DNA from: Lachnospiraceae bacterium
GTDB taxonomy: Bacteria; Bacillota; Clostridia; Lachnospirales; Lachnospiraceae
Reading direction: 5' to 3'
Length of the DNA stretch: 57,733 bases
NCBI GenBank assembly: GCA_017938485.1
Contig: JAGBBM010000048.1
Coordinates: 1 to 57,733, forward strand
A model generated the notes under the pieces. It was not told the DNA's origin. It did not search any database and was given only the letters and a program-made list of their open reading frames with translations. The position numbers and the translations under genes are program-made. Positions 1-57,733 of the stretch are shown here, in pieces. Position 1 is the stretch's first letter, and each line of letters opens with the position of its first letter.

Positions 1-1
1 G

Positions 2-55
2 ATTGGAAAGCTGGCAGGTAATATGAAAGGGATGAAGGTTACGTATAAGAAATAA
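2..55 (+). CDS. C-terminal end of an unidentified protein (partial)
   Basis: An open frame enters from the left edge and ends at TAA 53-55, giving the basic tail IGKLAGNMKGMKVTYKK. It is followed within 30 bases by a terminator hairpin, which supports a real gene end. Too little remains to name a family. Confidence 0.5.
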   Translation: MGKLAGNMKGMKVTYKK

Positions 56-83
56 CCGAATATAGTATTGATAAATTATTGGT

Positions 84-108
84 AGGGGCGATCATCTCGC
101 CCCTTTGT
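84..108 (+). terminator. Intrinsic terminator of the left-edge gene
   Basis: AGGGGCG (84-90) pairs with CGCCCCT (98-104) around a 7-nt loop and is followed by TTTGTCT. It closes the partial gene at the left edge. Confidence 0.65.
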
Positions 109-393
109 CTCTGCTTCTGTAAGGTCAGCTGGCGTTCTGCCTATCAGCCTTTTCTTGATACCTTTTTATCTTTTTGTGCATGTTTTCGGCTTTTGGAGTG
201 GCTTTTGCGTAACCATAAATATTCAGGTATAATTGTAGTGACAACATTTTGACAACAGATGGTCAGTAAGTCAAAACATATTATGCAAAATAATAAAAAA
301 ATGGCAGTTGGAATAATACAAAACTTAAACAAAAAGAGTTAAGCTTGTGACCGACTTGCCGAGTTCGAGTAAGGCTACGAGCAATGCAAGGAT

Positions 394-451
394 AGAAATA
401 GGAAGAGTCTCAGAAATGCATTTATGTATTTCTGAGGCTTTTTCTATTTCT
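394..451 (+). terminator. Long RNA hairpin, terminator-like
   Basis: Arms 394-421 and 424-451 are complementary over 28 nt. The few DNA mismatches are all G.U or U.G pairs in + strand RNA, so the transcript of this strand pairs fully while the minus-strand transcript does not. Wobble-only mismatches suggest selection on a + strand RNA. There is no clean U-tract after the stem, so its role as a terminator is uncertain. Confidence 0.5.
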
Positions 452-465
452 AGACTTATATGGCG

Positions 466-532
466 ACAGCCACGAGGCTTATGGGCGAGCGGAGCGAGCC
501 CGTAAGATGAGGCATTGCGAGTGCTAGGGCTG
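466..532 (+). other. Nested inverted repeats of unknown role
   Basis: An outer stem ACAGCC / GGGCTGT encloses an inner 9-bp stem (CTTATGGGC / GCCCGTAAG with one wobble). The loop reads GAGCGGAGCGA. It is more GC-rich than its surroundings. It could be a small repetitive element or structured RNA; nothing identifies which. Confidence 0.35.
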
Positions 533-622
533 TTCTCAGTCCATTAAACAATACAAGGATAGGTTCGGTTAGGAGGCATTTGTTGCGTGTAAAAAAACAA
601 ATGTAAAAAAGTAAAAAAAATA

Positions 623-651
623 TTTACAAAGCTAGTGTTTGGTGTTATTAT
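623..651 (+). promoter_or_regulatory. Sigma-A-like promoter of the defence operon
   Basis: TTTACA (623-628), 17-bp spacer, TATTAT (646-651). It lies 28 bases upstream of the chosen start codon of the double-HTH gene and could drive that gene and the Abi gene together. Confidence 0.6.
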
Positions 652-678
652 AAACTTATAATAATAGGAGGAATGAAA

Positions 679-1818
679 ATGTATCTGGTAGAAGATTTAT
701 TTGATAAAAGAAGTGTTGTTGGAATCAAATTAGAACAGTTTATGTTAGAAAAAGGGTGTACGAAAATAGAATTGTGTAAAAATACTGGAGTGTCTAGACC
801 TACTCTTGATAAATTATTATCAGGTACGCTGACTAACAAAACAAATTATGAAAAACATGTTAAGAAGGTATTAGAATATCTTGCAATTACACCTGATGTA
901 TTATTAGGGAATGTAAAGATTTCTTATAATAGGACTAGAGAATTAAAGAATATATTGAAAATATCATCAGATGAAATATCAGATATTACAGGTATTCCAT
1001 TGGAACGATTGAAAGATATAGAAGCGGGAAAAGAAGCAACTCTTGCAGAACTACGTGATATTGCTATGTGTCTTTCTGTGAGTGTAAACTGCTTGAAAGG
1101 GAGAAACTTTTTTGAGCCACAAATAAGTGAAATGGATTATTTTTTTGGAACAAATGATTCGAACTATTTTAGTGGATACTGGGGACATATTGGAGTAGCA
1201 ATAAATAATACGAATACATTTCATTGGTTTCCTATTGATAGAAACGTAAGAAAAATGTTATATGATGTATTGGATAATGAAAAAATTGTTGTCCCTTGTA
1301 TGAATAATAAGGTGTTATTATTGAACATGAATCATATCAAGGAAATAGTACTTTTGGATGAAGCGTGTGATCAGCCGAATTTTATAGAGTGGGATTATCA
1401 TGTTGACTGCGGTGAAATGCCTCTCGTGGTGTATGATGCATTAGAGGATTATGTATTATATGAAAACCATGATGATAAAGTATTATCAAAAAAAATGATA
1501 AAATTCTTAAGTGACTTAATGAAAAAAAAGTGTTGGACGGAAGAAGATGTAAATATGATAACTGACTTATCGAATATATATTATTCCGATGGTGTACAAA
1601 GGCCTTTGTATATCGATTTTACCCAAGATGAAACAATAACAGATGAAATTATGGATATATATATATATGAAGCTGCAGAATATAGTGAAAATATATTATA
1701 TTGTGAAGATACAGGAGGTGCGGAGATTATATTAAATATTAAAAATATTGCAATGATAGAAGCACCATTACTAAAGGTGGAAAATAAAGTATTGAAAAAG
1801 GAAGAAGACTTAATTTAA
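679..1818 (+). CDS. Double helix-turn-helix (XRE-like) protein next to the Abi toxin
   Basis: A 379-residue protein with two successive lambda-repressor-like HTH domains: about residues 15-75 (IELCKNTGVSRPTLDKLLSG) and 85-140 (DEISDITGIPLERLKDIEAG). A roughly 230-residue acidic C-terminal part resembles nothing I can name. The start at 679 is preferred over the ATG at 673 because AGGAGG (666-671) leaves 7 nt to 679 but only 1 nt to 673. The Abi_2 gene follows after 32 nt, so the two are probably one operon. The protein may be an autoregulator or a sensor part of the abortive-infection module. DNA binding is inferred from the HTH folds; the C-terminal role is unknown. Confidence 0.75.
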   Translation: MYLVEDLFDKRSVVGIKLEQFMLEKGCTKIELCKNTGVSRPTLDKLLSGTLTNKTNYEKHVKKVLEYLAITPDVLLGNVKISYNRTRELKNILKISSDEISDITGIPLERLKDIEAGKEATLAELRDIAMCLSVSVNCLKGRNFFEPQISEMDYFFGTNDSNYFSGYWGHIGVAINNTNTFHWFPIDRNVRKMLYDVLDNEKIVVPCMNNKVLLLNMNHIKEIVLLDEACDQPNFIEWDYHVDCGEMPLVVYDALEDYVLYENHDDKVLSKKMIKFLSDLMKKKCWTEEDVNMITDLSNIYYSDGVQRPLYIDFTQDETITDEIMDIYIYEAAEYSENILYCEDTGGAEIILNIKNIAMIEAPLLKVENKVLKKEEDLI

Positions 1819-1850
1819 ATAGCTCAATAGAACATATAGGAGATAAACTT

Positions 1851-2831
1851 ATGGGATATAAAACAATAGATGCACTGATGAGACATCTTCGTAAAAGTGG
1901 AATAGCTATTAAAGGTAGCACACAAAAACGCCAACTTATTAATACTGGTTATTTTCATGGCTATAAAGGGTATCGTTTTTTTGGAAATTCAAAAAGGCGA
2001 TTACCATTTACTTCTTACGAAGAGATTTATGCAACAATTCAATATGATTCACAGCTGAAAGCATTGATGTACGGCAAGATGATGTTTATTGAAACAGCTA
2101 TGAAGAATATTGCTCTAGAAAGTATTTTGGTAAACGCTAATTCAGAATACATACAGGATATGTATGATAGGGTTGTTAGCGGCTATAATAATGCACCATC
2201 AAATGCTACTGCAGAACAAAAAAAGAAGATGCAACAGAATAAACTTAATTTGCAGAATGCGATACAATCAAGTTTGGCATATGCGTACAAAAAGAACAAC
2301 CCCAAAATAACACATTTTTATAATAATGTAGGATATTCAGATGTTCCTGTATGGGCTTTGTTTGAGATAATGACTATGGGGGATTTGGGATATTTATTAT
2401 CGTGTCTTACATATGATGTTAGGGACGATATTTCAAAACGATTAGGGATAAATGTGTCTTGTGATACTGATAGGCAATTGATATATAAATACATATATAC
2501 TTTGAAAGATTTGCGTAATGCTATAGCACATAACGCAGTTGTATTTGATACCAGGTTTCGCAATATTGATCCAACAAGTGCAATGAAACAATGCCTAAAG
2601 CTTGATATAGGTTTGTCGTATGTCAATTTTAAAACCATAGGTGATTATATTATACTAATGTGTTATTATATGAAACTACTTGACACACCCAAAACGGAAA
2701 TAAGAGCATTTATAAGAGAATTTGAGAAAATAACAGATAATTACGTGAAATTGGTTAATACAAATGTTTCCGAGATTGTTATTCACCCAGATTTAAACGC
2801 AAGATTGGCAATATTAAAAAATTATATATAA
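1851..2831 (+). CDS. abiF: Abi_2 family (AbiD/AbiF-type) HEPN abortive-infection toxin
   Basis: A 326-residue protein with the family's N-terminal signature LINTGYFHGYKGYRFF near residue 30 and a C-terminal HEPN ribonuclease motif, R222-N-A-I-A-H227 (RX4H), in the context DLRNAIAHN. Abi_2 proteins mediate abortive phage infection. AbiF-type members are reported to be RNA-antitoxin-controlled toxins related to the ancestors of Cas13. AGGAGA precedes the ATG. It follows the double-HTH gene in an operon and is followed directly by a promoter and a two-hairpin candidate RNA (2870-2940), the arrangement expected of an AbiF module. RNA cleavage by this copy is inferred from the intact motif. The subgroup (AbiD versus AbiF) cannot be settled by eye. 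Confidence 0.88.
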   Translation: MGYKTIDALMRHLRKSGIAIKGSTQKRQLINTGYFHGYKGYRFFGNSKRRLPFTSYEEIYATIQYDSQLKALMYGKMMFIETAMKNIALESILVNANSEYIQDMYDRVVSGYNNAPSNATAEQKKKMQQNKLNLQNAIQSSLAYAYKKNNPKITHFYNNVGYSDVPVWALFEIMTMGDLGYLLSCLTYDVRDDISKRLGINVSCDTDRQLIYKYIYTLKDLRNAIAHNAVVFDTRFRNIDPTSAMKQCLKLDIGLSYVNFKTIGDYIILMCYYMKLLDTPKTEIRAFIREFEKITDNYVKLVNTNVSEIVIHPDLNARLAILKNYI

Positions 2832-2834
2832 ATC

Positions 2835-2863
2835 TTGAATTTTTCCGGCAAATGATGTATATT
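2835..2863 (+). promoter_or_regulatory. Promoter for the candidate antitoxin RNA
   Basis: TTGAAT (2835-2840), 17-bp spacer, TATATT (2858-2863), beginning 4 bases after the abi stop codon. An overlapping TATAAT (2863-2868) has poorer spacing. Transcription would start near 2870. Confidence 0.65.
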
Positions 2864-2869
2864 ATAATT

Positions 2870-2940
2870 AATAATTGGGGTATGTGTTTGCGGACGCATA
2901 CTTGAGAGAGTCGGAGAAATCCGGCTCTCTTGTGTTTTAG
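2870..2940 (+). ncRNA. Candidate AbiF-associated antitoxin RNA (two tandem hairpins)
   Basis: A gap of about 70 nt after the promoter holds two tight hairpins. Hairpin 1 pairs GTATGTG (2880-2886) with CGCATAC (2895-2901) around an 8-nt loop. Hairpin 2 is an 11-bp stem (2905-2915 with 2920-2930, one G.U pair) closed by a GAAA tetraloop (2916-2919) and followed by TGTGTTTT. The gap lacks an ORF. Position directly behind an Abi_2 gene, its own promoter and compact structure fit the conserved non-coding RNA reported for AbiF systems. The second hairpin could also serve as a terminator. No experimental or covariation evidence is available here. Confidence 0.6.
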
Positions 2941-2951
2941 GGATATATTTT

Positions 2952-4502
2952 ATGTACTTAGTGAGGGAAATTATGAAGAGGTCGTCAAAACCTTCTAAAA
3001 TTCAATATAATTTTTCGGGGAAGTGGGAGGATGTAAGTGATTTCCTCAGAAAATACTCTACGAATAATGTGTTAATGGAAATAAATAAAGAATCAACAGA
3101 TTTGTTTTTTAATAAGACTAACTCTGATGTTAAAGCTGTGAAAAGAGTAGAATTTCCGTTATATGGTAAGAGAAGTAGAATTCCACAAAAGCAAGAGGCT
3201 ATTATAATGGCATGGGCTTTAGTGGATTTAGCTTACTATATTATAAAAACCTCGAATGATTATAGAGGAAAGAATATAGAATTTGAACAAGAATTATATA
3301 TGCTTCAGATAGTAGTTGATACATATAAAGAAAGAGAAGAAAGCTTGTTTCTGGATGGTACTAAAGAAGATGAATCAGCAGATTTTTTCATGTATATATG
3401 GGGATTTGCGGGAGAACAGTTTAAATTTCAAAATCCTAAAATAGTATTTGATAATTTTTCTAGAGATTTGTATATGCTTTTGGAGTTGAATGAAACTAGT
3501 GTGTTTGATATAAAAAGTGCGATACAGGCGGAGATAGGTATGCCATGGGAAAAGGTGATAGCATATCTTATGATAGCATGGTACGGTTTTACGCAATCAA
3601 ATACAATGAAAGAATTAATTGGGAAGACTGTTTGGGGGGATTTGTACAAAAAAGATGAGTTTGAACAAGTCGTCAGTAGGTATACGGCTGATTATAAAAA
3701 AATACAAGAATCTGCTTTGGGAAGACAAATGTTATATGCAACCCCTTTTGTAAAAACCCAAAAGGGAGATATTGTATCTGTAAGTACATATTTGAATTTT
3801 TTTCTATGTGAGCATTGTATATTGTGGTTGGTAAGAGATTATTTTAATAAACAAGATAGTCAAGATTTTACAAATTACTTTGGTGGTTTGTTTGAAAGAT
3901 ACTTTGGTGAAATATTGGAGTTTTGTTTGCTGGAAAAAGAATATGAGCGTATTGAAGAATCCAACAATGATGAGCGAGCGGATTGGAAGTTATCTGTGGG
4001 AGAGTACAAATTTTTGGTTGAGCAAAAATCAACAGTTATGAGACTTTCTGCAAAGCAGCAGCAGACAGACGTAGAAGCTATAAAAGACTTTGCAAAAAGA
4101 ACTGTATTAAAGGCTATGAGTCAGTTGCATCACACAGAGAAACAATATAATGATGGGAAATATATAAAAATAATCTTATTATATGAGGACTATTTGAATC
4201 CTGCTTTGCTAGATAAAATTGCAAGTATGCCAGAGTGTAAGGTTGATAATGACAATTATTTTTGGATAGTTACAATTGAAGAAATGGAAATGCTTTTGAA
4301 TTTAGCTAGGTGTGATAGGGAGTTATTTAATATAATAATTGAAGAAAAAATAGACCGAGAAATTAATCATTCATTGGCAGGTAAGAGTATTATGCAATTG
4401 CTTAATGAGAAAGGTGTAAGAAAGAATGAATACATAAAGCAGGAAATATTTCGTAAGTATAGTAATATTGTTCAGAATAAAATAAGAGAAATATTGGTTT
4501 AG
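2952..4502 (+). CDS. Putative PD-(D/E)XK-like nuclease of a defence island
   Basis: A 516-residue protein that I cannot assign to a named family. Around residues 308-360 it shows an acidic helix (GLFERYFGEILEF), then D344 in RADWKL and E357-x-K359 in FLVEQKST. This D...ExK layout is that of the restriction-endonuclease fold, so DNA cleavage is a reasonable inference. The rest is helical with conserved-looking Trp and Tyr residues. ATG 2952 has AGGGA 8 nt upstream. ATG 2973, with GAGGGA 4 nt upstream, is an equally possible start. It lies between the Abi module and two other unknown genes and shares their high AT content, which fits a phage-defence effector acquired by transfer. Confidence 0.5.
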   Translation: MYLVREIMKRSSKPSKIQYNFSGKWEDVSDFLRKYSTNNVLMEINKESTDLFFNKTNSDVKAVKRVEFPLYGKRSRIPQKQEAIIMAWALVDLAYYIIKTSNDYRGKNIEFEQELYMLQIVVDTYKEREESLFLDGTKEDESADFFMYIWGFAGEQFKFQNPKIVFDNFSRDLYMLLELNETSVFDIKSAIQAEIGMPWEKVIAYLMIAWYGFTQSNTMKELIGKTVWGDLYKKDEFEQVVSRYTADYKKIQESALGRQMLYATPFVKTQKGDIVSVSTYLNFFLCEHCILWLVRDYFNKQDSQDFTNYFGGLFERYFGEILEFCLLEKEYERIEESNNDERADWKLSVGEYKFLVEQKSTVMRLSAKQQQTDVEAIKDFAKRTVLKAMSQLHHTEKQYNDGKYIKIILLYEDYLNPALLDKIASMPECKVDNDNYFWIVTIEEMEMLLNLARCDRELFNIIIEEKIDREINHSLAGKSIMQLLNEKGVRKNEYIKQEIFRKYSNIVQNKIREILV

Positions 4503-4576
4503 TTTATGGTGAGATATTTGATGTATGGTGTATAAGAGTAAGGGATGTATATTAGTTAGATAAGGGGAGATGAATG

Positions 4577-6007
4577 ATGCAAATTACGACTTTTTCGTTT
4601 GATTTTGATGAGACAAGAACTAAAGAAGTTCGTAAGGCGATAGATGAAAGATCAAACTTTGCTATACAGACAGAAAACACAGTTAGTGTTAAAGAAATGA
4701 GAGATAAACCTAATTCGGGTTACAAGAGAACAAGTAAAAAAGTATGGGGGTATGATGCTATTTATGCTTCATTAAATAGAATTGAAGATACATTGCATTA
4801 TATTAATTCGCTAGAATTAGGATCAGAAGATGCAAGAAAGCAAAGAAGTGCATTCGATTTTTTTGATTTTATAAATAATATGTATGTAATAATTCACTGT
4901 ATCCAAACACTGGGACATGTTTTTAATGTGAATCAAGATGAGTACAAACGAATCGAATTGGCAACGGATTGTTTTAATCAGCCTGGAATTACTGGGAATG
5001 GAAATGATAATGATTTTTTTGAATATGTTCGTTCGTTAGTATCGGTACATCCTGTAGAAACGGGGATGCATCCAGAATATCATGGATATGGAAAAATCCA
5101 TTGTTCTCCGTTTGCGGTGTGGACTATAGATGGACTCAGAGATGCAGACTTAAGTGTTCATATCTATACTGCTGAAAGAGGTGAGGATATAGAAACATTG
5201 CCATTGTGGGTTAATCAATTTGAAGCATATTTGAACAAGTGGATTGATTTCATTGATGTTATTGTGAAAGCCATAAAGAAATATAATGAAGAAATGACAT
5301 TAGATTATAAACAACGATTGATTTTGGAAGCTGATGAGTTTAATTCCTATGATAAATACATTGATAATTTGCGTAATGAATTAGTTATAAGAGTTGGAGA
5401 ATACACAGATTATTATCTAAAATATTATGCAAGAATATTTAGGATGGAATTGACAGAGGCAGCAAATAAGCATAAGTTTGACTTATATAAAAATGCTATA
5501 CGATATAGTTTGGGATTTCTACATAAACGATTACAAAATATGGATGTTGATGATGCGACTAATACAGGGATTATATGGCCAGATAGAGGTCTTGAAACTG
5601 AACTTTACATTGAGTTATGGAAACCTCGTAATGTAAAAAGTGAAATTAGTCAATATGGCTACGAGCTGGAAAAGATGAGTTATATTGATGGTAGTGGTGG
5701 ATATAATGAGCAGTATGGAAGAAGGTTATTAGATAAAATAAAGCCGATTATTAATAAATATGTTATATTTAAAAATGAAGAACCACCTTTTGAAACACAA
5801 GTTTTAGTTAGCATGGCAATGTATTTTGAGAGTTTTGGATATCAGAATTTGATTAATAGAAATATCCCTAATACACTAGAATTTAGAGAAGTTGTTATTT
5901 CTGATGATGAATGGGAGTTACTTATTAAGAACGAAACAACTCAAAAAGATAGAGAAAACAAATTGCGTAAATTTTTAAAAGATAATGAAATTAATGTAAG
6001 CAAATAG
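4577..6007 (+). CDS. Uncharacterised helical protein with a possible HEPN motif
   Basis: A 476-residue, largely helical and Tyr/Asn-rich protein without a domain I can name firmly. The segment YVRSLVSVHPVET contains R-X5-H, which falls within the spacing allowed for HEPN ribonucleases, and is followed by further His residues (GMHPEYHGYGKIH). ATG 4577 is chosen because GGGGAGA (4564-4570) leaves 6 nt to it and only 3 nt to the ATG at 4574. It sits 71 nt after the nuclease-like gene and 73 nt before the membrane protein gene. A role in phage defence is inferred from position only. Confidence 0.5.
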   Translation: MQITTFSFDFDETRTKEVRKAIDERSNFAIQTENTVSVKEMRDKPNSGYKRTSKKVWGYDAIYASLNRIEDTLHYINSLELGSEDARKQRSAFDFFDFINNMYVIIHCIQTLGHVFNVNQDEYKRIELATDCFNQPGITGNGNDNDFFEYVRSLVSVHPVETGMHPEYHGYGKIHCSPFAVWTIDGLRDADLSVHIYTAERGEDIETLPLWVNQFEAYLNKWIDFIDVIVKAIKKYNEEMTLDYKQRLILEADEFNSYDKYIDNLRNELVIRVGEYTDYYLKYYARIFRMELTEAANKHKFDLYKNAIRYSLGFLHKRLQNMDVDDATNTGIIWPDRGLETELYIELWKPRNVKSEISQYGYELEKMSYIDGSGGYNEQYGRRLLDKIKPIINKYVIFKNEEPPFETQVLVSMAMYFESFGYQNLINRNIPNTLEFREVVISDDEWELLIKNETTQKDRENKLRKFLKDNEINVSK

Positions 6008-6080
6008 TTATAGAAGAGATTAATTAAGATTCGCGCTTTTAGGTTTACAATTGTAAAATTATTTTGTGAAAAGGAAAGGA

Positions 6081-6911
6081 ATGAGAGCAATGGATAAAAA
6101 ATCAATTATTAATGTTGGTTTAATTACTGTTTTTGTAGCATCGTTGTTAGCATTTATATTGAATATTTTATTTAAAATTAAGTCAGATAGTATTTTTTCA
6201 GCTGAATGGCAGGCTGGAGATGCACTTGGTTATGTAGCAAGTGTATTTGGAGCGGTAGGAACAATAATTTTAGGATATGTTGCATATAAACAGAATGGAA
6301 AGCTTCAAGAATTGGAAAGTAATAATTACATAGCAAATTATAGTGCTTTAGTGTTAATGAACGAAGTGCATATAAAGGGAAAAGCTAATGTTCCTGTAAA
6401 CTGGAGCGAGCATTCTGAGCAGATAATAGTGGATGCTGATGTTAAGAGTGAATCTGGATATGTTGGATATGATTTTACCTTTGTAGCAACTGGTGTAGGT
6501 AATGCGACACCGGCGTTATTACATATTAAAGAGTGCAATGTTTTTTGTGGTGACGATGAAAAAAAGAATATGAGTAGTTATCTGTTTGGTAAAAATTATG
6601 CTGATGTTTATTCTAGAGTAGCAATACATAAGGATAATAAAATAAAATTCGGAATGACATATATTGTAGATAAAAATAAAAAAGATGCTTTTGAAAAATC
6701 GATTAAGCAAAATGCTTATAATGTTATTGTAGAAGTTGTATTTTATATTGTGACAGATAAAAATGTTATTACAAAGTGTAAGTGTCGTTCGTATTGTAAT
6801 GGGCAAAATCAAAATGATAATATTAGATGGGAAGATAAGGATCCTATGGTTTTCTTCTATGGTCATGATATAGCTGATGTAAGGAGTATGAAGATTTCGG
6901 GAGAGGAATAG
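6081..6911 (+). CDS. Two-TM membrane protein with soluble C-terminal domain
   Basis: About 276 residues. Two N-terminal membrane helices (one following KKSIINVGLI, one at LGYVASVFGAVGTIILGYVA) are joined by a short loop, followed by about 190 soluble residues with several Cys. This two-helix layout with the DALGYVASVFGAVGT-like second helix recurs in membrane proteins of defence islands, where such proteins can act as pore-forming effectors; that role is inference. The ATG at 6081 (AAGGA 5 nt upstream) or 6090 is preferred over the GTG at 6066, which has no ribosome site. It is the last gene of the AT-rich island. Confidence 0.5.
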   Translation: MRAMDKKSIINVGLITVFVASLLAFILNILFKIKSDSIFSAEWQAGDALGYVASVFGAVGTIILGYVAYKQNGKLQELESNNYIANYSALVLMNEVHIKGKANVPVNWSEHSEQIIVDADVKSESGYVGYDFTFVATGVGNATPALLHIKECNVFCGDDEKKNMSSYLFGKNYADVYSRVAIHKDNKIKFGMTYIVDKNKKDAFEKSIKQNAYNVIVEVVFYIVTDKNVITKCKCRSYCNGQNQNDNIRWEDKDPMVFFYGHDIADVRSMKISGEE

Positions 6912-7246
6912 AACATGCAATTATACGCTTGACACCACTCTATTCCAAATGTTATTCTACGGTTGCACTTTGGTTGCAAAAACCACCAAAAAACGAAATA
7001 ATCTGTAAAAACAACAGAAAAATAGTATTAGAAATAGTGACTGTGGAAGAAGAAAATTACGAAAAACCATACGCGACGTAGAGTTTGAGTAGTATCCACA
7101 GGCTTTCAAATAGCTTTTAAAAGACGGAGAATTATATAAAATATTCTCCGTCGTTTTACTAAATATAAGGCTTCTCTTCCCCAGTCCCATTTTTTGTACA
7201 CCACCCATGTTAACATCCCATTATCAAACAAAGGAGATGTTCAACC
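6912..7246. other. Non-coding gap at the right side of the defence block
   Basis: No supported gene. It contains a near-tandem repeat (GGTTGCACTTTGGTTGCA, about 6962-6979) and the bidirectional hairpin listed separately. Short GTTGCA or GACAACA tandem repeats also occur near 238-256 on the other side of the block (TGACAACATTTTGACAACA). The two are not the same sequence, so this is not evidence of att sites. Confidence 0.4.
7119..7157. terminator. Bidirectional terminator hairpin
   Basis: GACGGAGAAT (7123-7132) pairs perfectly with ATTCTCCGTC (7143-7152), flanked by AAAA on the left and GTTTT on the right. It separates the defence genes from the methylase. Confidence 0.7.
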
Positions 7247-8164
7247 ATGACACTAGCGGACAAACTATTCAACTGTTTCAAGAAACAAGATTCCTTCACT
7301 TTAACCGATGCCTACAAGGCAAATCGTGAGAAACCAAGAGAAACTGTCCGAGCAAGGATATATGATAATTTGGGTATCCGTTTTGAAAGAATAGCCAAGG
7401 GAGTGTATAAAACCCTTGATTCGAATGAAGCTTGTGTACTTTTAGAGGGTGACGGAAGAGACCTTTCTATGCTTGAAGATAATAGCATTGACTGTATTTT
7501 TACAGACCATCCATGGTTAGATTTAAAATCGAACAAGGGAGGTACAAGAGCATTCGCCCAGTACGAATGTTTTAAGTATACCTTAGAAGACTTCAAGGAA
7601 AAGGCAAGAGTGCTTAAGGATGGTTGCTTTTTGGTAGAGATACTCCCGGCAGAGAATGAAAATAACTACGAATATCTGTATCAAATAAAGCAATATGCAA
7701 AAGAGGCAGGATTCATATACTATTCAAAAGTTCCATGGAAAAAAGGAACCTTTGTGAGTAACACCGGGCGTAAGGCAAAGAACACACAGGATGTTATGAT
7801 ATTTTCAAAAGGGAAGGCGAGAAGCATGCGGTATGACAAGAAAAAGTCAGATGCTACAGGTAAGCCTTGTTATATGAGTGGATGTAACGGTATGCTACCC
7901 ACTATGTTTGATGTACAACCTGTGCCTAAGAACAAGAAAATACATCAAAGCGAATTGCCATTGTCTCTATGTGAACGGATATTGCAATACGTTACATATG
8001 AAGATGAAGTTGTTCTGGATTCCTTTGCGGGTAGTGGAGTTATAGGAGAGGCTGCTTTAAATACAAAGCGAAGTTGTATTTTGATCGAAATACTGAAAGA
8101 AAATATCGAAAAGATAAAAAAGCGATTTGAAGGAAATATATTATTTCAACCAATGATGGAATGA
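7247..8164 (+). CDS. Orphan beta-class DNA methyltransferase with N-terminal winged-helix-like domain
   Basis: A 305-residue protein. The catalytic motif comes first (FTDHPW, residues 85-90, a DPPW variant with His) and the AdoMet-binding motif last (DSFAGSG near 258-264). This order marks the beta class of N6-adenine/N4-cytosine methylases. Residues 1-57 look like a small winged-helix domain ending in the strand FERIAKGVYKTL, which could contribute DNA recognition. AAGGAGATG precedes the ATG. No endonuclease gene is adjacent, so it is either a solitary methylase or a mobile-element modification enzyme. The His in the catalytic motif is unusual and activity should not be assumed. Confidence 0.75.
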   Translation: MTLADKLFNCFKKQDSFTLTDAYKANREKPRETVRARIYDNLGIRFERIAKGVYKTLDSNEACVLLEGDGRDLSMLEDNSIDCIFTDHPWLDLKSNKGGTRAFAQYECFKYTLEDFKEKARVLKDGCFLVEILPAENENNYEYLYQIKQYAKEAGFIYYSKVPWKKGTFVSNTGRKAKNTQDVMIFSKGKARSMRYDKKKSDATGKPCYMSGCNGMLPTMFDVQPVPKNKKIHQSELPLSLCERILQYVTYEDEVVLDSFAGSGVIGEAALNTKRSCILIEILKENIEKIKKRFEGNILFQPMME

Positions 8165-8177
8165 TAGTACAAGTTTA

Positions 8178-8209
8178 AAAGGAGGTAATCTGCCTAGATT
8201 ACCTCCTTT
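8178..8209. terminator. Bidirectional terminator between convergent genes
   Basis: A perfect 14-bp stem (8178-8191 with 8196-8209) with a 4-nt loop, A-rich on the left and T-rich on the right. It serves the methylase on the + strand and the short MATE gene on the minus strand. Confidence 0.85.
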
Positions 8210-8212
8210 ATC

Positions 8213-8890
8213 CTACCCCACATTCTCCCTCATCTTCTTCCTCAAATTCACCTCAAAGGCAACAAAATTAAGTACCAGTGCACCAAACCAAGCCACAGTG
8301 TTTGACCAAGCAGTTGCAACAAAACCGATTTCTGATACAAAGAATATAATAACTAAGACACGAATAACCATTTCCAGTACGCCTGAAAGCATAGGCACAA
8401 AAGGATGCCCCATAGCCTGACAGCCACTTCGATATACAAATAAGAAGTTGATAAAAATCAATGTATATCCACAAATAGGCATAAATTCAGCCACTAAGCT
8501 AATTGGCTTTTCTCCGGAGAGCATAAAGCCGGCTAATGTACGTGGAATAAGAACCATGGCAGCACCAAGCACTACATATGCTATGGTGACAATGATGAGA
8601 CTAACCTTAAGTCCCTCACGAATACGCTTGTATTTCCCTGCACCATAATTCTGGCTGGTAAAGGCAACACCTAAACCATTTGAAAAGCCGATGACAAAAT
8701 AGGTCAGGGAAGACATATTTCCCACGGCGGCAAGGGCATTATCCCCTAGTCCCTTTCCCACAATAACTGTGTCAGCTACATTATATATCTGCTGAAGCAT
8801 GTTGGTGAAAAATATAGGAAAGAAGAACTTAAGTATTAGCTTGGAAACCTTTCCTTCTGTTAAGTTGTAGGTCTGTTGTTGCTGCTGCAT
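8213..8890 (-). CDS. Half-size MATE-family transporter (internal deletion)
   Basis: A 225-residue protein, half the usual 450. Residues 1 to about 68 match the start of a MATE protein (LPIFF-like helix, IYNVADTVIVGKGLG, NALAAVGNMSSLT). The sequence then runs straight into the second half (SQNYGAGKYKRIREG, about 79-93) and ends with the normal C-terminus (SGVLEMVIRVL, AVAWFGALV-like helix). Both MATE halves carry a similar motif at the junction, so a recombination between the pseudo-symmetric halves would give this in-frame product. AGGAG precedes the ATG and the frame is intact, so it is expressed in principle. It may be a degraded gene or a dimerising half transporter. Five consecutive Gln follow Met1. 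Confidence 0.8.
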   Translation of the reverse strand: MQQQQQTYNLTEGKVSKLILKFFFPIFFTNMLQQIYNVADTVIVGKGLGDNALAAVGNMSSLTYFVIGFSNGLGVAFTSQNYGAGKYKRIREGLKVSLIIVTIAYVVLGAAMVLIPRTLAGFMLSGEKPISLVAEFMPICGYTLIFINFLFVYRSGCQAMGHPFVPMLSGVLEMVIRVLVIIFFVSEIGFVATAWSNTVAWFGALVLNFVAFEVNLRKKMRENVG

Positions 8891-8954
8891 ATTATACTCC
8901 TAGTTATTTATCTAATTCCTTGTCCTTTGAGAGGACAATAAAATCCCCGTCCCG

Positions 8955-8983
8955 ATTATCTGTCTTTTCGTATAAATAATCAA
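8955..8983 (-). promoter_or_regulatory. Promoter of the half-MATE gene
   Basis: On the minus strand TTGATT (8978-8983), 17-bp spacer, GATAAT (8955-8960), about 65 bases before the start codon. Confidence 0.5.
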
Positions 8984-9023
8984 TAGAGTATATTCAAAAA
9001 TCGTATAATCTCCCCCATCCCCC

Positions 9024-9051
9024 TTGCATCCTACCCGTTTCGTGATATAAT
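9024..9051 (+). promoter_or_regulatory. Extended -10 promoter
   Basis: TTGCAT (9024-9029), 16-bp spacer, TATAAT (9046-9051) preceded by TGA, an extended -10. The predicted start near 9058 leaves almost no leader before the ATG at 9066, which supports translation from 9102. Confidence 0.65.
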
Positions 9052-9101
9052 CAAAGATGTGATTTATGAAAAAACTTTTTAACAAAAGAGAGGAGAAGGT
9101 T

Positions 9102-9968
9102 ATGAAAGAGTTTTGCTTAAAGGCGGGTTTTGTACTAGCCCTAATTGGCACAATTGCCACAGTGGTTATGAGATACCAGATTATATCTATGTTCAAAGAA
9201 CCAGTAGATATATTTGTGGATGGGGTTGAGAGCGAGGAGGACATCAAAGGTGGTCTTCCAATTGAGTCAGATATGTATGCACTTTTAGAGTGCTTCGGTT
9301 CAGAGGAGGTTACAAACAAGAGCCGTTCAGGTGCTGTAACATCAAAGAATACATACTACTATTACATATTGCCTATATTTGTAGGTGAGGAGGATACCTA
9401 CTATGTGGCTATGAAGATACATGAGGATAATGATGATTTGTATGAGTGTGAGCAGATTGCTTACGAGACAGTATCTTATCTTTTAGGTGAGATAGACTAT
9501 ATGGGTTCTCAGTCAGTTCATATATCAGGATATCTTGAGAAGCTTGATAAGGAAAAGTTCGGATACATGAAGGATTGGTTTAGAGAGAGCGGATTCTTCA
9601 CTAGTAGCTCAGATATCAACAAGTACGTACTCCCATATGTGTTCGTATTTGGTGAGAGAGATAGAGTTAGAACTATGTCACTTATAGTTTTAGGTGCTCT
9701 TGTTCTTGGTATTGTACTTATTGTTGTAAGCGTTCTTATGGACAGCAAATATAAGGCAAGACGTAAGCAGTTACAGAGTCTCCAGGGCAGAACAGTTACT
9801 ATAAATGGTGTTGCTCTTGATGTATCCCGTATGGAAGATGTGGATAAGCTTATCTGGGAAGGAAAGACAGAGAAGGCTAAGAAAAAGCTTATGAAGGCTT
9901 ACAGAGCTGACCCTATGCAGGCATCGCAGATTGTTGATGGTTGGATTCAGATAACTGGATTGATGTAA
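9102..9968 (+). CDS. Two-TM membrane protein of unknown function
   Basis: A 288-residue protein with one membrane helix near the N-terminus (AGFVLALIGTIATVVM) and one near residues 190-212 (LIVLGALVLGIVLIVVSVL). The intervening 150 acidic residues probably face outside. After the second helix a basic segment (KYKARRKQLQSLQGR) leads into a cytoplasmic Lys-rich tail. The start at 9102 is chosen for GAGGAGA 7-8 nt upstream; the upstream ATG at 9066 lacks a site. A terminator follows, so it is monocistronic. I do not recognise the family. Confidence 0.6.
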   Translation: MKEFCLKAGFVLALIGTIATVVMRYQIISMFKEPVDIFVDGVESEEDIKGGLPIESDMYALLECFGSEEVTNKSRSGAVTSKNTYYYYILPIFVGEEDTYYVAMKIHEDNDDLYECEQIAYETVSYLLGEIDYMGSQSVHISGYLEKLDKEKFGYMKDWFRESGFFTSSSDINKYVLPYVFVFGERDRVRTMSLIVLGALVLGIVLIVVSVLMDSKYKARRKQLQSLQGRTVTINGVALDVSRMEDVDKLIWEGKTEKAKKKLMKAYRADPMQASQIVDGWIQITGLM

Positions 9969-9977
9969 ATGATATAT

Positions 9978-10015
9978 AAGCACATATGAGGAGAAATCTT
10001 CATATGTGCTTTTTC
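9978..10015 (+). terminator. Intrinsic terminator
   Basis: AAGCACATATGA (9978-9989) pairs with TCATATGTGCTT (10000-10011), followed by TTTTC. Confidence 0.8.
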
Positions 10016-10134
10016 TATGTCACGAATTTGATATTTTTACCTTTCAGATAATATATTTCATAATATTTAAAGACTATAATACAGCTATAATCGGAAGATA
10101 TATCAGTATCTTTAGAAAAAAGGGAGGAAGAAAA

Positions 10135-12531
10135 ATGTCAAAAAAAGCTAAGGCAATTATTGGTGCTTTAATAGTGGTTTTATTTGCCGTAATAGGTGTT
10201 GTAGTGGCAGGGCTTTTTAGCAAAAAGGCTGACAAGAAGGATGATGAGACTACAACTACCGCAGATACTACAGAAACCACAACTACAGAGGAAGAAACTG
10301 TAATTGAGATGGGAGATGATTTGTCCTACGATGGCTACAACCTTGTGTGGCAGGATGAATTTGACGGAGAAAAACTTAACAGAGATGATTGGAATGTGGA
10401 GCTCCATGCCCCAGGCTGGGTAAATGAAGAGTGGCAGGAGTATGTGGACTCTGAGGAAAACATTTACCTTGAGGACGGTAAGTTAGTTTTAAGACCGATT
10501 AAGACTGTGGATGCAAATGGAAATGATTATTACACTTCTGGACGTGTTAACACTCAGAACAAGCACGACTATACATATGGTATCTTTGAGGCTAGACTTA
10601 GAGTGCCAGAGGGAGTAGGTTATCTTCCTGCATTCTGGCTTATGGCTACTGATGAAAATATCTACGGACAGTGGCCAAGATGTGGTGAGGTTGATATCAT
10701 GGAGATTCACGGAAGTGAGACCACAACCAACTATGGTACTATTCACTATGGTAATCCTCACGGACAGAGTCAGGGAACTTATCCACTTTCCAAGGGAAGC
10801 TTTTCAGATGACTTCCACACTTTCACTGTAGAGTGGGAGCCTGGCAAGATTAGCTGGTACGTAGATGGATATCTCTATCACACAGAGTCTAACTGGTACT
10901 CAACTACTGAGGGTCAGGGAACTATTACCTATCCTGCACCATTTGACCAGCCATTTTATATAATTCTTAATTTGGCTGTTGGTGGTAGCTGGGTTGGATA
11001 TCCTGACGAGACTACAGACTTTGAAAATGCAAGATATGAGATAGATTATGTTAGAGTATATCAGAAGGATAGCTATGATGAAAATGTAGCTCCTCCAGAC
11101 AATACAGTTACACTTCGTGAGCCAGATGAAAATGGTGAGTACATTGTAAACGGTGACTATTCTGTGGCCGAGGATTTGACTGACGATATTGATTGGAAGT
11201 TCCTTCTCGACCAGGGTGGCTCCGCTACAGCAACCATAGCAGAAAATGAGATGGTTATTGATGTGACTAGTTCAGGTCAGGTGGATTACAGTGTTCAGCT
11301 TGTGCAGCCAAACTTACCTATGAAGAAGGGTGCAACCTACGAGATTAACTTTGATGCCTACGCAGTGGAAGATAGAACTATGATAGTCTGTGTATCTGCT
11401 CCAGACAAGGCATGGATAAGATATTTCCCAGATACTGTTCTTGATTTGACAACAACTAAGCAGACTTATACTTATCAGTTCACTATGACTGAGGACAATG
11501 ATGCCAATGGACGTCTTGAGTTTAATATGGGAAATGTTCCATCTAGAGCAGGTATAAGAATTTCAAATGTTTCTGTTAAGATGATTGACTATGAGGAGCC
11601 TGCTGATGAGAATGTTAAGTCAGTCCTTGCTGATGGCAACTACATTTATAATGGATACTTCCAAGAGGGTGAGGGTCGTACAGAACATTGGGAGATTGAA
11701 AACTTAGCTAATGGCGAGGTTTCAGTTACAGATTTCGCGGATGGAAGAAGACTTAAGATAGTAGCACCTGAAGGAACAAGTCCAGATACTCCTATAGTTT
11801 TATCTCAGAGCGAGCTTGCTATTACAGATGGTGGAGCCTATGCGTCAAGCTTTGAGATTCAAGGAGATAAGGATAAGGTCGTAAAGGTTACATTGGTTGG
11901 TAATGATTATGATATGACTATGACTGGTGATGTGGATAAGTTCCAGGAAAAGATAGTTGCAGCAGGTGGAAATGCTGTGAAATTTATTATCACTGAGCCG
12001 GGAACCTACTACATTGACAATGTTAGACTTATGGAAGATAGCTTGATACTAAATGGAAGCTTTAACGCCGGCTTAGCGGGCTATGAGCCATATGCATATA
12101 CACCTAACAACGTAACTTGGGTTGTAGATAGCTTAAACGAGGACAATGCTATTGACTTTACCATCAACAATACTGGTGCTGAGGCATGGCATATCCAGTT
12201 AAAGCAAAATGGTGTGGAGCTTCAGACTGGCAAGTGGTATAAGTTATCCTTTGAGGCTAAGTCAAGCATAGACAGAAAGATAATGTTTGCTATTCAAAGA
12301 GATGGTAACAAGCACGGCGATGATTGGACACCATACTCTGGTGAGCATATAGTATCTGTAGGTGCTAATTACGAGACCTATGAGATTGAATTCCAGATGA
12401 CAGAACCAACAGACCTAGAGAGTATACTTAGTATTTCTATGGGTGCTGTGGATATGGTTCAGATTAAGGAACAACACAGAATCTGTATAGATAACATCAA
12501 GCTTGAGATGATTGATGGACCCTCTGAATAA
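10135..12531 (+). CDS. Membrane-anchored GH16 endo-beta-glucanase with CBM-like modules
   Basis: A 798-residue surface enzyme. An uncleaved N-terminal helix (about residues 6-28) is followed by a Thr-rich linker (to about 55). A glycoside hydrolase family 16 domain (about 65-320) carries the catalytic E185-V-D187-I-M-E190 motif typical of laminarinase/lichenase-type beta-1,3(4)-glucanases. Three successive beta-sandwich modules follow, each beginning with a N-G-D/Y/S-aromatic start (about 345-510, 515-640 and 645-795). The first and third look like family 4/9 carbohydrate-binding modules. ATG 10135 is chosen because GGGAGG lies 8 nt upstream; the in-frame ATG at 10006 overlaps the preceding terminator. 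It likely degrades plant or fungal beta-glucan at the cell surface. Confidence 0.88.
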   Translation: MSKKAKAIIGALIVVLFAVIGVVVAGLFSKKADKKDDETTTTADTTETTTTEEETVIEMGDDLSYDGYNLVWQDEFDGEKLNRDDWNVELHAPGWVNEEWQEYVDSEENIYLEDGKLVLRPIKTVDANGNDYYTSGRVNTQNKHDYTYGIFEARLRVPEGVGYLPAFWLMATDENIYGQWPRCGEVDIMEIHGSETTTNYGTIHYGNPHGQSQGTYPLSKGSFSDDFHTFTVEWEPGKISWYVDGYLYHTESNWYSTTEGQGTITYPAPFDQPFYIILNLAVGGSWVGYPDETTDFENARYEIDYVRVYQKDSYDENVAPPDNTVTLREPDENGEYIVNGDYSVAEDLTDDIDWKFLLDQGGSATATIAENEMVIDVTSSGQVDYSVQLVQPNLPMKKGATYEINFDAYAVEDRTMIVCVSAPDKAWIRYFPDTVLDLTTTKQTYTYQFTMTEDNDANGRLEFNMGNVPSRAGIRISNVSVKMIDYEEPADENVKSVLADGNYIYNGYFQEGEGRTEHWEIENLANGEVSVTDFADGRRLKIVAPEGTSPDTPIVLSQSELAITDGGAYASSFEIQGDKDKVVKVTLVGNDYDMTMTGDVDKFQEKIVAAGGNAVKFIITEPGTYYIDNVRLMEDSLILNGSFNAGLAGYEPYAYTPNNVTWVVDSLNEDNAIDFTINNTGAEAWHIQLKQNGVELQTGKWYKLSFEAKSSIDRKIMFAIQRDGNKHGDDWTPYSGEHIVSVGANYETYEIEFQMTEPTDLESILSISMGAVDMVQIKEQHRICIDNIKLEMIDGPSE

Positions 12532-12541
12532 TTAATATAAA

Positions 12542-12577
12542 AAGGGGCAGTTGCAACAAAGCGTGCAACTGCCCTTT
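12542..12577. terminator. Terminator between convergent genes
   Basis: A 14-bp stem (12542-12555 with 12564-12577, one G.U) with an 8-nt loop, A-rich left and T-rich right flanks. It separates the GH16 gene from the minus-strand AraC gene. Confidence 0.75.
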
Positions 12578-12580
12578 GAC

Positions 12581-13330
12581 TTATTCTTTTATATCCCAGG
12601 AACTACAATAATTTAAGTCTCTATATTTCTTTGGAGTCATGCCTACATATTTTTTGAAGGCTTGTATAAAATGACTCTGAGAAGAAAAGGACAAGTAATT
12701 TGCTATATCTATTAAACTATAGTCACAATACTTAAGTAGGTTCTGAGACTTCTCAATCTTCTTTTCACGGATATAGTCACTTACTGATACTCCCAGCTCC
12801 TTCTTGAAAAGACGTGAGAGGTAACTGGTGGAAAGCTCTGTGTACTCTGCCAAATCCTCTATGGTGATACGTTCCTTGATGTGTCCGTAGATATAGTCTA
12901 TACAGGCAGTGATTGGTTTTGATGTGCTACTCTTTTGGAGAAGTCGCATCTTGCCTGTAAAGTCCAGCACCATGCTTTCGTGAAGATTAGCTACCCCTTC
13001 TATGGAATTGATATTATCCAACTTGAGGATGTAAAAATCACTCAAGCGATATGCCTGCTCCATCTCAAGACCATTTTCCACACATATTCTGGTAATCATA
13101 GCTGTTGTAATTACAAAATGATACTTGATGTTGGTGAGAGGATTCTTGGAAAGAATACCAGCACCCTGAGAGTCTGTAAAACGCTTTGCCTGACAGTTTT
13201 CTCTTACTGTATCTATATCACCGGAGCTTACCGCGTGATAAAAAGCGTACTCTTCGTTGGCTGGGCGGTGAAAAGAATCTTCTTCGTATTCAGTTGTTTC
13301 CTGTTTGTACCATTCTTCTTGTAAACTCAT
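12581..13330 (-). CDS. AraC-family transcriptional regulator coupled to glnA
   Basis: A 249-residue protein. Two C-terminal helix-turn-helix motifs (IEDLAEYTELSTSYLSRLFK and LIDIANYLSFSSQSHFIQAF, about residues 155-240) define the AraC family. The N-terminal 145 residues are helical and lack a cupin, as in YesN-type regulators. The start codon lies 2 nt after the glnA stop and has no Shine-Dalgarno sequence, so it is probably made by translational coupling from the glnA message. This suggests a regulator whose level follows glutamine synthetase. Its targets are unknown. Confidence 0.8.
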   Translation of the reverse strand: MSLQEEWYKQETTEYEEDSFHRPANEEYAFYHAVSSGDIDTVRENCQAKRFTDSQGAGILSKNPLTNIKYHFVITTAMITRICVENGLEMEQAYRLSDFYILKLDNINSIEGVANLHESMVLDFTGKMRLLQKSSTSKPITACIDYIYGHIKERITIEDLAEYTELSTSYLSRLFKKELGVSVSDYIREKKIEKSQNLLKYCDYSLIDIANYLSFSSQSHFIQAFKKYVGMTPKKYRDLNYCSSWDIKE

Positions 13331-13332
13331 AA

Positions 13333-14757
13333 TTAAAGATTAAAATATTTATCGAACTCTGCTGGATGAGGAATCTTTGATAACTCAAAGCACTCTTTTC
13401 TCTTGTTAGCGATGAAGTTCTTGATAAGCTGCTCTGGGAATACTCCACCAGCTGTAAGGTAGTCGTGGTCAGCCTCAAGTGCATCAAGTGCTGCGTCAAG
13501 AGTAGTAGGAAGGGATGATAACTTAGCCTTCTCCTCATCTGATAAAGTGTAAAGGTTGAAGTCGTATGGTCCCCAGCCATTTGCATGTGGGTCAATCTTG
13601 TTCTTAACTCCGTCAAGACCAGCCATAAGGATAGCTGCATAAGCAAGATATGGATTACAAGTAGCATCTGGGTTACGAATCTCAAATCTTCTTAAGTTAG
13701 GAGTCTTAGCATATGCTGGAATACGGATAACTGCACTACGGTTAGAAGTTGCATAACCAACAGTAACAGGTGCCTCGAATCCAGGGATAAGTCTCTTAAA
13801 TGAGTTAGTACTTGGGTTAGTGATAGCACAGAGTGAAGAAATGTGCTTCAAAAGTCCACCCATAAAGTAGTGAGCTGTCTCACTTAAGTGTGAGTAACCG
13901 TTGTCATCTGAGAAAACTGGCTCTCCATCCTTGAGGAGTAACATATGAACGTGCATACCATTTCCAGCCTCACCGTAAACTGGCTTTGGCATAAATGTAG
14001 CAACCTTACCATACTTAAGAGCTGTGTTGTGGATGATGTACTTAATCATCATAGTAGCATCTGCCATCTTAGACATCTGACCAAGCATAGGCTCAATCTC
14101 AAACTGTCCTGCAGCACCAACCTCTGGGTGATGGTACTTGATAGGGATGCCAGCCTTCTGCATCTCAAGACACATCTCTGAACGGCACTCGTAAGAAGTA
14201 TCAAATGGCTTAGCTACGTGGTAATTCTTCTGGTGAGCAACTACGCAACCCTTGCCCTCTGTATCACTGTTCCAGTATGCCTGTGAAGTGTCTACGTGCA
14301 TAGAAATCTTCTCAGGTGTAACTGACCAGCCTGCATCATCAAATAAGTGGAACTCAAACTCAGGAAGGATAAGCATAGTATCTGCAATACCTGTGTCCTT
14401 CATATATTGCTCAGCGGCCAAAACGATGTTACGTGGATACTGATCCAAAGGACGATTCTCAGGATAATCGATAACCATAGCGTTACCAGTGATAGAGAGT
14501 GTAGGTACACCGCAGAATGGGTCTACCATAGCTGTGTCAAGGTCCGGTATAAATACCATATCACTCTTTTCTACAACTGCGTAACCGTAGTTAGAAGCAT
14601 CGAAACCGATACCCTCAGTAAGTGTTGATTCTGAGAACTGACCTGCTGGAATGGTAACATGACGGAACTGGCCGTTAATGTCAACAATCTTAAAGTCAAT
14701 CATCTGGATATCATTATCTTTAATCATATCCATAAGTTCTGAAACTGTTCTTCCCAT
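13333..14757 (-). CDS. glnA: Type I glutamine synthetase
   Basis: A 474-residue enzyme that makes glutamine from glutamate, ammonia and ATP. Family motifs in order: DASNYGY and FIPDLDT near the N-terminus; EFEFHLF (metal-binding Glu); HHPEVGAAGQFEIE; NGMHVHM; NPSTNSFKRLIPGFEAP (glutamate-binding loop); RRFEIRNPDATCNPYLA. The segment NLYTLSDEE corresponds to the adenylylation loop of beta-type enzymes and contains its Tyr; whether it is modified is unknown. GGAGG precedes the ATG. It is the first gene of a two-gene unit with the AraC gene and diverges from an alcohol dehydrogenase. Confidence 0.96.
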   Translation of the reverse strand: MGRTVSELMDMIKDNDIQMIDFKIVDINGQFRHVTIPAGQFSESTLTEGIGFDASNYGYAVVEKSDMVFIPDLDTAMVDPFCGVPTLSITGNAMVIDYPENRPLDQYPRNIVLAAEQYMKDTGIADTMLILPEFEFHLFDDAGWSVTPEKISMHVDTSQAYWNSDTEGKGCVVAHQKNYHVAKPFDTSYECRSEMCLEMQKAGIPIKYHHPEVGAAGQFEIEPMLGQMSKMADATMMIKYIIHNTALKYGKVATFMPKPVYGEAGNGMHVHMLLLKDGEPVFSDDNGYSHLSETAHYFMGGLLKHISSLCAITNPSTNSFKRLIPGFEAPVTVGYATSNRSAVIRIPAYAKTPNLRRFEIRNPDATCNPYLAYAAILMAGLDGVKNKIDPHANGWGPYDFNLYTLSDEEKAKLSSLPTTLDAALDALEADHDYLTAGGVFPEQLIKNFIANKRKECFELSKIPHPAEFDKYFNL

Positions 14758-14814
14758 TTTTAATTTACCTCCGATACATTTTCTTAAGTTTTCGTATCAA
14801 ACTCTAGTACTTAT

Positions 14815-14843
14815 AGAATACTGTAAAATGGCTGTAATTGCAA
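14815..14843 (-). promoter_or_regulatory. Promoter of glnA
   Basis: Minus strand TTGCAA (14838-14843), 17-bp spacer, TATTCT (14815-14820). The leader also contains an imperfect palindrome GATAC...GTATC between 14773 and 14798 that might be a regulatory site. Confidence 0.5.
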
Positions 14844-14859
14844 TAAATTTGTTTTTTTC

Positions 14860-14888
14860 TTGCTTTATTTTTTGTAGCATTATATTAT
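14860..14888 (+). promoter_or_regulatory. Promoter of the alcohol dehydrogenase gene
   Basis: TTGCTT (14860-14865), 17-bp spacer, TATTAT (14883-14888), 44 bases before the GTG start. Confidence 0.45.
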
Positions 14889-14932
14889 GAAATTAGGGTG
14901 ATTTTTTGTGAATTAAGAAAGGAGAAATTGTA

Positions 14933-16117
14933 GTGGAAAATTTTAATTTTTACAGTCCAACAGAGTTTGTATTTGGTAAGGGCAGAGAAGTTGAATGTGG
15001 TGAGTTGGTTGCTAAGTACGGTGGTACAAAGGTGCTTATTCATTATGGTAGTGGTTCGGTGGTTCGTTCAGGACTTCTTGATAGAGTTAAGAAGTCTTTG
15101 GAGGATAAAGGAATCCCTTATGTAGAACTTGGTGGGGTTCAGCCAAATCCAAGAGATACTAAGATATATGAGGGTATTGAAATTTGCCGCAAGGAAAATG
15201 TGGATTTCATCCTTTCAGTAGGTGGAGGTTCTTGCATAGATAGTTCTAAGGGTATCGCCCTTGGTACACTTTACGATGGAGATTTCTGGGATTTCTACAC
15301 TAGAAAGGCATTCCCTGAAAAGGCACTCCCTGTAGGTACTATTCTTACTATCGCAGCAGCAGGTAGTGAGGGTTCAGGTGCATCAGTTGTAACCAAGGAA
15401 GATGGTATGCTCAAAAGAGATGTGGGCTCAGATATATTAAGACCAAGATTCTCTATTCTCAATCCAGAGCTTACTTGTACACTTCCGGCTTACCAGACAG
15501 CTTGCGGTGCTACAGATATTATGGCTCACGTATTTGAGAGATATTTTACTAACACTAAGGAAGTTGAGATTACAGATAGACTCTGCGAGGCAGTACTTCT
15601 TACTATGATTAAGGAGACTCCTAGAGTTATAGAAGATCCATACAACTACGAGGCTCGTGCCAATATTATGTGGGCGGGAACTGTAGCTCACAATGACATC
15701 GTTGGAGTTGGTCGTTCACAGGACTGGAACAGTCATATGTTAGAGCATGAATTATCAGGTCTTTACGACTGTGCTCACGGTGCAGGACTTGCAGTTATTA
15801 TGCCATCTTGGATGGAGTATGTAATGAATCACAATGTGATGAGATTTGCTCAGATGGCTGTAAGAGTGTGGGGCTGTGAGATGAACTTTGAGAACCCAGA
15901 AGCCACAGCTAAGGAAGGTATCAATTGCTTCCGTAAGTTCCTTGTATCTATCGGAATGCCTATAAACTTTGCAGAGCTTGGAGCAAAGGAAGAAGACATT
16001 CCTAAGCTGGTAGATACTCTCGGTGTAGGAGATGGAGTACGAGGTGGATTTATGGAGCTTAATGCTCAGGATGTAACAAATATCTACAAGATAGCAGTGG
16101 ATGCTAAGGTGAGATAG
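14933..16117 (+). CDS. Iron-containing alcohol dehydrogenase (butanol dehydrogenase-like)
   Basis: A 394-residue cytoplasmic oxidoreductase that reduces aldehydes to alcohols with NAD(P)H. It has the group III dehydrogenase marks: GGGSCIDSSKG (nucleotide binding, about residues 97-107), then metal ligands in CGATDIMAHVFERY, HELSGLYDCAHGAGLA and a further downstream His. It is closest in overall pattern to BdhA/YqhD-type enzymes. Translation begins at GTG 14933 with AAAGGAGA 8 nt upstream. It is monocistronic and ends at a strong hairpin. Physiological substrate is inferred only. Confidence 0.9.
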   Translation: MENFNFYSPTEFVFGKGREVECGELVAKYGGTKVLIHYGSGSVVRSGLLDRVKKSLEDKGIPYVELGGVQPNPRDTKIYEGIEICRKENVDFILSVGGGSCIDSSKGIALGTLYDGDFWDFYTRKAFPEKALPVGTILTIAAAGSEGSGASVVTKEDGMLKRDVGSDILRPRFSILNPELTCTLPAYQTACGATDIMAHVFERYFTNTKEVEITDRLCEAVLLTMIKETPRVIEDPYNYEARANIMWAGTVAHNDIVGVGRSQDWNSHMLEHELSGLYDCAHGAGLAVIMPSWMEYVMNHNVMRFAQMAVRVWGCEMNFENPEATAKEGINCFRKFLVSIGMPINFAELGAKEEDIPKLVDTLGVGDGVRGGFMELNAQDVTNIYKIAVDAKVR

Positions 16118-16131
16118 TAGGGTAATATAAG

Positions 16132-16166
16132 AAAAGCAGGTGGAAGAGATTTCCACCTGTTTTTTT
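16132..16166. terminator. Bidirectional terminator
   Basis: CAGGTGGAA (16137-16145) pairs with TTCCACCTG (16151-16159), extended by AAAAG on the left and T7 on the right. It sits between the dehydrogenase and the convergent hydrolase gene. Confidence 0.8.
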
Positions 16167-17139
16167 AGTTCTGCCATCTTATGGTCGGTTCTGTGAGAAG
16201 AGGATACTTTATTAAAGTGCTTTCCTCTAAGTTGACTTTATGCATATCCACAGCATTAATTATGTGGTTGTCATAGGTTTTGTAATAGTAGATTCCCTTG
16301 TCAGTGTTGCAACAGGAGGAATATATGGTTATCTCATACTGGTTATCATCCACCATAACGCAACCTCTTTGTTGTTCTACGGAACCTAGTATGTGAAAGA
16401 ATTGGCTGACGGATGATTTTTCATCCTCCTTGCATAGGGAGTTTTCCTTTACAAATGTGGCTCGTACAAATCGGGAGGTAGAAGATAAATCCCCTGGCAG
16501 ACCTAAGCCACCCATACCTCTGCTATACACAGATAAGGTATGATTTGGAGCTAATGTGTTAGAAGGAGTATCTCTAGTTACATGCATATAGTTGCACAGA
16601 TTGGTCATATGGTAATCAAAGGGAGGATTGTTTGTTAAAACCCCTATAGGATTGTCGTATATCCTCATGCTCGCATTCATAGTCTCTACAACTATGGATT
16701 TTTCTTTATCAGAAATAATCCAGTGGAGAGGAGAAAGTGGCAGTTCAGGACTAAAATTTATGTCAACCAGATTTAGCCTAGCAAGAAGAACTTTAGCTAC
16801 CTCCACAGTAGCGCATTTACCCAGTATCCAAGGAATAAACTCGAAAGGTGTTATATTGTCTTTTGCAGGGTCGAAAGGGTAATAAGTAGCATTTTTAGGA
16901 AAGTTAAGCCCTGCCATACTTAGTCCCGCTTCATTTGTGGCATCATAGTAAAGAGGGTAGTCGCAAACAACGTATGCCATACCAATCATGGCATAGTGAT
17001 TAGCTAGTGGCTTAACTTTTCTAAACTTAAATTCATAGTTTCTTGGGGCTATGGTTATGCTTTCCTCATAGGAATGCTCGTAATCCATATTTCTTCCAAA
17101 GTAATGGTCTTTGGTTTTAAATGATATTGCGGTACACAA
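16165..17139 (-). CDS. Choloylglycine hydrolase family enzyme (bile salt hydrolase or penicillin V acylase)
   Basis: A 324-residue N-terminal-nucleophile hydrolase. The catalytic Cys is residue 2 and must be exposed by Met removal. R16, D19, N79 (AGLSMAGLNF), N170/N171 (LTNNPPF) and R223/R226 (STSRFVRA) match the family's active-site set. The start is TTG at 17139-17137. AAAGGAG lies 10 nt upstream and no other start would place Cys at position 2. The family deconjugates taurine- or glycine-bile salts or cleaves penicillin V; the sequence alone does not decide. It follows an AraC regulator by 73 nt on the same strand, opposite a MATE exporter. Confidence 0.88.
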   Translation of the reverse strand: MCTAISFKTKDHYFGRNMDYEHSYEESITIAPRNYEFKFRKVKPLANHYAMIGMAYVVCDYPLYYDATNEAGLSMAGLNFPKNATYYPFDPAKDNITPFEFIPWILGKCATVEVAKVLLARLNLVDINFSPELPLSPLHWIISDKEKSIVVETMNASMRIYDNPIGVLTNNPPFDYHMTNLCNYMHVTRDTPSNTLAPNHTLSVYSRGMGGLGLPGDLSSTSRFVRATFVKENSLCKEDEKSSVSQFFHILGSVEQQRGCVMVDDNQYEITIYSSCCNTDKGIYYYKTYDNHIINAVDMHKVNLEESTLIKYPLLTEPTIRWQN

Positions 17140-17212
17140 ATTTTTAACGCTCCTTTAATTGATAAGAGGTATTTTGCCCTTGGAGAAGCTAGAATATGCA
17201 TACGCTAAAATT

Positions 17213-18085
17213 CTACATACTTCCACCCTTCATTCTAAACTGCTTAGGGGTAATATTTCTGTACTTCTTAAACTGCTTAATCATATGGCTGCAATCTGCG
17301 TAGCCTGTTTCCTGGCTAATGTAGTTCAAATCAAAATCCGTAAATAGTAGATAGTCTTCCACCTTAAATATACGAAATCGCTCAATATATTCCTTGCAGG
17401 AAAAACCGTACATTTTCTTAAATTTCTTGGCAAAACAGGAGTAGCTTATGCCACAGAGTTCGGCAATCTCGCTTACCTCCATATGTTCGTTAATGTGCTG
17501 GTCGATGTACTCGGTGATATTGTCGATATTGTATGAGGTATCCTTTCTAAACATATGGTTTTCAAAGGAAAAGCCATTTTCCTGCCATTTTCTTATGATA
17601 ATCATCATAATATTGTAAAGGTAGGCTTGAATCAGTAGGTCGTAGCCATAGTTTTTTTCACTTAGTTCCTTTATGCAATCGAGAAATAGTTTTTTACAAT
17701 TGGTATTTTCAATAAATTCCGGCGGGAAATAAATCTGCATCTCGTTGTCTGCACCACTTTTTATGATGTTAGTAAGCTTAGGTGAATAGGAAGGGGTTGC
17801 AGAGAGGCGATTTATATCTACCTTAATGACAGCATATTTTAGAGGTTTGTCATCTACGGCGTAGATAGAATGTATAGTTTTTGGGTGTAGGAAAATAAAA
17901 CCATCTGTGGGAACAGTATAACTGATATGGTTGTCGTAGATTTCTGCGGTGCCCTCCAAGACATAAATCATCTCAGAAAAGTAGTGCCAGTGGGGCCTAA
18001 TAGGAAATGGGTCTTTTGCAGTATCGTATATAAAACATTCAAAGGGCATATTTAGAGTGTCACTCACTTCAAATAAAGAATGCAT
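17213..18085 (-). CDS. AraC-family regulator with N-terminal cupin
   Basis: A 290-residue protein. The N-terminal half (about 20-95) is a cupin ligand-binding domain (RPHWHYFSEMIYVLEG, His/Glu-rich). The C-terminal 100 residues hold two HTH motifs (VSEIAELCGISYSCFAKKFK and LNYISQETGYADCSHMIKQF). It is transcribed with the downstream hydrolase gene and diverges from a MATE gene across a 142-bp gap. This suggests it senses a small molecule, possibly a bile acid or hydrolysis product, and controls both sides. The ligand is inferred from neighbours only. Confidence 0.88.
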   Translation of the reverse strand: MHSLFEVSDTLNMPFECFIYDTAKDPFPIRPHWHYFSEMIYVLEGTAEIYDNHISYTVPTDGFIFLHPKTIHSIYAVDDKPLKYAVIKVDINRLSATPSYSPKLTNIIKSGADNEMQIYFPPEFIENTNCKKLFLDCIKELSEKNYGYDLLIQAYLYNIMMIIIRKWQENGFSFENHMFRKDTSYNIDNITEYIDQHINEHMEVSEIAELCGISYSCFAKKFKKMYGFSCKEYIERFRIFKVEDYLLFTDFDLNYISQETGYADCSHMIKQFKKYRNITPKQFRMKGGSM

Positions 18086-18106
18086 ATTAACCTCCTAAAA
18101 ATAGAT

Positions 18107-18134
18107 TTGTACAATTTTTTGATAGGTATATTAT
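18107..18134 (+). promoter_or_regulatory. Promoter region in the AraC/MATE divergon
   Basis: TTGTAC (18107-18112), 16-bp spacer, TATTAT (18129-18134) reads toward the MATE gene. A TATAAT on the minus strand (18130-18135) overlaps it and could serve the araC gene, so the two start regions may compete. No AraC operator can be assigned. Confidence 0.45.
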
Positions 18135-18227
18135 ATCATAAGTTATGCATAAGTGGTTAAATACTTTTGGATGTCGAGTAAATAAATATTTACCAACTAA
18201 AACCAATATAAAAAGGAGGAAAACTAT

Positions 18228-19586
18228 ATGGCACGTGGTGAATTAGTCCAGGATATGACTAAGGGAAACGAGACTAGTCTTTTAATAAAATTTATGATGC
18301 CAATGCTTTTTGGTAACATATTTCAACAACTTTATAATATTGCGGACAGCATAATAGTAGGTCGTTTTGTCAGTGATAATGCACTGGGTGCTATTGGTTG
18401 TACGGCATCAGTTACCTTCCTGTTTTTTGCCATGTGTAATGGTCTTGCTACGGGAGCAGGTATTATGGTTGCACAGTTTTTCGGTGCATCAAGAGACGAG
18501 GATGTAAAAAAGACATTGACCAATTCTTTTTATATGGTAACTATATTTGGAATATTTTTTAGTGTGCTTGGTGTATTTCTTACTAGACCTGCATTAGTGC
18601 TTTTAGATACTCCAAAGGCTCAGTTAGAGGATGCTGTTGCATATATGCAGATTGCCTGTGGTGGAACCATAGCAGTGGCTATATATAATTATGCGGCACA
18701 GGTTATGAGAGCCTTGGGAGATGCAAAGACACCTTTGATTTTCCTGGTTTTTGCAACCATACTAAATGTTGGTTTGGATTTCTTGTTCATACTGGGATTT
18801 GATATGGGAGTGAAGGGTGCAGCTTACGCAACTATTATTGCCCAGGCAATTTCTGCCGTTGGAAGTCTTATCTTTGCCTATGCGAAAAATCCATATTTTA
18901 AGTTAAAGCTTGCCCATTATAAGCTTGATTTGGAGAAAGCAAAGATGTGTATATCTATAGGGTTTCCTCTTGCTATGCAGGGATTTACTATAGCAAGCTC
19001 ATGTGTAATACTCCAAAAGTTTGTAAATGGATTTGACGCGGCGGTGGTTACTGCCTTTACTGTAACAAGCAGAATTGAACAGTTTGTGCAACAGCCATTT
19101 AGCTCTCTTTCTACAGCTATGTCTACCTTTACAGGCCAGAACATGGGGGCAAGAAAAACAGAAAGAGTAAGAAATGCTCTCATTAGTGCTGTTAAGATAA
19201 CTGCAGTTATAAGCATCGTTATGTTGGCGGTGTGTTATCTTGCAGGAGAGTATATAGTAGGATGCTTCGTTGAAGACCCAGAAGTTATTGCAATTGGTAC
19301 AAGGGGACTTAGAATCATAAGTCTTATGTTCTTCCCACTTGGTATTATATATGTGACAAGAGGCTTGTTAAATGGTGCAAATGATACCTTCTACGCCATG
19401 ATAAATGGAATTATAGAGGTGTGTTGCAGAGTAGGATTTGCTATACTTCTCGTATCAGTATTTCCTGTGGGCAAATGGTCCGTATGGCTTGCTACAGGTT
19501 TGACCTGGGTGGTAACAGGTATTGCTGGAACCATCAGATATAAACAAGGAGTTTGGCTTAAAAAATGCATAGCCACAGCAGTTTAA
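18228..19586 (+). CDS. MATE-family multidrug/Na+ efflux transporter
   Basis: A full-length 452-residue, 12-helix transporter. Both halves show the expected motifs: QLYNIADSIIVGRFVSDNALGAIG then GAGIMVAQFFGA, and TAMSTFTGQNMGARKTERVR with a C-terminal NGIIEVCCRVGFAILL helix. AGGAGG precedes the ATG. It diverges from an AraC regulator whose operon includes a cholylglycine hydrolase-family gene, so export of a bile-derived or other toxic amphiphile is a plausible job. The substrate is not evident from sequence. Confidence 0.93.
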   Translation: MARGELVQDMTKGNETSLLIKFMMPMLFGNIFQQLYNIADSIIVGRFVSDNALGAIGCTASVTFLFFAMCNGLATGAGIMVAQFFGASRDEDVKKTLTNSFYMVTIFGIFFSVLGVFLTRPALVLLDTPKAQLEDAVAYMQIACGGTIAVAIYNYAAQVMRALGDAKTPLIFLVFATILNVGLDFLFILGFDMGVKGAAYATIIAQAISAVGSLIFAYAKNPYFKLKLAHYKLDLEKAKMCISIGFPLAMQGFTIASSCVILQKFVNGFDAAVVTAFTVTSRIEQFVQQPFSSLSTAMSTFTGQNMGARKTERVRNALISAVKITAVISIVMLAVCYLAGEYIVGCFVEDPEVIAIGTRGLRIISLMFFPLGIIYVTRGLLNGANDTFYAMINGIIEVCCRVGFAILLVSVFPVGKWSVWLATGLTWVVTGIAGTIRYKQGVWLKKCIATAV

Positions 19587-19617
19587 ACAGATAATAACTT
19601 AATATTTTCTTCTCCCC

Positions 19618-19705
19618 AACCTGCTAAAATAATGAGTACAAAAGAGGGTAAAAATCTTTACTTTTCACCTACTTTTTCGTACAATTATTTTAGCAGGTTT
19701 TTTAT
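19618..19705 (+). terminator. Long branched hairpin between the MATE gene and deoD
   Basis: A 16-bp outer stem (19618-19633 with 19684-19699) is followed by a T-rich run. The 50-nt interior carries a smaller stem (GTAAA/TTTAC). The size is unusual for a simple terminator and it ends only 37 nt before the deoD start, so it may act as an attenuating leader as well as the MATE terminator. Confidence 0.6.
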
Positions 19706-19736
19706 TTATTTGATTAGAAAAAAGGAGGTATACATT

Positions 19737-20447
19737 ATGGGAAAAACACCAACACCACATATAGCAGCAAGTAAGGAACAGGTGGCTAAGACAGTGCTTA
19801 TGCCAGGAGACCCACTTAGAGCAAAGTTTATAGCAGAGACATTTTTGGATAGCTACGAGTGTGTGAATTCAGTCAGAAATATGCTGGGCTTTACAGGGGA
19901 ATACAAGGGTAAGAAGGTATCCGTTTTTGGCGGTGGTATGGGTATGCCATCCGTGGGTATATACTCTTATGAGTTATTTAATTTTTATGATGTAGATAAT
20001 ATTATTCGTATAGGAACAGCAGGAACCATAAGCGATAAGGTAAATCTTAGAGATGTGGTTGTCGGTGTGGGAGCCAGCACAGATTCTGCTTATGCACATC
20101 AGTACAACCTTCCGGGAACATTTTCAGCTATCTGCGATTTTGGTCTTGCAAGAGCAGCTGTGGAGGCTGGGGAGAAGATGGGTATAGCTACTGTGACAGG
20201 CAACATTCTTTCCTCAGATGTATTCTATGACGATGACGCTACTGCTTTTGACAAGTGGCGCAAGATGGGAGTTTTAGCTGTGGAGATGGAGGCAGCAGCC
20301 CTTTATATGAATGCGGCTAGAGCTGGTAAAAAGGCACTTTGCTTACTTACTATTTCTGATGATATATATGGTGGCAAATCTCTTTCTGTAGAGGACAGAC
20401 AGATGGGCTTTACAGATATGATGAAGATTGCCCTTGAGATAGCCTAA
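19737..20447 (+). CDS. deoD: Purine nucleoside phosphorylase, DeoD type
   Basis: A 236-residue enzyme that phosphorolyses purine (deoxy)nucleosides to base and (deoxy)ribose-1-phosphate. Motifs: TPHIAA at the start, MPGDPLRAKFIAETF (phosphate binding), GGGMGMPSVGIYSYELF, RIGTAGT, and the base-site VEMEAAALYM with TISDDI (catalytic Asp). ATG 19737 has AGGAGG upstream and gives the family's standard N-terminus; an in-frame ATG at 19632 lies within the preceding hairpin. It is the first gene of the deo operon (deoB follows by 26 nt). Confidence 0.96.
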   Translation: MGKTPTPHIAASKEQVAKTVLMPGDPLRAKFIAETFLDSYECVNSVRNMLGFTGEYKGKKVSVFGGGMGMPSVGIYSYELFNFYDVDNIIRIGTAGTISDKVNLRDVVVGVGASTDSAYAHQYNLPGTFSAICDFGLARAAVEAGEKMGIATVTGNILSSDVFYDDDATAFDKWRKMGVLAVEMEAAALYMNAARAGKKALCLLTISDDIYGGKSLSVEDRQMGFTDMMKIALEIA

Positions 20448-20473
20448 TATAAAAGTAAAATAAGGAGAACTAT

Positions 20474-21664
20474 ATGGGAAAATATAAACGTATATTTGTA
20501 GTGGTAATCGATTCCATGGGAATCGGTGCGGCAAAGGATGCAGCTTCCTATAATGACGCAGGAACCAATACCTTGGGACATATTTCAGAGAGTAGAGATA
20601 CCTTTGTTATACCTAATCTCCAGAAGTTGGGGCTCGCTAACTTATGTAAACTAAAACAAGTGGAGCCTGTAGCTGAGCCTATGGGAAGATATATGGTGCT
20701 TAAGGAGAGAAGTCTCGGCAAAGATACAATGACAGGACACTGGGAGATGATGGGGCTTCATATTACAGAGCCTTTCAAGACATTTACTGATACTGGATTT
20801 CCAAAGGAGCTTATTGATGAGTTGGAGGAGAGAACCGGTAGAAAGGTTATCGGCAACAAGAGTGCCAGCGGAACTGAGATTTTGGAGGAGCTTGGAGAAG
20901 AGCAGATTGCAACAGGAAATCTTATTGTATATACATCTTCGGATTCTGTGTTACAGATATGTGGTCACGAGGAGACTATGGGTCTAGATGAGCTTTACAG
21001 ATGCTGTGAGATTGCAAGAGATATAACCATGAAGGAAGACTGGAAGGTTGGAAGAGTTATTGCAAGACCTTATGTAGGAAAGAAAAAGGGTGAGTTTGTA
21101 AGAACTCCTAACCGTCACGACTACGCTATAAAGCCTTATGGTGTCACTGCCCTAAATGCTCTTAAGGATGCAGGGGTTAAGGTTTCTTCAGTGGGCAAGA
21201 TTGCAGATATATTTGTAAATGAGGGAATTACTGAGTCGGTGAAGTCTAAGTCTTCTGTCCATGGTATGGAGCAGACTATAGAGATTGCTACATCGGATTT
21301 TGAGGGATTTTGCTTCGTGAATCTGGTGGACTTTGATACTCTTTGGGGACACAGACGTAACCCTATAGGCTACGGTGACGAGATAGAACGTTTTGATGTT
21401 AAGCTTGGAGAATTGCTTGCTGTGCTTAAGGATGACGACTTGCTTATCCTTACTGCAGACCACGGTAACGACCCAACCTATATCGGTACTGACCATACCA
21501 GAGAGGATGTACCATTTATAGCCTACTCACCATCTATGGATAAGGGTGGAGATATAGGTGAGGCAGACACCTTTGCAGTTATAGGTGCTACAGTGACAGA
21601 TAACTTTGGTGTTAAGATGCCAGTGGGGACTATAGGAGAGTCTATATTGGATAAATTGTTATAA
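20474..21664 (+). CDS. deoB: Phosphopentomutase
   Basis: A 396-residue alkaline-phosphatase-superfamily mutase converting (deoxy)ribose-1-phosphate to the 5-phosphate. Metal sites are visible: [14 protein letters not shown] (Asp near the N-terminus), the catalytic Thr in [13 protein letters not shown], and [11 protein letters not shown] plus [18 protein letters not shown] near the C-terminus. AAGGAGA precedes the ATG. It links deoD upstream with deoC downstream. Confidence 0.97.
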
Positions 21665-21679
21665 ATTACGAGGAGATAC

Positions 21680-22312
21680 ATGAAAATGGAAATGAAAGAC
21701 GCTTACAAATTAATTACTAAGAATAAACTTATAAACTCTATCCAGATAGTTTCCTTGCTTGCAATTGCTACAATTGCTTTATTTATTGTTTCTGCAATGG
21801 GGATAGATGTATATTATTTTAATTGGATTGCACTTTATTGTTGCATACCATTTACCATACAGCTTATCGTTAATCTGGTAGAAAGAGCATTGTTTATGAA
21901 GAATGAGGTTTTACAGAATTCTTTATATGACTTGCAGAATAATATTGTTATGGATAATGTGGAGGGAGTTCTAACTTCCAACTGTTATTATTCTATGAAG
22001 AAGCCACTAAAACCAATTCCACTAGAGAATGTTGTGTGGATGTATAAGGATGTGGTTAGACGCAGGTCTCTTGTGTTTTTGAAAATGGTTTTATATATGA
22101 ATGATAATACAGCTATGGAAATGACATACAGATTGACCAATAGAATGGGTGTTACAAACTATGATAATGAAGCAGCGTTAATTATGACAACTGTTCAGGC
22201 AAAGAATCCTAATGTTCTTTTGGGATATGAGGATGCAACTCAGAAATTATTCAAAAAATTAAAGAAAAATAATTATGACTACGTTCAGACATTTTACAAT
22301 ATGAATCAGTAA
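21680..22312 (+). CDS. Unknown two-TM membrane protein inside the deo operon
   Basis: A 210-residue protein with two helices (about residues 19-40 and 46-66, ending in NLVERALF) followed by a basic cytoplasmic domain of about 145 residues. It lies 15 nt after deoB and 39 nt before deoC with its own GAGGAGA site, so it is co-transcribed. It shows none of the marks of a nucleoside transporter. I do not recognise the family; its presence inside a salvage operon is the only clue. Confidence 0.6.
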   Translation: MKMEMKDAYKLITKNKLINSIQIVSLLAIATIALFIVSAMGIDVYYFNWIALYCCIPFTIQLIVNLVERALFMKNEVLQNSLYDLQNNIVMDNVEGVLTSNCYYSMKKPLKPIPLENVVWMYKDVVRRRSLVFLKMVLYMNDNTAMEMTYRLTNRMGVTNYDNEAALIMTTVQAKNPNVLLGYEDATQKLFKKLKKNNYDYVQTFYNMNQ

Positions 22313-22351
22313 TAGAGAACATAGAAATCTATATAAAGCTAGGAGATTACC

Positions 22352-22999
22352 ATGAATAAGAAAGACATATTAAGTATAGTAGACCATACACTTTTAGCTC
22401 AGACTGCAACCTGGGGCGAGATTAAAGAGATATTAGATGATGCTATGAAGTATGAGACAGCTTCAGCTTGTATTCCTGCATCTTATGTGAAACAGGCAGC
22501 AGAGTATGTAGAGGGACGTCTTCCTATATGCACCGTCATAGGTTTCCCAAATGGATACTCTACCACAGCAGTTAAGATGATAGAAGCCGCGGATGCAGTG
22601 GCAAATGGTGCAAAAGAGATAGATATGGTTATAAACATAGGACACCTTAAGGATGGAAGATATGAGGACATAGAAACTGAGATAAGAGCCATACATGAGG
22701 CCTGCCAGGGCAATATCCTTAAGGTGATTATTGAGACTTGCCTTCTTACTGAGGAAGAAAAGATTAAGATGTGTGATATAGTTACAAAGGCAGGAGCGGA
22801 GTATATTAAGACTTCTACAGGATTTTCAACTTCCGGGGCTACCTTTGATGATGTGGCACTTATGAAGAAATATGTAGGTCCAGATGTAAAGATTAAGGCA
22901 GCAGGAGGCATAGCATCCTTTGAAGACGCAGAAGAGTTTATAAGATGCGGTGCGAATCGACTTGGAACCAGTAGGTTGGTTAAGCTTATGAAAAACTAG
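22352..22999 (+). CDS. deoC: Deoxyribose-phosphate aldolase
   Basis: A 215-residue class I aldolase splitting deoxyribose-5-phosphate into acetaldehyde and glyceraldehyde-3-phosphate. Motifs: VDHTLL near the N-terminus, EIDMVINIG, the Schiff-base K153 in [14 protein letters not shown], and VKIKAAGGI with the second catalytic Lys. AGGAG precedes the ATG. With deoD and deoB it completes the path from deoxynucleosides to glycolysis. Confidence 0.97.
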
Positions 23000-23035
23000 T
23001 ATAGTATGACTTGATTAAATGACCGGAGGATACAT

Positions 23036-23761
23036 ATGATCTCTATTGCTATCTGCGATGATGAGTTAGTACAATTGAATAAAATAAAAGAAAAAACCAT
23101 AGAGGTATTTGAACGAGAAAATGAAGAATTTGTTATTTATGAATATCATACGGGGAATGACATTTTGGAAAATGCTACCAGCATAAAGTTCGATATTGTT
23201 TTGTTAGATATTGATATGCCCGAGATAAATGGAATTAATGTGGCGGAAGAACTTGCAACAATAAATTCCTGGTCAAACATAGTTTTTGTTACAAATCGGG
23301 CTGACCTTGTGTTTGAAGCTATACGATGTCAGCCTTATCGTTTTATCAGAAAAAGCAAGTTGGATGAGGAACTGGACGAAGCTATATCCACTCTGATAGA
23401 GAAAATTTTAAATGAAACCTATGTGGTGACTTTTTCGGATAAATACACACAACATATTTTCCATATATTAGATATAATCTATATTGAAAGTAAGAAACAT
23501 TACTTATATTTTTATGTGGATAATGATGAATATAAGTGTAGGATGAAGCTTAGTGTTTGTGAGAATAAGCTTAAGGAATACGGATTTATAAAGATACACG
23601 GAAGCATATTGGTTAATGTGCGCTATGTGAAAAGGGTCACATCAAAGGAGATTTCCCTTACAAATGGAACCATACTTCCTATAAGTCGTTCTTATGCAGA
23701 TGTAGTTAAGCTTAGGTATATGGAGGAAATGGAGAGACACGTTAATGGAATTATTTTATAA
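23036..23761 (+). CDS. agrA: AgrA-like response regulator (LytTR DNA-binding domain)
   Basis: A 241-residue protein. The receiver domain (1-120) has acidic D8/D9 and phospho-acceptor D58 in IVLLDIDMP. A C-terminal LytTR domain (about 138-235) contains IIYIESKKHYLYFY and KIHGSILVNVRYVKRV. Its end overlaps the kinase gene by 17 nt, a mark of tight coupling. LytTR regulators bind paired 9-bp direct repeats; repeats of suitable spacing lie upstream of agrB at 25061-25093. GGAGG precedes the ATG. Role: output of the peptide-sensing circuit encoded here. Confidence 0.9.
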   Translation: MISIAICDDELVQLNKIKEKTIEVFERENEEFVIYEYHTGNDILENATSIKFDIVLLDIDMPEINGINVAEELATINSWSNIVFVTNRADLVFEAIRCQPYRFIRKSKLDEELDEAISTLIEKILNETYVVTFSDKYTQHIFHILDIIYIESKKHYLYFYVDNDEYKCRMKLSVCENKLKEYGFIKIHGSILVNVRYVKRVTSKEISLTNGTILPISRSYADVVKLRYMEEMERHVNGIIL

Positions 23762-25052
23762 AATATGTGAATACATAGCCTGTTTCATAGATGGTTTTTG
23801 TGGGATTGTTTTTTTGTGGCTTATATGTGGAAAGAAGAGTGAGATTAGTTTCAAAATATTTATCCCATGTACTTTGGTATATGGTGTGTTGTTTGCATTT
23901 TTTCCGATACAAAGTGACAATATGCTTATTCAAGTACCGGCACTTGTTGGTACAGCGTTGGTGTATGAGCTAGTTTTCCTTAAAGGTAAAGTTGGTAAAA
24001 AGATATATTATAATATAGTATGGAATGTAGTATTAATGCTTACTAATTTCATAGCAGTGTATGGTGTGGTAGCTGTTTTTAAGTTTGAGAACAATATTAT
24101 GCTAAATCCGGGAAGCATGGAAAGGGTGTTTTTGATAATTATTCAAAAACTATTATTAGTGCTTTGTTCAATTGCAATTCTATTTTATAATAATCGTCAT
24201 AAGTTGGATTATAAACAATGGATAATTACAATAATTCAGCTTGTAGGTAGTTTGTCTATTGGAGCGATTTTATTGAATCTTTATCGTAGCAATGGTTTGG
24301 ATGAAGAAAGCGGGATATACCTGATTGTTGTGGCGGTCATATTGTTTATTATGGGTATAGGAGTATGTGTTACCCAACACATCCTTAATGTGCAGAACAA
24401 TTATAAGCTTGAAAATGAGAGATTAAGGAGCTTTATAAGCGAAGAGGAACAGAATATAAGGCGAATAGAAGAGCTCTATGAAAGCAGCAAGATAATAAGA
24501 CATGACCTTAAACATTATTCAGTTATGATTAGTAATTATCTAAAGGAAGAACGATATGATGAGATACAGCAGTTTCTTGATAGCACTGTAGAGGAAGGCC
24601 TGAATAACAGTACCGTGTATTATACATCAGATAATACATTGAATGCTGTGCTTAACAACAAGCTTACAATTTGCAAAGAAAAGCATATACCTATTGATGT
24701 AAAGATAAGTGCATCAATTCCTGAAAACAAGTCTATAGATATCTGTGTAATATTATCTAACCTGTTAGATAATGCCATAAGGGCACAACAGGATATAAAT
24801 AAAAAACTCATAACAGTAAAAATATATTCACAAAATGATATGTTATATTTGGTGGTTTCTAATCATATTGAGGGTTCTGTATTAAGAGATAATCCGAAAC
24901 TTGAAACAACCAAAGACGATAAGGTTACCCATGGTTTAGGGTTAAAAAGTATCAAAAAAAGAGTTTCAGATATGGATGGAATGTACAAGATATCAGAAAA
25001 AGGAGATAGCTTTACAACTACAATTACCATACCCATGGAGAACAAAAAATAA
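23745..25052 (+). CDS. agrC: AgrC-like peptide-sensing histidine kinase
   Basis: A 435-residue kinase. About six N-terminal membrane helices (1-215) form the peptide sensor. A dimerisation helix carries the phospho-acceptor H253 in IIRHDLKHY, and a GHKL ATPase domain has the N-box LSNLLDNAIRA and G-box HGLGLKSIKKR. This is the HPK10 class used for cyclic autoinducing peptides. It overlaps the regulator gene upstream and precedes agrB and agrD, so the ligand is most likely the peptide from 25707-25850. Confidence 0.9.
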   Translation: MELFYKICEYIACFIDGFCGIVFLWLICGKKSEISFKIFIPCTLVYGVLFAFFPIQSDNMLIQVPALVGTALVYELVFLKGKVGKKIYYNIVWNVVLMLTNFIAVYGVVAVFKFENNIMLNPGSMERVFLIIIQKLLLVLCSIAILFYNNRHKLDYKQWIITIIQLVGSLSIGAILLNLYRSNGLDEESGIYLIVVAVILFIMGIGVCVTQHILNVQNNYKLENERLRSFISEEEQNIRRIEELYESSKIIRHDLKHYSVMISNYLKEERYDEIQQFLDSTVEEGLNNSTVYYTSDNTLNAVLNNKLTICKEKHIPIDVKISASIPENKSIDICVILSNLLDNAIRAQQDINKKLITVKIYSQNDMLYLVVSNHIEGSVLRDNPKLETTKDDKVTHGLGLKSIKKRVSDMDGMYKISEKGDSFTTTITIPMENKK

Positions 25053-25060
25053 AAAGTATG

Positions 25061-25093
25061 TGCAAAACTTGCCTAAATATTGCAAATCTTGCC
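25061..25093 (+). repeat. Paired 13-nt direct repeats upstream of agrB (candidate AgrA/LytTR site)
   Basis: TGCAAAACTTGCC (25061-25073) and TGCAAATCTTGCC (25081-25093) differ at one base and start 20 bp apart, two helical turns. The reverse complement of the first copy, CAAGTTTTGCAC, resembles the LytTR-type VirR box CCAGTTNTNCAC. They lie 58-90 bases before the agrB start, where an activator would bind. The binding protein is inferred. Confidence 0.6.
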
Positions 25094-25120
25094 AGCTTGT
25101 AGAAAGTAAATAAGTCAAAT

Positions 25121-25180
25121 GCTATGCTATTTGGAAAGGAGAGGTGAACTATGATTTCCAATAGCATAGCTTTTTATTTG
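25121..25180 (+). promoter_or_regulatory. Hairpin enclosing the agrB ribosome site and start codon; terminator-like
   Basis: Arm 25121-25137 pairs with 25155-25170 over 16 bp with a single bulged U. The 17-nt loop holds the Shine-Dalgarno GGAGAGG and the ATG of agrB. The stem is followed by TTTTTATTT, so the same fold could end transcription inside the first codons. It is a candidate attenuator or translational switch for agrBD. Confidence 0.65.
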
Positions 25181-25729
25181 CAAAAAAATGGATACATAGA
25201 GGAAAGGGATATCCCTATATACAGATATGGGTTATCAGCTCTATGTAATAGCTTATTTCAAACTCTTATAATAACAATCTTGGGGTTAGTTACGGATTCT
25301 ATAATAAACACTATAGTATTTATGCTGATATTTGTATCCTCGAGAAGGTATGTAGGGGGATATCACGCAAGTACAAGGTGGGGGTGCCTTGCCATGGATA
25401 TATTAGCATGGTGGTGTACGACACGTTCATATATGATGTGGGAGGCTACAGATAAAAAGATATTTTTTTTGATTTTTATAGTTGCCTTCTCCTTGATAGT
25501 AACTTTTAAATGTGCACCTATAGAAAATATTAAAAAACCTTTATCTTTGTCACAGAAAAGAAGAAATATGATAAAGGGTAGAATATGTATGAGTGCATTT
25601 TCTGGGGGTGCAGCAGTATTGTTTTTAGCGGGCTATGGTGTTGCTTATACAATGATTACCACATTGCTTTTTGTAGCTATACTTATGCTTGCAGGAAGGA
25701 GAAAAAATGTTAAAGGACAAAATGTGTAA
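25151..25729 (+). CDS. agrB: AgrB-like peptide-processing membrane protease
   Basis: A 192-residue protein with several membrane helices. The catalytic pair is H72 and C79 in RRYVGGYHASTRWGCLA, with the 7-residue spacing of known AgrB cysteine proteases. AgrB cleaves the C-terminal tail of the AgrD precursor, cyclises the peptide and helps export it. The ribosome site and start lie in a hairpin loop. agrD starts 23 nt before this gene ends. Confidence 0.92.
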   Translation: MISNSIAFYLQKNGYIEERDIPIYRYGLSALCNSLFQTLIITILGLVTDSIINTIVFMLIFVSSRRYVGGYHASTRWGCLAMDILAWWCTTRSYMMWEATDKKIFFLIFIVAFSLIVTFKCAPIENIKKPLSLSQKRRNMIKGRICMSAFSGGAAVLFLAGYGVAYTMITTLLFVAILMLAGRRKNVKGQNV

Positions 25730-25850
25730 CTTGTTGAAGGATGTAGCGGAAAAGATGGCTAAGTCTAATGTTAACGAAGCGTCTGCGTGGATGGTTTATC
25801 AGGATGAAGAGCCGGCAGAAGCAAGAGAAAGATTCTTGGCAGAGGAATAG
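25707..25850 (+). CDS. agrD: AgrD-like autoinducing peptide precursor with Ser ring residue
   Basis: A 47-residue peptide overlapping the end of agrB by 23 nt, with AAGGAGA before the ATG. Residues 6-20 form an amphipathic helix (MCNLLKDVAEKMAKS). The core is N-E-A-S26-A-W-M-V30, followed by the acidic tail YQDEEPAEARERF. The layout matches clostridial AgrD peptides (N-x-x-C-x4 before a (Y/H)QPEEP-like tail) except that Ser26 replaces the ring Cys. A five-residue lactone ring S-A-W-M-V, rather than a thiolactone, is predicted. Cys7 lies in the leader helix and is unlikely to be the ring residue. Confidence 0.85.
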   Translation: MLKDKMCNLLKDVAEKMAKSNVNEASAWMVYQDEEPAEARERFLAEE

Positions 25851-25892
25851 TTGCATAGAAACGCTGTATAACTGGGAATGGAGAAAAATCTT

Positions 25893-26261
25893 ATGAAGAA
25901 AAAAGTAATTGCATTAATGTTAACTATGTTTATGGTGTTTGGTATGGTGAATATTAATACGAAAGCTGAAGCGGTTAATACGGGTGTTCGTAGTTCTACA
26001 GGACCATATACATTATATGTCAGAGAGGCTGGTTCTTCAACTTTATTGGGTACAATGAGTTTTTCAAAGACTACAAGTGATGTTGCAAATACCTTTACTG
26101 CGGCAAAAAATTGTGGTGCGACAAGTGTTTATGTATCTCAAACAAGTGTTGGTTATAGTAGCAATCATGTAACATCTTTGCCTAAAAATGCCTCAGTTAT
26201 AGCAAAGAAGAATGCATCAAATCCTACAACTGTTTATGGTTACTGTAGTGTATCTTATTAG
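25893..26261 (+). CDS. Small secreted protein beside the agr locus
   Basis: A 122-residue Sec-exported protein: basic start MKKKVIALML, hydrophobic core, probable cleavage after TKAEA near residue 27. The mature chain of about 95 residues is Ser/Thr/Val-rich with two Cys (KNCGATSVYVS and GYCSVSY) that could form a disulfide. ATG 25893 is preferred over 25878 because GGAGA lies 8 nt upstream of it. It follows agrD by 42 nt and is followed by a hairpin. A role as an agr-controlled bacteriocin-like or surface peptide is speculation; no family was recognised. Confidence 0.7.
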   Translation: MKKKVIALMLTMFMVFGMVNINTKAEAVNTGVRSSTGPYTLYVREAGSSTLLGTMSFSKTTSDVANTFTAAKNCGATSVYVSQTSVGYSSNHVTSLPKNASVIAKKNASNPTTVYGYCSVSY

Positions 26262-26284
26262 TATAATGTATTAGTATTATATGG

Positions 26285-26316
26285 TAGCAGAATTGGAAAA
26301 TAATCCGATTCTGCTA
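26285..26316 (+). terminator. Hairpin after the secreted-protein gene
   Basis: TAGCAGAATTGGA (26285-26297) pairs with TCCGATTCTGCTA (26304-26316), one U.G pair. The following TTATGTTGTT is a weak U-tract, so partial termination is likely and some read-through into the next gene is possible. Confidence 0.6.
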
Positions 26317-26354
26317 TTATGTTGTTATAATTCTATTTCGAAGGGATGATTGAT

Positions 26355-27593
26355 ATGAAAAAAAATGTAAAATATCTGCTTGGCATATTGACCATTGTAA
26401 TTGTTTTTGTAGGTGTTATTGTATTTATAAAGTTGAATAAAGATTTTCCAAAGGGTAGTGTTCAGGCAGGTTACAGGAGATGTTATGTGGATGAAGGTAT
26501 GTACTTTGTCAGAGGAAATTCAGTGTGGTTTTTTGATAATGTTTCCGGTAAAGAAACTGCTGTGTGTAATAAACCTAACTGCAAGCATAATGATGAAAAC
26601 TGTAATGCTTATTTTAGTGGATTAATAGGTGAGATGCTGGTATATGATGGATATATATACATAGGTAGTTTTTTTAATGAATTATCACATGACGAAAATA
26701 ACGAATTGACTATGGAATTAGATTCGAGGTTTACGCAGTTAAGCGTAGATGGAACTAAGCGTAAGGAAATATATAATACGCAAAACGGTTCCTTGACGAG
26801 TGCTATAGCTAAAGATGGTAAAGTGTATTTTACTGCATATGAATATCAAAATGGCTGGAAACCAAATGAATATCCACTTGATTCGAGTTTGTATTCCTAT
26901 GATTTGAGATGGAATAAGCTGGATAAAATATTTACATATAAAGCTGATGCACAACATTATAATGGGAATTTAGATATAATTGGATGTGATGATGATAATA
27001 TATTTTTCTTGTATACCTTTTGGTCAGAAAATGGCGAAGTTACAAGCAGTATACAAAAATATAAAATTGGAACTGATAAGCCAATAGAGCTTAGAAGAGA
27101 CTCCCAGTATTTAGATGCTTACGTTATCGAAGGTGAAAAATATATATTGTATAGGACATATAAAGATGAAAATATAGTGATGGAGGACCCGCTTTTTTTA
27201 GTAAAGTGTAATGATGATTTTCAGGATGAAGAGAAGATTTTTGTTGCTGAGAGTGCTGCAATACACGTGCTTGATGGATATATACATATTATAAATGATG
27301 ATTACAATAAGGTATTATTTGATTATAAAAATATGAAATATTATGTTGCAACAACAAGTTTAACCGGGGAAGGTAAGTACATATCAGATATTTACAATAC
27401 AGATTTAGATAAAAACATGGTGTATATTGATTCTACAGATTACACAGGTTATCTGCCTGGGGATGCCTTGCCGGGAGATATCAGCAATAATGCGGCTTTG
27501 CCTTGGGATGACTTTCTTAATGAATTTTTTATACCATATGAGGATTTAAATGAGCAGGACAAGGAAAAACTGTGGTGGATAATATTGTTTTAG
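26355..27593 (+). CDS. Membrane-anchored extracellular protein with Cys/His cluster
   Basis: A 412-residue protein with one N-terminal helix (KYLLGILTIVIVFVGVIVFI) and a large outside domain of repeating beta-strands (DGYIYIG, DGKVYFT, DDNIFFLY) suggesting a beta-propeller. A compact motif C-x3-P-x-C-x-H-x4-C (VCNKPNCKHNDENCNAYF) looks like a metal or disulfide site; similar proteins commonly accompany ABC-2 exporters in Clostridia. ATG 26355 is favoured because the ATG at 26346 abuts the AAGGG site. Its end lies 17 nt before the ATPase gene start, so it may sense or present the exporter's substrate. Confidence 0.6.
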   Translation: MKKNVKYLLGILTIVIVFVGVIVFIKLNKDFPKGSVQAGYRRCYVDEGMYFVRGNSVWFFDNVSGKETAVCNKPNCKHNDENCNAYFSGLIGEMLVYDGYIYIGSFFNELSHDENNELTMELDSRFTQLSVDGTKRKEIYNTQNGSLTSAIAKDGKVYFTAYEYQNGWKPNEYPLDSSLYSYDLRWNKLDKIFTYKADAQHYNGNLDIIGCDDDNIFFLYTFWSENGEVTSSIQKYKIGTDKPIELRRDSQYLDAYVIEGEKYILYRTYKDENIVMEDPLFLVKCNDDFQDEEKIFVAESAAIHVLDGYIHIINDDYNKVLFDYKNMKYYVATTSLTGEGKYISDIYNTDLDKNMVYIDSTDYTGYLPGDALPGDISNNAALPWDDFLNEFFIPYEDLNEQDKEKLWWIILF

Positions 27594-27610
27594 TGATGTG
27601 GGGGATAGTA

Positions 27611-28474
27611 ATGCAACTTTTAATTGATTCTTTATCGAAAAAATATAAGACTAAATATGCTTTAAATAAATTTCAATGTGAACTAAAAGAAGGTGTATAT
27701 GGCTTACTGGGACCAAATGGAGCCGGAAAATCAACACTGATGAAGCTTTTGGTTCAAAATATTTCACCGTCGGAAGGGGAAATATTTTTTGACGGGGAAA
27801 ATATTTTGGATATTAAATCAGAATATAAAGGTATGATTGGATATATGCCACAACAGCAGGAAATATTTCCTTTTTTTACGGGTCGTAAGTTTTTAAACTA
27901 TATGGGAATATTAAAGGGAATAGATAAAAAAGTTCTGTCAGATGAAATAGAGTATATGGCTGATAAGGTTAATCTCATAGAAGAATTAGATAATAAAATT
28001 GGTAGTTATTCTGGTGGTATGAAGCAAAGACTATTGATTGCGCAGGCTTTTCTTGGAAATCCACGAATAGTTATATTTGATGAGCCAACAGCAGGCTTAG
28101 ACCCCAAAGAAAGGATACATGCCAGAAATCTTATAGCTGAAAATTCAAAAGATAAAATAATATTGATTGCAACTCATGTGGTTCAGGATATTGAATTTAT
28201 AGCTGACGAGATAATATTACTAAAAAATGGAAATCTAATTGAAAAGTCCTCACCAGCCAAGTTGTTGGATAAGCTACGTGGTCAGGTTTGGGAGTTTTAT
28301 GTTGATACAGAAAAAGCCGGTGAGTACATAAAAAATAATATGGTATCAAGTGCAATAAGACACGGAGATAAAACATTACTAAGAGTGGTAGCCCATGAAA
28401 TTGTGGCTGAAAACCCAGTAAATGTAGAACCAACCTTAGAGGATGTGTATTTAAGTGTTTTTGGAGGTATGTAA
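27611..28474 (+). CDS. ABC transporter ATP-binding protein
   Basis: A 287-residue ATPase. Walker A GPNGAGKST, Q-loop YMPQQQEIF, signature YSGGMKQRL, Walker B IVIFDEPTAGLDP and switch His in LIATHVVQD are all intact. It powers the permease encoded 3 nt downstream. ATG 27611 (GGGGGA just upstream) is chosen over 27572, which lies inside the previous gene. It is likely an exporter or immunity ATPase of the ABC-2 class. Confidence 0.93.
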   Translation: MQLLIDSLSKKYKTKYALNKFQCELKEGVYGLLGPNGAGKSTLMKLLVQNISPSEGEIFFDGENILDIKSEYKGMIGYMPQQQEIFPFFTGRKFLNYMGILKGIDKKVLSDEIEYMADKVNLIEELDNKIGSYSGGMKQRLLIAQAFLGNPRIVIFDEPTAGLDPKERIHARNLIAENSKDKIILIATHVVQDIEFIADEIILLKNGNLIEKSSPAKLLDKLRGQVWEFYVDTEKAGEYIKNNMVSSAIRHGDKTLLRVVAHEIVAENPVNVEPTLEDVYLSVFGGM

Positions 28475-28477
28475 CAA

Positions 28478-30565
28478 ATGATTAAACTCATCAAAGCGGA
28501 AACTCATAGATTATTTGGAAATTACAAATTATTGATGGTATCATTGGTGCTTTTGCTTGTAAATGTAGCTTTAATGATTATTTCATGTTCTGTAGATGAT
28601 ATATCTTCAGATGAGTATGTACACATTAAATCCAAGCTTTTAAGTGAAATGGAATTTGGAGACATAGAATATACGGATTCTGAGGCGTATAAAGAAATAT
28701 TTGATGAGTATATGTCTGTATTACTTTATTCAGATTATGTTGAGAAAACCATAGATAACGCAAAGGGATATGGAGATTTTTCTATATTTCAAAATGAATT
28801 TTCCATAAACAATTCAAAGAAAACCTTATATGATTTTACTGCTATGAAGAATATTACACCTAAATTCGTAGGTGGTTATGGTATGGAAAAGGCAATTAGC
28901 TTTGCTAGTACAGATATATTGCTGTTACTTATAATCATAATTGGAATCAATGAGGTGGTAATTAAAGATAAAAAGAATGAGATACTATCACTAACTAGAG
29001 CCACTTCAAATGGCAGTAAAAAGTATGCTTTTGCAAAAATTACTGCTGTATTTTCCTTTGCAACTTTGTTTTGTTTCGCATCATATATATCCAATATAGT
29101 AATGGGATTGATTATATATGGTGACATAGATTTTTCTGCACCCATACAGTCACTGTTAGATTATTCCAATTGTGCGTTAAAGCTAAATATACTTGAATTT
29201 CTGGTAATAAATTTTATTCATAGATTGTTTGTGTGCATGATTGTGGTTACGGTGATTTCTCTGTGTGCCTATGTTGCGAGTAATGAAGTTGTTCTTTACA
29301 TATATATAATTTTTTTCATTGTAACCCAATTGGTTGTTTTTTCTATTGGCAAGACAGCTAGATTAGTTTTTTTGTGCCATTTGAGTTTGCCACATTTGCT
29401 CAATCCGTCGGAACATTTTGGGTATTACAATTATAATCTTTTTAATAATGCGGTTTCATCTACAATAGTAGATGGAATAATATTGTTATGTGCCATTGTT
29501 CTTCTTTTATTATGTTCGGTGTATATTTTTTCAAGAATAGATATGGAATATAAGAATATAAGGTTGTCAAAAGGAAGAAGACGTAGGCATAAGGTAGGTA
29601 ATTTATTTTTTATTGAATCAGAAAAAATAATGCTTGGATATAAAGTGATTGGCATTGTGCTTTTTTTATGCGTGCTACAGCTTGTCGCATATGGACAGAA
29701 GGAAAAAGTAGAAAATATTAATGAGATATTTTATAGAGGCTATATTAAACAGATAGAGGGGGAACTGACTGAGGAAAAAATAAATTACATAAATGATGAA
29801 ATAGCCTATATGGAAGATTTAAAAAACCAGTGGTATTATTGGGAACAGGAGTATAATGCTAAAAATATATCCAGTACAAAATATGAATATGAGGTAGAAC
29901 GAATTTCAAAGGAATTAGATAGAGAGATACCTCTGCTTAGATGCAAGAAATATATAGATTATTTGTCACAATCAGATGAAGCTAATCTAGAAATAATATA
30001 TGATACAGGCTGGAACTATTTGTTTGGCGGAGCTAATTATAAATACGACATGAATAATGCTATGTTAGTTGTGATAGCAATTATCATAGGAGTGTCATTT
30101 ATGTATGTGGAGGATTACAAATATAACATTCAACCTATAATGAAAATATGTAAAAATTATGACAGATTAAAGGTTGTAAAGAGATGCATTATGCATATAT
30201 ATGTAGGTTTTGTATATATAATAGTGTATTTGCCTGAATTGCTATGGGTATATAAAAACTATGGGCTGACACAGTCCCATGCTAATTCAGCAAGTATAAT
30301 GCGATTAGAATATGTAGGAGGGAATTTAAGTATATTCGGATATGTCTGCCTTGTACATCTAATCAGGTTGATAGCTTATTATCTGATTTGTATAATAATG
30401 ATTGGCATAGGAAAAAAGGTAAGAAGTACCAATATCACCATTATAGTATCTGTTGTTATATTTCTATTACCATTATTACTTAGAACACTGGGGCTTGAGG
30501 TGTTTGACAAAGTTGCACTTAATTCCTTATTATCAGGTAATTATTTCCTTCAGAATGTATTGTAG
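28478..30565 (+). CDS. ABC-2 type permease, double-length
   Basis: A 695-residue protein with about 12 membrane helices in two blocks. Each block starts with a basic segment before its first helix (KLIKAETHRLF at the N-terminus; NLFFIESEKIMLGYKVIG near residue 378) and carries a large soluble insertion. It appears to be two fused permease units, which would avoid the need for a homodimer. GGAGGT lies within the end of the ATPase gene. The substrate is unknown; the secreted protein at 25893 is the nearest candidate. Confidence 0.8.
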   Translation: MIKLIKAETHRLFGNYKLLMVSLVLLLVNVALMIISCSVDDISSDEYVHIKSKLLSEMEFGDIEYTDSEAYKEIFDEYMSVLLYSDYVEKTIDNAKGYGDFSIFQNEFSINNSKKTLYDFTAMKNITPKFVGGYGMEKAISFASTDILLLLIIIIGINEVVIKDKKNEILSLTRATSNGSKKYAFAKITAVFSFATLFCFASYISNIVMGLIIYGDIDFSAPIQSLLDYSNCALKLNILEFLVINFIHRLFVCMIVVTVISLCAYVASNEVVLYIYIIFFIVTQLVVFSIGKTARLVFLCHLSLPHLLNPSEHFGYYNYNLFNNAVSSTIVDGIILLCAIVLLLLCSVYIFSRIDMEYKNIRLSKGRRRRHKVGNLFFIESEKIMLGYKVIGIVLFLCVLQLVAYGQKEKVENINEIFYRGYIKQIEGELTEEKINYINDEIAYMEDLKNQWYYWEQEYNAKNISSTKYEYEVERISKELDREIPLLRCKKYIDYLSQSDEANLEIIYDTGWNYLFGGANYKYDMNNAMLVVIAIIIGVSFMYVEDYKYNIQPIMKICKNYDRLKVVKRCIMHIYVGFVYIIVYLPELLWVYKNYGLTQSHANSASIMRLEYVGGNLSIFGYVCLVHLIRLIAYYLICIIMIGIGKKVRSTNITIIVSVVIFLLPLLLRTLGLEVFDKVALNSLLSGNYFLQNVL

Positions 30566-30617
30566 TATTGTGATTGTAAAGATTGATGTGAATTGGTAAA
30601 GAGAATGAGTGAAATAA

Positions 30618-30647
30618 AAAAGCCGTAGGCATCTGCCTACGGCTTTT
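30618..30647. terminator. Bidirectional terminator
   Basis: AAAAGCCGTAGGCA (30618-30631) pairs perfectly with TGCCTACGGCTTTT (30634-30647). It separates the ABC genes from the convergent purC. Confidence 0.85.
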
Positions 30648-30656
30648 CTTATAAAA

Positions 30657-31340
30657 TTATCTATTATTAATCAACTTAGTGAGCTCAACAGGATCAACAA
30701 TCTTGCCGTCCTTGTATACTCTCATGTTACCGGATGCGATTTCGTCGATTAAGATAACCTCGTCGTTGTTGTAACCGAACTCAAACTTGATATCCCAGAG
30801 ATCAAGACCGATTGACTTTAAGTCGTCAGCAACAACCTTAGTAATCTTAAGTGTCTGCTCCTTCATGCTCTCGAACATAGCAGGAGTCATAACTCCAAGT
30901 GCTGCAAGACCTTCACCTGTTACAAGTGGATCGCCTAAAGCGTCATTCTTGAATGTACACTCAACATAGCCACCTTCTAAAACAGTACCATCTTCGATAT
31001 ACTCACCATATCTTCTGATGAAGCTTCCTGTAGCAACAAGACGACAGATAACCTCAAGTCCGTGACCGAAAACTGTAGCAGGAAGAACTTCCATAGTAGC
31101 GTCTTCTAAGTTAGCACTAACGTAGTGAGTCTTAACGCCTGCAGCCTTTAATAACTCAAAGTAGTGAATAGAAGTCTCAAGGTTAGCCTTACCGATACCC
31201 TCGATAGTAAGTCCAACTGAGTTCTCGCCTGGATCAAAAACGCCGTCCTTGCCGGTACAATCATCCTTGAACTTTAACATTACGTTACCGTTGTCAAGTT
31301 TATAAACGTCTTTAGTTTTTCCCTCGTAAATTTTCTCCAT
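30657..31340 (-). CDS. purC: Phosphoribosylaminoimidazole-succinocarboxamide synthase
   Basis: A 227-residue ATP-dependent ligase joining CAIR and aspartate in purine synthesis. Motifs: [12 protein letters not shown] at the N-terminus, [24 protein letters not shown], and [13 protein letters not shown] near the C-terminus. GGGAG precedes the ATG. It stands alone rather than in a pur cluster, with its own promoter. Confidence 0.96.
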
Positions 31341-31390
31341 GTTTGTTATCTCCCTTATATAAAAGTGTTGGTATAAATACCACGAAATTT

Positions 31391-31419
31391 ACTTTATCAC
31401 AAATCCTTCTTGTTGACAA
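31391..31419 (-). promoter_or_regulatory. Promoter of purC
   Basis: Minus strand TTGTCA (31414-31419), 17-bp spacer, TAAAGT (31391-31396), about 50 bases before the start. No purine riboswitch fold is visible. Confidence 0.6.
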
Positions 31420-31510
31420 TTTCCTTTTTTGCATTTTCTACAATTTTGTGAAATTTTTTTTATTTTAAAACCATAGTGAAAATGTTTTTGTAAAAGGTGT
31501 CAAAAATATT

Positions 31511-34474
31511 TTATTCTATAGTATAAGGAACACTCTTTTCCTCAATCATATCAAGCATGATGGCAACAATTTCAGGGTCTAGCTGAGTACCTGAACCCTT
31601 CTTGAGCTCGCTTACGATTATATCTTCTGAGAGGGCTCTTCTGTAGCAACGGTGGCTGGACATAGCATCATAGGTATCTGCTACACCGATTATACGGGCA
31701 ACAAGTGGTATATCCTCGCCAGCTTTACCCTCGCAGTAGCCTGTTCCGTCATATCTTTCGTGGTGGTATTTGGCACCCTCAGAGATATTAGGAAGAGCTG
31801 TAAAGTCTTTTAATATCTCACCACCGATAGCAGGATGGGTCTGAATGATTTTCATCTCTGCATTTGAAAGCTTGCCCGGTTTATTGAGTATATTGTCTGG
31901 TATACCGATTTTTCCTATGTCATGGAGTAAGGCAACATAGTAGATTCGTTCCTGTTCCCACTCGGATAATCCCATACGTTTTGCCAGTTCTCTTGAGTAC
32001 ATAGCAACTCTTATGGAGTGACCGTTGGTGTAAGGGTCCTTTGCATCAATAGTCTTCGCAAAGGTCTTAAGAGATTGGTCGAGTATATCCTGATATTCTT
32101 TCTTATGTCGTTGGAGCTTACGAATCTTTCTTCTGGATATGTAGTGTATAATGTAGCCTGAAATAATAAGCAATATAAGCACTATAGTAACCCAGAACGG
32201 TGGACATTCGGTAAGCTTCTTTTCTTTGTGAATCTCTACAGTATAACGTTCCTTTACGTTGGGATTGTGAGAGTCATATATATCAAGTATAAATGTATAA
32301 TCTCCACCAGGAAGGTTAGTGTAACTTATGCTTTGACTTTGGTCGGTGGTAACCATGGTTTTTTCTGTGTCAAAGCCTTCTAACATATAGGACATCTTAA
32401 GTGTAGATGTTCCAGAGAAGGACAACTCAGAAAAGTTTATGGTTATACGGTTGGCATCACTTGTAACATTAATCTTTGTAGGATTATCGTACATTACATC
32501 ATCAACAATCACGCTACTTATAATTCCCTTTGGGTTGGAATTTTTTATTTCCGTAAAGTAGAAGATGCAAACACCACTTCTGGTAACCATATATAGATTT
32601 TCGTCATCCTCAAGATAGTGCCAGGTGTTGGCATTTAGAGAGCCTGTAAGTCCGTGAGTGAAGCTGTAGGCTATGGTTTCCGCAGGAATATCGTGGATGA
32701 GCTGCTCCTTGTTTACTGCAAGGACACCATTGTTTTGAAGCATCCAGATATATCCATTTTTGTCGTACATATCAAATACACTTCCAGCTCCCTTATCCCA
32801 GTTGGTAAGCTTTTTGAAGGTATTTTCTACATCGTTCCAGTAGTAAAGGCTACTTCCGGCGCTGACAAAATAGCCCTCTTCGCCTTTACTTTTTATCATA
32901 CGAAGTACGACGCCTTCCTCTAAACCTTCAGTGAAACCATGATTGGTTATAGAGTCATCCTTGATTGCGTAAATTCCATCTCCATCACTACCGCAAAGAA
33001 GGGTTCCGTCTTCAGCCTGAAGCATACATAGTATAGCTGGATTAACAAGACCATCTTCGTGGTCGTAGCTTTCAAGGACCTTTCCTCTGCCAATAAAGCT
33101 TATACCGGCTTGGGTTCCGACCGCTATATTGCCATCCTGAAGTTCAAGCAATACTCTGGCACGGTCATTTATAAGACCATTTTCTGTAGTGTAGATAGTT
33201 ATATCCTTAGTTTTCGGGTTGTAGTTATATACACCTGCGTAGGTTGCAAACCATACAGTTCCTTTTGAATCTGTAATTATGTGTCTGATTCTTATCCCTG
33301 CTAGAGCTTCTGTGAGTTCATTTTCAATTTGATTCCAGTTGGAATCACAGATGTAGAGTTGGTCATCTGAGCCTATGTAATACATATCATCAGCTTTTGT
33401 GATAGTGTTTAAATCTATTCCTTCTAATCCGGAATTGGTATTGGTATTGTAGAAATATCCAAGGGTATATTTTGTTACACCTGTACTAGATGAAGCAAGC
33501 CATAAATTGCCTTCCAAATCCTTGTAGGCCCAGTTAACGGAGGATGCTGCGCTTTCCTCGTCAAATACGGTTTCTACACCTTTGTAGTTCTTGATATAAA
33601 ATCCGTTAAGTCCACTTATTAAAATATCTCCGTCCTTAGATATGTTTATCTTGTTGTGGGTGGATACAATGTCTGTATCATAGTATGTAATATCGAAGTC
33701 TATTGGAGATATACCGTCTCCATTTAAAGTTACTTCCGCGTAAATATTAGAGTTAGAGCCCCAGTAGACTTTGTCTTCATAACAGGCAACACTGTAGATT
33801 TTTTCGTTGTTGAAGAATGCTTCAGAAGCATATATATGGACATCCTGATTCTTATCTAAAACACCGCCCTGGTCTGAAACCATAGCAAACCATATTTTGT
33901 CATAGCAGTCTGTATCAAGATTGTAAACAGTCTGCCCGAGAACATCAGGGTCAGATATAGGAATGATTTGATTATCCTTTATATAAGCAATACCAGAGTT
34001 TGATGCAAGGTATATAGTGCCATCACTGGTTTCAGTAAAATCACGAATACATAAGAAAGAGTAGTCATCTGGACTTTCTATGGTGGTGAATTCGTTGTTT
34101 TCAAGAAGAATCACACCCTTGTCATTGGTTCCAATCCAAAGTCTTCCCTGGCTATCCTCGTACAGAGAACGGATAGAGGAAGAGTTTATTGAGCCATTTA
34201 AACTGTAATTGGTGAACTGGGTGCCGTCATATCTGATAAGACCTCCGTAGCTACCAATCCATATGTATCCGTCAGTAGTTTGAAGGATGGTATTGGCCTC
34301 ACCAGTTGGAAGTCCGTTTTGATCATTGTATATGGTGATAACGTAGGAAGTTTCTTTTTTTTCGAAGAATGCCTGGGCAGGCCTAATATTGGAAACTAGA
34401 GTTGAAAAGATTAGTATAAAACATAAAGTTATATACAATATAAATTTGTTGCGTATTTTATGCATGGTTCTCAT
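31511..34474 (-). CDS. Sensor-type HD-GYP cyclic-di-GMP phosphodiesterase
   Basis: A 987-residue membrane protein. After a signal or anchor helix, about 600 extracellular residues form two-component-regulator propeller repeats (YIWIGSYGGLIRYDG, RLWIGTNDKGVIL, LWLASSSTGV). A Y_Y_Y-like domain and a membrane helix (VTIVLILLIISGYIIHYI) follow. A C-terminal HD-GYP domain (about 810-980) carries HDIGKIGIP, HP, and HHERYDGTGY. HD-GYP enzymes hydrolyse cyclic-di-GMP. Propeller sensors usually feed a histidine kinase, so direct fusion to HD-GYP is noteworthy. ATG 34474 (AAAAGGAG, 6 nt gap) is preferred over the upstream ATG at 34525. Ligand unknown, perhaps a carbohydrate. Confidence 0.88.
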   Translation of the reverse strand: MRTMHKIRNKFILYITLCFILIFSTLVSNIRPAQAFFEKKETSYVITIYNDQNGLPTGEANTILQTTDGYIWIGSYGGLIRYDGTQFTNYSLNGSINSSSIRSLYEDSQGRLWIGTNDKGVILLENNEFTTIESPDDYSFLCIRDFTETSDGTIYLASNSGIAYIKDNQIIPISDPDVLGQTVYNLDTDCYDKIWFAMVSDQGGVLDKNQDVHIYASEAFFNNEKIYSVACYEDKVYWGSNSNIYAEVTLNGDGISPIDFDITYYDTDIVSTHNKINISKDGDILISGLNGFYIKNYKGVETVFDEESAASSVNWAYKDLEGNLWLASSSTGVTKYTLGYFYNTNTNSGLEGIDLNTITKADDMYYIGSDDQLYICDSNWNQIENELTEALAGIRIRHIITDSKGTVWFATYAGVYNYNPKTKDITIYTTENGLINDRARVLLELQDGNIAVGTQAGISFIGRGKVLESYDHEDGLVNPAILCMLQAEDGTLLCGSDGDGIYAIKDDSITNHGFTEGLEEGVVLRMIKSKGEEGYFVSAGSSLYYWNDVENTFKKLTNWDKGAGSVFDMYDKNGYIWMLQNNGVLAVNKEQLIHDIPAETIAYSFTHGLTGSLNANTWHYLEDDENLYMVTRSGVCIFYFTEIKNSNPKGIISSVIVDDVMYDNPTKINVTSDANRITINFSELSFSGTSTLKMSYMLEGFDTEKTMVTTDQSQSISYTNLPGGDYTFILDIYDSHNPNVKERYTVEIHKEKKLTECPPFWVTIVLILLIISGYIIHYISRRKIRKLQRHKKEYQDILDQSLKTFAKTIDAKDPYTNGHSIRVAMYSRELAKRMGLSEWEQERIYYVALLHDIGKIGIPDNILNKPGKLSNAEMKIIQTHPAIGGEILKDFTALPNISEGAKYHHERYDGTGYCEGKAGEDIPLVARIIGVADTYDAMSSHRCYRRALSEDIIVSELKKGSGTQLDPEIVAIMLDMIEEKSVPYTIE

Positions 34475-34676
34475 AGAATACTCCTTTTGGTACATAAAGC
34501 AATTGTTTAAACTATTTACTACCATAATATTTTATCATAGATAAAAAGGTTGCACAAATATTTTATAGCGGATAATGCAAAGTTTTCTTTAATTTAGTGC
34601 CTCCTTGTGATAGTATATTACATAGTGAAATAAAAATATTCAGTATACTTTGGAAGTATTAGAAAAGGGGAACATA

Positions 34677-35981
34677 ATGGAAGGAAATATTAAGAATTTT
34701 GAAAAAGGTAGAGCTATAGCTCTGCTACCAATTGGTGTATTTTTAGTGATTTTTTTAGGGGCAGGTATTGTAACTAAGGATTTTTATTCTATGCCGGCAA
34801 TTGTGGCTTTTTTGATTGCTCTTACGGTAGCATTTATACAGAACAGAGAACTCTCTTTTAATGACAAAATCGGTGTAGTTGCAAAAGGGGTTGGCGATGA
34901 AAATATCATCACTATGTGCCTTATATTCCTTTGCGCAGGTGGATTTTCCGGTGCTGTAACTGCAGCAGGAGGAGCGGAAAGCGCGGTTAATCTTGGACTA
35001 TCTCTTCTTCCACCAGAGATTGCAGTGGTAGGATTATTTGGTATTGGCTGTTTTATATCTGTTTCTATGGGTACTTCTATGGGAACTATATCTGCTCTCG
35101 CTCCGATAGCTGTAGAGATAAGTGAAAAAACAGGATTTGATATGGCTATATGTATAGGTGCAGTTGTGTGTGGCGCCATGTTTGGAGATAATCTTTCCAT
35201 GATATCGGATACAACTATAGCAGCAGTAAAGACTCAGGGCTGTGAGATGAAGGATAAGTTTAAGGAAAACTTTTTAATTGTAATTCCTGCAGCTATTATC
35301 ACTGTGATTATATTTTTCTTTGTAACAAGAAATGGAGATTTCTCCCTGGAAGAGGAATTGTCATATGATGTAGTCAAAGTTATTCCTTATATGCTGGTTC
35401 TTGTAGGGGCTCTTATCGGTATAAATGTATTTGTTGTCCTTATAGGTGGTATAGTGTTATCTCTTATTGTTGGTGTTGCCACAGATGCGTTTGCTATTAA
35501 TCAGATTTTTACTGTTGTAGGCGGCGGTGTTACAGGCATGTATGATATAACTGTTATATCTATTGTGGTAGCTTGTATTGTTTCTCTAGTAAAAGAATAT
35601 GGTGGAATTCAGTTTATACTTAATATCATAAGGAAGATGGCTAAAGGTAGCAAAGGGGCAGAACTCGGTATTGCCACTCTTGCACTTTCCGTAGATTGCT
35701 GTACTGCAAATAATACAGTAGCTATTGTTATGGCTGGTCCAATCGCAAAGGAGATTAGCAACGAATATGAGGTGCCTGCAACCCGTTCGGCGTCCCTTTT
35801 AGACATTTTTAGCTCCGTAGGGCAAGGTCTTATACCTTATGGTGCTCAATTGCTCTCTGCGGCGGCTCTTACAGGCCTTACACCATACGATATCATCCCA
35901 TACATGTACTACCCAATCCTTATGGCTGTAAGTGCAGTATGTTTTATCCTTTTCCGCAAAAGAAAACCACAAACCATATAG
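34677..35981 (+). CDS. NhaC-family Na+/H+ antiporter
   Basis: A 434-residue transporter with about 11 helices. Conserved stretches include SMGTSMGTISALAPIAVEI, CGAMFGDNLSMISDTTIAA (charged Asp residues in the membrane) and DCCTANNTVAIVMAGPIAKE. The family exchanges sodium for protons, or malate/lactate in MleN-type members, so the exact substrate is open. ATG 34677 has AAGGGGA upstream. The stop codon lies inside the end of the palindromic element, so the element inserted at or just before the gene's end and may have altered the last codons. Confidence 0.85.
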   Translation: MEGNIKNFEKGRAIALLPIGVFLVIFLGAGIVTKDFYSMPAIVAFLIALTVAFIQNRELSFNDKIGVVAKGVGDENIITMCLIFLCAGGFSGAVTAAGGAESAVNLGLSLLPPEIAVVGLFGIGCFISVSMGTSMGTISALAPIAVEISEKTGFDMAICIGAVVCGAMFGDNLSMISDTTIAAVKTQGCEMKDKFKENFLIVIPAAIITVIIFFFVTRNGDFSLEEELSYDVVKVIPYMLVLVGALIGINVFVVLIGGIVLSLIVGVATDAFAINQIFTVVGGGVTGMYDITVISIVVACIVSLVKEYGGIQFILNIIRKMAKGSKGAELGIATLALSVDCCTANNTVAIVMAGPIAKEISNEYEVPATRSASLLDIFSSVGQGLIPYGAQLLSAAALTGLTPYDIIPYMYYPILMAVSAVCFILFRKRKPQTI

Positions 35982-36448
35982 TACAGATAATTGGGGATTA
36001 TTATATTTCTATCCATAGTGTTAGAATATCTAATATCAGGGGTATATTTATTTTGCCTTTGAAAAAATCTTAGATATATCCATAAAGCTACCCCCTATGA
36101 TGAAATCCCCCGAGTTCCAACTGTTTGAGCAATGAGCAAAATCTAGGGATAAAAAATAAGTATATATGTTGTGCAAACGCGCTCGCGCTCTTTGCTCACG
36201 CAAGGGTACTAAGGCTTGAAAAGCCTAAGGACCCGCGTTCGCAAACGGTTTGCTAACATATATACTTATTTTTTATCCCTAGATTTTGGTGATTGCGAGT
36301 TTTGGAACTCGCGCGGATAATCAAACATCATAGGGGGTGCTTTATGTGAGATATCAAGATTATTTCAACAGCAAAATAAATATACCCCTGATATAGATAT
36401 TCACAATAATCATGAAAAGAATAATAATCCCCAATTATCTGTACTATA
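35977..36448. mobile_element. 472-bp foldback/MITE-like element with long inverted repeats
   Basis: The gap between the antiporter and the next MATE gene is almost entirely one imperfect palindrome. The outermost 28 bp (35977-36004) are perfectly repeated in inverse at 36421-36448. Further identical blocks are 36033-36056 with 36371-36394 (24 bp) and 36137-36170 with 36255-36288 (34 bp). The centre is a small stem near 36212-36226. Both ends carry TA, the target duplication of IS630/Tc1-mariner elements. No ORF is present, so it would be non-autonomous. It could instead be a long structured RNA or a giant terminator; the outermost identity and TA ends favour a MITE. Confidence 0.75.
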
Positions 36449-36509
36449 GGTTTTTCTTGCATTTTTTGGGGAAAAGGAGTAAAACATACAACAGGAAGAG
36501 GTGATTGGT

Positions 36510-37886
36510 ATGTCTAGGTATAGGGCGAATAAAAGTAAATATGAGATAGATATGTGCAGTGGTTCTATATTAAAGAAGATGTTACTTTTTGCGGTTCCAC
36601 TTATGTTTTCAAGTATATTGCAGCTGCTTTTTAATGCAGCGGATATAGTTGTTGTAGGAAGATATGCGGGAGATAACTCTCTGGCTGCAGTTGGTTCAAC
36701 CACATCATTAATCAATTTGCTTACGAATCTGTTTGTGGGGCTTTCAGTTGGTGCCAATGTGCTGGTTGCTCACTATTATGGGGCAAAGGAAAAGGATGAT
36801 TTAAGGAAAGCCGTACACACAGTTATTACTATAAGTATAATTAGTGGTCTTATACTTACTGTGGTGGGAGTGATAGGAACTAGACAATTTCTTATATGGA
36901 TGGATACACCAAAAGAGGTTTTAGACCTTGCTGCAACTTATCTTAAAATATATTTTATGGGAATGACAGCAACCATGGTATATAACTTTGGTGCGGCCAT
37001 ACTTAGAGCAGTGGGAGATACAAAGCGACCACTTTATTATCTGCTTTTTTCCGGCGTTGTAAATGTAGGGCTTAATCTTTTGTTTGTTATAAAGTATGAT
37101 ATGGATGTGGCGGGAGTAGCTCTTGCTACAGTTATATCACAGTGCATTTCAGCTGTGCTGGTACTTAGATGTCTCATAAAAGAGACTGGTGCCATACATC
37201 TGGATTTAAGGTGCTTAAGGATTGATAGAGGAAACTTTTTTAAGATACTCCAAGTGGGACTTCCAGCGGGATTTCAGGGAGTATTGTTTTCCCTTTCCAA
37301 TGTAGTTATCCAGTCATCCGTAAATGGATTTGGTGAAACTATTGTGGCGGGAAACTCAGCTGCGGGCAATATAGAGGGATTTGTATATATGGCTATGAAT
37401 GCATTTCATCAGGCTGCCATATCTTTTACCAGCCAGAATATGGGTGCTGGCAAATACAGTAGAATTAATAAGATACTTTATGTGTCACAGCTTTATGTGG
37501 TTATAGTTGGACTTTCTATGGGACTTTTGGTTGTAGCATTTGGCGAACCTCTGCTTGGCCTTTATTCGGGAAGTGAAGCAGTTATTGACGCAGGTATGAT
37601 TCGTCTTAAATATATAGTAACATTGTATTTCCTCTGCGGTATGATGGATGTTATGGTAGGTTCCCTTAGGGGTCTTGGATATGCCATTATGCCTATGATA
37701 GTTTCCCTTATTGGAGCTTGTGGACTTAGACTTGTTTGGATTGCCACAGTATTCCAGATACCAAAGTTCCATACTATAGAGATGGTGTATATAACATATC
37801 CTATTACCTGGATACTTACATTCTTAGCTCATGTAGTATGTTTTGTGGTAGTGAGGAGGAAACTACCGAGGAAGGATATAATATGA
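36510..37886 (+). CDS. MATE-family efflux transporter
   Basis: A full-length 458-residue, 12-helix transporter with both half-motifs (LFNAADIVVVGRYAGDNSLAAVG; FTSQNMGAGKYSRINK) and a C-terminal SLIGACGLRLVWIATVF helix. ATG 36510 is favoured because GGAAGAGG lies 8 nt upstream; a GTG at 36501 overlaps that site. It starts 61 bp after the palindromic element, which therefore sits in its upstream control region. The substrate is unknown. Confidence 0.92.
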   Translation: MSRYRANKSKYEIDMCSGSILKKMLLFAVPLMFSSILQLLFNAADIVVVGRYAGDNSLAAVGSTTSLINLLTNLFVGLSVGANVLVAHYYGAKEKDDLRKAVHTVITISIISGLILTVVGVIGTRQFLIWMDTPKEVLDLAATYLKIYFMGMTATMVYNFGAAILRAVGDTKRPLYYLLFSGVVNVGLNLLFVIKYDMDVAGVALATVISQCISAVLVLRCLIKETGAIHLDLRCLRIDRGNFFKILQVGLPAGFQGVLFSLSNVVIQSSVNGFGETIVAGNSAAGNIEGFVYMAMNAFHQAAISFTSQNMGAGKYSRINKILYVSQLYVVIVGLSMGLLVVAFGEPLLGLYSGSEAVIDAGMIRLKYIVTLYFLCGMMDVMVGSLRGLGYAIMPMIVSLIGACGLRLVWIATVFQIPKFHTIEMVYITYPITWILTFLAHVVCFVVVRRKLPRKDII

Positions 37887-37910
37887 CGGTTTAATGTTTT
37901 TATAAGCACG

Positions 37911-38055
37911 CAAAAAGGACTTGATTTCTCAAGCCCTTAATGGTACACTTTAGATAGAAAGTAATCAGGAATTGATTTCTGATTGCCCTCAGTGGAGAAT
38001 ATTTTTAGAGATAGGCATCCTACACTTTAGGCGGTAGAGGATGCTTATTTCTTTT
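37911..38055 (+). ncRNA. Candidate antitoxin RNA of holin-like toxin locus 1
   Basis: Three hairpins in a row on the + strand: about 37916-37939, 37963-37984 and 38012-38045. The last is followed by TTATTTCTTTTT, a terminator that overlaps the 3' end of the toxin gene. Direct repeats TTGATTTCT (37921, 37972) and TACACTTTAG (37944, 38021) occur inside. The segment ATAGGCATC (38011-38019) repeats ATAGGGCATC (38127-38136), the complement of the toxin ribosome site, so the RNA could pair with it. A -10-like TATAAT at 37877 lacks a clear -35; the 5' end is uncertain. Confidence 0.5.
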
Positions 38056-38128
38056 TGTTATGATTATCTATATATGATAACGCCGCAAAAATTACTAGCA
38101 ACAGAGTTAAGATTTCTATTGTGTTCAT
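38045..38128 (-). CDS. Holin-like type I toxin 1
   Basis: A 27-residue peptide MNTIEILTLLLVIFAAL-SYIDNHNKKK: short N-terminal helix, one membrane span, polar Lys tail. This matches the putative holin-like toxin (Hol-Tox) family of Firmicutes. The leader AAGGGGGTGATGCCCT before the ATG is the family's typical ribosome site and is shared in part (GGTGATGCC-TATG) with toxin 2 about 1.2 kb away. It faces a convergent structured RNA. Family members act as membrane toxins silenced by antisense RNA; activity here is inferred. Confidence 0.75.
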   Translation of the reverse strand: MNTIEILTLLLVIFAALSYIDNHNKKK

Positions 38129-38202
38129 AGGGCATCACCCCCTTATGTACTAGAGGGCAATCTAAAAAATCGCATCCACTAACTATTAAAATGTACACAT
38201 GT

Positions 38203-38231
38203 AGTATAACATAATAAGTCTTGCTACGCAA
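38203..38231 (-). promoter_or_regulatory. Promoter of toxin 1
   Basis: Minus strand TTGCGT (38226-38231), 17-bp spacer, TATACT (38203-38208), giving a leader of about 70 nt. Confidence 0.6.
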
Positions 38232-38355
38232 TGCACTGTAACATAAAAACAATTTAAAAAAGAAAAAGATATATAAAAAAGGTTTCTACCAAAAAATGTA
38301 GAATAAGTAATATTGCGGGTATTGTTTTATTTTTATATAAAAGGAGTGTTGCTAT

Positions 38356-39063
38356 ATGACTTATTGTGTATCTGATATTCATGGGAACTATGAGGGATAT
38401 ATTAAGTTACTGGAAAAGATTAATCTTTCCGAGGAAGATACCTTATATGTCTTAGGGGATGTGGTAGACCGAGGAACGGGCGGTATAAAGATACTCCAGG
38501 ATATGATGATGCATTACAACATTATTCCCATTATAGGAAATCATGAGTATATGGCTATAAACTGTCTTAAATTTCTAAATCAAGAGATAACTGAGGAAAG
38601 TATTGCAAAGCTTAACGAAGGAGTCATACAGGGACTTCTAGAATGGCAAAACGTAGGTGGACAGGCTACTATAGACGAATTTCATAAGCTTAACCCGGAG
38701 GAAAAAGAGGATATAATAGAGTATCTTGAAGAATTTTCTTCCTACGAGGAAGTGTCTGTAAACGGAAAGGATTATATTTTAGTGCATGCGGGACTTAGTA
38801 ATTTTTCACCAGAACGACCATTGGAGGGGTATCACATAAGTGAGATGATTTTTGAAACTCCAGACTATGATAGGGTTTACTTCCAAGACAAGCATCTTGT
38901 TACAGGACATCTCCCCACTAGATGCATAGAGGGAAATGAGGGGCAGGATAAGATATACAAGGCGAATAATCATATAGCTATTGATTGCGGGTGTGCTTGT
39001 ATAGATGAAGGTAGTAGGTTAGGGTGTATATGTCTTGATACGGGTGAGGAGTTTTATGTGTGA
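38356..39063 (+). CDS. PPP-family metallophosphatase (protein phosphatase-like)
   Basis: A 235-residue calcineurin-like phosphatase. The metal-binding signature is complete: DIHGNYEGY (residues 7-15), GDVVDRG, GNHEY, then HAG and a further His in VTGHLPT. Bacterial PrpA/PrpE-type enzymes with this layout remove phosphate from Ser/Thr/Tyr proteins or cleave Ap4A. AAGGAG precedes the ATG. It lies between the two toxin loci with no obvious functional tie to them. Confidence 0.88.
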   Translation: MTYCVSDIHGNYEGYIKLLEKINLSEEDTLYVLGDVVDRGTGGIKILQDMMMHYNIIPIIGNHEYMAINCLKFLNQEITEESIAKLNEGVIQGLLEWQNVGGQATIDEFHKLNPEEKEDIIEYLEEFSSYEEVSVNGKDYILVHAGLSNFSPERPLEGYHISEMIFETPDYDRVYFQDKHLVTGHLPTRCIEGNEGQDKIYKANNHIAIDCGCACIDEGSRLGCICLDTGEEFYV

Positions 39064-39089
39064 TGAAAAAATATTACTGAAAATTTTTA

Positions 39090-39117
39090 TTGTAAATTGC
39101 TAGAAAGTTGATACAAT
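39090..39117 (+). promoter_or_regulatory. Promoter of antitoxin RNA 2
   Basis: TTGTAA (39090-39095), 16-bp spacer, TACAAT (39112-39117). An overlapping TATAAT (39117-39122) is a second possible -10. Confidence 0.5.
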
Positions 39118-39123
39118 ATAATT

Positions 39124-39206
39124 ATAGAAGGCAATCGCCACAGTGTGGTTGACCGTTTTTGTGGAAAAAACCTTCCCGACCGATCAAAGTACAGGGAAGG
39201 TTTTTT
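39124..39206 (+). ncRNA. Candidate antitoxin RNA of holin-like toxin locus 2
   Basis: A transcript of about 80 nt from the promoter at 39090-39117 to the terminator at 39165-39206, convergent with the toxin. Its 5' part GGCAATCGCCACAGTGTGG (39130-39148) is a direct repeat of GGCATCACCAACAGGTG (39298-39314), the complement of the toxin ribosome site and start region. The RNA can therefore pair with the toxin message there, as in Fst/par-type loci with shared terminators. Confidence 0.6.
39165..39206. terminator. Shared bidirectional terminator of toxin/antitoxin locus 2
   Basis: AAAAAACCTTCCC (39165-39177) pairs with GGGAAGGTTTTTT (39194-39206). The toxin stop codon on the minus strand lies 2 bases beyond, so both RNAs end here. 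Confidence 0.85.
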
Positions 39207-39208
39207 CG

Positions 39209-39295
39209 TTATTTACAGTTTATAAAAATGAATGTAAGTAAGGCTATAAGGAACGTCGCAAAAGACATTAAATCTTTAAAATCGAAATTCTTCAT
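39209..39295 (-). CDS. Holin-like type I toxin 2
   Basis: A 28-residue peptide, MKNFDFKDLMSFATFL then IALLTFIFINCK: amphipathic start, single membrane span, short polar end. It resembles Hol-Tox family peptides. The start context GTTGGTGATGCCTATG matches toxin 1. An in-frame ATG two codons earlier (giving MPM) is possible, but the shared context favours this one. It is opposed by the RNA at 39124-39206. Confidence 0.72.
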   Translation of the reverse strand: MKNFDFKDLMSFATFLIALLTFIFINCK

Positions 39296-39341
39296 AGGCA
39301 TCACCAACAGGTGAATGGCTACTCACTTCTTTCGAGAATAT

Positions 39342-41513
39342 TTACATTCCATTTTTAAATATTTTTTTGGAAAAACAAAATATAGCAATTCCACTAAGTA
39401 ATAAGAATATAAAACATAAAGTAATATTAGTATAATCACCTGTTGAAGGTACTGGGTCAGTTGTAACCGGGTCATCCTTTAAAGGTTCCTTGTTGTTTGA
39501 TATATTTTCTTCAACCTTGGCGCTTTCGCTTGTGGTTTGTTTGTCTGTATATATAAGTGCATAGGTTGAAAATTGGTCGGTTTCAAAGGAAACTAAACCA
39601 GTTGCTGCGTCATATGCACAAGGAAGTATAGTTGCAATACCTTCGTGGACTCTAATCATTTGATATGTTCTTGATATGGAAGAGTCTTTGTTTATAAGTG
39701 TGGCTGGTAACTCCAAAGTAATTTTAATTGCACCATTTGTTTCTGTAATATTTGATGGTGCATCATTGCCGATTTTTTTAATAAGATCAATATCCAGATA
39801 CATGCCTATAGCAGCATCCTTTTGTACAGAGGTCACGATAGACTTATCTTCGGATGATACTGTGGAAGATATGTCTTCCACTTCCATATAAACCTTAATT
39901 TCTTCTCCGTTTTCCAGACGATTAATTTCTTCTTCTGTAAGAAGCTTTTCAACTAAATCGTTACCGGTTTCGTCTAAAACTGCATTACATGCGTTATCTT
40001 CGCTTGAGGTTGTGTTTGTAACAACTGGTCTTATAACAAAACTAAGTTTGTTAGGAAGAACAACACCGGAGGTTGCTAAATTTGACAAGCTTGTTTGATT
40101 GTTTGTTACAGTTAGCATAGCTTCAAAATCATTTTCTCCAACAACCCATGCTTCCATAGTATCCGGGTTAAAATTAGTTAAAGGTATAATATCTTTATCT
40201 GTTATTGTGTAACTGCCTGGCTCGGGCATACCGGTTATGGATACAGTTGTGTCTCCAAAGGTCCAGCTTCCGTCGCAATCCACAGTGTATTTTTTTACTA
40301 TAGAGAATGTTAAGCTATCCCCTGCAGGAGGGAGCAATTCCTCATTCTCAGTAGAAGCAAGGGTTGTAAAACCGTCTTCTACAATAAGGTACAGTGTATA
40401 GCCATCATTTGCAGTAAGAGTTGCAAACATGGTTTCAGGATTAAAACCTTCGATGAAGATAGGGTCAGTATCTAAAAATGGTATATTGCCGGAAAGCTCA
40501 GCTACTTCTACTGTAGTGCCATCTATAGTCCATTTTCCGGTACCGAAGTTTATGTAATATTGGTTGCCGAAAACTTTTTCTCTAACTGAAAACGTGAAGC
40601 TATCCCCCGCAGGAGGTAACTCAACATTAGCAGAAACAAGATTTATGGTGCCAAACTCATCTACTACGGAAAGATAAATATCAAAGCCATCGGTAGTTGT
40701 GACAACGGCATCCATAGTTTCAGGATTAAAGCCAATTATACCAATATGGTCAGTATCTAAGAATGGTTTTGGACCGTCTAAAAGTTCTTCGGGAACAGTT
40801 ACGGTTTCATCCCCTATAGTCCAGCTTCCTTCGCCGAAGTCTATGTAATATTCGTTCACTGCTTTTTTTTCTACTATGTAAAAAACAATTGTTAAATCAG
40901 GAAAGCCCTCGAAATTTCTGTTTGCAAGAGATGTCTGGTTATCATTCACAGTGAGGGTTTCGTAAAAACCATCATCAGCGCTTACGCGTACTTCCATAGT
41001 TTCCGGGTCAAAGCCTGTTAAAGTAATAACATCATCTTCAGATAAGGATATTTCACCTTTCATATCAGTAGTAACAGTCACATCCCCAATAGTCCAGCTT
41101 CCGGTACCAAAATCTACATAGCGTGTCAGGGTATTGGATGAAATAATTTCGAAGGTTAGTGTATCTGCTAAACCCCCTTCACCTGCATTAGCTCTTGTGG
41201 ATAAAGTGGTTTTTCCGTCAGTTGCTGTCAATGAGGTGGAAAAATCATCTGCCCCTCTTACCCATATTTCCATAGTTTCCGGGTCAAAGTTTGTTAAAGT
41301 AATAACATCATCTTCAGATAAGGATATTTCACCTGTTTTATCAGTAGTAACAGTAACATCTCCAATAGTCCAGCTTCCGGCACCGAAGTTCACTGTATAA
41401 GTCATTTCTCCGGAGCTTTCTTCTGCTAATGGCTGCAGATTGATTGTTCCAAGAACTAACGAAAAAATTATAAGAGAACAAATCAATTTTGCAAGTGTTT
41501 TCTTTCTTTGCAT
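39342..41513 (-). CDS. Repeat-containing cell-wall surface protein with sortase-like signal
   Basis: A 723-residue secreted protein with an N-terminal signal peptide (LAKLICSLIIFSLVLG). Five tandem repeats of roughly 75-90 residues follow, each opening with (FG)-x-G-S/K-WTIGD-x-TV and containing a G/N-F-(D/N)-P-(E/D)-TM motif. A further beta-rich domain (about 480-660) and a C-terminal VPSTGD, hydrophobic helix and Lys tail form a sortase signal with V in place of L. ATG 41513 is preferred (AAAGGCGG upstream) to the ATG at 41594. It is likely a wall-anchored adhesin. The leader contains an A14 run on the coding strand. Confidence 0.78.
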   Translation of the reverse strand: MQRKKTLAKLICSLIIFSLVLGTINLQPLAEESSGEMTYTVNFGAGSWTIGDVTVTTDKTGEISLSEDDVITLTNFDPETMEIWVRGADDFSTSLTATDGKTTLSTRANAGEGGLADTLTFEIISSNTLTRYVDFGTGSWTIGDVTVTTDMKGEISLSEDDVITLTGFDPETMEVRVSADDGFYETLTVNDNQTSLANRNFEGFPDLTIVFYIVEKKAVNEYYIDFGEGSWTIGDETVTVPEELLDGPKPFLDTDHIGIIGFNPETMDAVVTTTDGFDIYLSVVDEFGTINLVSANVELPPAGDSFTFSVREKVFGNQYYINFGTGKWTIDGTTVEVAELSGNIPFLDTDPIFIEGFNPETMFATLTANDGYTLYLIVEDGFTTLASTENEELLPPAGDSLTFSIVKKYTVDCDGSWTFGDTTVSITGMPEPGSYTITDKDIIPLTNFNPDTMEAWVVGENDFEAMLTVTNNQTSLSNLATSGVVLPNKLSFVIRPVVTNTTSSEDNACNAVLDETGNDLVEKLLTEEEINRLENGEEIKVYMEVEDISSTVSSEDKSIVTSVQKDAAIGMYLDIDLIKKIGNDAPSNITETNGAIKITLELPATLINKDSSISRTYQMIRVHEGIATILPCAYDAATGLVSFETDQFSTYALIYTDKQTTSESAKVEENISNNKEPLKDDPVTTDPVPSTGDYTNITLCFIFLLLSGIAIFCFSKKIFKNGM

Positions 41514-41530
41514 AGTGCATTCCGCCTTTC

Positions 41531-41544
41531 TTTTTTTTTTTTTT
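41531..41544 (-). repeat. A14 homopolymer in the surface-protein leader
   Basis: Fourteen consecutive T on the + strand (A on the coding strand), 18-31 bases before the start codon. Such tracts slip during replication, so leader length may vary between cells. Confidence 0.7.
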
Positions 41545-41586
41545 AAGATGTAAATAATACATAATAAATTGTAAGATATTTTTTGT

Positions 41587-41631
41587 ATTATCAAAATAGA
41601 CTTTCCAGAATTGTCAATGACATTTCTGGAA
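41587..41631 (-). promoter_or_regulatory. Promoter with overlapping palindromic candidate operator
   Basis: A 29-bp near-perfect palindrome (41603-41631, TTCCAGAA arms with an inner TGTCA/TGACA pair) covers the minus-strand -35 TTGACA (41612-41617). The -10 GATAAT is at 41587-41592, spacer 19. A repressor here would block the surface-protein gene; the divergent HTH protein at 41703 is the obvious candidate. Confidence 0.5.
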
Positions 41632-41702
41632 AATTACACCTATAAACCGTCAATTTATGTTAAACTTATGCTAGATAAATTTGTATTAAGGGAGACGGTT
41701 TT

Positions 41703-43445
41703 ATGACTTTTAGCGAAAAACTAAACGGATATATGTCTGAATTAAATTGTACTGCCAAGGAGCTTACAGAGGCATCTGGATTGTCAGCTTCTGTCATAAG
41801 CAGGTATAGAGAAGGAAGTCGAGTGCCTAAGATTGATTCAATGCAGTTTGGACAGCTTGTTAAGGGGATTGTATCACTTGCGACTGAAAAAAATAACAGG
41901 GAATATACAGAGGAGATGGTTAAAAAGGAGTTGGCTTTATGTATAGAGGAACAGATATTTCCTTATGATAAATTTCAGGTGAATTTTGATAGGCTGCTCA
42001 ATATGCTTTCCATTAACGTGTCAGATTTATCTCGCTTTTTGAATTTTGACAGTTCTTATATTTCCCGTATAAGAAACGGACAGAGAAGACCGGCGGATCC
42101 TCAGGGGTTTTCTGAAAATGTGTCAAAGTACATTATAAATCATAGTTCATCTGAGGATAAAGCAGTTCTTAGAAGATTGATGGATATAAAGAATGAAGAT
42201 GCTATGGATGATACAATATATATAAAAAGTCTGGTTAAATGGCTTGCCTATGGAGAGGGGGGGATAAAGGAAGATGTAGTGGTCCCCTTCTTAAATAAGC
42301 TGGATGAATTTGATTTAAATGAGTTTATCCGCAGTATACATTTCGATGAGTTAAAGGTACCGACTATGCCTTTTCAGTTACCTACATCTAAAAATTACTA
42401 TGGAGTAGAGGAGATGTGCGAGGCTACATTGGATTTTTTCAAGGCTACAGTTTTATCTAAGTCAATGGAGGATCTCATTGCCAATGATGATACACCTATG
42501 GCTGATAAGGCAAATGGAAGTGATTTTATGAAAAAGTATATATTTGCCGTAGCCTTAACTCTAAAAAAAGGCTTGCATATCAATTTCATACACAATGTTA
42601 ATCGCCCTTTTGATGAGATGATGATGGGACTTGAGGGGTGGATACCTATGTATATGACAGGACAGATATCACCATACTATTTAAAGGAAGCACATAACAA
42701 GCTGTTTGGACATTTTTTGTATTCCAGTGGTGCAGCGGCCCTTTCAGGGGAGTGTATTATGGACTATCACGAAAATGGCAAAATGTATCTGACTAAGAAT
42801 AAAACAGAGATGGCTTATTATAGACAAAGGGCATTGGATTTACTATCAAAAGCCCATCCTCTTATGGATATATATCGCATTGAAACAAGGGATGCCTTTG
42901 AGGCATTTATGGAAAAGGATAAAATGGCATCCGGTAATAGAAAATCTATTCTTTCGGCTTTGCCTTTATATACTCTTACAGAAGAGTTGCTCTTAAAGAT
43001 ATTAAGTCACAATGATGTTGATGAGACTGATAAGAAAAACATTATAGAGTATGTAAAATATCAAAGAGAAGTATATGAAAATATTTTATCAAATAGATGC
43101 GTAGTTGATGAAGTGCCTGATATAAAGGAAGTGGAATTTAAGGAACAGCCTATGATTTTGCCATTGGCAGGATTATTTTACGAAAAGGATATTGTATATA
43201 CTTATGAAGAATATCTTGAACACCTGAAGCAGACACATGAATTCGAAAAACAAAACAGCAACTATACTGTTAAAATAAATAGCAAATATTCTTTCAAAAA
43301 TATACAGATTAGAATCCTCGAAGAAAAGTGGGTAATTATATCCAAAAACAAGGCTCCAGCAATACACTTTGTCATTCACAATCCTCAGCTTAGAAGAGCT
43401 CTGGAAAACATGGTTATTCCTTTTTGGGAGGAGGAAGAGGAATAA
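41703..43445 (+). CDS. Large regulator-like protein with two HTH domains
   Basis: A 580-residue protein. Two XRE-like HTH units are visible: about residues 5-40 (TAKELTEASGLSASVISRYR) and 88-130 (NVSDLSRFLNFDSSYISRIR). A helical 420-residue C-terminal region has no recognised domain. It diverges from the repeat-rich surface protein across a 189-bp gap with a 29-bp palindrome, which suggests control of that gene. GGGAGA precedes the ATG. The protein is much longer than ordinary XRE repressors, so ligand or protein sensing by the C-terminal part is likely. Confidence 0.65.
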   Translation: MTFSEKLNGYMSELNCTAKELTEASGLSASVISRYREGSRVPKIDSMQFGQLVKGIVSLATEKNNREYTEEMVKKELALCIEEQIFPYDKFQVNFDRLLNMLSINVSDLSRFLNFDSSYISRIRNGQRRPADPQGFSENVSKYIINHSSSEDKAVLRRLMDIKNEDAMDDTIYIKSLVKWLAYGEGGIKEDVVVPFLNKLDEFDLNEFIRSIHFDELKVPTMPFQLPTSKNYYGVEEMCEATLDFFKATVLSKSMEDLIANDDTPMADKANGSDFMKKYIFAVALTLKKGLHINFIHNVNRPFDEMMMGLEGWIPMYMTGQISPYYLKEAHNKLFGHFLYSSGAAALSGECIMDYHENGKMYLTKNKTEMAYYRQRALDLLSKAHPLMDIYRIETRDAFEAFMEKDKMASGNRKSILSALPLYTLTEELLLKILSHNDVDETDKKNIIEYVKYQREVYENILSNRCVVDEVPDIKEVEFKEQPMILPLAGLFYEKDIVYTYEEYLEHLKQTHEFEKQNSNYTVKINSKYSFKNIQIRILEEKWVIISKNKAPAIHFVIHNPQLRRALENMVIPFWEEEEE

Positions 43446-43464
43446 TATCACCTCATAAGCAAAT

Positions 43465-43520
43465 ATAAAACCAGCACCATGTGTACATCAACAAGATGAT
43501 AACATATGGTGCTGGTTTAT
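43465..43520. terminator. Bidirectional terminator
   Basis: ATAAAACCAGCACCAT pairs with ATGGTGCTGGTTTAT, arms ending at 43480 and starting at 43506. It separates the convergent regulator and carB genes. Confidence 0.75.
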
Positions 43521-43551
43521 TTTATGAATTGAATATAAGAATTTGTATATC

Positions 43552-46500
43552 TTATTTGTCCGTAATCTCTGCGTGAAGCTCCTGTAAGCTCTTAACTTCA
43601 TTAGCTTCGTGAGTTCTTACATACTGAATACCTGATGCTGTAGCCTTAGCTGCTGCGATAGTAGTCATATAAGGAACTCTAGCCTTTATTGCTGCCTTTC
43701 TAAGGTAACTGTCATCATTTACACTGTCCTTGCCAACTGGTGAGTTGATGATAAGGTCAATCTCTCCGTTTGTGATAGCATCTAATGTATTTGGACGGCC
43801 CTCAGAAACCTTTTTAATCTTTTCAGCAGGAATGCCAGCAGCAGTAATTACTTCGTAGGTGTTGCCAGTTGCTCTAATCTTAAATCCGTTGTCTGCAAGC
43901 TTTCTGGCTACGTCAACAACCTCTGCCTTATCCTTGCGGTTGACTGATATAAGAACTGTACCCTCAAGTGGAAGCTTTGAACCAACACCCTCTTGAGCCT
44001 TGAAGAAAGCTTCACCATATGAAGGAGAAAGTCCAAGTACCTCACCTGTTGAACGCATCTCTGGTCCAAGAACTGGGTCAACCTCCTGGAACATATTGAA
44101 TGGGAATGCAGCTTCCTTTACACCATAGTTAGGAATGTTCTGCTCCTTAAGAGCTGGAACTGGTGATGGGTTACCTGTAAGCTCTGAAGTGATAATCTCA
44201 GTAGCAAGTGGTACCATACGGATGTTACATACCTTTGATACAAGAGGTACTGTACGTGATGCTCTTGGGTTTGCCTCGAGCACGTATACTTTGCCATTCT
44301 CGATTGCATACTGCATGTTCATAAGACCCTTAACGTGCATTTCTTCTGCAATCTTTCTAGTGTATTCTTTTATAGTCTTAACATTCTCCTCAGAAATGTG
44401 AACTGAAGGAATGATACAAGCTGAGTCACCTGAGTGAACACCTGCAAGCTCGATATGCTCCATAACAGCTGGAACAAATGCGTGAGTACCATCACTTATA
44501 GCATCTGCCTCACACTCAAGAGCGTGGTTGAGGAATCTATCTATAAGGATAGGTCTGTCTGGAGTTACACCAACAGCAGCTGCCATGTATCCCTGGAGTG
44601 CCTCCTCATCGTATACAACTTCCATACCACGTCCGCCAAGAACGTAAGAAGGACGAACCATAACAGGGTAACCAATCTTATTTGCAATATCTCTAGCTTC
44701 CTCGAAGTTAACAGCCATACCTGACTCTGGCATAGGAATCTCAAGTTTCTCCATCATCTCACGGAACAAGTCTCTATCCTCTGCAAGGTCGATAACAGAA
44801 GGTGAAGTTCCAAGAATCTTAACACCGTTCTTCTCGAGGTCTGCTGCAAGGTTAAGTGGAGTCTGACCACCGAACTGTGCGATAACACCAAGTGGCTTCT
44901 CCTTATTGTAAATACTAAGAACATCTTCAAGTGTAAGAGGCTCAAAGTATAACTTATCTGAAGTATCATAATCTGTTGAAACTGTCTCTGGGTTACAGTT
45001 TACAATGATTGTCTCAAAGCCAAGCTTCTTAAGAGCAAGTGCTGCGTGAACACAACAGTAGTCGAACTCGATACCCTGACCGATACGGTTAGGACCACCG
45101 CCTAAGATCATAATCTTCTTGTTATCTGAAACTGGGTTCTTGTCCTCGGCGTTGTAAGTTGAGTAGTAGTAAGCACTGTCCTCTGTACCGCTTACGTGAA
45201 CACCTTCCCAAGCTTCCTCAACACCAAGAGCAATACGCTTATTTCTAATGTCATCCTCAGAAATTTCAAGAAGCTGACTTAAATATTTGTCTGAGAAACC
45301 ATCCTTCTTAGCTTGTATAAGAAGCTCATCTGCTGGTAAGCTACCCTTAGACTTAAGGATTTCTTCCTCTAACATAACAAGTTCTCTCATCTGGTCGATG
45401 AAGTAATGCTTAACCTTAGTGAGCTCGTGAATCTCTTCGTTAGTAGCACCCTTTCTAAGAGCCTCATACATAACGAAATGTCTCTCACTTGAAGGAGTGA
45501 TAAGGAGCTTAAGTAATTCTTCCTTAGAAAGTGTGTCGAAGTTCTTTGCGTGACCGAGACCATAACGTCCAATCTCAAGACTTCTTATAGCTTTCTGGAA
45601 TGCTTCCTTATAGTTCTTACCGATACTCATAACCTCACCAACGGCACGCATCTGAGTACCAAGCTTATCCTGAACACCCTTGAACTTCTCGAAAGCCCAA
45701 CGAGCAAACTTAATTACTACATAATCTCCATCTGGAACGTACTTGTCGAGAGTACCATACTTACCACATGGAATATCTTTAAGTGTAAGTCCTGCAGCAA
45801 GCATAGCTGAAACTAAAGCGATTGGGAAACCAGTTGCCTTAGATGCAAGTGCTGAAGAACGTGAAGTACGAGGATTTATTTCAATAACTATGATACGGTC
45901 TGAAACAGGGTCGTGAGCAAACTGTACGTTTGTACCACCGATAACCTGAACTGACTCAACAATCTTGTATGCCTGCTCCTGAAGTCTTGCCTGACACTCC
46001 TTAGAGATAGTGAGCATAGGTGCAGAACAGAAGGAATCACCTGTATGAACTCCAAGTGGGTCAATGTTTTCGATGAAACATACTGTAATCATATTGCCAT
46101 CTGCATCACGAACAATCTCAAGTTCAAGCTCTTCCCAACCTAGGATAGACTCTTCAACGAGAACCTGTCCAACTAAGGATGCCTGAAGACCTCTAGCACA
46201 TACAGTCTTTAACTCTTCCTTATTATATACGAGACCGCCACCGGCACCACCCATAGTGTATGCTGGACGAAGAACTACAGGGTAGCCAAGTTTGTCAGCA
46301 ATAGCAAGTGCCTCATCTACTGTGTAAGCAACCTCACTACGAGCCATCTCGATTCCAAGCTCATCCATAGTCTTCTTAAACTCGATACGGTCTTCGCCAC
46401 GCTCAATAGCGTCTACCTGTACACCGATAACCTGTACATTGTATTTATCTAAAACTCCTGCCTTGTATAACTCTTCACAGAGGTTTAATCCTGACTGTCC

Positions 46501-46773
46501 ACCTAAGTTAGGTAAAAGTGCGTCTGGGCGCTCCTTTGCAATAATCTGCTCAAGTCTATCTACATTAAGTGGTTCAATGTAAGTAACATCAGCAGTTTCT
46601 GGATCAGTCATTATAGTAGCAGGGTTTGAATTAACCAAAACAATTTCGTAACCAAGCTTTCTGAGTGCCTTACAAGCCTGAGTACCGGAATAGTCGAATT
46701 CACATGCCTGTCCGATTATGATAGGACCGGAACCAATAATGAGTATTTTATTAATATCTGTTCTTTTTGGCAT
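43552..46773 (-). CDS. carB: Carbamoyl-phosphate synthase large subunit
   Basis: A full-length 1073-residue enzyme with two homologous ATP-grasp halves, each opening with a nucleotide loop (GSGPIIIGQACEFDYSG and GGGPNRIGQGIEFDY). The ATP-grasp motifs YPVVLRPAYTMGGAGGG and YPVMVRPSYVLGGRGMEV follow, and a C-terminal allosteric MGS-like domain (about 930-1073) contains KATGNTY-like RATGNTYEV. It makes carbamoyl phosphate for arginine and pyrimidines with glutamine-derived ammonia from CarA. The carA gene is not adjacent in this window. AGGAGG precedes the ATG. Confidence 0.97.
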   Translation of the reverse strand: MPKRTDINKILIIGSGPIIIGQACEFDYSGTQACKALRKLGYEIVLVNSNPATIMTDPETADVTYIEPLNVDRLEQIIAKERPDALLPNLGGQSGLNLCEELYKAGVLDKYNVQVIGVQVDAIERGEDRIEFKKTMDELGIEMARSEVAYTVDEALAIADKLGYPVVLRPAYTMGGAGGGLVYNKEELKTVCARGLQASLVGQVLVEESILGWEELELEIVRDADGNMITVCFIENIDPLGVHTGDSFCSAPMLTISKECQARLQEQAYKIVESVQVIGGTNVQFAHDPVSDRIIVIEINPRTSRSSALASKATGFPIALVSAMLAAGLTLKDIPCGKYGTLDKYVPDGDYVVIKFARWAFEKFKGVQDKLGTQMRAVGEVMSIGKNYKEAFQKAIRSLEIGRYGLGHAKNFDTLSKEELLKLLITPSSERHFVMYEALRKGATNEEIHELTKVKHYFIDQMRELVMLEEEILKSKGSLPADELLIQAKKDGFSDKYLSQLLEISEDDIRNKRIALGVEEAWEGVHVSGTEDSAYYYSTYNAEDKNPVSDNKKIMILGGGPNRIGQGIEFDYCCVHAALALKKLGFETIIVNCNPETVSTDYDTSDKLYFEPLTLEDVLSIYNKEKPLGVIAQFGGQTPLNLAADLEKNGVKILGTSPSVIDLAEDRDLFREMMEKLEIPMPESGMAVNFEEARDIANKIGYPVMVRPSYVLGGRGMEVVYDEEALQGYMAAAVGVTPDRPILIDRFLNHALECEADAISDGTHAFVPAVMEHIELAGVHSGDSACIIPSVHISEENVKTIKEYTRKIAEEMHVKGLMNMQYAIENGKVYVLEANPRASRTVPLVSKVCNIRMVPLATEIITSELTGNPSPVPALKEQNIPNYGVKEAAFPFNMFQEVDPVLGPEMRSTGEVLGLSPSYGEAFFKAQEGVGSKLPLEGTVLISVNRKDKAEVVDVARKLADNGFKIRATGNTYEVITAAGIPAEKIKKVSEGRPNTLDAITNGEIDLIINSPVGKDSVNDDSYLRKAAIKARVPYMTTIAAAKATASGIQYVRTHEANEVKSLQELHAEITDK

Positions 46774-47084
46774 AGTTATGTCCTCCTTATATTCTCTAAA
46801 ATATTATATAGAAAAACAGAAAAATAACAAGTTTTTTTTCAAGTTTTTTTAATAAAATTTTTACTAATTAAAATATTGTCTGAAAACACACGCAAAAAAC
46901 TTGATAAAATCTATAGATAAACAACGCAAAATGCTTATTATGTGACAAGAAAATCTTGAAAAAAATCCTATCATTGTTATAATTAACCATAAATCGAATA
47001 AAAAATGAATTATTGTGTGATTTTTGCGATTATTAAGTAAGACTTGATGTGATACAATAAATTGTACAAAAGAGGAGGGGTAAT
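46774..47084. other. 311-bp divergent intergenic region, very AT-rich
   Basis: It holds the carB promoter on one side and a weak promoter toward the Dabb gene on the other (TTATTA, 17 bp, TACAAT near 47054). No PyrR-type attenuator or other structured leader is evident before carB; its leader is short. Otherwise nothing identifiable. Confidence 0.4.
46803..46830 (-). promoter_or_regulatory. Promoter of carB
   Basis: Minus strand TTGTTA (46825-46830), 16-bp spacer, TATAAT (46803-46808), 30 bases before the start codon. Confidence 0.55.
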
Positions 47085-47387
47085 ATGGTAAAGCATATTA
47101 TATTATGGCAGCTAAAGGATGAGTTTACTGAGGAGAAAAAGCAGGAGATACGAGCTGGCATAAAAAAAGGTTTGGAAGGTCTTATGGGACAGATTCCAGG
47201 TCTTTTGGATATAAAGGTACAAGCAGAGTTTCTTCCATCTTCGAATGTAGATGTTATGCTTGATTCAACTTTTGAAAGTGAAGAGGCTCTTAAGGGTTAT
47301 GCAGTTCATCCAGCCCATGTAGCAGTAGCGGATGGTGCGGTAAGACCATATACTAAAACAAGGGCCTGCATAGATTATGAGGTGTAA
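47085..47387 (+). CDS. Dabb-family (stress-responsive alpha/beta-barrel) protein
   Basis: A 100-residue ferredoxin-like-fold protein: VKHIILWQLKDEFTEE at the start and YAVHPAHVAVAD near the end are the family's hallmarks. Dabb proteins dimerise into a barrel; bacterial members' substrates are mostly unknown. GAGGAGG precedes the ATG. Its stop overlaps the next gene's first possible ATG, so it is translationally coupled to the DUF3137 gene. Confidence 0.85.
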   Translation: MVKHIILWQLKDEFTEEKKQEIRAGIKKGLEGLMGQIPGLLDIKVQAEFLPSSNVDVMLDSTFESEEALKGYAVHPAHVAVADGAVRPYTKTRACIDYEV

Positions 47388-47389
47388 TG

Positions 47390-48331
47390 ATGGATATATA
47401 TTCGCAGCTTGAACATCTCAGGCAAAAAAGTAATAATTGGGGAAATTTATGCATAGGTGCATTTGTAATGTTCTTTGTTCTTTTATTTATACTACCATTC
47501 ATAGTTATTGGTCTTGGCCCATCTATGAATAGAAATATCGACCCGAATGAATTCAAAATACTTTTTTGGGTTATAGGTATGGGATTTATGGTGCTCATTG
47601 CTGTTGCTTCCGTTCAGAAGAGTAAATACTACAAACAGTTTCAGAGTCTGTACAAGAACAACTTTCTTGTGGGATTACTTAGACAGTGGTTTCCGGATGC
47701 CCAGTTTAACTGGGAGCAAGGATTTACGGAACAGGCAGTAAATGCTGTAGGACTTGTGGAGAGAGGTAATCGTTTTCATTCTGAGGACTTTATCTGCGGA
47801 ACCTACAACGGAGTATTTTTTGAACAGTCTGATGTAACCATTAAAAGAGTTGTAAGATCAGGAAAACATACTCACACGTATACACATTTTAAGGGTAGGA
47901 TGTTTACCTTTAATTATGATATGAAGGACATAGCCTCCACCTTGGTGTTTTCTGATAGCTTTGGCTATAAAGGACATGGTTTCAATCTTAGATATGAAAA
48001 AGTACCTGTAGAGAGTGTACATTTTAATGACAAATTTAAGATTAGGTCAGTAAGACCGGTAGACGCATTTTATGTGCTTACACCACAGATGATGGAATGT
48101 GTTATGAGGCTGAATGATTACCTAGGGAATATAGCCCTACATTTTACTCCTGGAAAGGTTCATGTAGGATTTAATACAAATATAAATGCCTTCGACGTGA
48201 ATGTTAAAAATCCTATAGATTTTAGACGTGAAGCTGAACTTAGAAGACAGGATATGCAGATTATCATAGATATAATCAATGCACTTAAGATAAGCAATGA
48301 TAATAAACCAATATATAATAATCAATTTTAA
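47390..48331 (+). CDS. DUF3137 membrane protein
   Basis: A 313-residue protein with two N-terminal helices (FVMFFVLLFILPFIVIGL and FWVIGMGFMVLIAVASV) and a soluble domain with FICGTYNGVFFEQSDV and KGRMFTFNYD, the pattern of the DUF3137 family. These are commonly encoded beside LemA, as here (16 nt upstream of it). GAGGTG fits ATG 47390 better than the overlapping ATG at 47387. Function unknown; probably an envelope protein acting with LemA. Confidence 0.8.
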   Translation: MDIYSQLEHLRQKSNNWGNLCIGAFVMFFVLLFILPFIVIGLGPSMNRNIDPNEFKILFWVIGMGFMVLIAVASVQKSKYYKQFQSLYKNNFLVGLLRQWFPDAQFNWEQGFTEQAVNAVGLVERGNRFHSEDFICGTYNGVFFEQSDVTIKRVVRSGKHTHTYTHFKGRMFTFNYDMKDIASTLVFSDSFGYKGHGFNLRYEKVPVESVHFNDKFKIRSVRPVDAFYVLTPQMMECVMRLNDYLGNIALHFTPGKVHVGFNTNINAFDVNVKNPIDFRREAELRRQDMQIIIDIINALKISNDNKPIYNNQF

Positions 48332-48346
48332 GGAGGATTTATAATT

Positions 48347-48889
48347 ATGGAAGGTGTAGTAATTGCAATTTTAGCAGTGATAGTAGTGATTGTGCTTTGG
48401 TACATAGGTACAAGCAACAGTATCAAAACTATGGAGCTTAAGGTAAAAGAGGGAGAGTCTGGTATCGATGTAGCTCTCACAAAGAGATACGATACTCTTA
48501 CTAAGATGCTTGATGTGGTTAAGGGTTATATGGCTCATGAGCAGGCAACATTAGTTCAGTTAGTTCAGCTTCGTAGCGGTATGTCTATGAACGAGCGTAA
48601 TATGGCTAACAAGAATATGGATGAGGTTGCAAAGCAGATTAACATTATGGCAGAAAACTATCCAGAGCTTAAGTCAAGCAACAACTTCGTTATGCTTCAG
48701 AACACTATAACAGATGTAGAGGAGCATCTTCAGGCTGCAAGAAGACTTTACAACTCAAATGTAAATGCTTACAACGCAAAGATAGTTGTATTCCCTAACA
48801 GTATAGTTGCTAATGCTATGGGAGCCAGCCAGAAGCAGTTCTTTGAGGCTGAGGAGACAAAACGCCAGGATGTACAGATGACATTCTAA
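48347..48889 (+). CDS. lemA: LemA family protein
   Basis: A 180-residue protein with an N-terminal anchor helix (VVIAILAVIVVIVLWYIG) and a four-helix coiled domain: GIDVALTKRYDTLTKMLDVV, HEQATLVQLVQLR, ENYPELKSSNNFVMLQ, ARRLYNSNVNAYNAKIVVFP. These segments are diagnostic. AAGGAGG precedes the ATG. It ends the Dabb-DUF3137-LemA operon at a strong hairpin. LemA's biochemical role is not established. Confidence 0.95.
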   Translation: MEGVVIAILAVIVVIVLWYIGTSNSIKTMELKVKEGESGIDVALTKRYDTLTKMLDVVKGYMAHEQATLVQLVQLRSGMSMNERNMANKNMDEVAKQINIMAENYPELKSSNNFVMLQNTITDVEEHLQAARRLYNSNVNAYNAKIVVFPNSIVANAMGASQKQFFEAEETKRQDVQMTF

Positions 48890-48913
48890 TAAAAGAATAA
48901 GCAAGTATAAGAA

Positions 48914-48948
48914 CAGCTCTTGAAATGATTTCAAGGGCTGATTTTTTT
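48914..48948 (+). terminator. Intrinsic terminator after lemA
   Basis: CAGCTCTTGAAAT pairs with ATTTCAAGGGCTG (48914-48940, one U.G), followed by T7 (48942-48948). Confidence 0.85.
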
Positions 48949-48968
48949 GATTGAGAAATCTTATCAAT

Positions 48969-48998
48969 TTACCACTACGTTTTTATTTGAGTTATAAT
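48969..48998 (+). promoter_or_regulatory. Candidate promoter upstream of the ZIP gene
   Basis: TTACCA (48969-48974), 18-bp spacer, TATAAT (48993-48998). It would transcribe the decayed region at 49059 and possibly the ZIP gene. Confidence 0.4.
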
Positions 48999-49058
48999 AT
49001 ATCCTATGTTAAAATCAAAGTATCAAAATGTAGTACATAGGGAGCATATAAGATATTT

Positions 49059-49230
49059 ATGAAACTTGAAATTGGAAGACCAACAGATGAAGCAAACAGA
49101 GAAAAGAATAGCTTTTATGGATAAAAAAGCATCATTTAACAATTATTTGCATATGCTAATATGACGTAGATAAAAATGGAATAGTATCGCTTATTACGGA
49201 TGGTATTTCATTACTTGGGAGGATAATATT
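49059..49230 (+). pseudogene. Possible remnant of a ribbon-helix-helix type antitoxin/regulator
   Basis: A 21-codon frame MKLEIGRPTDEANREKNSFY-G ends at TAA 49122-49124. GRPTDE at the N-terminus is typical of small DNA-binding RHH antitoxins. Shortly downstream another frame reads KNGIVSLITDGISLLG, similar to the final helix of such proteins. The two parts are in different frames with stops between, so if real the gene is broken. The match is weak. Confidence 0.3.
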
Positions 49231-50016
49231 ATGAAAGAGGTAATGCTTGCTATATGGATTCCCTTTTTGGGAACTGCCCTTGGCTCAGCCTGTGTGCTGT
49301 TTATGAAGGGACAACTTAACGACAAAGTACAAAAAGCACTTTCCGGCTTTGCAGGAGGAGTAATGATTGCGGCATCAGTATGGTCCCTTCTTATTCCAGC
49401 CATAGAATTATCGGAAGAAAGTGGAATGGGTAAACTCTCATTTGCTCCTGCAGCAGTGGGACTTATGCTCGGTGTATTATTCTTGTTGTTACTGGATAAA
49501 ATAATACCACACTTACATCTTGGTGAAGAAAAGAATGAGGGACCACAGGTACCTCTTAAAAAATCCACTATGCTTATTCTTGCGGTTACATTGCATAATA
49601 TACCAGAGGGTATGGCAGTAGGTGTTACCTTTGCCGGTATGCTTTCAGGTGAGGCCCATATAACCTTTATGGGAGCTATGGCACTTACTATAGGTATTGC
49701 GGTTCAAAACTTTCCAGAGGGAGCAATTATATCTATGCCGGTCTGTGCATCAGGTGCAGGTAAGAAAAAGGCATTTTTGTATGGAACTTTGTCCGGTGTG
49801 GTTGAACCCTTGGGGGCACTTTTAACTATATGGTTGTCTAGTTATCTGCTTGGAGTTATGCCATATCTTTTGGCTTTTTCGGCAGGTGCAATGATATATG
49901 TTGTTGTAGAAGAACTTATTCCAGAGTCCGCAGCAGGAGAGCATTCTAACATCGGAACTATAGGCTTTGCCTTAGGCTTTGTTGTTATGATGATACTTGA
50001 TGTGGCACTTGGATAA
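49231..50016 (+). CDS. ZIP-family metal transporter
   Basis: A 261-residue protein with about eight helices. The metal pathway motifs are LHNIPEGMAVG (helix 4) and QNFPEGAIIS (helix 5, Gln replacing His), as in ZupT/ZIPB-type importers of zinc, iron or manganese. A His-containing loop (IIPHLHLGEE) precedes helix 4. GGGAGG lies upstream of the ATG. The rubredoxin gene follows after 19 nt. Which metal it carries is not shown by sequence; iron would suit the neighbour. Confidence 0.9.
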   Translation: MKEVMLAIWIPFLGTALGSACVLFMKGQLNDKVQKALSGFAGGVMIAASVWSLLIPAIELSEESGMGKLSFAPAAVGLMLGVLFLLLLDKIIPHLHLGEEKNEGPQVPLKKSTMLILAVTLHNIPEGMAVGVTFAGMLSGEAHITFMGAMALTIGIAVQNFPEGAIISMPVCASGAGKKKAFLYGTLSGVVEPLGALLTIWLSSYLLGVMPYLLAFSAGAMIYVVVEELIPESAAGEHSNIGTIGFALGFVVMMILDVALG

Positions 50017-50035
50017 ATTATAAGGAGGTAGACAT

Positions 50036-50686
50036 ATGGATAAAAAGGTAATGGAGAAACTAAGCTACGGTCTTTTTGTATGTACAGCAAGGGATGGTGA
50101 CAAGGATAATGGATGCATTATTAATACTGCAACCCAGGTTACGTCAACACCTAACAGAGTGACAGTAGCTATAAACAAGGATAATTACACCCATGATATG
50201 GTGGTAAAAACCAAAGCTATGAATGTATCGGTTATAAGTGAGGATGCAAGCTTTGATATGTTCAAGCATTTTGGCTTCCAGTCAGGAAGGGATGTAGATA
50301 AATTCAGTGCTACTTCAGGGGAGTGGATGAAGGAGAATATTTCCTCCTGCAAGAGGGCTGATAATGGTATTATGTACATCGCAGAGGGAGTTAATTCATA
50401 TCTTTCATTGTCTGTTTATGATATGGTGGATCTTGGCACACACACATTATTTATCTGTGATGTGACAGGTGGAGAGGTGTTAAATGACACTGCTTCCGCA
50501 ACTTATGCCTACTACCATAAGCACATTAAAACTCAGGTGGAGAAGATAGGTACTACACCAGAGGGAAAAACTGTTTGGAAATGTAAGATATGTGGATATG
50601 TGTATGAAGGTGAGGATTTACCGGAAGATTTCATCTGTCCATGGTGCAAGCATCCCGCATCAGATTTTGAAAAAGTAGTTATGTAG
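50036..50686 (+). CDS. hrb: High-molecular-weight rubredoxin (flavin reductase-rubredoxin fusion)
   Basis: A 216-residue fusion. Residues 1-155 are a flavin-reductase-like FMN domain (SYGLFVCTARDG, TQVTSTPNRVTVAINK). The C-terminal 45 residues are a rubredoxin with CKICGYVYEGE and CPWCKHPASDFE supplying four Cys for one iron. Such proteins pass electrons to flavodiiron NO or oxygen reductases in acetogens and related anaerobes. No flavodiiron gene is adjacent here. AAGGAGG precedes the ATG; it follows the ZIP gene closely. Confidence 0.88.
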   Translation: MDKKVMEKLSYGLFVCTARDGDKDNGCIINTATQVTSTPNRVTVAINKDNYTHDMVVKTKAMNVSVISEDASFDMFKHFGFQSGRDVDKFSATSGEWMKENISSCKRADNGIMYIAEGVNSYLSLSVYDMVDLGTHTLFICDVTGGEVLNDTASATYAYYHKHIKTQVEKIGTTPEGKTVWKCKICGYVYEGEDLPEDFICPWCKHPASDFEKVVM

Positions 50687-50689
50687 AAA

Positions 50690-50721
50690 AAAACGCCAGC
50701 TTTTATAAAGGCTGGCGTTTT
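50690..50721. terminator. Bidirectional terminator
   Basis: AAAACGCCAGC (50690-50700) pairs with GCTGGCGTTTT (50711-50721), separating hrb from the convergent upp. Confidence 0.85.
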
Positions 50722-50734
50722 ATTATGTGTATAG

Positions 50735-51376
50735 TTATATAGTTCCAAAAATTCTGTCCCCTGCATCTCCAAGACCTGGGCAGATATATGCATTTTCATT
50801 TAAGCATCTGTCTAGCTGTCCTACATACACTTGTATGTCTGGGTGAGCCGAAGTTAATTTTTCAAGTCCTTCAGGTGCTGCAATTATTGACATAAATTTT
50901 ATGGTTTTTCCACCGGAAGCTTTGATTTTATCTATAGCGTCACAAGCTGAACCACCTGTGGCAAGCATAGGGTCAACTACCAGTATAGTTCGTTCCTCTA
51001 TAGGCTTAGGTAATTTGCAATAATACTCCTGTGGGAGATGTGTGAATTCGTCTCTATATAATCCAATGTGGCCCACTTTTGCAGTAGGTACAAGGGCAAG
51101 CAACCCACTTACCATACCTAGCCCTGCTCGGAGTATAGGTACTATGGCTGGCTTTGGACATGCCATAACTGGAGTGGTACAAGTTTCTATAGGTGTTTCC
51201 ATCTCCACATCAGTAAGAGGTATATCTTTTAGGGCCTCATAGCCCATAAGAAGAGATATCTCTTCGATGAGTTTTCTGAATTCATTTGTGCCAGTATTCT
51301 TGTCTCTTAGTAGAGATATCTTGTGTTTAATCAAAGGGTGGTCTAAGATGAATACATTTTCTTTTTTTGTGCTCAT
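50735..51376 (-). CDS. upp: Uracil phosphoribosyltransferase
   Basis: A 213-residue salvage enzyme converting uracil and PRPP to UMP. Motifs: [14 protein letters not shown], the PRPP site [17 protein letters not shown], and the uracil-binding C-terminus [25 protein letters not shown] precedes the ATG. It is single, divergent from the VWA/ATPase operon. Confidence 0.97.
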
Positions 51377-51460
51377 AATTCATACCTCCTTTTGTTTCGA
51401 AAAGGTCTTTTGTTAGTGTGTTTCTATCTGCATTAATTATAGCATAATTCATATTAGATA

Positions 51461-51469
51461 TGGTATACT
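51461..51469 (+). promoter_or_regulatory. Extended -10 promoter of the VWA/ATPase operon
   Basis: TGGTATACT (51461-51469), an extended -10 without a recognisable -35. The predicted start near 51476 leaves a short leader before ATG 51495. Confidence 0.4.
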
Positions 51470-51494
51470 TTGATTAAATATTATGGAGAAAAAT

Positions 51495-52796
51495 ATGGAA
51501 GAGCAAATATCAAAAGATAAACTTAATCAAGTGCTTAGTATGTCGGAAGAGATTATATCTTTGGCAAGAGATATATTGACAGTCAGATTCCGCTTTTTTG
51601 ATGTGCCTCTTTATATGATAAGCTTTGTTCCTAAGGAAAAATGTGGTGGATTTTTTTCTTGCAATCAACAAGTTTTGTATGACCCTAAAATATTACTTAA
51701 AAGTTATATGAAGGAACCTGGACTTGTTACCAGACTATATCTTCATGAAGTGTTACATATGATTTTTATGCATGAGTTTAATGCTTTGAAATTAGAAAAA
51801 AGATATTGGGATTTGGCTACGGATATAGCTGTGGAAAATATAATTTTAGAATTTGATATTCCAGAGGCTAAACTTTCTGATGATACAAAAAGAAAACAGA
51901 TAATAGATGGTTTGTCAAAAAAAGTTGAACCCTTTACGGCAGAAAAACTGTATAAGGAATTTTTGAACGATTCTTCTTGGGGAAAGTGCTTGGAGGAATA
52001 TGAAGAAATTTTTTCTCTAGATGTTCACAAGTGGTATGAGAAAGATGAAGCTACAAGTTATATTCGGAAAGAAGATATGGAAAAGCTGGCAAGACGGATT
52101 AAGACGGAACTTGAGGCTTTTTCGAAGGATAAAAATAACTCGGTTAGTTTGTATCAAAATATAAAAGAACTCACGAAAGAGCATTATGATTATAGGGAGA
52201 TTCTAAAAGCCTTTACGGTGCAAGGTGAAGAGGTAACCGTAAACGATGATGAATTTGATTACATATATTATACCTATGGTCTTGATACTTATGGAGACAT
52301 GCCTCTTGTGGAACCCTTAGAATATAGAGAGGTTAATAAAATCAAAGAATTTGTTATTGCTATAGATACTTCTGCTTCCTGTAGGGGTGAGATAGTAAAG
52401 AAGTTTCTTGAGAAAACATATAATATACTTCTTGAAACAGAAAGCTTCTTTTCGAAGGTTAATTTGCACATTGTTCAGTGTGACGCTCAACTTAGGAGGG
52501 ATACACACATAAGCTCTGCGTTAGAGTTTGAGGAATTTGTGAGAACTGGCAAGCTCGAAGGCTTCGGCGGTACGGATTTTAGACCGGTATTTGAATATGT
52601 GGATGAGCTTATAGAAAAAGGTGAATTTGAGAATTTAAAGGGACTAATATATTTTACTGACGGATATGGTGTGTATCCGGAGAGGATGCCTTCCTACGAT
52701 GTTATGTTTGCCTTTTTAAATGAGGATAATCATCGTGAAAAAGTGCCGGGATGGGCTATGGAAGTTATATTGGAGGATGAACTAAATGAACATTAA
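51495..52796 (+). CDS. VWA-like metallopeptidase-fold protein (DUF2201/COG3864 type)
   Basis: A 433-residue protein. The N-terminal half has a zincin-like LHEVLHMIFMHEF (HExxH) motif followed by a conserved DIAVENIIL. The C-terminal half is a von Willebrand A domain with the metal-ion site DTSAS (AIDTSASCRGE) and a later FTDGYG. ATG 51495 (GGAGA upstream) is preferred to 51483. Its end overlaps the AAA+ gene by 11 nt. VWA/MoxR pairs work as chaperones that load metals or remodel partner proteins; this pair's target is unknown. Confidence 0.82.
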   Translation: MEEQISKDKLNQVLSMSEEIISLARDILTVRFRFFDVPLYMISFVPKEKCGGFFSCNQQVLYDPKILLKSYMKEPGLVTRLYLHEVLHMIFMHEFNALKLEKRYWDLATDIAVENIILEFDIPEAKLSDDTKRKQIIDGLSKKVEPFTAEKLYKEFLNDSSWGKCLEEYEEIFSLDVHKWYEKDEATSYIRKEDMEKLARRIKTELEAFSKDKNNSVSLYQNIKELTKEHYDYREILKAFTVQGEEVTVNDDEFDYIYYTYGLDTYGDMPLVEPLEYREVNKIKEFVIAIDTSASCRGEIVKKFLEKTYNILLETESFFSKVNLHIVQCDAQLRRDTHISSALEFEEFVRTGKLEGFGGTDFRPVFEYVDELIEKGEFENLKGLIYFTDGYGVYPERMPSYDVMFAFLNEDNHREKVPGWAMEVILEDELNEH

Positions 52797-54252
52797 TCAA
52801 GCAAAAGAGTATATTAAAAATTCTATACATATGTATCTGAAAAAAGATGAGTACGGGGATTATAAGATTCCTGTGGTAAGACAGCGCCCCATTTTCTTAT
52901 TGGGTGCTCCAGGTATCGGTAAGACAGCTATTATGGAACAGATTGCCCAGGAGTTAGGTATCGCATTAGTTTCTTATTCTATGACTCATCATACAAGACA
53001 GTCAGCTCTTGGGCTGCCCTTTATCAAGCATAAAACCTATGGTGGTAAAGAGTATGATGTGTCTGAATACACCATGAGCGAAATCATAGCTTCCATATAT
53101 GAGACTATGGAAAAAAGTGGTGTTGGTGAGGGCATTTTATTTCTTGATGAGATAAACTGCGTGTCAGAAACCTTAGCCCCATCTATGCTTCAGTTTTTAC
53201 AGTACAAGGTCTTTGGAAAGCACAGTGTACCTGAGGGATGGATTATAGTTACTGCTGGTAATCCTCCAGAGTACAATAAGTCTGTTAGGGAATTTGATGT
53301 TGTAACCATGGACAGACTTAAGGTTATAACTGTAGAACCGGATTTTGAGACATGGAAGCAATATGCTCTTGATAAGGGTATTCATAATTCTATAATTAGT
53401 TTTTTGGAGCTTAAGAAAGAGTTCTTTTACTGTATGGAGACAACCGCAAAGGGGCGTAGCTATGTTACGGCTAGAGGTTGGGAGGACCTTTCTGATATTA
53501 TTTTCATGTATGAAGAAGATATGCTTTCGGTAGAAGAAAATCTCATAGGCCAGTATCTTCGCAATATAAAAGTTGTAAAGGAATTTGCCTCATATTATCA
53601 GTTGTACAACAAATATAAAGCAGATTATGATATAGAAAAAATACTTGCGGGAAATGTTTCGGAAGATGTGGTGACAAAGGTTAAACAGGGCTCCTTTGAT
53701 GAGAGAGTTACCCTTGTAAGCATGCTGCTTGATAATGTCATTTCCAAGATGAAGGATGCATTGTTAGAGTCAGATTATATGAAATCACTTTTGGTATCCG
53801 TTAAAAATTTGAAAACAAAGGATAATATTGCAGAGGACATAAAGATAAGTGTAGAGGCGAGAGGGTGCATCATAAATGAACTTGAAAGCGCCGGCTCCCT
53901 GTCTGTAGAAGAAAAAATGATGCATAAAAAGGTTATTAAATTCTTGCGAGCTATTGAAGTTTTTGAGATGGATTATGTGAAAGAAAGATACAATGAGCAG
54001 CTTGATAATATGAAAAAACAAGTTGGTGATGCTAAAGATATTCTTCACAATATATTTACATTTGTAGCAGGTTCCTTTGATGGAGAAAGGGAGCTTCTAA
54101 TTCTTGTTACAGAACTTATTGCAAGTAAGATTGCCTCAAGATTTATAGCTATGTTTGGCAGCGAAGATTACAGCAAGTATAGTGAACTGCTTATGATAAC
54201 AAACCGTCAGGATAAATTGAGAGAAACTATAAGTAATTTGGAGTTAGTATAA
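52786..54252 (+). CDS. MoxR-type AAA+ ATPase
   Basis: A 488-residue ATPase with Walker A GAPGIGKT (about residues 40-47), Walker B ILFLDEIN, sensor region TAGNPPEYNKSVREFD and an arginine-rich turn before VTMDRLKVI. The C-terminal 250 residues are helical and family-specific. It overlaps the VWA gene upstream and abuts the LRR gene downstream (TAA then ATG with no gap), so the three are translated together. It probably drives remodelling of the VWA partner's client. Confidence 0.88.
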   Translation: MNINQAKEYIKNSIHMYLKKDEYGDYKIPVVRQRPIFLLGAPGIGKTAIMEQIAQELGIALVSYSMTHHTRQSALGLPFIKHKTYGGKEYDVSEYTMSEIIASIYETMEKSGVGEGILFLDEINCVSETLAPSMLQFLQYKVFGKHSVPEGWIIVTAGNPPEYNKSVREFDVVTMDRLKVITVEPDFETWKQYALDKGIHNSIISFLELKKEFFYCMETTAKGRSYVTARGWEDLSDIIFMYEEDMLSVEENLIGQYLRNIKVVKEFASYYQLYNKYKADYDIEKILAGNVSEDVVTKVKQGSFDERVTLVSMLLDNVISKMKDALLESDYMKSLLVSVKNLKTKDNIAEDIKISVEARGCIINELESAGSLSVEEKMMHKKVIKFLRAIEVFEMDYVKERYNEQLDNMKKQVGDAKDILHNIFTFVAGSFDGERELLILVTELIASKIASRFIAMFGSEDYSKYSELLMITNRQDKLRETISNLELV

Positions 54253-55176
54253 ATGGATGATTTTTGTGGTGTTGTAAATGCTGGGAAAAATAAAATATAT
54301 TACTCTGTGGAAAAATTCCTCTATCAAGGAGATGTTAGAAAAAGAGTTGTAGTGGATAAGTGTGATATAGGTGAAAGTTCTTTATCTATTCCGGAATCCA
54401 TATGTATCCATAATGAAGATATACCTGTTATGGTTATTGGAAAAAAAGCCTTCATTGGCAGTGAGGACTTGGTTGGTGTTATTCTTCCTAATACCATTAC
54501 CACAATAGATAACTGGGTCTTTGCACAGTGCAAAAATTTGAGGAAAGTTGTTATACTGGCAAAAGAGGTAACCTACGGTAAAGGTGTGTTTTCTGATAGT
54601 GATAACATAGACAATATCTGTATGGAAAATGAAACGGAAAATGCAAAATCAGCTCTTTTTGCAGCGGTTTGTAACATGCCAGATTGGGGCTTTGTATACG
54701 GACATATGGACAGTGATGAATGGTTTGCCAGATGGGATGACGCCTTGGTAGCCTATCTAAAAAAAGATGATCTTGAGGGCTCAATGAATCAGATGTTAGG
54801 CGGGGAAGAGGATATAAATAAAAGCACTCTTTCATACGTTTTGGATAAAAAGAAGCTTAAGGTAAAGCTGTGTTTTTTAAGGTTGCTCAAGGAAGATAAT
54901 ATCGCTTATGAGACAAAAAGGACTTTGAGGGAATATATAAAAGCCCATTCCAAGGGGAAAGAGCTGGATGTGTCTTGGAGATTTATTTTAGATAATCATC
55001 CGGATGATCTTAGGTATTATGAAATTTTAAATGAGTCCGGGGGTATAACAAAATCTAACAAAGACCATATGCTTAGTGATTTGGGTGGACATCACTTAGA
55101 AGCAAAAAACTACCTTTTGAATCAAACCACTAAACAAGAACAAAGTGAAAATATATTTGCAGATTTCACTTTATAA
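54253..55176 (+). CDS. Leucine-rich (BspA-like) protein of the VWA/ATPase operon
   Basis: A 307-residue cytoplasmic protein with no signal peptide. Residues about 40-125 show BspA-type leucine-rich repeats (IGKKAFIGSEDLVGVILP, VFAQCKNLRKVVI). The rest is helical, including GMPDWGF-like and DDALVAYLKKDDLEGS segments with several Trp and Asp. It begins directly after the ATPase stop and probably supplies client or target recognition to the VWA/MoxR pair. Its last 6 bases overlap the end of the convergent permease gene. Confidence 0.65.
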   Translation: MDDFCGVVNAGKNKIYYSVEKFLYQGDVRKRVVVDKCDIGESSLSIPESICIHNEDIPVMVIGKKAFIGSEDLVGVILPNTITTIDNWVFAQCKNLRKVVILAKEVTYGKGVFSDSDNIDNICMENETENAKSALFAAVCNMPDWGFVYGHMDSDEWFARWDDALVAYLKKDDLEGSMNQMLGGEEDINKSTLSYVLDKKKLKVKLCFLRLLKEDNIAYETKRTLREYIKAHSKGKELDVSWRFILDNHPDDLRYYEILNESGGITKSNKDHMLSDLGGHHLEAKNYLLNQTTKQEQSENIFADFTL

Positions 55177-56280
55177 TATTACATGTAAAAGTACAAGCAC
55201 AGCCAAGAATATAAGGTTTACTACAGTGAACGTGACCATATATTTTCCTGTGCTACTTTTTTCTGTTTTAACATAGAATTTAAAAGATATTAAACTTGCC
55301 ATGGAGGCGATTATAGTACCTAGTCCTCCTATATTAGTTCCGATAATAAGTAAATCGTAGTTTGTTGTAAAGCCTGAAAGAAGCATGGCAGCCGGAACAT
55401 TGCTTACAACCTGACTAGATAGGATTGATACCATACATTCTCTACCTGTGATGATTTTTTCTAAAAGGTTGCTTACCTCAGGTATATTTTTCATATTGCC
55501 TATAAATATAAAAAATGCCACAAAAGTGAGAAGTAATATGTAATCGGCACGATAAATAAGCTTATGATTTACAAGTGTTATAGTGAGGAGAATAATGAAA
55601 AGCATTATTCTGTAATCCAATACGGATAATACTGTTGCTATACAAACAAAAAATAAAATTATATATACGATTAGTTGGATTGTATTTAAACCATCATTGT
55701 CGGTAACCTTGCTAGTGCTTTGAATTCTATCTGGTTTTATAATAAAAATTGCTACAAGCAATAACAAATATGAAACAGCAGTGTAAGGGAGCATAAGTCG
55801 TAGGAAATCAAAAAGACTTGTGCCGGAAACCGAATAAAGATAAAGGTTTTGTGGATTTCCTATAGGAGTAAACATACTTCCGAGATTTGCAGCCACAGTT
55901 TCTAATACTATAAGGTATATGCTGTATTTGCTATCATTCAAATGATATAAGATGATTACACTGAAAGGAACAAAGGTTATAAGTGCTACATCGTTTGTAA
56001 TGAGCATACTTGTAAAAAAACATAAGGAAACCAGCATAAAGGCTAACTGTCTCTTGGTTTTTATATATGTTAGAAGCTTATCTACTAAGGCATCAAAAAG
56101 ACCACAGCTTTTTAAACCTTGTACCACCAACATAAGGGCAAGTAACAAAGCGAGAGTTCGAAAATCTATATAACTTATGTATTCTTTGCTTGGTGTTATT
56201 ATAAATGATGAAATTATTGCCAGAAGAAGTGCGATGGCAAATACTATTTCATTTTTTATAAAGTGTATGACTGATTTCAT
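55171..56280 (-). CDS. SLC13/ArsB-CitMHS-type anion permease
   Basis: A 369-residue membrane protein with about ten helices. MLITNDVALITFVPF and ANLGSMFTPIGNPQNLYLY are the paired hairpin motifs of the ion-transporter superfamily (citrate, arsenite, dicarboxylates). SSQVVSNVPAAMLLSGF and GTNIGGLGTIIASMAS form the second half. AGGAGA precedes the ATG. It is shorter than typical 420-residue members. Substrate unclear. It converges on and overlaps the LRR gene by 6 bp without an intervening terminator. Confidence 0.85.
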   Translation of the reverse strand: MKSVIHFIKNEIVFAIALLLAIISSFIITPSKEYISYIDFRTLALLLALMLVVQGLKSCGLFDALVDKLLTYIKTKRQLAFMLVSLCFFTSMLITNDVALITFVPFSVIILYHLNDSKYSIYLIVLETVAANLGSMFTPIGNPQNLYLYSVSGTSLFDFLRLMLPYTAVSYLLLLVAIFIIKPDRIQSTSKVTDNDGLNTIQLIVYIILFFVCIATVLSVLDYRIMLFIILLTITLVNHKLIYRADYILLLTFVAFFIFIGNMKNIPEVSNLLEKIITGRECMVSILSSQVVSNVPAAMLLSGFTTNYDLLIIGTNIGGLGTIIASMASLISFKFYVKTEKSSTGKYMVTFTVVNLIFLAVLVLLHVIL

Positions 56281-56371
56281 ATAATTCTATCTCCTATATT
56301 TGTATGGGTAACCTTGGGAATAATATCACATTTTTTTCACTAGTTCAACTAAGGTGGTGATGAATATTATA

Positions 56372-56400
56372 TTGCCTTTTGCGTGATAACGTGCTAAAAT
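56372..56400 (+). promoter_or_regulatory. Promoter of the zinc-ribbon protein gene
   Basis: TTGCCT (56372-56377), 17-bp spacer, TAAAAT (56395-56400), 44 bases before the start. Confidence 0.6.
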
Positions 56401-56444
56401 GAACTTGTTACTATGTAGAGAATTAGTATAAGGGAGGAAAAAAA

Positions 56445-56954
56445 ATGAACTGTAGTAATTGTGGAAATGAAATACCTATGGGTCAGCCAGCGTGCCCATA
56501 CTGTGGCGCACCAGCACCAGTAGATATGAACATGGGCATGGATATGGGTATGCAGCAACCATATCAGGCAGCTCCAGCATATGCAGCAGCTCCAGCGCCA
56601 GCTGGCAATAAGAAGGGATTGATTATCGGTCTTATTGCAGGTGCAGTAGCTATCATCGCAGTTGTATTGATATTAGTATTCTTCGTATTTGGTGGCGGAG
56701 ATGCAGACGGTACATATGTATGTTCTGATTATGCTTTATTCGGTATCAATATGGAAATCGAAATCGATGGTGATGAGTTTGTTATGACTATGGAGTCAAC
56801 TTATGATGACGAGACTGAGACAATCGAAGGTGAGTGTGAGGTTAAGGGTGATGAGATTATCCTTACTTATGACGGAGAAGACCTTGCTTGTCCTTATGAC
56901 GCAAAGGAAGGAACTATTGACTTCGAGGGTATGATTTTCACTAAGGAGAAATAG
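56445..56954 (+). CDS. Zinc-ribbon membrane protein
   Basis: A 169-residue protein. The N-terminus is a four-Cys zinc ribbon (MNCSNCGNEIPMGQPACPYCG). A Met/Gly/Pro/Ala-rich linker and one membrane helix (LIIGLIAGAVAIIAVVLILVFFVF, about 59-82) follow, then an acidic outside domain of about 85 residues with two Cys. Such proteins are frequent in Clostridia and their function is unknown. GGGAGG precedes the ATG; a terminator follows. Confidence 0.75.
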   Translation: MNCSNCGNEIPMGQPACPYCGAPAPVDMNMGMDMGMQQPYQAAPAYAAAPAPAGNKKGLIIGLIAGAVAIIAVVLILVFFVFGGGDADGTYVCSDYALFGINMEIEIDGDEFVMTMESTYDDETETIEGECEVKGDEIILTYDGEDLACPYDAKEGTIDFEGMIFTKEK

Positions 56955-56962
56955 ATTCAAAT

Positions 56963-56997
56963 AAAAAAACTGCCAAGTAAATCTTGGCAGTTTTTTT
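56963..56997. terminator. Bidirectional terminator
   Basis: AAAAAAACTGCCAAG pairs with CTTGGCAGTTTTTTT across a 6-nt loop, between convergent genes. It overlaps the last codons of the regulator gene on the minus strand. Confidence 0.85.
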
Positions 56998-57370
56998 ATT
57001 TGTCTATCTGTTTGAAGTAGTATTGTTTTAATGCCTCAAAGCTTTCATCGCTTATAGCGTGTTCTAATTTGCAGGCGTCCTCTAGGGCTACCTCTTTGCT
57101 CACACCTAAGCTTATAAGTACATTGGATAATATCTCGTGCCTTTCTGAAATCTTACTAGCGATAGCCATACCTTTATCTGTAAGAGTTATATAGCCGTTG
57201 CTATCAATGTCGATATATTCATTAAGTCTAAGATTCTTGAGATAAACACTTACGCTAGGCTTGGATAAGCCTAAGTGATGCACCACATCTATAGAACGAA
57301 CATGTTCTTTGATTCGTCCCAGATGAAGAATGGCTTCAAGATAGTCTTCTGCTGATTCTTGTATCTTCAT
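56996..57370 (-). CDS. DtxR/MntR-family metal-dependent repressor
   Basis: A 124-residue protein: winged HTH (VRSIDVVHHLGLSKPSVSVYLKNL, about residues 20-45), a wing YIDIDSNGYITLTDKG, and the dimerisation and metal-binding region with ERHEILSNVL, E and CKLEHAISDE. This is the iron/manganese repressor family without an SH3 domain. ATG 57370 follows GGGGGT and matches the family start; the ATG at 57415 has no site. It diverges from feoA, whose promoter carries two matching palindromes. Confidence 0.9.
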   Translation of the reverse strand: MKIQESAEDYLEAILHLGRIKEHVRSIDVVHHLGLSKPSVSVYLKNLRLNEYIDIDSNGYITLTDKGMAIASKISERHEILSNVLISLGVSKEVALEDACKLEHAISDESFEALKQYYFKQIDK

Positions 57371-57519
57371 AAATACCCCCAATAAATCTATGTGTAATAA
57401 AATTAGAAATATCAAAATATATTACAAGTATAGTACCATAAATAAATAGTCAATGCAAACATAAGAGATTATTAGAAATATGCAATTTCCACAAAGTGGA
57501 AAAAAATCGAAAAAAAGTA

Positions 57520-57580
57520 TTGACAAACGAGTTAGTTTAAACTAACATAAGGTTGAAAGATGAGGTTAGGGACTACTAAC
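57520..57580 (+). promoter_or_regulatory. feoA promoter with two 16-bp DtxR-like operators
   Basis: TTGACA (57520-57525), 17-bp spacer, TAACAT (57543-57548). A perfect palindrome GTTAGTTTAAACTAAC (57531-57546) fills the spacer and the -10. A second site of the same geometry, GTTAG-N6-CTAAC (57565-57580), covers the start region. Repression by a metal-loaded DtxR-type protein, probably the adjacent one, is inferred. Confidence 0.75.
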
Positions 57581-57605
57581 TCAAGTCTATTAGGAGGTGA
57601 GAATT

Positions 57606-57733
57606 ATGGCATTATCAATGGCACTTAATGGAGAAACAAAGGTTATACAGAGATTTATTGGCAGAGAAGATGTCATAACACGTCTTAGAGAGATGGGCTT
57701 CGTGCCAGGTGAGATGGTTCAGGTTGTTGGCAA
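57606..57733 (+). CDS. feoA: FeoA ferrous-iron transport protein (partial)
   Basis: The first 42 codons of a small SH3-like protein, running off the right edge. The sequence contains GREDVITRLREMGFVPGEMV, the conserved core of FeoA, which assists the FeoB ferrous iron channel. AGGAGG precedes the ATG. The promoter region carries two palindromes for a DtxR-type repressor. Confidence 0.9.
   Translation, partial: MALSMALNGETKVIQRFIGREDVITRLREMGFVPGEMVQVVG

What the first reader, a model, noticed from the sequence alone, without database searches (positions are those of the whole stretch)
1851..2940. AbiF-type HEPN toxin with its own promoter-driven two-hairpin RNA
The Abi_2 protein keeps an intact RX4H motif (R222-H227). 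Directly behind it lie a TTGAAT-17-TATATT promoter and a 70-nt ORF-free segment with two clean hairpins, one closed by GAAA. AbiF toxins are reported to be controlled by a conserved non-coding RNA and to be related to Cas13 ancestors, so this may be a complete toxin-RNA antitoxin system.
Basis: partly seen in the sequence, partly recalled or inferred. Interest (0 to 1): 0.88.

Follow-up and report, generated by a model that had tools for sequence, protein, structure and literature searches.

The report
AbiF-type toxin with downstream RNA partner
A gut-type bacterium carries a suspected RNA-cutting toxin gene followed by a tiny, strongly conserved RNA that probably acts as its antidote, and a set of phage sequences carries the RNA without the toxin, which suggests that phages use it to disarm the toxin.

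Summary
Observation confirmed; the core interpretation is supported by comparison, not by experiment. Window 1851-2831 encodes an Abi_2/AbiF-type HEPN protein with an intact, invariant RNAIAH motif. A promoter (2835-2863) starts 3 nt behind its stop codon, before a ~68-nt two-hairpin RNA (2871-2938). Of 91 loci of at least 31% identity, 88 have downstream DNA and 87 of these carry the RNA, with strong covariation (15 of 21 pairs changed on both sides; 0/500 shuffles). It is not the known abiF RNA (RF03085) and the window matched no Rfam 15 family. So it is a new RNA partner, in a new geometry (downstream, own promoter, single), for the AbiF toxin branch from which Cas13 is thought to descend. 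Beyond the finding: the RNA often occurs without the toxin. In 397 genomes of the family, 45 strong copies split into 10 with intact Abi_2 upstream, 8 broken, 27 none. Of 29 viral records with the RNA, 25 encode no Abi_2. Phage orphans keep the hairpins, lack the promoter (1 of 18 against 80 of 82), and 8 of 18 lie within 250 nt of a same-strand tRNA; one adjoins an RF03085-type RNA. They are probably RNA anti-AbiF devices.

The parts
1851..2831 (+). Abi_2 / AbiF-type HEPN protein (326 aa), proposed RNase toxin
   Evidence: Pfam Abi_2 E 1.3e-30; PADLOC AbiD 1e-26; A3 profile matches PDB 8vz6 'Abi family protein' E 3.5e-10
2514..2531 (+). HEPN RX4H motif, R222-NAIA-H227
   Evidence: translation; R222, N223, H227 invariant in the 42 rows of A3
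2835..2863 (+). sigma-70-type promoter TTGAAT-17-TATATT of the small RNA, beginning 3 nt after the toxin stop codon
   Evidence: positional conservation 80 of 82 toxin-linked loci, 3.9 expected
2871..2938 (+). small RNA (model R1), proposed RNA antitoxin; 81.9 bits
   Evidence: cmsearch E 2.2e-24 (a training row of the model, so it matches by construction); present in 87 of 88 loci with downstream DNA
2878..2903 (+). hairpin 1, UGCG loop at 2889-2892; the most conserved part, flanked by AAUUG and CUUGAG
   Evidence: alignment; covariation
2904..2939 (+). hairpin 2 (GAAA loop) and T-rich tail, proposed intrinsic terminator and second antitoxin element
   Evidence: 9 of 10 pairs with two-sided changes

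Best explanation
This is a complete type III-like toxin-RNA antitoxin module. The Abi_2 protein is a HEPN RNase toxin (inferred from family and motif). The ~68-nt RNA, made from its own promoter immediately behind the toxin gene and ended by hairpin 2, binds the protein and keeps it inactive (inferred). When a phage shuts off or degrades host transcription, or the locus is lost, the RNA falls away, the RNase is freed and growth stops (inferred). Phages and some bacterial genomes carry toxin-free copies of the RNA, kept in structure but, in phages, without the private promoter. The best reading is that the phage copies are neutralising mimics that keep the toxin silent during infection. Shown here: gene, motif, RNA conservation, covariation, conserved promoter position, toxin-free copies, tRNA neighbourhood. 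Not shown: transcription, binding, toxicity, neutralisation, defence.
For: Abi_2 with invariant RNAIAH residues. RNA in 87 of 88 loci of at least 31% identity with downstream DNA, in records named Lachnospiraceae, Selenomonas, Veillonella, Faecalibacterium, Gardnerella, Fusobacteriaceae and Thermoleophilia among others. Covariation: A1, 59 rows, 97.4% of cells paired, 15 of 21 pairs changed on both sides; A2, 34 diverse rows, 95.4%, 15 of 19; 0/500 shuffles on each measure; slid controls 30-50% paired. Promoter position 80 of 82. Of five neighbouring genes of the window only the methyltransferase is found near a relative, in 1 of 82 loci, so toxin and RNA form the unit. Analogue: C. difficile AbiF is toxic and is neutralised in trans by a small RNA that binds it (PMC12373285, abstract and passages). 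Toxin-free RNA in 25 of 29 viral records, promoter in 1 of 18 distinct ones, hairpins kept in nearly all.
Against: No RNA-seq, binding or toxicity data. L107 (37% identical) has no R1 match. A divergent Abi_2 (L143) has an R1 RNA right behind it, although 15 of 15 other loci below 31% identity have none at E<=0.01, and a divergent phage Abi_2 (L163/L165/L167) has one about 125 nt behind it; so proximity alone does not prove cognate pairing. Orphans in bacteria could be relics of dead modules: 8 of 45 copies follow a broken Abi_2. Viral records may be fragments. For type B phage copies the hairpin-1 fold alone is no better than shuffled sequence (z -0.3 to -1.0 in L174, L172, L173).
Confidence: 0.83

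Rival explanations
1. The second hairpin is just the terminator of abi_2 and the first a 3' UTR element; there is no separate small RNA.
For: Hairpin 2 is a terminator-like site and lies right behind the gene.
Against: A promoter at a fixed distance before hairpin 1 in 80 of 82 loci; hairpin 1 with its flanks is the most conserved part; the RNA occurs without Abi_2 upstream in 27 of 45 host copies and in 25 of 29 viral records. Phage copies mostly keep hairpin 2 while the longest T run behind it is 3 or less in 11 of 18 (one of these, L183, has no stable hairpin 2), against 17 of 74 distinct toxin-linked copies.
Confidence: 0.06
2. The RNA is a guide or activator of the HEPN protein (Cas13-like RNA-guided RNase) rather than an antitoxin.
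For: AbiF is placed near the root of Cas13 (PMC12165695 passages; review PMC12737573 passages); the RNA has a strongly conserved hairpin handle.
Against: No variable spacer-like segment is seen in the alignments. Phages carrying the RNA alone fits an inhibitor better than an activator. The nearest characterised relative uses its RNA as an antitoxin.
Confidence: 0.05
3. Toxin-free copies are decaying relics or hitch-hiking repeats with no present function.
For: 8 of 45 host copies follow a broken Abi_2; host orphans often still have the promoter (14 of 26); L199 has a duplicated RNA with promoter-like upstream sequence.
Against: Phage orphans lack the promoter but keep the stems: two pairs left free by the search pattern are paired in 30 of 30 tests over 15 distinct cores (2 of the 15 cores belong to toxin-bearing records, and related phages are not independent). 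Many lie next to tRNA genes, and one stands in tandem with a second antitoxin RNA type (L179).
Confidence: 0.2

Closest known systems
AbiF-Cd / RCd22 of Clostridioides difficile phi027 (PMC12373285)
   Same: Abi_2 HEPN toxin with RX4H; a small structured RNA with its own promoter and terminator beside the gene.
   Different: There the RNA is upstream, carries two RF03085 motifs and reads through into abiF; here it is downstream, single, of different sequence and structure, and so is not placed to attenuate the toxin gene in cis.
PbAbiF-AbiFr (PDB 8vz6; Zilberzwige-Tal et al., Cell 2025, not readable here)
   Same: Same protein superfamily (profile match E 3.5e-10); an RNA-inhibited HEPN dimer according to the review PMC12737573 (passages).
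   Different: Distant protein sequence. Its RNA was not compared here, and whether that paper already describes this RNA class could not be checked.
Rfam RF03085 abiF RNA
   Same: Small RNA found beside some Abi_2 genes; its core is also found in viral records without Abi_2 (57 of 58).
   Different: 37 positions, one bulged hairpin, other sequence; no match to this RNA.
PhiTE pseudo-ToxI (PMC3475682) and Racr RNAs (PMC10651486)
   Same: A phage-carried RNA mimics a defence system's own RNA and disarms it (abstracts and outlines seen).
   Different: Other systems (ToxIN, CRISPR-Cas); here the mimic often lies beside phage tRNA genes and would target AbiF toxins; its action is not shown.

Membership tests
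Abi_2 / AbiD-AbiF proteins | match to PF07751 above the curated cut-off | tested here: met
   107.5 bits, cut-off 25.6
Abi_2 / AbiD-AbiF proteins | intact HEPN RX4H motif | tested here: met
   R222-H227; R222, N223, H227 invariant in 42 rows
Abi_2 / AbiD-AbiF proteins | HEPN dimer fold | not tested
RF03085 abiF RNA | covariance-model match | tested here: not met
   absent at E<=10 in 1700-3100 and at E<=5 in ten relatives
Type III toxin-antitoxin | protein RNase neutralised by direct RNA binding | not testable with these tools
   inferred from C. difficile AbiF (PMC12373285)
Type III toxin-antitoxin (ToxIN layout, recalled) | tandem-repeat antitoxin RNA upstream of the toxin | tested here: not met
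   single RNA downstream
RNA-based phage counter-defence (PhiTE, Racr kind) | phage encodes the RNA part without the defence protein | tested here: met
   25 of 29 viral records lack PF07751; records may be fragments
RNA-based phage counter-defence (PhiTE, Racr kind) | the RNA is expressed in infection and suppresses the system | not testable with these tools
   needs experiment

The most novel reading that the evidence does not exclude
Phages stock small arrays of antitoxin RNAs against several classes of AbiF toxin, lodged in their tRNA clusters so that phage transcription and tRNA processing release them. At least two unrelated RNA families (this one and RF03085) are used this way, sometimes side by side, making a widespread RNA-only counter-defence against the toxin lineage that gave rise to Cas13; bacterial genomes hold similar toxin-free collections as anti-addiction devices.
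Probability: 0.55. Interest if true: 0.88.

Novelty: new variant of a known kind. Interest (0 to 1): 0.76.

Why it matters
It adds a second RNA partner family, in a new gene order, to the AbiF toxins that are the proposed ancestors of Cas13, so it bears on how an inhibitor RNA could become a guide RNA. The toxin-free phage copies offer a directly testable, sequence-readable RNA counter-defence, suggest a reason other than translation for part of some phage tRNA arrays, and give a handle (RNA type carried) for guessing which AbiF class a phage meets.

Tried and rejected
Rejected: that the RNA is RF03085; that it matches another Rfam 15 family (whole window at gathering score; 1700-3100 at E<=10, where four hits had E 0.2-4.9 and one, BTnc231 at E 0.87, overlaps the RNA but lies far below its cut-off); that the promoter match alone means anything; that the upstream HTH gene or the downstream genes belong to the module. 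A first regex for the RNA missed many loci and was replaced by a gapless consensus score and a covariance model. Plasmids: no match to the RNA; named phages: one record with a 27-nt partial match. Counting promoter matches without position did not separate real from shuffled sequence; the positional test did. cmscan at E<=1 did not list the RF03085-like hairpin in L210, whereas a model built from 14 RF03085 hits did (44 bits). Within 100 nt of a tRNA the R1 phage orphans number 5 of 18, which the best of 400 random draws also reached. Structure prediction and fold searches could not be run.

Full report
1. What is in the window. ORF 1851-2831 (+) encodes a 326-aa Abi_2 protein (Pfam E 1.3e-30; PADLOC AbiD E 1e-26) with RNAIAH at residues 222-227. 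In the 42-row alignment A3 R222, N223 and H227 are invariant, and the rows share an N-terminal GYFHGYKGY stretch, 8 of its 9 positions invariant. A profile of A3 finds one solved chain at E<=1, 8vz6 'Abi family protein' (E 3.5e-10), named PbAbiF with its RNA in the review PMC12737573 (passages and figure legend). Own genome (87.6% complete): one copy of the gene and one strong copy of the RNA (next best 22.9 bits).

2. The RNA. Three nt after the stop codon come TTGAAT-17-TATATT and then two hairpins (-32 kcal/mol, z -5.83). Relatives came from 200 genomes of the same family (38 with a match), viral contigs (2 loci) and GTDB contigs (80 loci kept of 91). 91 loci have at least 31% identity (L001 is the window itself; some contigs were fetched twice; several genes are broken or truncated); three end right behind the gene (L032, L083, L085). 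Of the other 88, 87 have a match to the RNA model R1 at E below 1e-6 behind the gene (recount 108; L027 and L079 are weak, 30.9 and 38.1 bits); L107 has none. 34 sequences trained the model, so for those a match is by construction. The gapless consensus score, made before the model, reached 0.62 or more in 82 of the 91 loci (best shuffled control 0.618); the rest are the three without DNA, L027, L107 and four variant RNAs (L005, L007, L095, L105). None of 15 loci below 31% identity has a match at E<=0.01 (14 of them have full-length frames). For the alignments I dropped 6 loci (L027, L032, L079, L083, L085, L107) and 8 with a duplicate RNA.

3. Structure. Alignment A1 (59 rows): 97.4% of cells paired, 15 of 21 pairs with changes on both sides, 92 such cells (shuffles 23.3), 0 of 500 shuffles as high on each of five measures; sliding the partner by 1-3 columns drops pairing to 30-50%. 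A2 (34 diverse rows): 95.4%, 15 of 19 pairs, 0 of 500. RNAalifold predicts essentially the same two stems, 14 of 17 pairs with double changes. Related rows are not independent; the slid control addresses this only in part. Subtypes by eye: type A (proteins of about 49% identity or more), type B with a split hairpin 1 (mostly 35-41%), and variants in L005/L007, L095 and L105/L109. The loop is mostly UNCG-like. RF03085 differs in sequence and shape (alignments) and does not match.

4. Promoter. Scoring TANNNT 5-12 nt before the RNA plus TTG at -35: toxin-linked 80 of 82 (3.9 expected from shuffles; 74 distinct RNAs), host orphans 14 of 26 (1.1), phage orphans 1 of 18 (0.8). The HTH gene (673-1818), the GapS1-like gene (2952-4502) and the ORFs 4574-6007 and 6066-6911 have no tblastn match at E<=1e-5 in the 82 fetched relatives L031-L112; the methyltransferase has one, in L033 (at most about 4 kb of flank each). 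So the unit is toxin plus RNA.

5. Toxin-free copies in bacteria. R1 against 397 genomes of the family gave 45 matches of at least 45 bits (strict filters; many of the weaker listed matches are probably noise). Within 1400 nt upstream: intact Abi_2 in 10 (the window's own and, in G227, a divergent one included), broken or partial in 8, none in 27. Five of the 27 have under 700 nt of upstream sequence, and one (G315) is probably a module split between contigs. The 27 lie in 25 genomes; of the 24 searched with PF07751 (G103 was not), 15 have no match anywhere in the assembly and 9 have one (which searched 32 genomes in all: 20 without, 12 with). Across 299 genomes of the phylum 8 besides our own have the RNA at E<=1e-8, 4 of the 8 with Abi_2 beside it (3-kb loci). 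RF03085 RNAs behave alike: of 15 host loci with up to 1.5 kb of flank, 4 have an intact Abi_2 close by, 1 a broken one, 10 none.

6. Toxin-free copies in phages. Three pattern scans of viral contigs gave 29 loci; all 29 match R1 (weakest 34.8 bits). PF07751 occurs in 4 of 29 whole records: one close relative (L182, the contig of L031) and one divergent toxin in three records that look alike (L163, L165, L167). I collapsed the 25 others by eye, by identical RNA and flank, to 18 distinct orphans. Two base pairs left completely free by the third pattern are paired in 30 of 30 tests over 15 distinct cores (13 of the cores are orphans). Hairpin 1 is the minimum-energy fold in all 18, but with weak z for L174, L172 and L173; hairpin 2 is kept with new sequences in most, weak by z in L173 and L179 and absent in L183. 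The longest T run behind it is 3 or less in 11 of 18, against 17 of 74 distinct toxin-linked RNAs, so the hairpin seems to matter beyond termination. 20 proteins picked from 15 of these contigs all match PHROGs, among them terminases, tail fibres, a primase, an endolysin and exonucleases, as expected of phages; L162, L174 and L184 were not tested.

7. tRNA neighbourhood. Of 18 distinct orphans, 8 lie within 250 nt of a same-strand tRNA (random placement in the same loci: mean 1.4, maximum 4 in 400 draws), 5 within 100 nt (mean 1.1, maximum 5) and 4 within 30 nt (mean 0.8, maximum 3). In L164 and L181 the tRNA begins within 2 nt of the model's end; in L189 3 nt later. Processing by RNase P would then cut the RNA free (inference). 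In L177 the RNA follows a tRNA-like CCA end, seen by eye only. In L179 the order is this RNA, an RF03085-type RNA (40.3 bits), then a tRNA-like gene. The bacterial locus G086:C20 (L157/L210) has R1-like, RF03085-like (44 bits), R1. L173 shows a weak second RNA (16.8 bits, E 0.078). These are the only R2 matches at E<=0.1 in 59 sources. A scan for the RF03085 core gave 58 viral loci; PF07751 is in 1 of 58 records, and 17 of 58 have a same-strand tRNA (in one case a tmRNA) within 200 nt, against a random mean of 1.35 and maximum of 5; one (L239) also has an R1 match (39.7 bits).

8. Mechanism. Best reading: an RNase toxin held by its RNA and freed when the RNA supply stops. In C. difficile, AbiF is toxic, its RNA binds it and neutralises it in trans (PMC12373285: abstract, passages, section 6 and the first of two parts of the discussion read). 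Downstream placement means that the RNA is not placed to attenuate the toxin gene in cis as RCd22 does, so control would be through binding; this is inference. For phages, RNA mimicry of an antitoxin is known for PhiTE/ToxIN (PMC3475682, abstract) and of CRISPR repeats for Racrs (PMC10651486, abstract). Cyanophage S-CREM1 was reported to carry an RF03085 RNA thought likely to be functional in infection; in the passages seen no antitoxin role of that RNA is named (PMC9964418; review PMC12197685, one passage).

9. Novelty. Library searches listed no paper whose title or abstract start describes this RNA or AbiF antitoxin RNAs in phage tRNA arrays; most listed papers were not opened. The most relevant paper (Zilberzwige-Tal et al. 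2025) is not held, so prior description there is possible. I file the module as a new variant of the AbiF toxin-RNA kind, and the phage arrays as the novel case.

10. Check. On recount the scores stand; mended were the number of phage contigs with tested proteins (15), the host-genome counts for PF07751, the weak folds of some phage copies, and two added controls.

Noticed in passing
window 2952-4502: ORF behind the RNA with a weak match to the GapS1 antiphage family (E 2.1e-9, 36.8 bits, cut-off 320); with the DNA methylase at 7247-8164 this end of the contig looks like a small defence island.
   Followed up: no
window 673-1818: Cro/C1-type HTH protein directly upstream of abi_2; no match near the 82 fetched relatives.
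   Followed up: partly
L166 4620-4850 (-) and L163 6400-6600 (+): A second promoter-like plus hairpin small RNA (core GGTGCCTGTCTCCGGTTCC) lies immediately before the R1 RNA in both a toxin-free phage and a phage with a divergent Abi_2 (by eye); perhaps a third antitoxin RNA type.
   Followed up: no
L170, L172, L164, L179, L178: Phage orphan RNAs recur on contigs with a PHROG 284 or 704 'exonuclease' gene; in L170 and L172 the gene ends at, or a few nt before, the RNA. Only 15 contigs were sampled.
   Followed up: no
L184 1018-1128 (-): Tandem duplication of hairpin 1 in a phage stretch with 7 tRNAs.
   Followed up: no
L199 4042-4104 and 8021-8083: RNA with nearly identical upstream sequence duplicated about 4 kb apart; only the second follows an intact Abi_2.
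   Followed up: no
L145, L138, L153: Host orphan RNAs near an AbiEii toxin, an ORF6N-domain protein and a Tn916-type integrase: defence or mobile surroundings.
   Followed up: partly
L107 5010-5045: The one relative without an R1 match has a single hairpin-like stretch (GAGCCATGCG...GGATTCATGGCT) and a T run behind Abi_2, perhaps a reduced form (by eye).
   Followed up: no
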